From Pseudobutyrivibrio sp. (GTDB lineage Bacteria > Bacillota > Clostridia > Lachnospirales > Lachnospiraceae): a stretch of DNA of 39,311 nt. A program made the translations under genes and the position numbers. Positions 1-39,311 of the stretch are shown in pieces. Every line of letters starts with the position of its first letter. Position 1 is the first letter of the stretch. The notes beneath the pieces were generated by a model. It had not been told where the DNA came from and searched no databases. It saw only the letters and a program-made list of their open reading frames with translations. The DNA is taken from the NCBI RefSeq assembly GCF_015057185.1, contig NZ_SVEV01000032.1:1-39311 (forward strand), read 5' to 3'.

Positions 1-105
1 AAAAATACATTTTTCAAAATAGTTCATCCATAGAAAGACACATGCGGGATGCTCCCTTTTGCATATTGGAAAACTAAAAATATTCGCGAAATTGTTCCAT
101 AGACA

Positions 106-150
106 GGGGGCCAGGCCGGGGTGGGAGGCGGAATTTTGAAATGGGGTGGG
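106..150 (+). other. G-rich tract in gene-free flank
   Basis: The first 230 bases hold no ORF I can support. Within them is an unusually G-rich stretch for this AT-rich window, with G-runs at 106-110, 118-121, 123-125, 143-146 and 148-150. The long gap before the last two runs makes a stable G-quadruplex doubtful. It could be a remnant of a neighbouring gene or a foreign insertion. I assign no function. Confidence 0.3.
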
Positions 151-183
151 AATGTGGCTGTTAAGGTAGAAGAAATGGGAAGA

Positions 184-219
184 GAAAAAAAGACCTGATT
201 CACATTTGTGAACCAGGTC
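184..219 (-). terminator. Rho-independent terminator of the 41-aa gene
   Basis: A 13-bp stem with one mismatch and a short loop spans 192-219. On the minus strand it is followed by a T-rich run (complement of 183-191). It lies 14 bases after the stop codon of the small minus-strand ORF, so it ends a compact monocistronic unit. The plus strand also has a short T run after the hairpin, so it may work in both directions. Confidence 0.75.
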
Positions 220-233
220 GGTGTTTTTAAATA

Positions 234-359
234 TTAGAACTGTCCAAAAGCGTATTTGAAAAATGAAACAGGCTTCTTGCCTTCCTTCTCCTGAACTCTG
301 CAATACTTCTCATAATCTGAATAAACTGTGTACATCTGGAATGATACTTCTTCGAACAT
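234..359 (-). CDS. 41-residue small protein, function unknown
   Basis: A 41-codon ORF starts at 359 with an AGGAGG-type ribosome binding site just upstream (complement of about 366-372). It has its own consensus promoter at 402-430 and a terminator at 184-219, so it is laid out as a complete gene. The product starts MFEEVSFQMY and ends FKYAFGQF. It is rich in Tyr, Phe, Glu and Lys, with one Cys (residue 20) and no signal peptide or membrane segment. It is transcribed divergently from the TetR gene and shares a repeated 10-mer with it. I do not recognise the family. The promoter, SD and terminator make translation likely; any function is unknown. Confidence 0.7.
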   Translation of the reverse strand: MFEEVSFQMYTVYSDYEKYCRVQEKEGKKPVSFFKYAFGQF

Positions 360-386
360 TCTTTTTACCTCCTAAACTCTCTTTTC

Positions 387-505
387 TTTGTTACAAGACA
401 TATAATATACCTCGATTTGTAATTTGTCAACAAAAATAATGTTAAGAAATTGTGAATAATTTACAAAACTATTTTTGTTGAGGAAGTTTCCTAGGTTTGT
501 TACAA
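387..505. promoter_or_regulatory. Candidate TetR operators (direct 10-mer repeat)
   Basis: The sequence TTTGTTACAA occurs exactly at 387-396 and again at 496-505. Its core TTGT-T-ACAA is a small palindrome. The first copy lies between the minus-strand -10 box and the small-protein SD. The second overlaps the -10 box of the TetR promoter. Two copies placed to block both divergent promoters suggest an operator pair for the adjacent TetR protein. This is inference from placement only. Confidence 0.45.
402..430 (-). promoter_or_regulatory. Sigma-A promoter of the 41-aa gene
   Basis: On the minus strand, TTGACA (complement of 425-430) and TATTAT (complement of 402-407) are separated by exactly 17 bases. 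This is one of the best consensus promoters in the window. It points at the 41-residue ORF. Confidence 0.75.
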
Positions 506-506
506 T
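478..506 (+). promoter_or_regulatory. Promoter of the TetR-GH2-GT-GH36 operon
   Basis: TTGAGG at 478-483 and TACAAT at 501-506 are 17 bases apart. Transcription would start near 513, upstream of the ATG at 556. The small inverted repeat AGGAA-GT-TTCCT (481-492) and the TTGTTACAA copy lie within this promoter. Confidence 0.6.
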
Positions 507-555
507 TTAACTATGGAAACTATTGACTACTAAAAGAGTTTTTAGGGGTGATTTG

Positions 556-1107
556 ATGAATGAGAGAATATTAGAAGGCGCTTTAAATGTGTTTAGAGCA
601 AAAGGGCCTAAATTCACTATGGATGACCTTGCCGTAGAGATGAAAATGAGCAAGAAAACAATCTATTCTGTTTTTAGAGATAAAAATGAATTGATGTGTG
701 AAATGATGGATTATGCTTTTGACATGATTAAGGAAGCTGAGGACAAAATCTATTATGACGATAATCTTTCACTTGTTGAAAAGATATATGGCATTCTTGC
801 AGTTTTGCCAGAATCACATTACGGCTTTGATTATTCTGCTATGAGTAAAATGGCAGAGAAATATCCTATGGCTTATAGCAAGCTTAGAGAGAGATTAGAT
901 AGTGGTTGGGAAAAAACCTTTGAGCTACTTCAAAAGGGTATAGACGAAGGAGTATTCAAAGAGGTCAACATTAATATTTTCAAGTATATGTATGAGATAT
1001 CTGTTGATAGATTATTGATGGGTGATTTCCTTAAGGAGAACGATATGAGCTATCCTGAGGCATTAGAATCAGTAGTTAATATTATGGTTGATGGTATTGT
1101 TAAATAA
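556..1107 (+). CDS. TetR/AcrR-family transcriptional regulator
   Basis: This is a 183-residue DNA-binding repressor of the TetR family. The N-terminal helix-turn-helix (about residues 1-45) has the family pattern: RILEGALNVFRAKG, then TMDDLAVEM, then SKKTIYSVFRDKNEL. The rest is the all-helical ligand-binding domain, whose ligand cannot be read from sequence. I chose the ATG at 556 because AGGGGTG lies 5 bases before it and TetR proteins begin at this point. An in-frame TTG at 523 has no SD. It leads an operon of glycoside enzymes, with only 12 bases before the GH2 gene, so it probably controls them and itself. It is divergent from the 41-residue gene. Confidence 0.85.
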   Translation: MNERILEGALNVFRAKGPKFTMDDLAVEMKMSKKTIYSVFRDKNELMCEMMDYAFDMIKEAEDKIYYDDNLSLVEKIYGILAVLPESHYGFDYSAMSKMAEKYPMAYSKLRERLDSGWEKTFELLQKGIDEGVFKEVNINIFKYMYEISVDRLLMGDFLKENDMSYPEALESVVNIMVDGIVK

Positions 1108-1119
1108 AAGGGTGGAAAA

Positions 1120-3579
1120 ATGGCACAAAAGATTTACTTAGATAGAAAATGGCGATTTAATGAGGTTTTTACTGAGGAGATGATTAACGAGCCTATGACT
1201 GATTATGCGCTTGTTAATATTCCGCATACTGTAAAGGAGACTCCTATATCATATTTTGATGAATCTGTTTATCAGATGATTAGCTGCTATCAAAAAACTA
1301 TTTTTGCTCCACCTCAGTGGGCTGAGCAGGTTGTCAGTCTTACTTTTGAGGGTGTTGCACATGCGGCTGACGTATATGTTAACGGAAATCTTGCTGTTCA
1401 TCATGACTGCGGATATACAGGATTTTCAGTAGAAATTTCAGAGTTTCTTAAATTTGGTGAAGATAATCTTATTACGGTAAGAGTAGATTCCAATGAAAAT
1501 TTGAATCAGCCCCCATTTGGTTTTGTTATTGATTACATGACATATGGTGGAATTTACAGAGATGTTTATTTTGAGGTGAAGGAGAAAACTCACTTCGTAG
1601 ATGTTTTCTTGCAACCATCATTGCTTGAGAGGATTTCTACTAGCAAACGCACACCTAAACAAATCAAAATAATGAAGGTTCAGGGTGTTCTTAAAACTGA
1701 TTGTTATTTTACTAAGAATATATATAAGCTGGCTGCAGGAGATGGAGTTTTTATTAGACAATATCTAGATGATAAGCTGTTGCTATCTCAGCCTGTTAGC
1801 GGGTTAGAGCAGGTGGGGGATACATATCTTATGAAGTTAAATTCAGCCCCTGCTACAGTCAATTTGTGGGATATTGAAAGCCCTCGTTTATATCAGGTTA
1901 AGACCCAGCTCTTAATTGATGATAAGGTTGTTGATGAGCATGTGGCAAATGTTGGCTATAGAAACTCTGAATTTAGAAAAAATGGATATTATCTAAATGG
2001 TAGAAAAGTCAAACTAAGAGGTTTAAATAGACATCAGTCTTATCCATATGTGGGTTATGCTATGCCAGAGTCAATGCAACGTTTTGATGCAAGGATTCTT
2101 AAAGAAGAATTGGCACTTAATGCTGTTCGTACATCACACTATCCACAGTCACATTATTTTATAGATGAATGCGATAAGCTGGGACTCTTGGTATTTACAG
2201 AGATTCCTGGATGGCAGCATATAGGAAATGAGGATTGGCAGAATTTGGCAGTTCAGAATACCAAGGATATGATTTTACAGTACCGTAATCATCCTTCAAT
2301 CATATTATGGGGCGTTAGAATTAACGAGTCTCCTGATAATGATGAATTCTATAAAAAGACAAATGCTGTGGCACGCAAATATGATCCAACTAGACCTACA
2401 GGTGGTGTTAGATGCCATGCTAAAAGCTCACTGTTAGAGGATGTTTATACCTACAATGATTTTGTTCATGAGGGAAATAATAAGGGTTGCTGCAAGAAAT
2501 CAGATATAACCTCTGATGTGGAAAAGGCTTATTTGGTTTCAGAATACAATGGTCATATGTATCCTACAAAACCATTTGATGATGAGGAGCAGCGCCAAGA
2601 GCATATGCTTAGACATGCAAATGTTTTGGATGGAATTGCAGGAGAGCTTGATATAGCAGGTTCATTTGGTTGGTGTATGTTTGACTACAATACACACAAA
2701 GATTTTGGTTCTGGCGATAGAATCTGTTACCACGGTGTCATGGATATGTTTAGAAATCCAAAGCTTGCTGCTTCAGTTTATTCAGCTTTCTCAGAAACAG
2801 AAAATGTTTTAGATATATCTACAAGCTTTGATATAGGAGAGCATCCAGCCTGCAACAGAGGTAAGTCATTTATCATTTCTAATGCTGATTCTGTAAAGAT
2901 GTACAAGAATAATCAGTTGATTAAGGAGTACTTCCCAGAGAATTCTCCATACAAGAATCTTAAGCATGGTCCTATTTTGATAGATGACTATTTAGGTGAT
3001 GTCATTGAAAAGGATGGTAGCTATTCTAAAACAGAGGCTAAGCTTTTAACTAAGGTTTTAAATCACGTAGCTTTACATGGATTTAAGGTTACGCCACAGA
3101 TTGCATGGGCTAGCTTTAGACTGATGGCTTTCCATGGAATGAAGAAAAATGAAGCAGTACCTTTGTTTAACAAATTTGTAGGAGACTGGGGTGGCGCTTC
3201 AAAAGAATATCGCTTTGAGGCAATAAAAAATGGTCAGGTAGTAAAGACTGTAACCAAAGCACCTGCTGTTACACCTAGAATTGAAGCAAAGGCTAGCCAT
3301 ACATTGCTTACAGAACTGCACACCTATGATGTGGCGGATATAAGAGTTAAATTGGTTGACCAAAATGACAATCAGCTGTTTTTCTTTAGCCAACCGGTTT
3401 CATTCGAAATTGAAGGACCATTTGAGATAATAGGTCCAAAAACTGTTTGCCCAATGGGAGGAGCAACTGGTGTATATGTCAAATCCATTGGTGAAGATGG
3501 GGATGGCTATCTCACAATATCTGCAGAGGGAATTGAGCCAGTCAAAATCTGTCTTTCTGCAGAATGCTTAACAAAATAA
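1120..3579 (+). CDS. Glycoside hydrolase family 2 (beta-galactosidase/beta-glucuronidase type)
   Basis: An 819-residue retaining beta-glycosidase of family GH2. The order is a jelly-roll sugar-binding domain (about 1-180), an Ig-like domain (about 180-290), a TIM barrel from about 295 with LRGLNRHQ and NAVRTSHYPQS, then C-terminal beta domains. The acid/base is Glu403 in WGVRINES; the nucleophile is Glu475 in LVSEYNGH. The usual G-N-E before the acid/base is here I-N-E. There is no signal peptide, so it acts in the cytoplasm on imported oligosaccharides. The next genes are a GT-B protein and an alpha-galactosidase. Beta-galactosidase is most likely given the GH36 partner, but beta-glucuronidase or another GH2 activity cannot be excluded. 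Confidence 0.88.
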   Translation: MAQKIYLDRKWRFNEVFTEEMINEPMTDYALVNIPHTVKETPISYFDESVYQMISCYQKTIFAPPQWAEQVVSLTFEGVAHAADVYVNGNLAVHHDCGYTGFSVEISEFLKFGEDNLITVRVDSNENLNQPPFGFVIDYMTYGGIYRDVYFEVKEKTHFVDVFLQPSLLERISTSKRTPKQIKIMKVQGVLKTDCYFTKNIYKLAAGDGVFIRQYLDDKLLLSQPVSGLEQVGDTYLMKLNSAPATVNLWDIESPRLYQVKTQLLIDDKVVDEHVANVGYRNSEFRKNGYYLNGRKVKLRGLNRHQSYPYVGYAMPESMQRFDARILKEELALNAVRTSHYPQSHYFIDECDKLGLLVFTEIPGWQHIGNEDWQNLAVQNTKDMILQYRNHPSIILWGVRINESPDNDEFYKKTNAVARKYDPTRPTGGVRCHAKSSLLEDVYTYNDFVHEGNNKGCCKKSDITSDVEKAYLVSEYNGHMYPTKPFDDEEQRQEHMLRHANVLDGIAGELDIAGSFGWCMFDYNTHKDFGSGDRICYHGVMDMFRNPKLAASVYSAFSETENVLDISTSFDIGEHPACNRGKSFIISNADSVKMYKNNQLIKEYFPENSPYKNLKHGPILIDDYLGDVIEKDGSYSKTEAKLLTKVLNHVALHGFKVTPQIAWASFRLMAFHGMKKNEAVPLFNKFVGDWGGASKEYRFEAIKNGQVVKTVTKAPAVTPRIEAKASHTLLTELHTYDVADIRVKLVDQNDNQLFFFSQPVSFEIEGPFEIIGPKTVCPMGGATGVYVKSIGEDGDGYLTISAEGIEPVKICLSAECLTK

Positions 3580-3600
3580 ATAGTAGAATAGGGGATAATA

Positions 3601-5064
3601 ATGATTGATAAGAGTAAAGTAATTTTTGGAAATAAGATTTCAAACAAGGATTATAAAAAGGCATGTAAAACAAAGGCTAAAAACATCAGAAAATATGGAG
3701 ATGATTCTAATGAGAATTACAACATTGTTCTCCGTAAGAATGAGCACATCGGTGATTCATTAGGTGTGTATGATGTTCTTTTAGAGGACGGAAAATCTGA
3801 TGTGGAATTTGATACTGAAAAGGGTATCATAGTTGGAAATATCCGCATGGGATTTGGCCATTACAGAATTTCTATGGCTATGGCTTCTGCCGCAAAGCAT
3901 TTAGGCTATACACCATACTGGATGGATTTAAATGGATATCCAAAGACAAGCTGTACTAAGGTTATCAGTGCCCAAAATGATTTGTATTCTTTGGGCTCGA
4001 GACTTTCAAAGAACAAGCTATTTAATAAATTTGTGTGGGAGCCACTTAATTACGAAGGATTTAGAAAGCTTTCATATAATGCTGCTGACCAGAAGAACGC
4101 TGAAATCATGGCGACAGTATATAAGAATGTTCCAAAGGAGATTCCTGTAATAGGTACCCATGCATGGCCAGCTCAGGCTGCTGTACATGCAGGGATGAAG
4201 CACGTAGTTAATGCTATTCCAGATAACTGGCCAATGGCACTACATTTTTCAGAGGGTTCTGTTCATACTATTCAATGTAAGAATGCTTATATGGGCTACA
4301 GAATTTGTAATGGAATGGCAGGGGATGCTGTTTGTAATCCAATGCCAAATGATGACCTTGTTTACACTGGTCATTATATTGATCACGAGCTTGTAAGTAA
4401 TATTGAAGTTGATTGCGAGAGAAGAATTGCTAGAAAAAAAGATGGCAAACCTATTAGATTCTTGCTTACAATCGGTGGAGCTGGGGCTCAGAAAGAGATT
4501 TTTGGAGCAATAATTAAGTATCTACTTCCAGCTATAAGTGACAATAAAGCTGCTCTTTATGTAAACGTAGGTGATTACAAAAATGTATGGGATGACCTTG
4601 TTAAGGAAATTCCAGGTATGAGTGAAATGTCTACAGAGCATTTTAATGATTTTGCTGAGACCACAAAGTTTTCTGAGGAGGCTCTTACAGGTGATGTTAC
4701 AGGCATTCATGGCTTTTATCATGAAAACATTTTCGATGCAGTTTATTGCACAAACCTACTTATGCGCAGCTGCGATGTGCTAGTTACCAAGCCATCAGAA
4801 TTGGCATTTTATCCTGTTCCAAAGCTATTTATAAAGAGAGTTGGAAAGCATGAAATGTGGGGTGCAATTCATTCGGCAGAAATGGGTGATGGAACTCTTG
4901 AATGCAGAGATATACCACATACTCTTCAGATGATTGATATGTTTATGAAGGATGAAAAGCTGTTAACAGAAATGTGCGACAGCATTAAAGCTAATAAGAC
5001 AATCGGACTCTATGATGGAGCTTACAAGGTTGTTGAGCTTGCAATGGGATTAAAAAATAAATAA
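3601..5064 (+). CDS. GT-B fold glycosyltransferase-like protein (MGDG synthase/MurG-like features)
   Basis: A 487-residue protein that I place, with caution, among GT-B glycosyltransferases related to GT28. The N-terminal half has a glycine/histidine loop GNIRMGFGHYR (residues 79-89), like the G-x-G-H acceptor loop of MurG and galactolipid synthases. The C-terminal half has TIGGAGA (290-296) and VTKPSELAFYP (395-405), like the donor-binding K-P-G/S motif. There is no signal peptide or clear membrane span. It sits 21 bases after GH2 and 18 before GH36, so it belongs to the same operon. It could transfer a sugar released by its neighbours, or be a non-catalytic relative. Acceptor and donor are unknown. 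A DUF-type hypothetical label is the fallback. Confidence 0.6.
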   Translation: MIDKSKVIFGNKISNKDYKKACKTKAKNIRKYGDDSNENYNIVLRKNEHIGDSLGVYDVLLEDGKSDVEFDTEKGIIVGNIRMGFGHYRISMAMASAAKHLGYTPYWMDLNGYPKTSCTKVISAQNDLYSLGSRLSKNKLFNKFVWEPLNYEGFRKLSYNAADQKNAEIMATVYKNVPKEIPVIGTHAWPAQAAVHAGMKHVVNAIPDNWPMALHFSEGSVHTIQCKNAYMGYRICNGMAGDAVCNPMPNDDLVYTGHYIDHELVSNIEVDCERRIARKKDGKPIRFLLTIGGAGAQKEIFGAIIKYLLPAISDNKAALYVNVGDYKNVWDDLVKEIPGMSEMSTEHFNDFAETTKFSEEALTGDVTGIHGFYHENIFDAVYCTNLLMRSCDVLVTKPSELAFYPVPKLFIKRVGKHEMWGAIHSAEMGDGTLECRDIPHTLQMIDMFMKDEKLLTEMCDSIKANKTIGLYDGAYKVVELAMGLKNK

Positions 5065-5082
5065 AGGTATTGGTGAATAAAT

Positions 5083-7422
5083 ATGATTAGAGTGGAAGGC
5101 AAGGCCTTTTATCTAAATACAAAAAATACAACATACGCTTTTAGGGTTTTAGAGACAGGGCAGCTGGAGCATTTATACTACGGCAGCAGAATTACTGAAG
5201 CAAAGGAAATTTCTGTTATTCAGGAGAAAAGGACATTTGCACCAGGAAATACTGTTGTCTATGATAACGAGCATGGTGAACTGAGCCTAGAGGATGTTCG
5301 ACTTGAAACTTCTGCTATTGGTAAAGGTGATTTTAGAGAGCCAATGGTAGAGGTGGTATGCCCAGATGGCAGCACTAGTCTTGATTTTGTTTATGAAAAT
5401 CATGAGATTTTGGCTGGCAAAAAGGAATTTAAAACCTTGCCTGGCTCATATGGCAATGAATCAGATGTAGATACACTTAATGTAAAGCTGGTTGATAAGA
5501 ATAATGGCTATACATTGATTCTTTCGTATTTTGTATATGAGAATACTGATGTTATTACTAGAGCGGCCAAATTTATTAATACCTCAGATGACTCAGTGAA
5601 AATTACACGTATGTTATCCATGCTAATGGATTTTGATGAATCAGGTTATAAAATTACATCCTTCCATGGCAGATGGACTAATGAGATGAATAAATCAGAC
5701 ATGATTTTACCAGCAGGAAAGTACGTGAATTCTTCTTTTACTGGAACAAGCTCAAATCGTACAAATCCATTTTTTATCTTGTCTGAGGCAGATTCTACTG
5801 AAACCAGTGGCGATGTATATGGATACAACCTGATTTATTCTGGTAACCATTACGGTGCTGTTGAGGTTTCTCCTTGGGGCAAAACTAGAGTTGCATATGG
5901 AATTAACCCTCAGAACTTTTCATGGACATTGGAAGCAGGTGAAGAATTTGAGGCACCAGAGGCAGTAATGACATATTCGGATTGTGGTTTTAGAAAAATG
6001 AGCTTGAATATGCATGAGTTTGTTAGAAATCACATTACCCGAGGCTATTGGAAGGATAAAGAGCGCCCAATTCTTATAAATAGCTGGGAGGCTGCCTATT
6101 TCAATTTCAATGAAAGCTCTTTGCTTAAACTTGCAAAGCAGGCAAAAAAGGTTGGTATAGAGCTTTTTGTTATGGATGATGGATGGTTCGGAGATCGAAA
6201 TGACGACCACCGTGCTTTGGGAGATTGGGACATTGTTAATGGGAAGAAGCTTCCTGGCGGTTTAGAGGGACTATCGAAAAAGATTAATGATTTAGGCTTA
6301 AGTTTTGGTTTATGGGTTGAGCCTGAGATGATAAATGTGGATTCTAAGCTTTATGAGAAGCATCCGCAGTGGGCTATTGATATTCCAGGAAAGAATCATT
6401 CAGAAGGTAGAACTCAAAGACTATTAGATTTGTGCAATCCAGAGGTGGTTGAATATTTGACGCAGGTAATGAGTGAGGTATTTGCAACACCTGGACTTTC
6501 ATATGTGAAATGGGATTTTAATAGAAATTTCTCTGATTATTATTCGAAATACTTGGAGCCATCAAAGCAGCTTGAAGTAGGGCATAGGTATGTGCTTGGC
6601 TTATATAAGCTCCTAGGGGCTCTTACAAAGGAATTTCCAGAGATTCTAATCGAAGGCTGTGCATCAGGTGGAAATAGATTTGACCTGGGAATGCTTTGCT
6701 ATTGTCCTCAGATTTGGGCTAGTGACAATACAGATGCTTTGAGTAGACTTAACATACAGGAGGGTTATTCCTACGGATACCCTCAGAGCACATATACAGC
6801 ACATGTTTCTTCTTGTCCAAATCACCAGACACTACGTGTTACGCCAATGGAGACGCGCTTTGCAGTGGCAAGCTTCGGAGTGCTTGGCTATGAGCTTAAT
6901 CTTTGCGATATGAACAATGAGGATTTGGCAGCAACAGCAGCGGAGATAGAGCTTTACAAGAAATACAGAAGGACTCTTCAATATGGTGATTTTTATCGTC
7001 TATTGCAGGGGAACACAGTAGAGTGGAGCATAGTTGATAAGGATAAATCTACTGCAGTTACGATGGTAGTTCAAAAGGAAATACAGGCAGGAATTCAGTA
7101 CCTTAGAATAAAGCAGGCAGGACTAGATGCCACATCTAAATATCATTTCTTTGGAAGAAAGCTAGAGTACAACCTAAAAGGCTTTGGTGACTTAGTTAAT
7201 ACTGTGGCACCTATACATATCAAACAGGATGGACTGATTCATAATATGGTTGCTAAGTTTGTAAAGATGCCGGGAGAATTAGAGGATTATACTGCTAGTG
7301 GCGATGTTCTTAACAATGCAGGCGTTAAATTAAAACAGAATTATGTAGGCACAGGATATAATGAACAGGTGAGATATTTCCCTGACTATGGTTCGAGATT
7401 ATATTTTGCTGAGAAAGAATAA
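5083..7422 (+). CDS. Alpha-galactosidase, glycoside hydrolase family 36
   Basis: A 779-residue GH36 enzyme that removes terminal alpha-galactose from raffinose-type oligosaccharides and galactomannan fragments. It has an N-terminal beta-sandwich (about 1-320), a TIM barrel (about 330-650) and a C-terminal beta domain. Visible motifs are FVMDDGWFG, GLWVEPEM, KWDFNR with the nucleophile Asp478, CASGGNRFD and WASDNTDA with the acid/base Asp548. From memory, these positions match those of the Geobacillus AgaA/AgaB enzymes. The length fits the bacterial tetrameric subgroup. With no signal peptide it is cytoplasmic. It is the last gene of the TetR operon and ends at a hairpin terminator. Confidence 0.93.
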   Translation: MIRVEGKAFYLNTKNTTYAFRVLETGQLEHLYYGSRITEAKEISVIQEKRTFAPGNTVVYDNEHGELSLEDVRLETSAIGKGDFREPMVEVVCPDGSTSLDFVYENHEILAGKKEFKTLPGSYGNESDVDTLNVKLVDKNNGYTLILSYFVYENTDVITRAAKFINTSDDSVKITRMLSMLMDFDESGYKITSFHGRWTNEMNKSDMILPAGKYVNSSFTGTSSNRTNPFFILSEADSTETSGDVYGYNLIYSGNHYGAVEVSPWGKTRVAYGINPQNFSWTLEAGEEFEAPEAVMTYSDCGFRKMSLNMHEFVRNHITRGYWKDKERPILINSWEAAYFNFNESSLLKLAKQAKKVGIELFVMDDGWFGDRNDDHRALGDWDIVNGKKLPGGLEGLSKKINDLGLSFGLWVEPEMINVDSKLYEKHPQWAIDIPGKNHSEGRTQRLLDLCNPEVVEYLTQVMSEVFATPGLSYVKWDFNRNFSDYYSKYLEPSKQLEVGHRYVLGLYKLLGALTKEFPEILIEGCASGGNRFDLGMLCYCPQIWASDNTDALSRLNIQEGYSYGYPQSTYTAHVSSCPNHQTLRVTPMETRFAVASFGVLGYELNLCDMNNEDLAATAAEIELYKKYRRTLQYGDFYRLLQGNTVEWSIVDKDKSTAVTMVVQKEIQAGIQYLRIKQAGLDATSKYHFFGRKLEYNLKGFGDLVNTVAPIHIKQDGLIHNMVAKFVKMPGELEDYTASGDVLNNAGVKLKQNYVGTGYNEQVRYFPDYGSRLYFAEKE

Positions 7423-7447
7423 AGCACCCTGAGGGTGCTTTATTTTT
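7422..7447. terminator. Convergent terminator
   Basis: The stem AAGCACCC / GGGTGCTT (7422-7440) is followed by a T-rich run on the plus strand. It separates the GH36 gene from the convergent minus-strand gene ending at 7455. The minus-strand tail is less T-rich, so it works mainly for the plus-strand operon. Confidence 0.75.
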
Positions 7448-7454
7448 GTGGCAT

Positions 7455-8387
7455 TTAGAGTTCCATAAATTCTTTTATTTTATCAGAGTTTAAATCTTCT
7501 CCGATTATTATAAACACTTCCTGACCTACAGGCATTTCTGTTAGCTCAAAATTAGCTTTTGTGGCATTAAACTGAAACCACTTATCATTTTCCTTGAAGA
7601 AACCTTTTGCTCGCATAATTTGTCCGAAGGAAGAATCGGACATTAAAGTGTTTACCTTGCTTTTTATTGTGCTGCTAGTTATTGGCAATTCAAGAAAATA
7701 CACTGTTTTGTATGAGGCATTATCGGTGCCAAGCTTTTTTACGTAGGATTGAAGACTATATCCTGAGCTAGTTAGTTTTTCATAGTCTGAGGCTGTAAAT
7801 TCGTCCCAATCTTTTTCTATAATGATGGAGTCAGTATCCTTGTTTAAATTGGCCTTTTTGCAAGCTAATCGAATATGTTCTTTGGTGGATTGAATTTGTT
7901 TTGTTGAAAGCCCTTTGGTTTTACTTAGAACAATAACGCCAGCGTTTGCAATTTGAGAGGCTAAAAAGTAATCGGAATCCTCAGATAAATCATTTTCCAA
8001 ATTTCCATCAACTATCGTAATTACGTTACCGATTTCATACCATCTGTCCAGGGGTTCTTCCCTGAGGGAATCAAAGAATTCGTCAACATCAAAAATTCCA
8101 GAAGGCTCAATTATAACTCGATTGTAGCCACTCATACCCATGGAAATCAGTTTGGTTTTAAAGCGTCTTCTATGGCAATCGGCATCGCAGCCGCCAGCTA
8201 CCATTTCAAGCTCACAGTTTTCTCCACGAAGTTCATTTAACAGAAGCATATCCACATTTACTGCACCATAATCATTTTCGAGAATGCCCACCTTTTGCCC
8301 TTGATCAATGAAATGCTTAGCATATTTTTTTAAGAAAGTGGTTTTGCCACTTCCAAGAAAACCAGTAATCAAATCAACTTTTATCAT
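7455..8387 (-). CDS. CobW/P47K-family GTPase (COG0523), metal-chaperone type
   Basis: A 310-residue G3E-family GTPase. The P-loop GFLGSGKTT is at residues 9-17 and the ENDYGAVNVD switch I follows. The hallmark metal site C-x-C-C of CobW/ZNG1/Nha3 proteins is replaced by GGCDADCH, which has two Cys three residues apart and a following His. IEPSGIFD (switch II region) and IVDGN are intact. The guanine-specificity N-K-x-D reads S-K-T-K, a weakened form. The C-terminal CobW domain is present. COG0523 proteins deliver Zn, Co or other metals to target enzymes. Which metal applies here is unknown, and no metal enzyme is adjacent. It is monocistronic and convergent with the GH36 gene. Confidence 0.82.
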   Translation of the reverse strand: MIKVDLITGFLGSGKTTFLKKYAKHFIDQGQKVGILENDYGAVNVDMLLLNELRGENCELEMVAGGCDADCHRRRFKTKLISMGMSGYNRVIIEPSGIFDVDEFFDSLREEPLDRWYEIGNVITIVDGNLENDLSEDSDYFLASQIANAGVIVLSKTKGLSTKQIQSTKEHIRLACKKANLNKDTDSIIIEKDWDEFTASDYEKLTSSGYSLQSYVKKLGTDNASYKTVYFLELPITSSTIKSKVNTLMSDSSFGQIMRAKGFFKENDKWFQFNATKANFELTEMPVGQEVFIIIGEDLNSDKIKEFMEL

Positions 8388-8477
8388 AATCTACCTCTTA
8401 GAGTGCTCAATATTAGAAACAACAATAATTCTACACAAATATTTGTTATCATTCTACTGTTCATAATAAAATAATAA

Positions 8478-8486
8478 TGCTATGAT
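8478..8486 (+). promoter_or_regulatory. Extended -10 promoter of the PfkB kinase gene
   Basis: TGCTATGAT is an extended -10 element (TG-n-TATGAT). The -35 region 17 bases upstream, TGTTCA, is poor. Transcription would begin near 8493, ahead of the AAAGGAG ribosome binding site at about 8512. Confidence 0.5.
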
Positions 8487-8530
8487 ATGAAAGTTACGAA
8501 TTATTTATATAAAAGGAGTATTAATTAGAT

Positions 8531-9460
8531 ATGGGAATCGTAGTATTAGGCGCAGTATTTATAGATATTAAGGGACATTCTACTGCAAGTTATATTCCAG
8601 CAGGTAGAAATGTTGGTACTGTAGATGAGGTTCATGGCGGTGTTAGTAGAAACGTTGTTGAGGACATTGCTAATGTTGAACTTAGACCTAGATTTGTCAG
8701 CCTTGTTGATGACAGCGGCATCGGTACAGGTGTATTAGATAAACTTACAAAGCACAAGGTTGATACAAGATTCGTTCGTAGAACACCTGATGGAATGGGA
8801 AAGTGGCTTGCAGTATTTGATAACCACGGTGATGTTGTTGCTTCTATTTCAAAAAGACCTGATTTATCTCCAATCAATGATATTCTTGATGAGCAGGGTG
8901 ATGAAATCTTTAAAGACGCTGATAGTATTGCTCTTGAAATTGATATGGAAAAGGAGACTATCAAGCGAGTATTCAAATATGCTGAAAAGTATAATCTCAA
9001 GGTTTATGCTGCAGTTTCAAATATGAGCATTGCAGTTGAACGTAGAGATTTCTTAAAAAATGTTGAGTGTTTTGTATGTAATCAGCAGGAGGCAGGAATC
9101 CTATTTATGGATGACTACTCAGAAAAAACTCCTGAGGAAATGCAGGACATTTTATCAAAGAAAATCCAGGGTGCACAAATTCAAAAGATGATTGTTACCA
9201 TGGGCGGTAAAGGTGCTGTATATGCTGATATAGATGGTAATACAGGATTTGTACCAGCTAGAAAGGTGGATGTTAAAGATACTACTGGAGCTGGTGATTC
9301 GTTCTTCGCCGGAGTTACAATCGGACTTACATATGGCAAGAAGCTTGATGAGGCTTGTGAGATTGGATCTACACTTGCCGCATCTGTAATTGTAACTTCT
9401 GATAACGTTTGCCCTAGATTTTTACCTAGTGAATTTGGAATAGAAATACCTGAAGAATAA
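8531..9460 (+). CDS. PfkB-family (ribokinase-like) carbohydrate kinase
   Basis: A 309-residue sugar or nucleoside kinase of the PfkB superfamily. The N-terminal strand GIVVLGAVFIDI matches PfkB signature 1. The C-terminal signature DTTGAGDSFFAG (residues 250-261) carries the anion hole and the catalytic base Asp256. A lid region lies near residues 10-100. The substrate could be ribose, fructose, adenosine or pseudouridine. Ribokinase or PfkB cannot be told apart by eye, and IDIKGHSTASYIP near the N-terminus fits none of them clearly. The gene has a good AAAGGAG site. It is followed 24 bases later by the diguanylate cyclase gene, which may be co-transcribed. Cytoplasmic. Confidence 0.85.
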   Translation: MGIVVLGAVFIDIKGHSTASYIPAGRNVGTVDEVHGGVSRNVVEDIANVELRPRFVSLVDDSGIGTGVLDKLTKHKVDTRFVRRTPDGMGKWLAVFDNHGDVVASISKRPDLSPINDILDEQGDEIFKDADSIALEIDMEKETIKRVFKYAEKYNLKVYAAVSNMSIAVERRDFLKNVECFVCNQQEAGILFMDDYSEKTPEEMQDILSKKIQGAQIQKMIVTMGGKGAVYADIDGNTGFVPARKVDVKDTTGAGDSFFAGVTIGLTYGKKLDEACEIGSTLAASVIVTSDNVCPRFLPSEFGIEIPEE

Positions 9461-9484
9461 ATGACTTTATAAAGGAGTCGCTAT

Positions 9485-11158
9485 ATGGATTTGGGATTTG
9501 TTCGAAGAATAATTGCATTTGTATACATTACTTTGATGCTACTGTTTATTACACTGGGCTTTGGATATTCTAATGACAGTGGTAGTTATTATCGCGAGAA
9601 TTCTATGTATTTTAGCGAGTATTGGCGAGTGGATGATAAAGTCATTACCTTTCCATACAGTAATGAGAATGAAATTATATTGACCAATACCTTACCTGTA
9701 GTGTACGGAGATCAACTTCTTGTTATACGAGCCTTTTATGAGGATTTCACTGCCTATATTGATGGTGTAGAGGTGACTGAATCTCGTGACAATACTTTGT
9801 TTAATATAAGTACTGATGTTGGAAAGAAGGAAATTTGGATTCCGCTAGAGCATGATTATAGTGGTCATGAGATTTCTGTAAAAGTAAAACTCCAGAACGC
9901 TCTTTACAGAAATGAAATTTCAGAAGCATATATAACTACTAGATCTGCTTATGGAATAAATTCCCTTATAGGCAATGCGCCAACAATGTTTTTGTTTGTA
10001 TTGTTTATTGTTACAGGATTATTAGAAATAGTAGTTTCATCATTCTATATCCTAAGACGTGCTCATCTTATTAGAAAGCTTACCTTTGAGGCATTGTTTT
10101 ATGCAGGAGCATTTTCCATAGCGGCAGCTCTTTGGATAATAAATGAATCAAGAATACCATTTATTATATTTGGCCACATGACTGGCTTTTCAGTGCTGAC
10201 AATTATCGCTTTTGTATTAATGCCTATTTTCTTTTTTGAAATGGCTAAATGTCTATTTCTTAGAGTTTCAAAAATGGATAACCTTTTGGAAGCCATTGTT
10301 TTGATATCTGCCATTGCTGGTTGTTTTCTTTCAGTGCTTGGCGTAATTGAATGGTCTATGGTAGTGTACATAGCACATGCCTTGGATTTAACAGTTATGA
10401 TTGTGGTTGGCTATTATTCATTTACAAGCATTAAGGAAGAGCAGAAGTTTAACGCAAGAACCAGTATAGCTGTTGCAAATGGCGTTTTCATTTTATTATC
10501 AGGAATCACATTAGTACAGTATATAAATAATGTTGAGGCTAATTATCTTTTAATATTTGTAATTGATTTGATGGTCTATATTATGGTGCAGGTAGGACTT
10601 ATATATAGGCGTATAGGCTTAAGCGTTAAAGAAGAAAAAGAATTTGCCCAAGCTAAAATTTTTGCTTATACAGATGAGCTGACAAAGCTTGGCAATAGAC
10701 GTCATTTTACAGCTGTTATCGAGGATTATGAGAAGCATCGATTGCCATCTGATTTGACTTATATTGCAATTGATGTAAATCAGCTGAAATACTATAACGA
10801 TAATATGGGACACGATGCAGGAGATGAATTGCTTAGAGGTACTGCAGATTGTTTGCTGAAGTCCTTTGGCAAATCTTCTACAGCAATTATTAGTCGTATG
10901 GGCGGCGATGAATTTGCAATTCTTATATTGGCAACTTCCTTAGAGGTAGAGAGACGACTTGAAAATTTCAGGCTGAATCTTTCTAAATGGAAGGGCAAAT
11001 ATGTAAATGGAATAAGTGTGGCCATCGGTACGGCAGTGGTTAAAGAATTTAAGAATTGTACAATCGAAGAAATAGCAAAAGTTGCTGATGATAGAATGTA
11101 TGAGGATAAAAACAATTATTATAAAGCAAATGGCCTAGAGAGGCGTTCGACTAATTGA
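9485..11158 (+). CDS. Membrane diguanylate cyclase (7TM sensor plus GGDEF)
   Basis: A 557-residue protein predicted to make cyclic-di-GMP from two GTP. A first membrane segment (about 8-28) is followed by an extracytoplasmic beta-rich domain (about 29-160). Six or seven membrane segments follow (about 165-375), then a cytoplasmic GGDEF domain (about 390-550). The layout resembles the 7TMR-DISM receptors. Asp-Glu-Leu-Thr-Lys-Leu-Gly-Asn-Arg-Arg opens the cyclase domain, and the active site is GGDEF at 473-477, so activity is likely. The usual inhibitory RxxD site five residues before GGDEF is absent. SD GGAGTC is 5-10 bases from the ATG. The PilZ gene at 37306 is a possible effector. Confidence 0.88.
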   Translation: MDLGFVRRIIAFVYITLMLLFITLGFGYSNDSGSYYRENSMYFSEYWRVDDKVITFPYSNENEIILTNTLPVVYGDQLLVIRAFYEDFTAYIDGVEVTESRDNTLFNISTDVGKKEIWIPLEHDYSGHEISVKVKLQNALYRNEISEAYITTRSAYGINSLIGNAPTMFLFVLFIVTGLLEIVVSSFYILRRAHLIRKLTFEALFYAGAFSIAAALWIINESRIPFIIFGHMTGFSVLTIIAFVLMPIFFFEMAKCLFLRVSKMDNLLEAIVLISAIAGCFLSVLGVIEWSMVVYIAHALDLTVMIVVGYYSFTSIKEEQKFNARTSIAVANGVFILLSGITLVQYINNVEANYLLIFVIDLMVYIMVQVGLIYRRIGLSVKEEKEFAQAKIFAYTDELTKLGNRRHFTAVIEDYEKHRLPSDLTYIAIDVNQLKYYNDNMGHDAGDELLRGTADCLLKSFGKSSTAIISRMGGDEFAILILATSLEVERRLENFRLNLSKWKGKYVNGISVAIGTAVVKEFKNCTIEEIAKVADDRMYEDKNNYYKANGLERRSTN

Positions 11159-11232
11159 ATTTTTGGCCCATTATGATAAAATTGTTCATGGTTAAGCTTT
11201 AGCTTTACACTACAAAGATTGGGCAATGGATA

Positions 11233-11406
11233 ATGATCGACGACAAGAATACTTCATTTAGGCAGATGTTTTTTGATATGGACGGCGTTATACGTCAGGA
11301 AACATATGTCTATCATCGAGAGCTAACAGACGAAGAGAAGGAATTATATGACAGTTTGGTTGCAGATGCTAATCAGATGACTATTTTTGATTATATTAAG
11401 GAATGA
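11233..11406 (+). CDS. Possible 57-residue protein, unknown
   Basis: An ATG at 11233 opens a 57-codon ORF (MIDDKNTSFRQMFFDMDGV... ending IFDYIKE) that stops just before the hairpin terminator at 11410. Codon choice resembles that of the neighbours. The acidic, helix-prone end and the LTDEEKELYDSLV segment look protein-like. The ribosome binding site is weak (TGGA, too close to the start), which lowers confidence. It lies in the 307-base gap between the GGDEF gene and fchA. No domain is recognised. Confidence 0.45.
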   Translation: MIDDKNTSFRQMFFDMDGVIRQETYVYHRELTDEEKELYDSLVADANQMTIFDYIKE

Positions 11407-11409
11407 TTA

Positions 11410-11450
11410 CTCCGAGGCCTTGAGGTTTCAAGGCTTTGGAGTTTTGTTTT
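11410..11450 (+). terminator. Terminator upstream of fchA
   Basis: A 14-bp stem with two G-U pairs (11410-11441), a GGTT-type loop and the tail TTTTGTTTT. It ends the transcript of the upstream genes. The fchA SD begins only a few bases later, so fchA would rely on read-through or on a promoter I do not see. Confidence 0.75.
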
Positions 11451-11465
11451 ATAAGGAGAATAATA

Positions 11466-12080
11466 ATGGATTTTAAGGAAATTAGTTTAGCGGATTTTAC
11501 AGGTGCACTTGCATCAAAAACATCAGTGCCTGGTGGTGGTGGAGCATCAGCTTTAGTGGCTTCCATTGGAATTGCACTAGGAGATATGGTGGGAGAATTT
11601 ACAGTAGGCAAGAAAAAATATATTGACGTAGAGCCTGAAATTATAAAGCTAATGGAAAAAGCTCAGAGCCTTAGAGAAGAGCTACTAGAATGTATCAATG
11701 CAGATGCAGTTGCTTTTGAACCATTGTCAAAGGCTTACGCTATACCAAAGGATGATCCTAGTCGCCAGCAAATAATGGAAAAATGTCTTAAGGATGCTGC
11801 AGGTGTCCCATTTAGAATTCTTCAGCTGGGCTGTGAGGCAATTGATTTGCAGAGAGATTTTGCTGACAAAGGCTCTGTTATTATGATTAGTGATGCTGCT
11901 ACTGGTGTAGCTCTTTTAGAAGGGGCAATTAAGGGTGCGGCAATCAATGTAAAGATAAATACTAAATCTATGACAGATACAGAATATGCAAATGAGCTGA
12001 ATGCTAAGGTAGATGTATTGTTAAAAGAGTATATAGAAAAAGCGAGAGCAATATATACTGAGGTTGCAAACAGAATTTAA
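11466..12080 (+). CDS. fchA: Methenyltetrahydrofolate cyclohydrolase, cyclodeaminase-like
   Basis: A 204-residue member of the FTCD/cyclodeaminase family. In acetogens and clostridia the stand-alone form (FchA) converts methenyl-THF to formyl-THF reversibly. The glycine-rich segment SVPGGGGASAL (20-30) and the helical pattern with acidic residues at ECINADAVAFE are typical. I start at 11466 because AAGGAG lies 7 bases before it; an in-frame TTG at 11436 falls inside the terminator stem. The next gene, folD, starts 16 bases downstream, so the two form a one-carbon operon. No histidine-degradation genes are nearby, so cyclohydrolase fits better than glutamate formiminotransferase-linked cyclodeaminase. 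Confidence 0.85.
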   Translation: MDFKEISLADFTGALASKTSVPGGGGASALVASIGIALGDMVGEFTVGKKKYIDVEPEIIKLMEKAQSLREELLECINADAVAFEPLSKAYAIPKDDPSRQQIMEKCLKDAAGVPFRILQLGCEAIDLQRDFADKGSVIMISDAATGVALLEGAIKGAAINVKINTKSMTDTEYANELNAKVDVLLKEYIEKARAIYTEVANRI

Positions 12081-12096
12081 TATAACTGGAGGATAT

Positions 12097-12945
12097 ATGG
12101 CTAGATTATTAAAGGGAAAAGATGTTGTAGATGCTTTAAATGAAAGCATGGCAAAAGAAGTTGAAAGCTTAAAATCAAAGGGGATTACTCCTACACTTGC
12201 GATACTTAGAGTGGGAGAGCGCCCAGATGATTTATCCTATGAAAAGGGAGCTATCAAACGCTGCCAACAAGTAGGCGTTGAGGTTAAAGTAGTAAATTTT
12301 GATGAACAAGTTTCGCAAGAAGAGTTTTTTAATGCACTTGCAAAGTTAAATGAAGATATAAATATTCATGGAATATTGATGTTTAGACCACTTCCAAAGC
12401 ACATTGATCAAGAAAAGGCTAGAAAGCTGCTTGCAGTTGAAAAGGATGTGGATGGCTGCACAGACTTATCACTTGCAGGCGTGTTTACTAATAGCGGAGA
12501 AGGCTTTGCTCCATGTACAGCAGAAGCAGCAATGGAAATCCTTAAGTACTATGGCATTGAACTTAGTGGAAAAAAGGTTGCTGTAATTGGAAGATCACTT
12601 GTTATTGGAAGGCCAGTTGCTATGATGCTTATGCATGAAAATGCTACAGTGACAATCTGTCATACACGTACAGTTGACGTTCCATCCATTACAAAGGATG
12701 CAGATATAGTAGTTGTGGCATCAGGACAGATGGAAAGTGTAGGTGCAGATTACCTCAAGGCAGGACAAACTGTAATAGATGTTGGTATTAGCTGGAATTC
12801 CGAAAAGAATAAGCTTTGCGGAGATGTAAGGTTTGACGAAGTAAGCGATATTGTGGATGCTATTACTCCTGTACCAGGTGGAGTCGGTGGTGTTACTACA
12901 AGTATTTTGGTTAAACATGTTATTGAAGCAGCAAAACGATTATAA
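12097..12945 (+). CDS. folD: FolD-like methylene-THF dehydrogenase lacking cyclohydrolase residues
   Basis: A 282-residue FolD homologue that oxidises methylene-THF to methenyl-THF. The Rossmann motif GRSLVIGRPVA and KDVDGCTDLS (Asp121 of E. coli) are intact. The catalytic region reads LSYEKGAIKRC, where E. coli has IYVASKRKAC, so the essential Lys54 (human Lys56) is Ala. GILMFRPLP stands where GILVQLPLP is usual, so the partner Gln98 is lost. The C-terminal PGGVGPMT is PGGVGGVT. The dehydrogenase side appears kept and the cyclohydrolase side lost. The gene follows fchA directly. I start at 12097 with SD TGGAGG; an in-frame TTG at 12064 overlaps fchA. Confidence 0.9.
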   Translation: MARLLKGKDVVDALNESMAKEVESLKSKGITPTLAILRVGERPDDLSYEKGAIKRCQQVGVEVKVVNFDEQVSQEEFFNALAKLNEDINIHGILMFRPLPKHIDQEKARKLLAVEKDVDGCTDLSLAGVFTNSGEGFAPCTAEAAMEILKYYGIELSGKKVAVIGRSLVIGRPVAMMLMHENATVTICHTRTVDVPSITKDADIVVVASGQMESVGADYLKAGQTVIDVGISWNSEKNKLCGDVRFDEVSDIVDAITPVPGGVGGVTTSILVKHVIEAAKRL

Positions 12946-13000
12946 TTATTTTAGAATAATATTTGGACGATAATGGGGAATTTATGAAAAAGGGGTTTTT

Positions 13001-13849
13001 ATGGCTGACGATAAACTTCGACAAGAACTTTTTTACATGGTAAAGCTAGCTAATAAATACGATTTTTCAGATATGGATGTAGTAGAAGGCATCCTTAGGC
13101 TGGAAAATGAGCGTAAAATTCTTACCTCTGTATTTGGAGTTAGATTTAAAACTAGGATATTTGATATTGCTGCAGGTATCGGTAATGATGACAAATGCGT
13201 CATTTGTGGCAACGTTGCTGAAAACAAGGTGATATGCAAACACTGCATGGATTCAGTGTTAGACAGCGAATATGCCAAAAATAAAATCAAGAATGAACAA
13301 AATACAGAAAAGAAACTGTTTAGTATACCTTTTCATTTTGATGTTAAAGGCATCAAAAATCTTAAGATTAATTGGAAAAGAACAGGTCAGTACTTTATTA
13401 TATTTTGTTTAACCATGATTTTATTAGTACAGGCAACCCTTTTATACATGTGGGTTTCGTTGCCTACCTATAATTCTAAACAAAAGGCCATAGTTTCAGA
13501 ATATCAGGAAGAACCAGTTTCTGACCAAAATCAAGCATATGAGAAATTACTTATGGATTTTCCAGAGGAATTGGGGTATTCTGTTACATATATACGACAA
13601 GATAAGGAATTTGTTGGCAGATTTCTTTTGGATGTGGGAGCTTGCTGCGAAGAAACAGAGGAAAAGCTCACAGACGAAGAAAGATATGATTACTTTTTCC
13701 AAGAGGACGTGTATGTATTTTATATCACCAATATTTCCGACTATTCTGCTATGTTAGGAATTGCCGAGGTTAACAAATCCGGAGCGGTTCTGCTTACAGG
13801 TTCATTTAACGATGGTAGAAAAACAGATTTATGGTACAAAATAAGGTGA
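13001..13849 (+). CDS. Single-span membrane protein with zinc-ribbon, unknown
   Basis: A 282-residue protein I do not recognise. Its N-terminus is helical (1-60) and contains LANKYDFSDMDVVEGIL. A four-Cys site of zinc-ribbon type follows (Cys66, Cys69, Cys79, Cys82). A membrane helix spans about 131-152. The C-terminal part (about 155-282) would be extracytoplasmic if the Zn site is inside; it has FLLDVGACCEE and ends in a beta-rich segment. SD AAGGGGT precedes the ATG. It stands between folD and the HD-domain gene with no operon evidence. A sensor, scaffold or anti-sigma-like role is possible but unsupported. Confidence 0.7.
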   Translation: MADDKLRQELFYMVKLANKYDFSDMDVVEGILRLENERKILTSVFGVRFKTRIFDIAAGIGNDDKCVICGNVAENKVICKHCMDSVLDSEYAKNKIKNEQNTEKKLFSIPFHFDVKGIKNLKINWKRTGQYFIIFCLTMILLVQATLLYMWVSLPTYNSKQKAIVSEYQEEPVSDQNQAYEKLLMDFPEELGYSVTYIRQDKEFVGRFLLDVGACCEETEEKLTDEERYDYFFQEDVYVFYITNISDYSAMLGIAEVNKSGAVLLTGSFNDGRKTDLWYKIR

Positions 13850-13886
13850 TAAATATTAAGGAATTCACAACATTGTCATAATTCTT

Positions 13887-13895
13887 TGATACTAT
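13887..13895 (+). promoter_or_regulatory. Extended -10 element upstream of the HD-domain gene
   Basis: TGATACTAT fits TG-n-TACTAT. No convincing -35 box is present at the right distance. Start of transcription would be near 13902, 36 bases ahead of the ATG at 13938. Confidence 0.4.
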
Positions 13896-13937
13896 CTGTC
13901 TAGCTTCAAGGGAAATGATGTGTTATAAGAGGTATTT

Positions 13938-14396
13938 ATGAAGCTTAGACCAGAAGAAATAGTTAGGTTGAACAGTATTTTAGCACCTGTAAAAAATGAT
14001 AAGCGAGCTCAAAAAATGAGGGATTTTATCCAACATGGAAAAATAACAACTTTTGAGCATGCAGAGAGTGTAACTAGTCTCAGCTATTGGATTAATAAAA
14101 GATTCCACTTAGGTGGCGATGAAAAAGTAATTGTAATAGGCGCATTTCTTCATGATTATTATTTATATGATTGGCATGTGACTGACGATGGACATGGTTT
14201 ACACGGCTTTTCTCATTCTAATACAGCCAAAGAAAATGCTATTAAGCATTTTGGAATCGGAAACCGGACACAGCATGTTATTGAAAGCCATATGTGGCCA
14301 CTTACGTTTACAAAATTACCTAGAAGCAGAGAGGCGTGGATTGTATGCTTAGCGGACAAATGGATATCCACTAAAGAGACGCTTTTATGTAGATAA
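13938..14396 (+). CDS. HD-domain phosphohydrolase-like protein
   Basis: A 152-residue small HD-superfamily protein. Metal ligands follow the expected order: His41 (FEHAESV), His72-Asp73 (FLHDYYLYDW) and Asp140 (CLADKW). His118 (ESHMWPLT) and His86/89/93 may add ligands. HD proteins hydrolyse nucleotides or phosphate esters; the substrate is unknown here. The region after the HD pair, HGLHGFSHS, is seen in a group of small clostridial HD proteins that I recall only as hypothetical. SD AAGAGG is 7 bases upstream. It appears monocistronic, with a hairpin after the stop. Confidence 0.8.
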   Translation: MKLRPEEIVRLNSILAPVKNDKRAQKMRDFIQHGKITTFEHAESVTSLSYWINKRFHLGGDEKVIVIGAFLHDYYLYDWHVTDDGHGLHGFSHSNTAKENAIKHFGIGNRTQHVIESHMWPLTFTKLPRSREAWIVCLADKWISTKETLLCR

Positions 14397-14410
14397 ATAT
14401 TGGGTTTAAT

Positions 14411-14439
14411 AGGGGTAGTGCAGTAGTTGCATTACCCCT
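14411..14439 (+). terminator. Hairpin after the HD-domain gene
   Basis: The 12-bp stem AGGGGTAGTGCA / TGCATTACCCCT with one G-U pair closes a short loop. The T tail is short (TTTATAAAT). It also carries the -35 box of the exporter promoter in its right arm, so termination and initiation overlap here. Confidence 0.55.
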
Positions 14440-14455
14440 TTATAAATGATATAAC
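14427..14455 (+). promoter_or_regulatory. Promoter of the ABC exporter operon
   Basis: TTGCAT at 14427-14432 and TATAAC at 14450-14455 are 17 bases apart. Transcription would start near 14462, 47 bases before the first adaptor gene. Confidence 0.55.
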
Positions 14456-14493
14456 TGTATTATCGAGAATAGAACAGTTAAGACTAAATAGTC
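14452..14493. promoter_or_regulatory. Two inverted repeats at the exporter promoter, candidate operators
   Basis: A perfect 7-bp inverted repeat, TAACTGT (14452-14458) and ACAGTTA (14474-14480), overlaps the -10 box and start site. A second palindrome, GACTA-AA-TAGTC (14482-14493), lies just before the AAAGGA ribosome binding site. Both are in positions suited to a repressor or to leader RNA structure. No regulator gene is adjacent to the operon. Confidence 0.45.
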
Positions 14494-14508
14494 GAAAGGA
14501 AGAATGTT

Positions 14509-15705
14509 ATGAAAAAGAAAATTGTAGCCTTAGTTTTGGTTGCTATTTTAGCGATAGGCGGCGTAGTATTATTCAAAAAGGGGATTATATTTAAGGGCTC
14601 GTCAGCTTCAAATGGAGACAACGGAGAAGTATATGTTATGTCTCTTGCTGATATTATGGGTACAAATAGTAGCTATTCTACAGATGTGTTCATGGGTATA
14701 GTAGAAGGACAGGAGTCTACTAGTATCACAAAGAGTTCTGATAGAGAATTAGATCAGGTATATGTTTCAGTTGGTGATTCTGTTGAGGTTGGAACACCTT
14801 TATTTTCATATAAAACAGACAAATTAGAAGCTGAAATAGTGCAATATAATTTTGATATTGAAGGCTATAACCTTTCAATCCAAGAATACAATGATGAAAT
14901 TACTAAGAAGCAGTCTGAGCTTGATAAAATTAAAACTGACACAGAAGAAGATAAAAACAATAAAGAACGCCTTACAAATGAAATAACAGGGCTTACTACA
15001 GATATTGCAATTGCTGAAAATCAAATCAATCAAACTAATGCTAAGATTGAAGAAAATAATAAAAAAATCAACAATTCTATAGTAACTTCAGGAGTTTCTG
15101 GAACTATCACTAAAATTGCTGATGATACAAATCCATACACTACAGATGGTTCCTTTATTACAATTTTGGCTTCTAGCGAAATGAGAGTAAAGGGACAGAT
15201 TAATGAGCAAAATGTTTGGGCTATTAATGTTGATGAGCCTGTTACTTTGCGTTCTCGTGTTGATTCTTCACAGACCTGGAGCGGTACAATTACCAAAATC
15301 GATACAGAGTCAAAGCAAGAAAACACTGACAGCTCTTATGGTGGTGGATCTTCAGACAGCACCTCGACTAAATATCCATTCTATGTAACATTAGACGACA
15401 GTACTGGATTGATGATGGGCCAGCATTTGTATATTGAATTAGGACAGACAGATGCTCCAGAGATGGATTTTACTGACGGTACATACATTTATGATTACTA
15501 TATTTCATATGATGAATCTGGTAATCCATTTGTATGGGTAGATGATTCAGGTAAGCTGGCAAAGCAAAGTATTGAATTAGGTGACTACTACGAGGAGCAG
15601 ATGGTATATTCTGTTTCAGGTATCGATAATGATACATTGATTGCTTATCCAATGGAAGATTATACAGAGGGAATGAGTACAGTAGTTGGATATGAGGGAG
15701 AGTAG
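14509..15705 (+). CDS. Membrane-fusion (HlyD/MacA-like) adaptor of ABC exporter, first copy
   Basis: A 398-residue adaptor anchored by an N-terminal membrane helix (about 4-26). The order is half of a lipoyl-like domain (VYVSVGDSVEVGTPLFSY, about 80-97) and an alpha-helical coiled-coil hairpin of about 80 residues rich in Glu, Lys and Asn (about 104-183). The other lipoyl half (SGVSGTITKIAD) and beta-barrel domains with a Ser/Gly-rich insertion near 280 follow. In Gram-positive bacteria such adaptors assist MacB-type exporters without an outer-membrane channel. It starts a four-gene operon and ends 2 bases before the ATPase gene. Substrate unknown: peptide, antibiotic or lipid are all possible. 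Confidence 0.85.
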   Translation: MKKKIVALVLVAILAIGGVVLFKKGIIFKGSSASNGDNGEVYVMSLADIMGTNSSYSTDVFMGIVEGQESTSITKSSDRELDQVYVSVGDSVEVGTPLFSYKTDKLEAEIVQYNFDIEGYNLSIQEYNDEITKKQSELDKIKTDTEEDKNNKERLTNEITGLTTDIAIAENQINQTNAKIEENNKKINNSIVTSGVSGTITKIADDTNPYTTDGSFITILASSEMRVKGQINEQNVWAINVDEPVTLRSRVDSSQTWSGTITKIDTESKQENTDSSYGGGSSDSTSTKYPFYVTLDDSTGLMMGQHLYIELGQTDAPEMDFTDGTYIYDYYISYDESGNPFVWVDDSGKLAKQSIELGDYYEEQMVYSVSGIDNDTLIAYPMEDYTEGMSTVVGYEGE

Positions 15706-15707
15706 TT

Positions 15708-16400
15708 ATGATAGTTAAGCTTGAGAATATTTTTAAGGTATATGGCGAAAGCGGTTCTGAAACATCGGTTCCAGCTTTGAATGATGTATCTCTCACAGTA
15801 AATGAAGGGGAATACGTGGCAATAATGGGACCATCAGGCTCAGGTAAAAGTACCTTGATGAATGTAATTGGTTGCTTGGACAAACCTACATCAGGCAAAT
15901 ACTATTTTGCTGACAAGGATGTATTAAAGCTCAAGGACAGACAAATGTCAGATTTGAGATTGCATTCAATAGGGTTCGTTTTCCAAAGCTTTTATCTAAT
16001 GAATGAGGAAAACGCAATCGAAAACGTTGCGTTGCCACTTTCCTATGCTGGAGTTGGAAAAAAGGAACGTGAGCGTCGAGCCGTGGAGGCACTTACTAGA
16101 GTTGGACTTGCAGATAGAGTGAAATTTAGACCGGATCAATTATCTGGTGGACAAAAACAACGTGTTGCAATAGCAAGAGCAATTGTTAATAATCCAAGAG
16201 TTCTTCTTGCTGATGAACCTACTGGTGCTCTTGATCAAAAGTCAGGAGCAGCCATTATGGATTTGTTCCAAAAGCTAAATGACGAAGGCACCACTATTAT
16301 TATGATTACTCATGATGCAAATATAGCCGCTCATGCAAAAAAGACTTATCGAATAGTTGATGGTCAATTATTGGATGGTCTTGAGGAGGTGGGAGAGTAA
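15708..16400 (+). CDS. ABC transporter ATPase, MacB/LolD-like
   Basis: A 230-residue nucleotide-binding subunit. Walker [10 protein letters not shown] is at 41-49, Q-loop VFQSFYLM near 93, signature LSGGQKQR at 145-152, Walker B VLLADE at 165-170 with the D-loop GALD after it, and H-loop His202. The length and the [15 protein letters not shown] segment fit the MacB/LolD exporter class. It powers the permease at 17938. Its stop codon shares one base with the start of the second adaptor gene, which implies translational coupling. Cytoplasmic side of the membrane. Confidence 0.93.
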
Positions 16401-17926
16401 TGAAGAAAATTATTAAACCCATCATTGTAATTGTAATTATAATTGGTCTAGCTGTAGGCGGATTGTATGGTGGATACCGATATAATCAGAGCAAAAAGGT
16501 AGCAGAGGTTATTTCTCTAAATGGTAATTATTCAATGCAGGGATACTGGGGCGACAGTATCGAAAGCTATGGAGAGGTTACTGCAGATAAAGCTCAGACC
16601 ACATATCTTGCCTCAGGCACAGAGGTTTTAAGCGTTAACTTTGCTGCAGGAGATCATGTCAATGAAGGTGATGTACTCCTTACTGTAAAAAAAGAAAGCC
16701 AGAATATTACTGGTAAAGAATTAGAAGTGCAAAAGGCTCAGCAGACATTTGTTGCTGCAGCAAACAAGCTAGAAAGACTTGAGAATACTACACCTATTTC
16801 TGAATATGTGGCAACATCAGACGATACAAAAACTGTTACCTTTGTTTCTCAGAAAACATATTCAGTTAAGGAAGATTGTACCTTGGCTGGAAATGATTAT
16901 TCTGCAGGCCAAGTTGTATACGAGATTTTTTATAGTTCTAATGGCGAAGAAACTGTTAGAAGTTACTATGCTCCTGGTAGCATGTATCCAATTGAAGATA
17001 ATGACGCAAATAAAGAACAAATAAATAATCTCAAATCGGCAATTGAAGCTGCAGGAGCAGATGCATTCACCGAAGATCAAAATGAAATTACCGAAGAAGT
17101 AGTGGTCGGTAAATACTATTATGATGGTGAAACAGGTGCTGTTCTTGGCAGAGATGATTATGTTCATGGTGTAAATGCTCGTTTACCTCAGGGATATAAA
17201 CCTAGTGAGTTAAAGGTTGCAATAGAGCAGGCAACAGATGAACTAGCCCACGCTGATCTTGATTTTAGAATAAAGTCATATCAGTTAGAGGTTATGAGAA
17301 ACACTGATGACAACGGAGAAATTAAAGCCAAGGTTTCAGGTACCGTATCAAAGGTTCAAAATAAAGATAATTATAATAGCACACAGCCATTTATGATTGT
17401 CACAGGTACAGATGATTATTACATTACAGGTAGCATTGGCGAGTTTTATTTAGGAAGTGTCAATGTGGGAGATACAGTAACTGTAATGTCATGGGATACT
17501 GGAACTTCAGCAGAGGCGGTGATCACTTCCATTAGTGATTCCCCAACCACAGATAGCAATAATTTCTACGGTGGAAGCGGAAATTCAAATAGCAGTAATT
17601 ATGAATTTAAAGCCACATTTGACAAAAGTGCTGGAATAGAAATAGGTGCTGCAGTTGATATTACCATAACGCCAGAGGGACAGGAAAATAACAGCCTTTA
17701 TGTTCAAAACGAGTTCGTTCGTAAGGATAGTACTGGAAGCTATGTTATGCGTATGAATGAGAATAATCAGCTTGAAAAGGTTTATGTAAAGGTAGGAAAG
17801 TCTCTTTGGGGATATATGATAGAGGTCAAAGAGGGAATTACAGCCGATGACTATGTTGCATTTCCATATGGCAATGGTGCCGTTGAGGGAATGAAATGCA
17901 AGGTTGTAGACTCATTAGAATATTAG
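16400..17926 (+). CDS. Membrane-fusion (HlyD-like) adaptor of ABC exporter, second copy
   Basis: A 508-residue adaptor, longer than the first and only distantly similar. A membrane helix lies at about 5-27. A lipoyl-like segment (ASGTEVLSVNFAAGDHVNEG, near 70-90) is followed by a long middle region (about 100-300) with acidic, Tyr-rich stretches, then the second lipoyl half (AKVSGTVSKVQ) and barrel domains with a Gly/Ser/Asn-rich insertion near 390. It lies between the ATPase and permease genes, 11 bases before the latter. Two adaptors in one MacB-like operon could form a mixed ring, or one could replace the missing outer component. That is inference. Confidence 0.83.
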   Translation: MKKIIKPIIVIVIIIGLAVGGLYGGYRYNQSKKVAEVISLNGNYSMQGYWGDSIESYGEVTADKAQTTYLASGTEVLSVNFAAGDHVNEGDVLLTVKKESQNITGKELEVQKAQQTFVAAANKLERLENTTPISEYVATSDDTKTVTFVSQKTYSVKEDCTLAGNDYSAGQVVYEIFYSSNGEETVRSYYAPGSMYPIEDNDANKEQINNLKSAIEAAGADAFTEDQNEITEEVVVGKYYYDGETGAVLGRDDYVHGVNARLPQGYKPSELKVAIEQATDELAHADLDFRIKSYQLEVMRNTDDNGEIKAKVSGTVSKVQNKDNYNSTQPFMIVTGTDDYYITGSIGEFYLGSVNVGDTVTVMSWDTGTSAEAVITSISDSPTTDSNNFYGGSGNSNSSNYEFKATFDKSAGIEIGAAVDITITPEGQENNSLYVQNEFVRKDSTGSYVMRMNENNQLEKVYVKVGKSLWGYMIEVKEGITADDYVAFPYGNGAVEGMKCKVVDSLEY

Positions 17927-17937
17927 GAGTGTAAATA

Positions 17938-19191
17938 ATGTTTGAAAATTTGAGATTGGCCTTTCGAGGTATATGGACACACAAGTTGAGATCATTTTTG
18001 ACAATGCTTGGAATTATTATTGGTATAGCAGCTATCATTGCCATAGTTTCCACTATTGAAGGCACAAATCAACAAATAAAGGAGAACCTAATTGGTTCAG
18101 GTTCTAATACAGTAGATATACAGCTTTATCAAAATGATTGGCCAATGGATTTGAGCTATACTGAATCTCCATATGGCGTGCCACAGATTAGTGATGATGT
18201 AATAAAAGAAATTAGAGAGCTTGATGAAGTAAAATCTGCTAGCAAATACAACTATCGTCAGGTCTATGATGGAGTTTACTACCAGAATAATTCTATGAAT
18301 GGTGGATATATAAAGGGCGTAGAAACAGACTATTTTGCTACTGCAAATCTCACTGTTAAAAATGGTAGATTATTTACAGCTGATGAACAGAAAAACTTTA
18401 AAAAGGTTTGTCTTGTAGATGACGCTGTAGTGGCTCAGGTTTTGCAAAATGAAGATCCTATAGGCAAAATACTTGAAATTGGTAAGGATTCATATGTGAT
18501 AATTGGAGTGGTTGCATCCCGTTCTACCTTTGAGCCAGTAATTAATAGTCTTTCTGATTATCAAACATATAATCAGGATCAATCAGGAAATGTTTATATA
18601 CCTATTTCAGATTGGCCTATTAGTTATAGATATGATGAGCCAGAGAATGTAATTGTTAGAGCGAAATCAACAGATGATATGACCGCAGCAGGTAAAAAGA
18701 CTGCAGATATTTTAAATGCAAATATTAGTCCAACAGATACATCAATCAAATATCAATCAAAGGATTTGCTAGAGCAGGCACAGCAATTACAGCAGTTGTC
18801 ATCATCAACCAATTCTATGCTTATTTGGATTGCGGCTATTTCACTTTTGGTAGGTGGCATCGGTGTTATGAACATCATGCTTGTATCTGTTACAGAGCGT
18901 ACATCAGAAATTGGTCTGAAAAAAGCTATAGGTGCTCGTAAAGGCAAGATTATGGCACAGTTCTTAACAGAGGCTGCAGTGCTTACATCAATGGGCGGCG
19001 TATTAGGTGTTGCTAGTGGCATTGGGCTTGCCCAGGTAATATCAATGATGAGTGGAACACCAGTTGCTATTTCATGGCCAGCTGCAATTGTAGCGGTAGT
19101 ATTTTCCATGGTGATTGGTATTGTATTTGGTATTCTCCCTAGCCATCAGGCAGCGAACCTAAATCCAATTGATGCATTACGCACAAATTAA
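17938..19191 (+). CDS. MacB-like ABC permease (MacB_PCD plus FtsX)
   Basis: A 417-residue permease. The first membrane helix (about 17-42, within LRSFLTMLGIIIGIAAI) precedes an extracytoplasmic MacB periplasmic-core-type domain (about 45-285). Three more membrane helices lie at about 288-315, 345-370 and 378-402. The FtsX motif TERTSEIGLKKAIGARKGKI lies between helices 2 and 3, as in MacB. It pairs with the ATPase at 15708. MacB-type systems act by mechanotransmission, driving substrates from the outer membrane face. It ends the operon, followed by a strong terminator at 19211. Confidence 0.92.
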   Translation: MFENLRLAFRGIWTHKLRSFLTMLGIIIGIAAIIAIVSTIEGTNQQIKENLIGSGSNTVDIQLYQNDWPMDLSYTESPYGVPQISDDVIKEIRELDEVKSASKYNYRQVYDGVYYQNNSMNGGYIKGVETDYFATANLTVKNGRLFTADEQKNFKKVCLVDDAVVAQVLQNEDPIGKILEIGKDSYVIIGVVASRSTFEPVINSLSDYQTYNQDQSGNVYIPISDWPISYRYDEPENVIVRAKSTDDMTAAGKKTADILNANISPTDTSIKYQSKDLLEQAQQLQQLSSSTNSMLIWIAAISLLVGGIGVMNIMLVSVTERTSEIGLKKAIGARKGKIMAQFLTEAAVLTSMGGVLGVASGIGLAQVISMMSGTPVAISWPAAIVAVVFSMVIGIVFGILPSHQAANLNPIDALRTN

Positions 19192-19210
19192 GATAAATAA
19201 TAGAACTTGA

Positions 19211-19256
19211 AAAATACCGTATACTCGAATAAAATTCGAATATACGGTATTTTTTT
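19211..19256 (+). terminator. Strong terminator of the exporter operon
   Basis: A long AT-rich stem reading AATACCGTATA on one side and TATACGGTATT on the other, extended by TTCGAAT-type pairing near the loop, with a run of T at 19250-19256. The exoA SD (GGAGG) starts a few bases later. Confidence 0.88.
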
Positions 19257-19269
19257 CGGAGGATAATTA

Positions 19270-20025
19270 ATGAATAAGTTTATTTCATGGAATGTTAATG
19301 GATTTCGAGCTGTTACTGGCAAAAACTTTTGGGAGTTTTTTGACGAGATTGATGCAGATATTTTTTGCCTACAGGAAATAAAGCTTTCTGAGGGCCAGGT
19401 AGAATGTGAAAAAGAAGGATACGAAATCTATTGGAATTACGCTGAGAAAAAGGGGTATTCAGGCACTGCAATTTTTACAAAGCAAAAGCCAATAAACGTT
19501 ACTTATGGTATCGGAATAGAAGAACATGACCATGAGGGCCGTGTCATTACCCTAGAATTCGAGGATTATTATTTTATTACTTGCTACACACCAAATTCTC
19601 AAAATGAATTAAAGCGCCTAGACTATAGAATGACATGGGAAGACGATTTCAGAAATTACTTGTGTCAGCTCAATAAGAAAAAGGGAGTTATTCTTTGCGG
19701 GGATTTAAATGTTGCTCACGAAGAAATTGATATCAAGAATCCTAAAACAAATAGAAGAAATGCGGGCTTCACTGATGAAGAACGAAACAAGATGACAGAA
19801 TTACTTGATGCCGGATTTGTTGATAGCTTTAGACATTTCTATCCAGATCAAACAGACATCTATTCTTGGTGGTCTTATAGATTCAAGGCTAGGGAAAAGA
19901 ATGCTGGATGGCGTATAGATTATTTTATTGTTTCTGAGGACATTAAGGACAGAATGATTGACGCAAAGATTCATACTGATATTATGGGTTCAGATCATTG
20001 TCCAATTGAACTTGATTTTGAATAA
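19270..20025 (+). CDS. exoA: Exodeoxyribonuclease III / AP endonuclease
   Basis: A 251-residue enzyme of the xth/EEP superfamily that cuts DNA at abasic sites in base-excision repair. Catalytic motifs appear in order: ISWNVNGFRA (1-13 region), FCLQEIKLS with the metal Glu, GDLNVAHEEID with the Asp/Asn pair, WWSYRF, GWRIDYFIVS, and SDHCPIELDF with the catalytic Asp-His pair near the end. The length matches B. subtilis ExoA. SD GGAGG is placed directly after the terminator of the exporter operon, so a promoter must lie within or read through that hairpin. Cytoplasmic. Confidence 0.95.
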   Translation: MNKFISWNVNGFRAVTGKNFWEFFDEIDADIFCLQEIKLSEGQVECEKEGYEIYWNYAEKKGYSGTAIFTKQKPINVTYGIGIEEHDHEGRVITLEFEDYYFITCYTPNSQNELKRLDYRMTWEDDFRNYLCQLNKKKGVILCGDLNVAHEEIDIKNPKTNRRNAGFTDEERNKMTELLDAGFVDSFRHFYPDQTDIYSWWSYRFKAREKNAGWRIDYFIVSEDIKDRMIDAKIHTDIMGSDHCPIELDFE

Positions 20026-20050
20026 ATAACGATTTCTATAACGGTAGTTA

Positions 20051-20059
20051 TGTTATCAT
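20051..20059 (+). promoter_or_regulatory. Extended -10 promoter of the 57-aa gene
   Basis: TGTTATCAT fits TG-n-TATCAT. A short inverted repeat ATAAC-GGTA-GTTAT lies just upstream and runs into it. No clear -35. The 57-residue gene could also be co-transcribed with exoA. Confidence 0.4.
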
Positions 20060-20079
20060 GTGTCTTATAAAGGAGGATT

Positions 20080-20253
20080 ATGGAAATGTCAGATACTAAA
20101 AAAGAAGCTACATTTGTAGTACGAGTTAATAAATCAGAAAATGGTAGTTGGCAGGGCCAGGTTACATGGGCTGACCGCGATGAGAAGATTTCCTTCCGCA
20201 GCGCCATGGAACTTGTAAGCGCCATCGACACCGCACTAGATTCTGAAGAATAA
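20080..20253 (+). CDS. Conserved-looking 57-residue protein, unknown function
   Basis: An excellent SD (AAGGAGG) precedes an ATG at 20080 that opens a 57-codon ORF. The product has a beta-strand pattern TFVVRVNKSENGSWQG, then QVTW, then FRSAMELVSAIDTAL. From memory, small Lachnospiraceae and Ruminococcaceae proteins with a W-Q-G ... W ... F-R-S-x-x-E-L pattern exist without known function; I cannot verify this here. It has no signal or membrane segment and would be cytoplasmic. Its stop is directly followed by a long hairpin (20254-20322) and the structured element at 20344. Confidence 0.8.
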   Translation: MEMSDTKKEATFVVRVNKSENGSWQGQVTWADRDEKISFRSAMELVSAIDTALDSEE

Positions 20254-20322
20254 AGTTACCATTCACAGTTCCATTATTTTGGTTGCGGCCGCTTCGTGCC
20301 ATGAGAACTGTGGGTGGTAACT
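20254..20322 (+). other. Long 18-bp hairpin in the 3' region of the 57-aa gene
   Basis: The arms at 20254-20271 and 20305-20322 pair over 18 positions. Sixteen pairs are Watson-Crick and two are U-G wobbles. The wobbles are allowed only if the plus strand is the RNA, which argues for plus-strand function. The 33-nt loop holds the GCGGCCGC palindrome, much richer in GC than its surroundings. It begins directly after the stop codon and has no T tail on the plus strand, so it is not a normal terminator. Confidence 0.65.
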
Positions 20323-20343
20323 GGATAAAAAGAGAAAAAAATA

Positions 20344-20430
20344 CCACGTAGCTATCAAGCTCTAAGGGTTACTCAAGTGAAGCATTTTAGCTGAACGGAG
20401 TGACCTCTTAGGCTTGAGAGCGTAACGTGG
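20344..20430 (+). ncRNA. Structured RNA-like element, copy A
   Basis: On the plus strand this 87-nt element folds into a closing stem CCACGT/ACGTGG (20344-20349, 20425-20430), a 6 x 8 internal loop ending in CGTA and a stem CAAGC/GCTTG. After a bulged T comes CTAAG/CTTAG, then an 8-bp stem GGTTACTC/GAGTGACC and an apical part with AGC/GCT. The same architecture recurs at 24771-24854 with different stem sequences. U-G pairs at 20370/20402 and 20378/20397 hold only on the plus strand. On the minus strand the same palindrome, followed by a T-rich run, may double as the argG terminator. I do not recognise a named RNA family. Confidence 0.65.
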
Positions 20431-20438
20431 GGGAATTA

Positions 20439-21662
20439 TTATTTCTGTTTTTGGTTTTCTTGGAGCTTCATAGCGCGTACCTTAAGTGGTAAGCCCCAGA
20501 GTGTGATGAAGCCTTCGGCGTCGTGGTGGTCATAGAGGTCACCAGTTGTAAATGACGCCAATGATTCAGAATAGAGTGAGTATGGTGAAGTTGTTCCAGC
20601 TTTGATGATGTTTCCTTTGTAGAGCTTGAATTTGACTTCGCCTGTAACGTATTCCTGAGTAGATTTTACAAAGGCCTGGATTGCATCGCAAAGTGGTGTG
20701 AACCATTTTCCTTCGTAGCATACCTGAGCAAGCTTATTGCCCATTTCTTTTTTCATTTCCATTGTCGCGCGGTCGAGACAAAGCTCCTCAAGCTGTGCGT
20801 GTGCTTCCATAAGAATAGTTCCACCTGGTGTCTCATATACGCCACGAGATTTCATACCTACAACACGATTTTCTACAATATCAACGATACCAATTCCGTT
20901 TCGTCCACCGATTTCATTTAATTCCTTAATAATGTCGGAAACCTTCATTTTCTTTCCATTTACGGAAGTTGGAACACCCTTTTCAAAAGTCATAGTTACA
21001 TATTCAGGCTTGTCAGGTGCCTTCTCAGGTGGAGTAGTAAGCATAAGAAGATGCTCGTAATTTGGCTCTAAAGATGGATCTTCTAACTCGAGACCTTCAT
21101 GGCTGATATGCCATAAGTTTCTGTCACGGCTATAAGACTGATCTGTAGAGAATGGAAGATTAATTCCGTGAGCTTTACAATAATCAATTTCATCCTGACG
21201 AGACTGGAGTTTCCATTTATCACTGCGCCATGGGGCAATTACTTTGATGTCTGGAGCAAGAGCTTTGATGCCAAGCTCGAAACGAATCTGATCATTTCCT
21301 TTTCCTGTAGCACCGTGGCAAATTGCAACTGCTCCTTCTTTGCGAGCAATTTCAACAAGCTTCTTTGCAATGCCAGGACGAGCCATAGCAGTACCAAGAA
21401 GGTATTTGTTCTCGTAAATAGCACCAGCCTGTACACAAGGTACGATATAGTTTTCAGAGAAATCATCTACAATATCTTCTATATATAATTTAGAAGCACC
21501 TGATGCTTTTGCTCTTTCTGAAAGACCATCTAATTCTTCTCCCTGTCCACAATCGATGCAACAGCAGATTACTTCGTATCCATAGTTTTCTTTGAGCCAT
21601 GGAATGATTGCTGTGGTGTCCAATCCACCTGAGTAAGCAAGTACAACTTTTTCCTGTGCCAT
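20439..21662 (-). CDS. argG: Argininosuccinate synthase
   Basis: A 407-residue enzyme that joins citrulline and aspartate with ATP to make argininosuccinate, the penultimate step of arginine synthesis. The PP-loop SGGLDT is at residues 11-16, and [13 protein letters not shown] and [10 protein letters not shown] are typical ArgG segments. The SD AAAGGAG lies before the ATG at 21662. It is divergent from argC with 277 bases between the start codons. argH is not adjacent, unlike in many clostridia. It ends at the structured element at 20344-20430, whose minus-strand copy plus T-rich tail could stop transcription. Confidence 0.97.
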
Positions 21663-21681
21663 AATAGTTCTCCTTTATGAA

Positions 21682-21700
21682 ATGTATTTATTATTTGCAT
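21682..21700. promoter_or_regulatory. Possible ArgR site in the argG leader
   Basis: ATGTATTTATTATTTGCAT has matching ATG/CAT ends and an AT-only centre, loosely like an ARG box. It lies between the predicted argG start site and the SD. The spacing differs from the E. coli/Bacillus consensus, so this is weak. Confidence 0.3.
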
Positions 21701-21724
21701 TTGTTAAAAATGAAATCTGAAAAT

Positions 21725-21753
21725 ACTGTACTACATTAAAGTAAATAATTCAA
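21725..21753 (-). promoter_or_regulatory. Promoter of argG
   Basis: On the minus strand TTGAAT (complement of 21748-21753) and TACAGT (complement of 21725-21730) are 17 bases apart. Transcription would start near 21718. Confidence 0.5.
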
Positions 21754-21806
21754 GCGGTAATTTATGCAAAAATATGGTATAAATATCAAAATAGTGAAAT
21801 TTACTA

Positions 21807-21835
21807 TTGAAATATTGAAAATATAGATGTATATT
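21807..21835 (+). promoter_or_regulatory. Promoter of the argC operon
   Basis: TTGAAA at 21807-21812 and TATATT at 21830-21835 are 17 bases apart. The start site would be near 21842, about 98 bases before the argC ATG. Confidence 0.5.
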
Positions 21836-21854
21836 TATGCAAAATTAATTCATA
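21836..21854. promoter_or_regulatory. Possible ArgR box at the argC start site
   Basis: TATGCAAAATTAATTCATA is an imperfect palindrome with TATG/CATA ends directly after the -10 box. The 12-mer ATTTATGCAAAA, which contains its left half, also occurs at 21760-21771 near the argG -35. Position suits repression by arginine-bound ArgR; the arg regulator gene itself is not in the window. Confidence 0.4.
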
Positions 21855-21939
21855 AAAATCTGCTGTAGCACTTTACTTTGTGAAAGTGAAGTACTACAAT
21901 GATTTCAGACAATTCATAAATACGGAAGGAATAAATATT

Positions 21940-22992
21940 ATGGTAAAAGTTGGAATTATTGGCGCGACTGGTTATGCGGGAGCAGAGCTTGTTAGATTAT
22001 TATATGGTCACAAGGAAGCTGAGATTGTTTGGTACGGCTCTAGATCATATGTAGATGAAAGATTTGCTTCTATATATAAAAATATGTTTACTTTGGTTGA
22101 AGATAAGTGTCTTGATGACAATATTTTAGAGTTATCTAAACAGGTGGATGTTATTTTTACAGCAACACCACAGGGGTATTTGGCTGGTGTTCTTACAGAA
22201 GAAATATTGAATAACTGCAAAATTATTGATTTATCTGCAGACTTTCGTATTAAGGATGTATCAGTTTATGAAAAGTGGTATGGCATAGAACACAAGAGCC
22301 CACAGTTTATTGAGGAGGCTGTATATGGACTTTGTGAGATTAATAGAGAAAAGGAGAAGGGGGCAAGACTTATAGCAAATCCTGGATGCTATACAACCTG
22401 TTCAATTCTCACTGCTTATCCACTAGTAAAGGCGGGCTTGATTGATCCTACAACACTTATTGTAGATGCTAAGTCAGGTACGTCTGGTGCCGGTAGAGGA
22501 GCAAAGCTTCCTAATCTTTATTGTGAAGTAAATGAGAGTATAAAGGCATACGGAGTTACAACTCATAGACATACACCAGAGATTGAAGAGCAGCTTGGGT
22601 ATGCATGTGGACAGGAGATTATGATTAATTTCACTCCACATTTAGTTCCTATGAATAGAGGTATTTTGGTTACAGAATATGCATCGCTTGTTAAAAAGGA
22701 TGGAAAGCTACCTACTAAAGAAGATGTTATGCAGGCCTACCATGATATGTATGATGATGAGTTTTTTGTAAGAGTTTTGGATTATGGACAGTGCCCTGAA
22801 ACGAAATGGGTTGAGGGAAGCAATTTTGTAGATGTAAGCTGCATGATTGATGAGAGAACAGGTCGTGTGGTGATGATGGGAGCTTTAGATAATTTAGTAA
22901 AAGGAGCTGCTGGTCAGGCGGTTCAGAACATGAATATAATTTTTGGACTTGATGAGAAGATGGGAATTGATTTTGCACCAATGTTCCCATAG
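21940..22992 (+). CDS. argC: N-acetyl-gamma-glutamyl-phosphate reductase
   Basis: A 350-residue NADPH enzyme that reduces N-acetylglutamyl phosphate to the semialdehyde. The N-terminal GIIGATGYAGAELVRLL is the dinucleotide-binding motif. ANPGCYTT carries the active-site Cys150, and the His of HRHTPEIEEQ completes the site. I start at 21940, where GGAAGGA lies 9 bases before the ATG and the protein begins MVKVGIIGATG as in the family. An in-frame upstream ATG at 21880 has no SD. It is the first gene of the argC-GNAT-argJ-argB-argD operon. Confidence 0.97.
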   Translation: MVKVGIIGATGYAGAELVRLLYGHKEAEIVWYGSRSYVDERFASIYKNMFTLVEDKCLDDNILELSKQVDVIFTATPQGYLAGVLTEEILNNCKIIDLSADFRIKDVSVYEKWYGIEHKSPQFIEEAVYGLCEINREKEKGARLIANPGCYTTCSILTAYPLVKAGLIDPTTLIVDAKSGTSGAGRGAKLPNLYCEVNESIKAYGVTTHRHTPEIEEQLGYACGQEIMINFTPHLVPMNRGILVTEYASLVKKDGKLPTKEDVMQAYHDMYDDEFFVRVLDYGQCPETKWVEGSNFVDVSCMIDERTGRVVMMGALDNLVKGAAGQAVQNMNIIFGLDEKMGIDFAPMFP

Positions 22993-23015
22993 CAGGTTTA
23001 TTCAGGAGTTTTATT

Positions 23016-23519
23016 ATGGTTACAACAAAAGAGAGTGTTAATGTTACTTTAGATTTAGGGGTTCATATGAATTACACAATCAAGACTATGGAAGAAAGCG
23101 ATTATGATGAAGTTTATAAGCTTTGGACAACGATTCATGGCTTTGCAATGAGAAGCCTGGATGATTCTAAAGAAGGGGTTGCTAGAGTATTAAAGAGAAA
23201 TCCAGGGTTATCTGTTGTTGCAGTTTCAGGTGGCAAGATTGTAGGTTCTATACTTGTTGGACATGATGGTAGAAGAGCTTGCTTCTATCATGTATGTGTT
23301 CATGAGGATTATCGTAAACACGGTATTGGAAAAGCAATGGCATCAGAAGCTATGATGAGACTTAAGGTAGAAGGAATCAATAAGATTCAGCTGGTAGCAT
23401 TCAAGGAAAATGCCCTTGGTAATGGCTTCTGGCAGGCTGAACAGTGGGATATGCGAGACGATTTAAATGTATATGACTTCGTATTAAACGAAGCAAATAT
23501 CACAGCATTTAATAAATAG
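23016..23519 (+). CDS. GNAT-family N-acetyltransferase in the arg operon
   Basis: A GNAT acetyltransferase of up to 167 residues. Acetyl-CoA motif A is visible as FYHVCVHEDYRKHGIGKAM, and the end LGNGFWQAEQWDMRDDLNVYDF fits the fold. Two starts are plausible. The ATG at 23016 has CAGGAG 7 bases upstream. The ATG at 23067 (150 residues) has AGGGG 5 bases upstream and begins where the family usually does (MNYTIKTMEESDYDEVYKLW). It lies between argC and argJ with short gaps. It could acetylate glutamate, but RimI-like or unrelated substrates are equally possible. Cytoplasmic. Confidence 0.85.
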   Translation: MVTTKESVNVTLDLGVHMNYTIKTMEESDYDEVYKLWTTIHGFAMRSLDDSKEGVARVLKRNPGLSVVAVSGGKIVGSILVGHDGRRACFYHVCVHEDYRKHGIGKAMASEAMMRLKVEGINKIQLVAFKENALGNGFWQAEQWDMRDDLNVYDFVLNEANITAFNK

Positions 23520-23528
23520 GAGATTACT

Positions 23529-24752
23529 ATGAAAGAGATACAGGGCGGAATTACAGCGGCAAAAGGATTTATGGCTGCAAGCACAGCTGCAGGAATAAAA
23601 TACCAGGGGCGCACTGACATGGCTATGATTTATTCAAAGGAGCCATGTGTCAGCGCAGGAACATTTACAAGTAATGTTGTGAAGGCTGCTTGCGTTCAAT
23701 GGGATATGAAAATAGTAAAATCAGACAAGCCTATGCAGGCTGTAGCTATTAATTCCGGTATTGCTAATGCATGTACTGGAAAAGAAGGCTTTGATGCCTG
23801 TGAAGCTACAGCAAAAGGTGTTGAGGCAGCACTTAATGTACCATTTGAATCAGTTGCTGTTGCATCAACGGGAGTTATTGGTATGCAGCTTCCTGTAGAC
23901 AAGCTTGTGTCAGGAGTTAAGGCTATGGCGCCTGATTTAGATGAAAGCATTGAGGCAGGAACTGCAGCATCAAAAGCCATTATGACAACAGATACTGTTA
24001 ATAAAGAAATCGCTGTAGAAATAGAGTTATCTGGCAAAAAGGTAACAATTGGCGGCATGAGCAAGGGTTCTGGAATGATTCATCCTAACATGTGCACAAT
24101 GCTTGCTTTTGTTGGCACAGATGTGGCAATTGAAAAAGAGCTTTTACAGCAGGCTGTCAGTGATGTTGTGGCAGATAGCTTTAATATGATTACAGTAGAT
24201 GGAGACACATCGACAAATGATACTATGATTTGTATGGCAAATGGACTTGCTGGCAATGAAAAAATAGTATGCAAGGATGATGATTTTAATAAATTTAAGG
24301 ATGCTCTTTCTTATGTATGTACATCACTTGCAAAGACTATGGCAGCAGATGGAGAGGGCGCTAGCAAATTGTTTGAGGCTAAAATCGTAAATGCCAAATC
24401 AAAGGAGGATGCCAAAACTTTGGCAAGAGCCATTGTAGGTTCTAATTTGTCCAAGGCAGCAATATTTGGTTGTGATGCAAACTTTGGTCGATTCCTTTGT
24501 GCTATGGGATATTCTGGGGCAGATTTTGATCAAAATGATGTAGAGCTTTATTTTGAAAGTGTAAATGGAAAACTTGAAGTATTTCATAAGGGAACACCGA
24601 TTGTATTTGACGAAGAGAGGGCCCTTGAAATCATGAAAGCAGATACAGTAACAGTATTTGTAAACATGAATGAAGGTGAATCAGAGGCAACAGCATGGGG
24701 TTGTGATTTAACATATGACTACGTAAAAATTAATGCAGATTACCGTAGTTAA
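23529..24752 (+). CDS. argJ: Bifunctional ornithine acetyltransferase / N-acetylglutamate synthase
   Basis: A 407-residue protein that recycles the acetyl group from N-acetylornithine to glutamate. It matures by self-cleavage before a conserved Thr. Here the site is GMIHPNMCTML, with Thr190 as the nucleophile; the residue before it is Cys where Ala is usual. Alpha chain about 1-189, beta chain 190-407. DGDTSTNDT and GCDANFGRFLCAMGYSG are typical. SD AGGAGA overlaps the stop of the GNAT gene. Whether it is bi- or monofunctional cannot be judged by eye. The 120 bases to argB hold the structured element copy B. Confidence 0.96.
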   Translation: MKEIQGGITAAKGFMAASTAAGIKYQGRTDMAMIYSKEPCVSAGTFTSNVVKAACVQWDMKIVKSDKPMQAVAINSGIANACTGKEGFDACEATAKGVEAALNVPFESVAVASTGVIGMQLPVDKLVSGVKAMAPDLDESIEAGTAASKAIMTTDTVNKEIAVEIELSGKKVTIGGMSKGSGMIHPNMCTMLAFVGTDVAIEKELLQQAVSDVVADSFNMITVDGDTSTNDTMICMANGLAGNEKIVCKDDDFNKFKDALSYVCTSLAKTMAADGEGASKLFEAKIVNAKSKEDAKTLARAIVGSNLSKAAIFGCDANFGRFLCAMGYSGADFDQNDVELYFESVNGKLEVFHKGTPIVFDEERALEIMKADTVTVFVNMNEGESEATAWGCDLTYDYVKINADYRS

Positions 24753-24770
24753 TTTAATATTTTTAAATGA

Positions 24771-24854
24771 GTCGGTAGGAGACAAGCTCTTATGTTTTGC
24801 AGCGAATCGTGTTAGATGAGCGGAAAAACAATAAGGCTTGTATACGTAACCGAC
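24771..24854 (+). ncRNA. Structured RNA-like element, copy B, in the argB leader
   Basis: This 84-nt element has a closing stem GTCGGT/ACCGAC (24771-24776, 24849-24854), a 6 x 8 internal loop AGGAGA/TATACGTA and a stem CAAGC/GCTTG. After a bulged T comes CTTAT/ATAAG, then GTTTT/AAAAC with one unpaired A, and an apical part with ATC/GAT. The bulge, loop sizes and order match copy A at 20344. It sits in the argJ-argB gap and ends 5 bases before the argB SD (AAGGAGG, 24860-24866), so it could influence argB translation or processing of the operon mRNA. Confidence 0.65.
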
Positions 24855-24872
24855 GTATTAAGGAGGATTAAG

Positions 24873-25769
24873 ATGGATATTAATATGCAGCCAATATTGG
24901 ATAAGGCCCAGGTTTTAATTGAGGCATTGCCATATATCCAAAGATTTAATCGAAAAATAATGATTGTTAAATATGGTGGCAGTGCCATGATTGATGAAGA
25001 GCTTAAAAAGCAGGTTATTCAGGATGTGACTCTTTTAAAGCTTGTAGGTTTTAAACCAATTATTGTCCATGGCGGCGGTAAGGAAATCAGCAAGTGGGTT
25101 GAGAAAACTGGCATGGAGCCAGAGTTCATCAATGGACTTCGCAAAACTGACGAAGCAACAATGGAAATTGCTGAGATGGTTTTAAATAAGGTTAATAAAT
25201 CCCTGGTGCAAAATGTTCAGGCCCTTGGAGTTAATGCTGTTGGCGTATCAGGCAAGGATGGCGGTTTATTAAAAGTAGAAAAGAAATATTCAGACGGTCA
25301 GGACATCGGATTTGTAGGTGAAATCACAGAGGTTAATCCAAAAATCTTAGAGGATTTGCTTGAAAAGGATTTTCTTCCTATTGTTTGTCCAATCGGTATG
25401 GATGACAATTTTGAAACATATAATATCAATGCGGACGATGCAGCCTGCGCAATTGCAAAGGCTTTAAATGCTGAAAAGCTTGCATTTTTAACAGATATCG
25501 AAGGCGTATACAAGGACAAGGATGACCCTGAAACATTAATTTCAGAAATGACAGTTGATGAGGCTAGAGCTTTAATAGGTGAGGGCTATATAGGTGGCGG
25601 AATGCTTCCTAAATTAAATAACTGTATAGATGCTATTGAAGAGGGAGTTAACAGAGTACATATTTTGGACGGCAGAATTGCTCATTGCCTGTTACTTGAA
25701 TTTTTTACTAACAAGGGAATTGGCACAGCTATTATAAGAAATCAGGATACGAGGTATTTCAATGAATAA
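24873..25769 (+). CDS. argB: Acetylglutamate kinase
   Basis: A 298-residue amino-acid kinase that phosphorylates N-acetylglutamate. KYGGSAM (33-39) holds the catalytic Lys and phosphate loop, and VHGGGKEIS (65-73) binds the substrate. [16 protein letters not shown] and [13 protein letters not shown] are C-terminal ATP-site motifs. An N-terminal extension of about 20 residues before the first strand is like that of arginine-inhibited hexameric ArgB, so feedback control is possible. I start at 24873 with AAGGAGG 6 bases before; the in-frame ATG at 24816 lies inside the structured element and has no SD. argD overlaps its last 8 bases. Confidence 0.97.
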
Positions 25770-26967
25770 GAAAGAATATATTGAATCAGCAGAAAACAAT
25801 CTATTTCATGTATACAATAGATTTCCTGTGATTTTTGACTATGGAAAAGGGGTTCATCTTTATGATGAGCTAGATGAGGCTTATTTAGATTTTGCTTCTG
25901 GAATAGGTGTTATGGCATTTGGCTATGGCAATGAAGATTATGAACAGGCCCTTACAACTCAGCTAAAGAGAATCACACATACTTCTAATTTGTACTACCA
26001 TATTCCAATGATAGAGGCGGCTGAAAAGCTGGTTAAGGCCTCTGGAATGGATAAAGTATTTTTTACAAATTCTGGAGCCGAGGCAATAGAAGGTGCTCTT
26101 AAAACTGCAAAAAAGTATGCATATAACAAGAAAGGGGCAGGGGATTACGAAATAATTGCCATGGAAAATTCCTTCCACGGTAGAACGGTAGGCTCTCTTT
26201 CCGTTACTGGAACAGAGCATTATCGCGAACCATTTTATCCGTTGATGTCTGGTGTGAAATTTGCTACCTTCAATGATTTTGGAAGCATACTAGCAAATCT
26301 TACTGATAATACATGTGCAATTATAATGGAGACTGTTCAAGGGGAAGGCGGTCTTTACCCAGCAGACAAAGAATTCCTTTCTAAAGTAAGACAGCTATGT
26401 GATGAAGAAGACATATTGCTTATTTTGGACGAGGTTCAATGTGGAATGGGAAGAACTGGTAGCATGTATGCTTATCAGCAATACGACATTAAACCAGACA
26501 TTCTTACAACAGCAAAAGCTCTTGGAAATGGCGTGCCTATAGGTGCATTTTGTGTTACCGATAATGTGGCAGCAAATTCTTTGGTGCCAGGTGACCACGG
26601 AACTACTTACGGTGGCAATCCACTTTGCACTGCAGCTGTATCTCAGGTTTTTGATATGTTTGAGGATTACCATTTATTGGATCACATTCAAAAAATTTCT
26701 CCATATTTTGAGCAGGTGCTTGATAACCTTGTGGCAAAATATGACTTTATTACAGGTAGAAGGGGCATGGGACTTATGCAGGGATTAATTTTAACAATTC
26801 CTGTAAAAGAAGTTGTAACAAAAGCACTTCTAGAAGAGCATTTGGTTGTTCTTTCGGCAGGGACAGATGTGCTTAGATTGTTGCCACCACTTGTGATAAC
26901 AGAGCAGGATGTAGACGAATTCAAAGAAAAAATCGAGAAGGTATTTGATACATTTATTTTGAAATAA
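25762..26967 (+). CDS. argD: Acetylornithine aminotransferase
   Basis: A 401-residue PLP-dependent class III aminotransferase that makes N-acetylornithine from the semialdehyde. The PLP lysine is Lys252 in [42 protein letters not shown] and [12 protein letters not shown] are class motifs. It begins 8 bases inside argB, so translation is probably coupled. It is the last arginine gene in the window; argF and argH are elsewhere. The next gene, comEA, has its own promoter 14 bases after the argD stop. Confidence 0.95.
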
Positions 26968-26980
26968 AACTGTAAAACTA

Positions 26981-27009
26981 TTGTAATATATTAATATTTT
27001 AGCTACAAT
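26981..27009 (+). promoter_or_regulatory. Promoter of comEA
   Basis: TTGTAA at 26981-26986 and TACAAT at 27004-27009 are 17 bases apart, giving a start site near 27016. Confidence 0.65.
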
Positions 27010-27028
27010 GGACAGGACGATATTAGAA

Positions 27029-27051
27029 TCTCCTATTAACTGATTAGGAGA
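27029..27051 (+). promoter_or_regulatory. Hairpin hiding the comEA ribosome binding site
   Basis: TCTCCTA (27029-27035) pairs perfectly with TAGGAGA (27045-27051) around a 9-nt loop. The right arm contains the GGAG ribosome binding site, 5 bases before the ATG at 27056. In the 5' end of the mRNA this would block initiation until opened. Such an arrangement can arise by chance, because an SD needs only a matching CTCC. Confidence 0.45.
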
Positions 27052-27055
27052 CTTT

Positions 27056-27631
27056 ATGAAAAAACTATTTTGTCTTGTTTGTTGTAGCTTGTTTTTGTTT
27101 ACAGGCTGTGGACAAAAATCATATTTTCAAGCATCTGATTCTACAGAGGTATCACAGGAAAAATCAGAAGAAGAGCTTCCTGCTTCGGAAGCATCTACAG
27201 ATCAAAACATTTTTGTGCAAGTATCAGGAGCAGTAGTATCGCCCGGTGTTTACGAATTGCCAGGGGATTCTAGAGTTTATGCCGCTATTGAGGCTGCAGG
27301 AGGCCTACTACAAACTGCAGATGATAGCGATATTAATCAGGCTGCTATCCTAGAGGATGGGCAAAAGATATATGTTTACTCAGCAGAAGAAATGGCAAAG
27401 CTTCAAGAAGCAGCTATTGCTGAGGAATCTGCCAATGATGGACTTGTTAATATTAATACTGCAGACGTTCAGCTGTTGACTACACTTCCTGGTATTGGAG
27501 AAAATAAAGCCAAGCAGATTGTAGCTTATAGGGACAGCAATGGTGCATTTTCTTCTATTGAAGATATCAAAAATGTTTCAGGCATTGGTGATGGTATTTT
27601 CAATCAGATTAATTCACTTATAAAGATTTAA
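27056..27631 (+). CDS. comEA: ComEA-like DNA-binding lipoprotein
   Basis: A 191-residue competence protein that binds incoming DNA at the cell surface. It starts with a lipoprotein signal ending in FTGC (lipid Cys18) instead of the usual single-pass anchor. An SLBB-type domain (about 50-112, VSGAVVSPGVYELPGDSRV) is followed by two helix-hairpin-helix repeats (about 127-191, VNINTADVQLLTTLPGIG and ISSIEDIKNVSGIG-like). In B. subtilis ComEA passes DNA to ComEC. comEC is also in this window, at 30856, but three unrelated genes lie between. The product's role in uptake is therefore likely. Confidence 0.88.
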   Translation: MKKLFCLVCCSLFLFTGCGQKSYFQASDSTEVSQEKSEEELPASEASTDQNIFVQVSGAVVSPGVYELPGDSRVYAAIEAAGGLLQTADDSDINQAAILEDGQKIYVYSAEEMAKLQEAAIAEESANDGLVNINTADVQLLTTLPGIGENKAKQIVAYRDSNGAFSSIEDIKNVSGIGDGIFNQINSLIKI

Positions 27632-27654
27632 AATATAAATAATAGAGGATTGTT

Positions 27655-28353
27655 ATGGCTAAAAAAGTATTAGTTGTGGACGATGAAAAACTTATTGTAA
27701 AGGGAATTCGATTTTCTTTAGAACAAGATGGCATGGAGGTGGATTGTGCCTTTGATGGTCAGGAAGCCTTAGATTTGGCTACTGCAAACAATTACGACAT
27801 GATTCTTTTGGATGTTATGTTGCCAAAGCTCGATGGATTCCAGGTTTGCCAAAATATCAGAGAATTTTCTAATGTTCCTATTGTTATGCTTACTGCAAAG
27901 GGCGATGATATGGACAAAATTCTTGGTTTGGAATATGGTGCTGACGACTACATTACAAAGCCATTTAACATCCTTGAGGTTAAAGCTAGAATAAAGGCCA
28001 TTATGCGACGTGCTTCCGTGGCACAGCCGGTGGTTCTTCAGCCTAAACAAGATGAATCAATTATCGAGAATGGAGATTTAGTCTTAGACAAAAGCAATAG
28101 AAGACTTACAATTCTTGGTACAGAATATAACCTTACATCCAAAGAGTTCGATATGCTTTTACTTTTGGTTACAAATCCAAGAAAGGTATTTTCTCGAGAG
28201 GATTTGCTTCATACTATTTGGGGCTCTGATTATCCAGGAGATGAGAGAACAGTTGATGTACATGTTCGTCGTCTCCGCGAAAAAATCGAACCTAATCCAA
28301 AGGAGCCAAAATACGTTCGAACAAAATGGGGAGTAGGTTATTACTATCAATAA
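27655..28353 (+). CDS. OmpR/PhoB-family response regulator
   Basis: A 232-residue response regulator. The receiver domain (1-115) has acidic Asp9/Asp10, phospho-acceptor Asp53 (LLDVMLPK), Thr80 and Lys102. The C-terminal winged helix (about 135-230) has the OmpR pattern TSKEFDMLLLL and ERTVDVHVRRLREKIE. Close to WalR/YycF and MtrA in general form. SD AGAGGA. It is followed by its kinase 23 bases later. Which genes it controls cannot be seen; the comEA/comEC neighbours and the GerMN lipoprotein are candidates. Confidence 0.93.
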   Translation: MAKKVLVVDDEKLIVKGIRFSLEQDGMEVDCAFDGQEALDLATANNYDMILLDVMLPKLDGFQVCQNIREFSNVPIVMLTAKGDDMDKILGLEYGADDYITKPFNILEVKARIKAIMRRASVAQPVVLQPKQDESIIENGDLVLDKSNRRLTILGTEYNLTSKEFDMLLLLVTNPRKVFSREDLLHTIWGSDYPGDERTVDVHVRRLREKIEPNPKEPKYVRTKWGVGYYYQ

Positions 28354-28376
28354 TTTTGATATAAAGTGAGTTTTTA

Positions 28377-29816
28377 ATGAAAAATAGATCTAGATTTATC
28401 TCAGTTCATCATAGTCTTAAATTTAAAATCGCAATTATTATCTTGCTTATAGGCATCATTCCTTTTATGGTTTGTGTGCCTATTTCTTTGCGAGAATACA
28501 AATCTGTCGCAATCAGAACCGATGCAACAAATTTAATGGCCCAGGCTCTTCAGTACAACAATCAGATTGTCACAAGTGGATATGTATCTGGTGAGCCTAA
28601 CAATATGTTAGATACTGAATTAAAAGCAGTTGCAGATAGCAATAATGGTCGAATTCTTGTTATTAATTCATCTCTTAAAATTGTGAGGGATTCTTTCTCC
28701 GCAGATATTGGCAAGACTGTAGTTTGGGGAAATATTATTTACACACTCCAAGGCGAGCAAAAATATTACTATGACGAGCCTACAAAAACAATTATCGTAT
28801 CCGTGCCTTTAACTAATTCTGATGGAGAAATTGTGGGTGCTTTAGTTCTCAATAAATCAATGGATTATATTGAGCAAAACATCGATATTTTCCTTTCTTA
28901 TATGCTTATTGCCGGAGTTATTATCATAGTAATTTCTATTCTTGTTTCGGTATTTTATTCCATCCGTTTTTCTAAGCCAATGGCCAAAATGGCTGATTCT
29001 CTGGATGGAATTATTCGAGAATATACTACTGAGCTTCCAGAGCAAAAATCATTTACTGAATTAGAAAATGTTGCCAACAAATTTAATCAGGTTATTCAGA
29101 AGCTTCATTCTATTGATGAATCCAGAGAGGAATTCGTATCAAATGTGTCCCACGAATTAAAGACACCACTTACTTCAATGAAGGTTTTGGCTGATTCCCT
29201 TAATGGTTCTGAGGATGTACCTATCGAGATGTACAAAGAATTCATGGTAGATATCGGGGATGAAATTGATAGAGAGACTAAAATAATCAATGATTTGCTT
29301 AGTTTGGTTCGAATGGATAAAAGTGGAGCTCAGCTTAATGTTTCAGCAGTTAATATAAACGAGCTTATTGAGCACATCTTAAAGAGGTTAAAGCCAATAG
29401 CAGAAAAGGCAAATATTGAGGTCGTATTTGAATCCTTTAGACCTGTGGTAGCAGAGGTTGATGAAGTAAAGTTTACACTTGTTATCACTAACCTTGTGGA
29501 GAATGCTATAAAATATAACAACGAGGGCGGCTGGGTTCATATTACATTAAATTCTGACCATCAATTCTTCTTTATCAAGGTAGAAGATAATGGACTTGGA
29601 ATACCAGAAGAATCAGCACCTCATATTTTTGAGAGATTCTATAGAGCTGATAAATCACATTCTCGTGAAATCGGAGGAACAGGACTTGGTCTTGCTATTA
29701 CCAAGAGTGCCATTGCTATGCATAATGGAGAAATCAAAGTCCGTTCAAAGCTTGGTGAAGGATCAACCTTTGATGTTCGTGTGCCACTAAATTACATTGA
29801 AAAGGAGATGCAGTAA
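28377..29816 (+). CDS. Membrane sensor histidine kinase
   Basis: A 479-residue sensor kinase. Two membrane helices (about 17-38 and 165-190) enclose an extracytoplasmic sensing domain of dCache/PAS type (about 40-165, ADSNNGRILVINSSLKIV). A HAMP-like linker (about 190-245) follows, then HisKA with His259 in NVSHELKTPL and the HATPase domain with N, G1 (VEDNGLGIP), F and G2 (GGTGLGLAI) boxes. It phosphorylates the response regulator upstream. Its stop shares one base with the start of the GerMN lipoprotein gene, so the three are translated together. Confidence 0.93.
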   Translation: MKNRSRFISVHHSLKFKIAIIILLIGIIPFMVCVPISLREYKSVAIRTDATNLMAQALQYNNQIVTSGYVSGEPNNMLDTELKAVADSNNGRILVINSSLKIVRDSFSADIGKTVVWGNIIYTLQGEQKYYYDEPTKTIIVSVPLTNSDGEIVGALVLNKSMDYIEQNIDIFLSYMLIAGVIIIVISILVSVFYSIRFSKPMAKMADSLDGIIREYTTELPEQKSFTELENVANKFNQVIQKLHSIDESREEFVSNVSHELKTPLTSMKVLADSLNGSEDVPIEMYKEFMVDIGDEIDRETKIINDLLSLVRMDKSGAQLNVSAVNINELIEHILKRLKPIAEKANIEVVFESFRPVVAEVDEVKFTLVITNLVENAIKYNNEGGWVHITLNSDHQFFFIKVEDNGLGIPEESAPHIFERFYRADKSHSREIGGTGLGLAITKSAIAMHNGEIKVRSKLGEGSTFDVRVPLNYIEKEMQ

Positions 29817-30847
29817 TGAAGAAGATATTATCTTTTGCATTAATTTTAATATTGGCTCTCTCAACTGTAGCATGTGGTAAAAAAGGAGAAGATGATTCTG
29901 CTAAAATTTATTACGTAAATACGGATAAAGATGGAGTTACTGCTGTTGATTACGAATACAAGGCTGAGGATACTAATGGTCAAATAACCGAAGCCTTAAA
30001 TATGTTGGCAGCAGACACAGATTCCTTTGATTATATGTCCACTATACCTGCTGGAGTTAATGTCGAACATTGGGAGCTTGATGATACTAGCTTTTCTCTG
30101 TATCTCGAAGGAGATTACGAGGCTTTAGATCCAATTACTGAGATTTTGGTTAGAGCAGGAATAGTAAAGACACTTACTCAAATTGATGGAGTGGACTCTA
30201 TTTCACTTTATGTTAATAATGCGCCATTTGCAGATTCGAATGGTGAGGCTGTTGGAGCTATGACTGCAGACACATTTATTGATGATTTTGGTCAAGAGAC
30301 AGATGCTCTGCTTTCAACTAATTTGACCTTATATTTTTCTAGTGCAGATGGTATGTCTCTAGTTTCAGAAACTAGAAATGTGTATTACAGTAGAAATGTT
30401 GCTTTAGAAAAAGTGGTAATGGAGCAGCTTTTAAAAGGACCAGATTCTAGTGAATTGCTTTCTACCTTGCCTACAGGAACGAAGGTTAATTCTATTTCTG
30501 TTTCAGATAATGGAGTTTGTATAATCAATTTTGATGGTACCTTAGAAACTGCCATTACAGGAGTGACAGAGAACGTTACATTATATTCAATAGTCAATTC
30601 ATTAACAGAGCTTGATTCAATTAAACAGGTTCAGATTTTGGTTAATGGAGAGGCACCTCATTTATCAAATTTGGAAGTTGATTTGACTTCACCAATAGAT
30701 AGAAATGAGGATATTATCAATTCTAATGTGATAGACGATGATGATATATATCTAGAGGACTATTCAGAGGATTATTCTGATGAATACTCAGATGAGTATA
30801 TTGATGATGAGACTATCCCAGAGGATGAGATTTCAACAAATGAGTAG
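29816..30847 (+). CDS. GerMN-domain lipoprotein, LpqB-like context
   Basis: A 343-residue lipoprotein with the signal peptide ending in STVAC (lipid Cys20). Two GerMN-type domains are suggested, about 35-160 and 165-290; the second is clearest (LTLYFSSADGMSLV, VVMEQLLKGPDSSELLSTLPTGTKV, VCIINFDGT). GerMN domains occur in spore GerM and in actinobacterial LpqB. The last 45 residues are an acidic tail of Asp, Glu, Tyr and Ser, probably disordered and outside the cell. The gene directly follows a kinase, like LpqB after MtrB. It would sit on the outer face of the membrane and may modulate the kinase. Confidence 0.82.
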   Translation: MKKILSFALILILALSTVACGKKGEDDSAKIYYVNTDKDGVTAVDYEYKAEDTNGQITEALNMLAADTDSFDYMSTIPAGVNVEHWELDDTSFSLYLEGDYEALDPITEILVRAGIVKTLTQIDGVDSISLYVNNAPFADSNGEAVGAMTADTFIDDFGQETDALLSTNLTLYFSSADGMSLVSETRNVYYSRNVALEKVVMEQLLKGPDSSELLSTLPTGTKVNSISVSDNGVCIINFDGTLETAITGVTENVTLYSIVNSLTELDSIKQVQILVNGEAPHLSNLEVDLTSPIDRNEDIINSNVIDDDDIYLEDYSEDYSDEYSDEYIDDETIPEDEISTNE

Positions 30848-30855
30848 GAGGAAAT

Positions 30856-33114
30856 ATGCTACAGGGTCGTAGACTTTGTAAGATTTCCTTAGTGATTATT
30901 ATTTTTATTGCTGTTAGCGCATATTCTCCCCTGGATTTCCTTGGATTATATGCGCAGGCAAATTACGCCAAAGAATATTTCACTGATGGCTCACAGGTGA
31001 CAGCCCAAGGCGAGATATATCATAAGGAAATCAAAAACGAAAAAGCTGTTTACTACGTTCATAATTCTATTATTTCAAATAAGACACATAGACTGTCTAA
31101 TATTTCTTTTTTATTTCGATTCGATTCAGATTCAATTCCATTAAACAGTAAGATTAAATTAACTGGAACAATTAAACATTTTTCACCGGCAAGGAATGAT
31201 GGGGAGTTTGATATGCAAAAGTACTATCATTCTATGGGGATTCTATTTGAACTAGAAAAATCTAATTTGCAGGATTTGGATACAGGAGTTTTGCCAATAA
31301 GTGAAGAATTATACCTGCTAAATCAAGATGTATTTACTGTATTTGAACAAAGCCTTCCTGCGGAAGAAAGTGGCTTTTTATCTAGCCTAACAATTGGCAA
31401 TAAGAGTCAGTTAGACAATGGGCTAAAGGATTTATTCAAACAAGTTGGTGTTGCCCATATATTGGCAGTATCAGGTCTGCATATATCTGTGGTATGTATG
31501 GCTCTATACAGGTTCTTACGAAAAAGGGGAGTGAGCTTTCTTTTTTCTGCAATTATTGCAGGTATTATCTCGATTTTGTATGGGATATTAACAGGAGGAA
31601 GTATTTCCTCAATTAGAGCTATAGGTATGTTTCTGATTTTTATTTTTGCAGAGGTATTAGGAGAAGCCTATGACACCCTTACTGCTTTATCTGTTATGGC
31701 AATGTGGTTGTTAATACAAAATCCGTTGTTGATTACCAATGGAAGCTTCATCTTTTCTTTCTGTGCAATCCTTGGAATAACATTTGTGGCAAGCCCGCTA
31801 ACAAGAATATATAGTGAGTACATTGCTAGGAGAAATGTAAGAATAAAAACAAAAGATGGATTTTCCTATGACAATAAGATTCCATTAAAAATCCGCTTGA
31901 AGGATTGGATTTGCACTAGCTTAGTATTTTCCTTTGGAATAAATATTTCTATGCTTCCTATTGTGACAAATATGTATTATGAAATTCCTTTATATTCAAT
32001 GCTTGTAAATCTAGTAGTGCTTCCATTTATGCCTATATTGTTACTATTTGGCATTGTTGGTGGATTCCTTGGGATTTTGTGGCTTCCAATAGGACAAATA
32101 GTATTATTTCCATGTCATGTAATAATTTATGGAATGGAGATGATATCTTCATTTTTTGCAGGACTTCCTTTATCTAGAATTGTAGTTGGAAAAAGAGGAT
32201 TTTGGCTGGTGGTTATATATTACATTGCTTTACTGCTAATTGTTAAATATATAAACAAACCTAAATTGAAATATGCTTTTTTATTAGTAGTGAGTTTGGT
32301 ATGGCTGGTTCCTGTTAATAATTCCTTTGAAATAGATTGCCTAGATGTAGGACAAGGAGATGGAATTTATATTAGTTCTGGAGATGGCACGAATTATTTT
32401 ATAGATGGAGGTAGCACCTCGAAAGCATCCCTTGGTGAATATACCCTTATGCCTTTTTTGAAAAGTAAAGGAGTAGGTCAAATTGATTATTGGTTTTTAT
32501 CTCATATGGATTTAGATCATGTATCAGGAATAATTGAAGTGCTACAGGCGGACTATAAAATTAATAACGTAGTTTTGTCGGCGGCGATTCCACCAGGAGA
32601 AACATTGGATGAGATACTTACACTTGCAAAGGAAAAGAATACCACGATTTTATATATGAACAAGGGGGATGTATGTGGGACAAAGCACCTGCGATTCAAG
32701 TGCGTATATCCAAGTATGGAAAATACATCAGACGATATTAATGCATTGTCATTAGCACTTCTATTGGAATATGACAAAAATTGTGATGGCGCGCCAGAAT
32801 TTACAGGTTTCTTTGGGGGTGACTTAGGTATAGAAGAGGAGAAAGTGATTGCAGACTCAGGTATGGTGGGTCATGTAAATCTGCTTAAGGTAAACCATCA
32901 TGGTAGTCGTCTTAGCTCTGATTCTATGTTCCTTGAGACTTTGTCACCTGATGTAGCGGTCATTAGCTGCGCCAAAAAGAATAGGTATGGCCACCCGGCT
33001 GACGAAGCTGTTGAACGTCTAGAACAATGCTGCAGATTGATTTGTTACACCATGAATTCGGGACGTATCAGAATCGATGCTGGTGGTATTGATTATTATT
33101 TAAATAACAAATAA
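30856..33114 (+). CDS. comEC: ComEC/Rec2-type DNA internalisation channel
   Basis: A 752-residue membrane protein that takes transforming DNA across the membrane. The order is N-terminal helices, an OB-like domain (about 40-155), the competence channel domain with many helices (about 190-480), and a metallo-beta-lactamase domain (about 490-752). GVAHILAVSGLHISVV is the family hallmark at the start of the channel domain. The MBL domain has LDVGQGDG, HMDLDH (550-555), VNHHGS and CAKKNRYGHP. The ligands look intact, so nuclease activity on the non-transported strand is possible. SD GGAGG overlaps the stop region of the lipoprotein gene. Confidence 0.93.
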   Translation: MLQGRRLCKISLVIIIFIAVSAYSPLDFLGLYAQANYAKEYFTDGSQVTAQGEIYHKEIKNEKAVYYVHNSIISNKTHRLSNISFLFRFDSDSIPLNSKIKLTGTIKHFSPARNDGEFDMQKYYHSMGILFELEKSNLQDLDTGVLPISEELYLLNQDVFTVFEQSLPAEESGFLSSLTIGNKSQLDNGLKDLFKQVGVAHILAVSGLHISVVCMALYRFLRKRGVSFLFSAIIAGIISILYGILTGGSISSIRAIGMFLIFIFAEVLGEAYDTLTALSVMAMWLLIQNPLLITNGSFIFSFCAILGITFVASPLTRIYSEYIARRNVRIKTKDGFSYDNKIPLKIRLKDWICTSLVFSFGINISMLPIVTNMYYEIPLYSMLVNLVVLPFMPILLLFGIVGGFLGILWLPIGQIVLFPCHVIIYGMEMISSFFAGLPLSRIVVGKRGFWLVVIYYIALLLIVKYINKPKLKYAFLLVVSLVWLVPVNNSFEIDCLDVGQGDGIYISSGDGTNYFIDGGSTSKASLGEYTLMPFLKSKGVGQIDYWFLSHMDLDHVSGIIEVLQADYKINNVVLSAAIPPGETLDEILTLAKEKNTTILYMNKGDVCGTKHLRFKCVYPSMENTSDDINALSLALLLEYDKNCDGAPEFTGFFGGDLGIEEEKVIADSGMVGHVNLLKVNHHGSRLSSDSMFLETLSPDVAVISCAKKNRYGHPADEAVERLEQCCRLICYTMNSGRIRIDAGGIDYYLNNK

Positions 33115-33120
33115 TCATCC

Positions 33121-33149
33121 TTGTGAAATCCTAGAATTTGTGATACGAT
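33121..33149 (+). promoter_or_regulatory. Promoter of the thrS T-box leader
   Basis: TTGTGA at 33121-33126 and TACGAT at 33144-33149 are 17 bases apart. The start site would be near 33156. Confidence 0.6.
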
Positions 33150-33155
33150 ATGACA

Positions 33156-33486
33156 GAAAAGCGATGACAGAAACAGTAGTATTTGTGGAAGCTAAGAGAG
33201 AGGACGCCTAGGCTGGGAGCGTCTAGTGGATACTTATATGAACACCATTCTCGAGCTGAACGTAGAAACACATTTCGTGCGAAGCGTCTCCGGGTAGTTC
33301 CGTTAAAGACAAAATGAGTGAAACACTAAGGTGGAACCGTGCAAAATTTCACGATTTGTGCAATGAAATTACAGAAATCGTGAACATGACGAGCCCATTG
33401 CCGAAGGCAATTTTTAGATGGGCGAGTATCCTTTTGAATTTTGTACCCTTAGGAAAGCTAGAAATAGCTTTTCCTAGGGGTTTTTT
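33156..33486 (+). promoter_or_regulatory. T-box riboswitch leader of thrS
   Basis: The 432-base gap between comEC and thrS is a T-box leader. The conserved T-box AAGGTGGAACCGTG is at 33328-33341. A terminator stem (CCCTTAGGAAAGCTA against TAGCTTTTCCTAGGGG, 33446-33480) with six T follows. Stem I lies at about 33165-33300; in its distal part I read ACC (33244-33246, followed by A) as the likely specifier codon, which is threonine. Uncharged tRNA-Thr would favour antitermination and so thrS expression. An ORF crossing this region (33314-33577) is an artefact. Confidence 0.9.
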
Positions 33487-33546
33487 AATTTGCACCCTTA
33501 GTACAAGTAGTTACTTAAATTCATTCATTAGAAAAAGGAGAAAATC

Positions 33547-35313
33547 ATGGTTAATTTCAAAGAAGATGAGTCATTAAACACTCTCAATCACTCATGTGCA
33601 CACATGATGGCACAGGCTGTTAAGCATCTTTATCCAAACGCTAAGTTTTGGGTTGGACCAGTAGTAGAGGAGGGATTCTACTACGATATGGATCTTGGTG
33701 ATGTAATGCTCACAGATGAGGACATTGCTAAAATCGAAAAGGAAATGAAAAAGGTAGCAAAGTCTGGCTGCAAGATTTATCGTAGAGAAATCTCTAAGGC
33801 TGAGGCTCTTGAGATGTTCAAGGATGACCCATACAAAATTGATCTTATTAATAATATGGATGAGGAGACTCAGACAATTTCTTGCTACGACCAAGGCGAT
33901 TTTACAGACCTTTGCCGTGGACCACACGTTGATAATGTTAAGATGTGCCGTTACTTCAAGCTTGTTAAGCACTCTGGTGCTTACTGGAAGGGGGATGCTA
34001 ACAATCAGGTACTTAACCGTGTTTACGGTGTATGCTTCCCTACACAGGAGCAGCTTGATGAGCACCTTGCACTTCTTGAGGAGGCAAAGGAGCGCGATCA
34101 CAGAAAGATTGGTAAGGACATGCAGCTTTTCATGTCTGACGATTTAATCGGTAAGGGACTTCCAATGTACCTTCCAAATGGTTACACAATCTGGACAGAG
34201 CTTGAAAACTACATCCGTAACAAGGAGCGCAAGCTTGGTTACCTTCACGTTATGACACCTTGTGTTGGTACAGTTCAGCTTTACCAGACATCTGGTCACT
34301 GGGATCATTACAAGGAGAATATGTTCCCAGCTATGGAGGTTGAGGGAGAGAACTTCGTTCTTCGTCCTATGAACTGTCCACACCACATGAGAATTTTCGC
34401 TAACCGTCCACACTCATACAAGGAGCTTCCTATCCGTATCGCTGAAATCGCTCATGATTTCCGTTTTGAGTCATCAGGAACTCTTAAGGGTATCGAGAGA
34501 GGACGTCACTTCTGCCAGAACGATTCACACATCTTCTGTACACAGGAGCAGATTAAGTCTGAGGTTAAGAACGTATGCGACCTTATCTTCAGCACATACG
34601 AGGATTTCGGTATCACAGATTACAGATGTGTACTTTCGCTTCGTGACCCAGCTGATACAAAGAAGTATCACCAGGATGATGAAATGTGGAACACAGCAGA
34701 GCAGGCTCTTCGTGAGACTCTTACAGAAATCGGTATTGAGTTCACAGAAGAAATCGGCGAGGCTGCATTCTACGGACCAAAGCTTGATGTTAACGTTAAG
34801 CCAGCTATAGGTAATGAGATTACACTTTCTACATGTCAGCTTGACTTCTGCTTACCAGCTAAGTTTGACCTTACATACACAGATGCAGAGTCTAACAAGC
34901 AGACACCTGTAGTAATCCACAGAGCTATTCTTGGTTCTTTAGATAGATTTATGGCATACATTCTTGAGGAGACAAAGGGAAATCTTCCACTTTGGCTTGC
35001 ACCTACACAGGTTAAGGTTCTTCCTGTAAAGAATGATGATGAGGAGCTTAATGCTTACGCTCAGAAGCTTGTTGATGCTCTTGATGACGCAGATGTACGT
35101 GTTGAGTTTGATACACGTTCAGAGAAGCTTGGATACAAGATGCGTGAGGCTCAGATTCAGAAGGTTCCTTATCTTGCCGTTCTTGGAAAGAACGAGGAGG
35201 CTGAGGGTACTGTTTCTTACAGACTTCACGGAGAGCAGGGCACTACAACAGTTAAGTTTGATGAGTTTGTAGAGCTTATTGTTAATGAAATTAAGACAAA
35301 GGGACGTAAATAA
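33547..35313 (+). CDS. thrS: Threonyl-tRNA synthetase without N-terminal TGS domain
   Basis: A 588-residue class II synthetase that charges tRNA-Thr. It starts directly at the editing region (LNHSCAHMMAQA and DLCRGPHVD, the H-x3-H and C-x3-H metal-site residues of N2). The roughly 55-60 residue TGS (N1) domain of E. coli and B. subtilis enzymes is missing. The catalytic domain has motif 2 (RIAEIAHDFRFE) and the zinc ligands (MNCPHH region). Motif 3 (AILGSLDRFMAYI) and the anticodon domain (from about 485) follow. SD AAAAGGAG fixes the start at 33547. It is controlled by the T-box leader. Codon choice is strongly biased (CTT, AAG, ACA), as in highly expressed genes. Confidence 0.96.
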   Translation: MVNFKEDESLNTLNHSCAHMMAQAVKHLYPNAKFWVGPVVEEGFYYDMDLGDVMLTDEDIAKIEKEMKKVAKSGCKIYRREISKAEALEMFKDDPYKIDLINNMDEETQTISCYDQGDFTDLCRGPHVDNVKMCRYFKLVKHSGAYWKGDANNQVLNRVYGVCFPTQEQLDEHLALLEEAKERDHRKIGKDMQLFMSDDLIGKGLPMYLPNGYTIWTELENYIRNKERKLGYLHVMTPCVGTVQLYQTSGHWDHYKENMFPAMEVEGENFVLRPMNCPHHMRIFANRPHSYKELPIRIAEIAHDFRFESSGTLKGIERGRHFCQNDSHIFCTQEQIKSEVKNVCDLIFSTYEDFGITDYRCVLSLRDPADTKKYHQDDEMWNTAEQALRETLTEIGIEFTEEIGEAAFYGPKLDVNVKPAIGNEITLSTCQLDFCLPAKFDLTYTDAESNKQTPVVIHRAILGSLDRFMAYILEETKGNLPLWLAPTQVKVLPVKNDDEELNAYAQKLVDALDDADVRVEFDTRSEKLGYKMREAQIQKVPYLAVLGKNEEAEGTVSYRLHGEQGTTTVKFDEFVELIVNEIKTKGRK

Positions 35314-35343
35314 TCTCTAATGTAATTTGCAAATTTTAGGATG

Positions 35344-35380
35344 GTGCCTGGTGATTATTCATCAGGCACTTGATTTATTT
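35344..35380 (+). terminator. Terminator after thrS
   Basis: The stem GTGCCTGGTGA / TCATCAGGCAC (one G-U pair) with a TTAT loop is followed by TTGATTTATTTATT. It ends 31 bases after the thrS stop and lies directly upstream of the next ATG. Confidence 0.7.
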
Positions 35381-35383
35381 ATT

Positions 35384-36280
35384 ATGGAAATAGAAAATAT
35401 ATGCTTGCTATGCCCTAGAAAGTGTGGCGTCAATCGTCAGATTTCCTACGGTGTTTGCCAAGTTTCAAATAAAATAAAAATTGCTAGAGCAGCCCTTCAT
35501 TTCTGGGAGGAGCCATGCATTTCAGGAGACAGCGGTAGTGGCGCTGTATTTTTTAGTGGTTGCCCATTACACTGTGTATTTTGTCAAAATGAAGAAATAA
35601 GTCATGGTAAGGTGGGAAAAGAAATCTCAGTTGAACGGTTGGCTGAAATATACTTAGAGCTACAGCAAAAAGGTGCAAATAATATAAATCTTGTTACTGG
35701 AACCCACTACATTCCAGAAATTGTTCAATCTGTTGGATTGTCAAGGTCTCTTGGATTGAATATCCCCATTATTTACAATACAAGTGGCTATGAAACTGTT
35801 GAGAGTTTAAAGTGTCTAGAGGGAATTGTGGATGTATATCTTCCTGATTTTAAATATATGGACAGTGATTTGGCGGGAAAATATTCTCACGCAAAGGATT
35901 ATCCAGAGTGTGCAAAGGCTGCTATTGAAGAAATGTACAGGCAGGTTGGCACACCAGAGTTTGACGATAACGGATTTATAACAAAGGGCGTTATTGTTAG
36001 AAATTTGTTGCTTCCAGGACACGTAAATGACTCTAAACTAATTATTGATTATTTGTATCGTAAATACGGAGATGATATTTATATTAGTTTAATGAGTCAA
36101 TATACTCCGATGGAACAAATAAAAGATAAATATCCGGAATTAAATCGTAGAGTAACTAAACGAGAGTATGATGCGGTGGTGCAATTTGCCCTTGATTTAG
36201 GTATAGAAAATGCTTTTATTCAAGATAGAAAGGTCGCAAAGGAAAGCTTTATTCCAGACTTTAATGGGGAAGGAATTTAG
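35384..36280 (+). CDS. PflX-type radical SAM protein (COG1313-like)
   Basis: A 298-residue radical SAM enzyme. The SAM/Fe-S motif is Cys60-x3-Cys64-x2-Cys67 in FSGCPLHCVFCQN. An extra N-terminal cysteine set, Cys7-x2-Cys10-x3-Cys14 with Cys25, precedes it, as is typical for PflX-like proteins related to pyruvate-formate-lyase activases. NTSGYET and LPDFKYMD are common in the family. The function is unproved; a glycyl-radical activase is only one possibility. I start at 35384, where the family begins, although no SD is visible. An upstream TTG at 35327 would overlap the thrS terminator. Confidence 0.85.
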   Translation: MEIENICLLCPRKCGVNRQISYGVCQVSNKIKIARAALHFWEEPCISGDSGSGAVFFSGCPLHCVFCQNEEISHGKVGKEISVERLAEIYLELQQKGANNINLVTGTHYIPEIVQSVGLSRSLGLNIPIIYNTSGYETVESLKCLEGIVDVYLPDFKYMDSDLAGKYSHAKDYPECAKAAIEEMYRQVGTPEFDDNGFITKGVIVRNLLLPGHVNDSKLIIDYLYRKYGDDIYISLMSQYTPMEQIKDKYPELNRRVTKREYDAVVQFALDLGIENAFIQDRKVAKESFIPDFNGEGI

Positions 36281-36295
36281 GGTATACTTTATTTT

Positions 36296-37303
36296 ATGAA
36301 AAGAATAGACGAAGACATTGCATCAGGACAATTTAAAAATATTTATTTATTACATGGTGAAGAAGACTACCTTAAGCTCCAGTACAGAAATAAACTGTTA
36401 GCTGCTTTGGTTAACGAGGGTGATAATATGAATTTCACCCAGTACAGAGATGCTAATATTAATGTAAATCAAGTAATTGATCAGGCTGAAACTATGCCTT
36501 TCTTTGCAGAGCACAGGGTTATTCTTATTGAAAATAGCTACTTTGGCAAGAAAATTCCAGAGGAATTAGGGGATTATCTTTCCGAGATTCCTGAGTTTAC
36601 AATATTTATTTTCGTTGAGCCGGCTACAGACAAAAAGGGTGAGCCATACAAGGTTGATAAACGAGGTAAGCTTTATAAAACAGCTGATAAGCTTGGCCGA
36701 TGCATAGAAATGAAAATGCCAAATGAAGATCAGTTGTTTAAATGGGTTTATGCTATTCTCAAAAAATCTAATAAGCAAATTAAAAGGGATGCATGGATTC
36801 GATTTAGAGATATGACAGATAGCTGTATGGACAACATGAAGCAGGAGCTTGACAAGCTAATTGATTATGTTGGTGACAGACCAAATATCGAAGTGGCTGA
36901 TGTGGAGGCTGTATGCATTACGCAAATAGAGACTAAAGTATTTGAAATGATTAATTCAATTGCTTTAAAGGATTTGTCTAAGACAATGGAGCTTTACCAC
37001 GACATGCTTGCTGCTAAGGAACCACCTATGAAAATCTTATATTTAATTGTTGGTCAGTTTAAACAGCTTGCAGTAATAAAGTCTTTAAAGAACTTAGGCG
37101 ATAATGCGGCTACCATATCCAGAAAAACAGGAATGAAGGATTACTTTGTAAAAAAGAATGAAGCTCTTATTCGAAATCTTTCATTAGATGAAATAAATAA
37201 TTTATTAGAGGATGCAGCATCCTTTGAAAAGCAGGTTAAAACAGGATTGCTTGATGAAAAGCTGTCTGTTGAGCTGCTTATGATGAAGTATGCAGGAAAT
37301 TAA
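36296..37303 (+). CDS. holA: DNA polymerase III delta subunit
   Basis: A 335-residue clamp-loader subunit that opens the beta clamp during replication. The N-terminus FKNIYLLHGEEDYLKLQYRN is typical of HolA. A wrench-type segment, AETMPFFAEHRVILIENSYF, and the C-terminal domain with LYLIVGQFKQLAVIKSLKNLG follow. The length matches B. subtilis YqeN. The SD is weak: no clear GGAGG lies close to the ATG at 36296. A convergent rpsT lies beyond the next genes; the holA-rpsT neighbourhood is common in Firmicutes and supports the call. Confidence 0.93.
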   Translation: MKRIDEDIASGQFKNIYLLHGEEDYLKLQYRNKLLAALVNEGDNMNFTQYRDANINVNQVIDQAETMPFFAEHRVILIENSYFGKKIPEELGDYLSEIPEFTIFIFVEPATDKKGEPYKVDKRGKLYKTADKLGRCIEMKMPNEDQLFKWVYAILKKSNKQIKRDAWIRFRDMTDSCMDNMKQELDKLIDYVGDRPNIEVADVEAVCITQIETKVFEMINSIALKDLSKTMELYHDMLAAKEPPMKILYLIVGQFKQLAVIKSLKNLGDNAATISRKTGMKDYFVKKNEALIRNLSLDEINNLLEDAASFEKQVKTGLLDEKLSVELLMMKYAGN

Positions 37304-37305
37304 TT

Positions 37306-38112
37306 ATGAGTAATAATGACAATTCATTTAAAATTTCAGATATAAGTAGGAATACGACTCTTACTATCGAAGCTACTTTAGATGGTGGTAAGGCGGAACT
37401 GCCAGCGAAGTATGCAAATATTACAGATGCTGAATTAAAGGAAGTTCGAAGTAAGTACGGTGATAAGGTCCTTCCCCTTGATAATCTTGTTCAACAGTGG
37501 GACGAAAAAGTTATTGAGATTTCTTTTAAAGGACATTTATCAGAATTACAGCTGATTGCTATTGAAGATGATGAGGTATACCTCTGGTCAAAAATAAAGG
37601 TTCTCAAAGTAAAGCTATCTACAGGCACACAGATACATTTACTTGTGGCAACCACACAAAAGGGATTGAAATATAACCGCCGCAAGGGTGTTAGAGTCAA
37701 CCTAGATAAGCGAATGTTTGTTGAACAGGATGGGGAGAGCTTTGACGTAATTGTTGGAGATTTGTCCTACTGCGGCGTCGGAATCATGGAAAAAAAGGAA
37801 TCTAAAATAAAAAAGGGTGTTCCTTTTGTGCTTAGTTTGACAGAGACAGAAGGTGAAGAAGAAAAACTGGTATGCAAAATTGTTGCAAAGAAGATTAATG
37901 AGAGAGAGCCATCAAAGGGCATTATTGTTAGCGGATGTGTAATTTCTTCTCAAAATGCAGATTTTCTACAGAGATATGTTGCTATGAAACAATTAGAGCA
38001 ATTAAATGGCAAGAAACAACAGTTTTCTATACAGCGAGTAGCTTCAGGTGATGAGTTTAGAACGAAAATGGCTGAGGTTTTTGAAGAGGCCAGCGGAGAA
38101 TCAGAGGAATAG
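37306..38112 (+). CDS. PilZ-domain protein, cyclic-di-GMP receptor
   Basis: A 268-residue protein with a YcgR-like N-terminal domain (about 15-115, probably YcgR-N/PilZN type) and a PilZ domain (about 120-235). The cyclic-di-GMP motifs are present: Arg126-x3-Arg130 (YNRRKGVR) and Asp152-x-Ser154-x2-Gly157 (DLSYCGVG). A Gln/Lys-rich C-terminal tail follows. Such proteins act on flagellar motors or sugar-polymer secretion; no such genes are in the window. The ATG is 2 bases after the holA stop, so it is co-transcribed with holA. Cytoplasmic. Confidence 0.88.
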   Translation: MSNNDNSFKISDISRNTTLTIEATLDGGKAELPAKYANITDAELKEVRSKYGDKVLPLDNLVQQWDEKVIEISFKGHLSELQLIAIEDDEVYLWSKIKVLKVKLSTGTQIHLLVATTQKGLKYNRRKGVRVNLDKRMFVEQDGESFDVIVGDLSYCGVGIMEKKESKIKKGVPFVLSLTETEGEEEKLVCKIVAKKINEREPSKGIIVSGCVISSQNADFLQRYVAMKQLEQLNGKKQQFSIQRVASGDEFRTKMAEVFEEASGESEE

Positions 38113-38114
38113 TA

Positions 38115-39050
38115 TTAAACTATTCCCTGAAGTATGCTTTTATATTCTGCTAGGCTTTTAGATTTTCGGATTTTTTTAATTGTTTTTGAATCATTAGGGA
38201 AGTTTACTTCCCAGAAGGACCAGAATTCTTTCATTCTATGTAAAACAGGAGTTTCTCCTGAAAGTAGTTCAGTATATTGTGCCAACAAATCATTATGAAA
38301 TGATTTAAATGTTCTCAAGTCTAGAGGGGCTTCCTCTAGGCTTTTTTTATATGATTTAGCTAGCGCAGGATGGGAAATAAGCCCTCTACCAATCATTACT
38401 GCATCAATCTTAGGGTATTTAGTAAAAGTGCTTTCTATAGCCTTTAAACTGGTTATATCACCGTTGAACACTAAAGGAGCTTTGGAATGCTCTATGGCAT
38501 AATCGAAATACTCTGTTTTTATTGGTTCTTTATAGAAATCCTTTTGAACTCGTGGATGAATAGTGAGTTCTGAAATAGGATATTTATTATATATATCAAG
38601 AATCTCATAAAATTCATCTGGCTCAAGCTTTCCGAGTCGAGTTTTTACAGAAATAGAAACATCCTCTTTTAAACCAGCAAATATTTCGTATAGCATATTA
38701 TCTAATTCTTCAGGATAGTAGAGGAGTCCTGATCCTTTTTTCTTGGCTACAACTGTGCCAGAAGGGCATCCTAAGTTAAAATTGATTTCTTTATATCCAA
38801 GGGACACAATTTCTCCCATAGCCCATAAAAAATGCTCAGGCTTATTTGTAAGGAGCTGAGGTACAGTATTTTCGATATTATTCTTTTCTGGATTTATATG
38901 ATTAAACTCCCTAGTTGTAAAAGCATAGGTAGAATTAGGTGAAAGGAAAGGAGTGTAGTATTTATCGATTCCACCATAATATTTCTCAAATGTATTTCTG
39001 AAAATGCTGTCGGTAATTCCCTCTAGAGGAGCAAAGTATATTTTATTCAT
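38115..39050 (-). CDS. dus: tRNA-dihydrouridine synthase
   Basis: A 311-residue flavoenzyme that reduces uridines in the D-loop of tRNA. FAPLEGITDSIFR is the N-terminal FMN-site motif. The catalytic Cys95 is in FNLGCPSGTVVAKKKGSG, and the FMN-phosphate region VFNGDI and MIGRGLISHP follow. It appears closer to the DusC-like type of Firmicutes than to DusB, but the class is not certain. SD AGGAGA lies before the ATG at 39050. It is convergent with the PilZ gene, with only 2 bases between stop codons, and downstream of rpsT on the same strand. Confidence 0.93.
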   Translation of the reverse strand: MNKIYFAPLEGITDSIFRNTFEKYYGGIDKYYTPFLSPNSTYAFTTREFNHINPEKNNIENTVPQLLTNKPEHFLWAMGEIVSLGYKEINFNLGCPSGTVVAKKKGSGLLYYPEELDNMLYEIFAGLKEDVSISVKTRLGKLEPDEFYEILDIYNKYPISELTIHPRVQKDFYKEPIKTEYFDYAIEHSKAPLVFNGDITSLKAIESTFTKYPKIDAVMIGRGLISHPALAKSYKKSLEEAPLDLRTFKSFHNDLLAQYTELLSGETPVLHRMKEFWSFWEVNFPNDSKTIKKIRKSKSLAEYKSILQGIV

Positions 39051-39063
39051 GAGTTCTCCTAAT

Positions 39064-39093
39064 AAAAAAGCATCGGCTGACGGGACCGATGCT
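39064..39093 (-). terminator. Terminator of rpsT
   Basis: On the minus strand AGCATCGG and CCGATGCT form an 8-bp stem with a 9-nt loop followed by six T. It ends rpsT about 33 bases after its stop codon and just upstream of the dus SD. Confidence 0.85.
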
Positions 39094-39125
39094 CTAAATA
39101 AATTCTAATGTAAAACTGTTATATA

Positions 39126-39311
39126 TTAAGCAAGTGTGTTAACAAGCTTTGTAAGACGAGATACCTTACGGCTTACAGTGTTATCATGATAAACACCCTT
39201 AGAACCAGCCATCTCGATAACCTTGATAGCAGCCTTAAGCTCTGACTCAGCAACAGCCTTGTCACCAGCTACTACAGCAGCCTCAACACGCTTAACGTAT
39301 GTCTTAACCTC
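39126..39311 (-). CDS. rpsT: Ribosomal protein S20, C-terminal part
   Basis: The last 61 codons of rpsT, cut by the window edge. The visible product begins EVKTYVKRVEAAV, runs through LKAAIKVIEMAGSKGVYHDNT and ends TKLVNTLA. This is the helical bundle of S20, which binds 16S rRNA in the small subunit. Codon choice is biased as expected for a ribosomal protein. A terminator follows at 39064. The 5' end lies beyond position 39311. Confidence 0.95.
   Translation of the reverse strand, partial: EVKTYVKRVEAAVVAGDKAVAESELKAAIKVIEMAGSKGVYHDNTVSRKVSRLTKLVNTLA

Follow-up and report, generated by a model that had tools for sequence, protein, structure and literature searches.

R1, a covarying hairpin repeat found so far only in Pseudobutyrivibrio, as a candidate exchangeable cassette of intercistronic and 3'-end hairpins

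Among the described intergenic repeats, ERIC, BOX and NEMIS/Correia elements are non-coding hairpins of about 100 nt that lie between genes and are restricted to particular lineages; we know of no case in which they occupy the apex of another hairpin as a cassette or alternate with unrelated families at a given slot. REP and REPIN elements occur as highly similar copies within a genome (a master sequence), and ordinary intrinsic terminators hold, to our knowledge, no conserved repeat of ~75 nt in their loop. For REPINs, hairpin formation has been predicted both in ssDNA and in mRNA (PMC3116915), and GTAG repeats are listed in Proteobacteria, Cyanobacteria, Chloroflexi and the PVC group, with no mention of Firmicutes found in the parts consulted (PMC3733652). 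The family presented here, which we name R1, is represented by two copies (A and B) in the window, a 39,311-nt stretch of a Pseudobutyrivibrio sp. genome (Table 1). With its many dispersed intergenic copies, conserved fold and lineage restriction, R1 is an interspersed hairpin repeat of the ERIC/BOX-like kind, and its likeness to ERIC, BOX and NEMIS/Correia (intergenic, lineage-restricted, non-coding hairpins) is one of description, without sequence comparison.

Concerning REP, BIME and REPIN elements, the portions of the literature consulted describe short palindromic extragenic repeats and mosaic arrays, which R1 has in common with them, whereas R1 is ~85 nt long, has conserved internal loops, is nested in host hairpins and shows no near-identical copies: none of 227 copies in four genomes has a paralogue at ≥95% identity (highest 0.942). 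R1 also lacks the 20-40 bp palindrome with a GTAG tag at one end; its core begins GTA(G), but this G pairs with C in 104 and the T with A in 109 of 111 copies, the rest being nearly all other standard pairs. No linkage to RAYT (Y1) was seen, as PF01797 occurs in only 10 of 29 congeners and 18 Y1 loci, with up to 1.5 kb on each side, hold no R1 at E ≤ 0.01. Membership in REP/RAYT was rejected on two grounds, the missing Y1 linkage and the missing near-identical copies; the REP-like repeat suggested by an earlier, sequence-only reading of the window stands as a kind of element (108 places in the genome) and falls as a family assignment. Part of the R1 copies share with intrinsic terminators a long outer stem flanked by an A-run and a U-run, while the conserved ~75-nt repeat in the loop is a feature of R1.

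Table 1. Coordinates of R1 copies and neighboring features in the window; gene names are presumed.
Feature	Position	Strand	Remarks
57-aa gene	20080..20253	+	upstream of copy A
Putative argG terminator-like unit	20335..20430	-	copy A outer stem, then TATTTTTTT (minus strand)
R1 copy A	20344..20430	+	outer stem CCACGT/ACGTGG, 6 bp; covariance model 103.5 bits, E 2.5e-26
argG	20439..21662	-	convergent with copy A
argJ	23529..24752	+	upstream of copy B
Host hairpin layer of copy B (variant form)	24760..24866	+	TTTTTAAATGA ... GTATT, then AAGGAGG (argB SD)
R1 copy B	24771..24854	+	outer stem GTCGGT/ACCGAC; covariance model 90.1 bits
argB	24873..25769	+	behind copy B; start chosen after SD

The sequence-only reading had placed both copies correctly and given them one fold, and their folding energies (copy A, -45.6 kcal/mol, z = -7.28; copy B, -30.5 kcal/mol, z = -5.35) were reached by 0/200 shuffles in each case. 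Its counts of 16/22 identical apical positions and of five bases between copy B and the SD also hold when repeated by eye. Within the 6-by-8 internal loop that it drew, the family forms a 3-bp helix (columns 13-15 and 160-162, which pair in 92-97% of the 111 copies), although copy B pairs little there. Copy A, said to lie antisense to the end of argG, does not overlap that coding sequence, from which it is separated by 8 bases. We take the gene convergent with copy A to be argG and the one behind copy B to be argB, the names given in the sequence-only reading, and the gene preceding copy B is presumably argJ. Copy A would lie antisense inside the loop of the argG terminator-like unit, as its outer stem and the minus-strand U-run resemble a terminator belonging to argG itself. 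A plain terminator-like hairpin occurs at this place in several congeners. In several congeners, too, a small gene similar by eye to the 57-aa gene lies next to argG. The host layer of copy B is a variant, with the usual CGGAYT tail being found in six orthologues at argB, and an earlier ATG of the argB ORF (24816) falls within copy B.

A covariance model detected 108 R1 places in the organism's own genome at E ≤ 7.2e-4, with scoring limited to 150 of the 953 candidates from a first look, and 111 copies at E ≤ 1e-6 in fetched stretches, while blastn (E ≤ 10) led to 43 places with copy A and 24 with copy B. R1 is present in 27/29 genomes of the genus and in 0/32 genomes outside it, and the named relatives that carry it are Pseudobutyrivibrio. 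A pattern scan of genome contigs gave at least 112 stretches; among those listed, 49 are labelled Pseudobutyrivibrio and 63 are not, 42 of the latter giving a best E of 0.083 with the R1 model and the other 21 no R1 at E ≤ 0.001. The absence outside the genus is thus based mainly on the 32 genomes. No match to copy A was found by blastn in plasmids and phages (E ≤ 0.01), and in viral contigs 97 stretches matched the search pattern, of which the 80 searched with the R1 model reached a best E of 0.62. R1 has thus been found so far only in Pseudobutyrivibrio. Comparison with Rfam (release 15) gave 0 matches in the window at the gathering score, three weak matches in four R1 loci at E ≤ 1, none of them on R1, and one irrelevant weak match in eight loci with the other elements X2, X3 or X4. 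No description of R1 was found in the consulted portions of the literature on Butyrivibrio/Pseudobutyrivibrio repeats and noncoding RNA, on Lachnospiraceae stem-loop repeats, or on BIMEs, BOX, ERIC and template switching (including PMC7523725, PMC3733652, and PMC3116915).

The conserved core of R1 reads GTA ... CAAGC-U-CUUAG ... CUAAGGCUUG ... GUAAC; a conserved loop closes its apical stem, and pairing is kept on the plus strand. Bulge, internal loops and apical loop are conserved among freely varying stems. Paired cells make up 97.5% of 3418 (71.2% in shuffles), changes on both sides with pairing kept occur at 28/31 pairs, and the covariation score is 0.692, against 0.179 for shuffled and 0.057-0.082 for slid alignments. 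When 58 copies found by blastn were aligned without use of structure, 28 of the 30 highest MI-APC pairs fell on the hairpin diagonal (i+j 92-97). An outer stem of at least 4 bp was found in 98/101 parsed copies (7/108 unparsed) vs. 86/5050 random spacings, the first figure being favored by the fact that these pairs form part of the search model itself. The complementary strands of copies A and B fold with nearly equal energy, so the choice of strand is based on G-U and A-C counts instead: there are 114 G-U cells against 11 A-C cells (55:7 in the 58 copies also found by blastn), which marks the plus strand as the folding one. These data support the RNA family with covarying stems that the sequence-only reading had proposed. 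That reading would have yielded to a lack of homologues, a lack of covariation or a known repeat; the model search it recommended found homologues in most genomes of the genus, covariation is strong and Rfam gave no match on R1 in the loci compared.

R1 lies mainly in sense orientation right before Shine-Dalgarno sequences, or in either orientation in terminator-like stems past gene ends. Between co-directional ORFs, 67 copies are sense and 16 antisense (p = 1.4e-8). Where a same-sense ORF follows, 43/58 copies end 5-35 nt upstream of it (12/70 with negative spacing dropped), and the SD spacing has a median of 24 nt (quartiles 19 and 42). An SD-like motif precedes the start in 60/69 cases, a figure helped by the way starts were chosen, which favored such motifs. 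An opposite-sense gene lies downstream of 37/108 copies; in this class ≥4 T in the 6 nt after the stem occur in 10/34 copies (3/66 in the same-sense class) and ≥4 A in the 6 nt before it in 21/34. Only some copies of this class thus show a clear terminator U-run. The 69 downstream genes show no functional theme in Pfam; the commonest family accounts for 4/69, and DNA polymerases, PGK and tRNA synthetases are included. The variable outer stem resembles the arms of a host hairpin, most commonly TGAG...CGGAYTA, which also houses the unrelated structured repeats X2 and X4. This frame with a stem held 68 distinct inserts (45 R1, 1 R1+Y, 6 X2, 6 X4, and 10 other; reversed control, 1) in 2.0 Mb of overlapping fetched DNA, including 21 loci of other organisms. 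Orthologous operon junctions hold R1, X2, X3, X4 or nothing, depending on the species. With R1 assigned by model and the others by eye, the thl-hbd slot in 22 genomes contains R1 in 10, X2 in 6, nothing in 5 and a truncated element in 1, and the hbd-bcd slot contains R1 in 5, X2 in 6, X3 in 3 (one with an R1 remnant) and nothing in 8.

We favor, with moderate confidence, the explanation that R1 is a Pseudobutyrivibrio-specific hairpin repeat of the REP/ERIC/BOX kind, whose copies serve as interchangeable cassettes of nested hairpins, both intercistronic and at 3' ends, and would act as a structured spacer. Judged indirectly, from the G-U:A-C counts, R1 is probably transcribed. In operons it would keep the terminating ribosome apart from the initiating one and affect the downstream gene through processing, stability or re-initiation, while at 3' ends it would make the terminator hairpin larger and perhaps shield the end. 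Insertions and replacements are proposed to persist because a hairpin is retained at the site. Several points weigh against this explanation, among them that clear terminator U-runs are seen in only some of the copies with an opposite-sense gene downstream. Sixteen copies called antisense to both neighbors keep the plus-strand G-U bias (14:0). Read-through from the neighbors would account for this only if small genes upstream had been overlooked, as happened with copy A. Orthologous copies (17/38 pairs ≥95% identical) are more alike than a structure-only role requires. As the element-free intergenic control of only 16 segments itself spread from 0.30 to 1.00, the bimodal identity is not proved peculiar to R1. 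Finally, much of this map would also be expected from a wholly parasitic element that settles where insertion is tolerated.

Such an element, selfish non-autonomous mobile DNA (MITE/REPIN-like) folding as single-stranded plus-strand DNA during transposition and without any host RNA role, would account for the numerous dispersed copies, the presence or absence at orthologous sites (argB carries R1 in 7/29 genus genomes), both orientations in one orthologous terminator and the bias in antisense-called copies. We consider it doubtful. Against it stand the lack of within-genome pairs of ≥95% identity in the four genomes compared, and with it of any sign of recent duplication, the presence of Y1 transposases in only 10/29 congeners with no R1 in the 18 Y1 loci, and the sense bias and SD spacing of the copies. 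Template switching, in which arm-to-arm copying at replication of quasi-palindromes creates compensatory pairs apart from RNA selection, is improbable. In genomes G004 and G022, terminator arms that are similar enclose the orthologous R1 in inverted orientation, and inversion is an event expected of long palindromes; however, template switching would erase bulges and wobble pairs, yet all 111 copies taken together retain the bulged U, the A/GUA loop and the G-U:A-C bias. Different elements at one orthologous place also differ across much of their length, beyond arm copying.

The conserved unpaired features and the SD spacing would suit a site recognized by a global RNA-binding protein or an RNase III-like processing nuclease, making R1 the mark of a post-transcriptional regulon. 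This appears rather unlikely, since copies at gene ends and beside diverse genes point to a generic role and unrelated folds fill the same slots in other species. A metabolite riboswitch, e.g., for arginine, had been suggested by two copies near arg genes and the structured position ahead of argB. The arginine riboswitch was rejected given the few argB genes with R1, the absence of a single pathway or gene family among the downstream genes, and the copies facing opposite-sense genes; the diversity of the 108 places makes any metabolite riboswitch very unlikely, hardly credible. Of the sequence-only reading, the repeat and RNA-family options are therefore supported and the arginine riboswitch is not.

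A wider interpretation, possible though tentative, is that Pseudobutyrivibrio maintains a system of interchangeable nested hairpin cassettes, in which several unrelated structured families, among them R1, X2, X4 and Y, would enter the apical loops of host hairpins or take one another's place there, both at operon junctions directly upstream of SDs and in terminators. If true, nested cassettes would represent a new class of hairpin-loop-directed elements, or exchangeable intercistronic insulators that retune operon stoichiometry between sister species. The case also cautions that covariation and a position before a gene are insufficient for calling a riboswitch. In this genus, the structured cassettes in operons of basic genes (including the hbd and fabD junctions) number from dozens to ~110, and at some slots sister species have different ones; the genus therefore gives a direct test of whether interspersed bacterial hairpins are parasites, mRNA stabilizers or translation insulators, and of whether hairpin loops are insertion targets.

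The sequence-only reading had described two copies of one structured element in the arginine region, copy A near the end of argG and copy B just before argB, and both their presence and their fold were confirmed, from the sequence and by computed folding energies. They belong to an interspersed family of hairpin repeats, termed R1. Blastn (E ≤ 10) in the own genome (3.25 Mb, 62 contigs) led from copy A to 43 places and from copy B to 24; RNAalifold on 16 aligned places gave a first structure of 31 pairs, with changes on both sides at 19. The covariance model of the family located at least 108 places in this genome at E ≤ 7.2e-4 (150 of 953 candidates scored) and 111 in the fetched stretches at E ≤ 1e-6. 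Across 111 own copies, standard pairs make up 97.5% of 3418 cells (71.2% when shuffled), 28 of the 31 pairs show double changes, and the covariation score of 0.692 compares with 0.179 after shuffling and no more than 0.082 after sliding. As the model itself guided this alignment, a structure-free alignment of 58 blastn-found copies was added; of its 30 highest-ranking MI-APC column pairs, 28 fall on the hairpin diagonal.

Concerning the strand, the reverse strand of copies A and B folds almost as well as the plus strand by RNA energies, and energies alone therefore cannot choose between them; near-equal folding of both strands is a trait of any long palindrome. In the fitted alignment, G-U cells outnumber A-C cells by 114 to 11 (the corresponding counts are 55 to 7 for blastn-found copies, 63 to 8 for same/same and 14 to 0 for opp/opp ones). 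These cells are not mutually independent, and dropping a single pair with 29 G-U cells leaves 85 to 9. The excess thus identifies the plus strand as the folding strand. Folding as RNA is the simplest reading; folding of this strand as single-stranded DNA is a possible one.

R1 was found in 27 of 29 genus genomes and in none of 32 others, with up to 68 candidates scored per genome, so that copy numbers are lower bounds; the model search did not find it in genus genomes G006 and G020. The named relatives bearing it are Pseudobutyrivibrio, in whose records 64 copies were used (4 of 68 model hits omitted). Sixteen of these match an own copy in location, with homology in both flanks, excluding two rows at ~1 kb offset and including one whose left match begins 482 nt off. 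According to a simple ORF caller (≥60 aa), 67 of the 108 places lie between two same-sense ORFs, 20 have a convergent downstream ORF, 3 are divergent and 2 stand at contig ends; 16 were scored antisense to both neighbors, copy A among them, yet a 57-aa gene lies upstream of it, as the caller overlooks small genes. An SD-like motif accompanies 60 of 69 copies with a same-sense downstream gene, at a median R1-to-start distance of 24 nt, both values from a start choice that gave such motifs a bonus. The downstream genes are diverse, the commonest Pfam family occurring in at most 4 of the 69.

An outer stem of at least 4 bp surrounds 98 of 101 copies against 86 of 5050 random spacings, a count helped by the search because the model contains those pairs. 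For 49 of the 66 same-sense copies that were parsed, it extends exactly 4 bp beyond the GT/AC pairs, and it averages 7.3 bp (maximum 15) in 34 copies with an opposite-sense downstream gene. Its sequence differs from copy to copy despite the complementarity, which fits the arms of a host hairpin into which R1 is set. Three concurring lines support this view: terminator-like stems, a shared frame and cassette change. Many gene-end copies lie within terminator-like stems; at the argG end, a plain terminator-like hairpin stands in some species and one with R1 in others (R1 at 5 of 29 loci), and genomes G004 and G022 hold nearly the same element (0.921) in opposite orientation between similar arms. 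The frame reads TTAAATGA-GCnn ... nnGC-GGAYTA (profile of 57 same-sense copies). TGAG...CGGAYTA with a stem occurs in 68 distinct cases (1 in the reversed control), holding R1 in 45, a share inflated because the scanned DNA was fetched around R1, R1 with family Y in 1, families X2 and X4 in 6 each, and others in 10. By eye, the latter comprise 3 sub-stretches of R1 copies, 1 R1 variant, 3 chance-like cases in coding DNA and 3 with other hairpins.

Coordinates of R1 copies, other repeat families and further hairpins
Feature	Location	Strand	Remark
R1 copy A	window 20344-20430	+	
R1 copy B	window 24771-24854	+	
R1, enlarged apical domain	L062:230-383; L062:3367-3521; L112:2764-2929		
R1 without 17-nt apical hairpin	G022 C22:3924 (L483)		hairpin kept by two sister species; otherwise identical
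X2	L506:2415-2521; L086:3708-3815; L101:11930-12037	-	
X4	L086:~1700-1830	-	
X4	L063:~708-820	+	
X4	L540		upstream of fabD
X3	L507; L508; L512; L520		behind hbd
X3	L068:~1077	+	
Y	L154:~1387-1448; L068:~5985-6046		within R1 apex (L068 own)
Y	L534		within X4
Y	L215		alone, once
Hairpin	window 20254-20322		near-perfect, ~20 bp, right after 57-aa gene stop; -33 kcal/mol; only weak matches elsewhere in fetched DNA (E 0.1)
Repeat	window 4-95		92% identity to own-genome L070:3670-3759
Self-complementary 45 nt	window 19210-19254		past ABC transporter gene; terminator-like

X2 (GCGCGAGCAAG ... CTTGCGGGAGC) is a second structured repeat family with slots in common with R1, present at further places besides those tabulated; its model, R2, gives hits in 27 of the 29 genomes of the genus and in none of the other 32. 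The own genome yields 12 hits, the richest genome 47. X4 (AATGAGCCC ... GAGCGAAAGCGNGGCGAATG) is a third, in the same host frame as R1, X3 consists of paired TTTGCGAAGCAAA hairpins with the end GTCTTCCCG, and Y has the motif CCAAAAGGATGATTGC...TTTTGTGGNCTAGTAAGC. With R1 called by the model and the remaining families by eye, the thl-hbd slot of the 22 genomes with hbd holds R1 in 10 and X2 in 6, is empty (16-44 nt) in 5 and truncated in 1. The hbd-bcd slot holds R1 in 5 (one also with X3), X2 in 6 and X3 without the R1 hairpin in 3, one of which retains an R1 remnant; it is empty (26-60 nt) in 8. Depending on the species, homologous outer arms of the CATTGCTC...GGGCAATG type have R1 or X2 between them. 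Upstream of fabD (28 loci), R1 occurs in 2 and X4-like elements, by eye, in 7.

Turnover was followed in three close congeners with 43, 34 and 43 copies (119 of 120 compared), where 59 copies are confined to one genome and 27 places are shared. Among 38 same-orientation pairs, 17 are at least 95% identical, 17 below 80% and 4 intermediate; one additional pair is inverted. Mean flank identity in 50-nt windows is 85-94% for the ≥95% pairs and 83-92% for the <80% pairs, except two windows left of the element at 69 and 77%; one pair combines 52% element identity with windows of 72-100% on either side. Identity in coding segments centers on 0.88. This bimodality is only suggestive, because the element-free intergenic control is small (16 segments) and itself spread. 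None of 227 copies has a same-genome paralogue ≥95% identical. From the pair identities, R1 elements tend to be either kept or replaced whole, and the paralogue search gives no sign of recent burst-like copying. A parasitic nature of R1 is plausible, though less likely than a role in mRNA. By mode of working, its nearest kind are the REP/ERIC/BOX repeats. Assignment to REP/REPIN itself fails on RAYT association, on size and tag, and on copy similarity.

As far as the literature searched shows, the nesting within host hairpins and the swap with unrelated cassettes at one slot are new. Fold, strand, placement, host frame and between-species exchange are here demonstrated; in mRNA, R1 would serve as a structured spacer separating cistrons, and may be a component of 3'-end hairpins.
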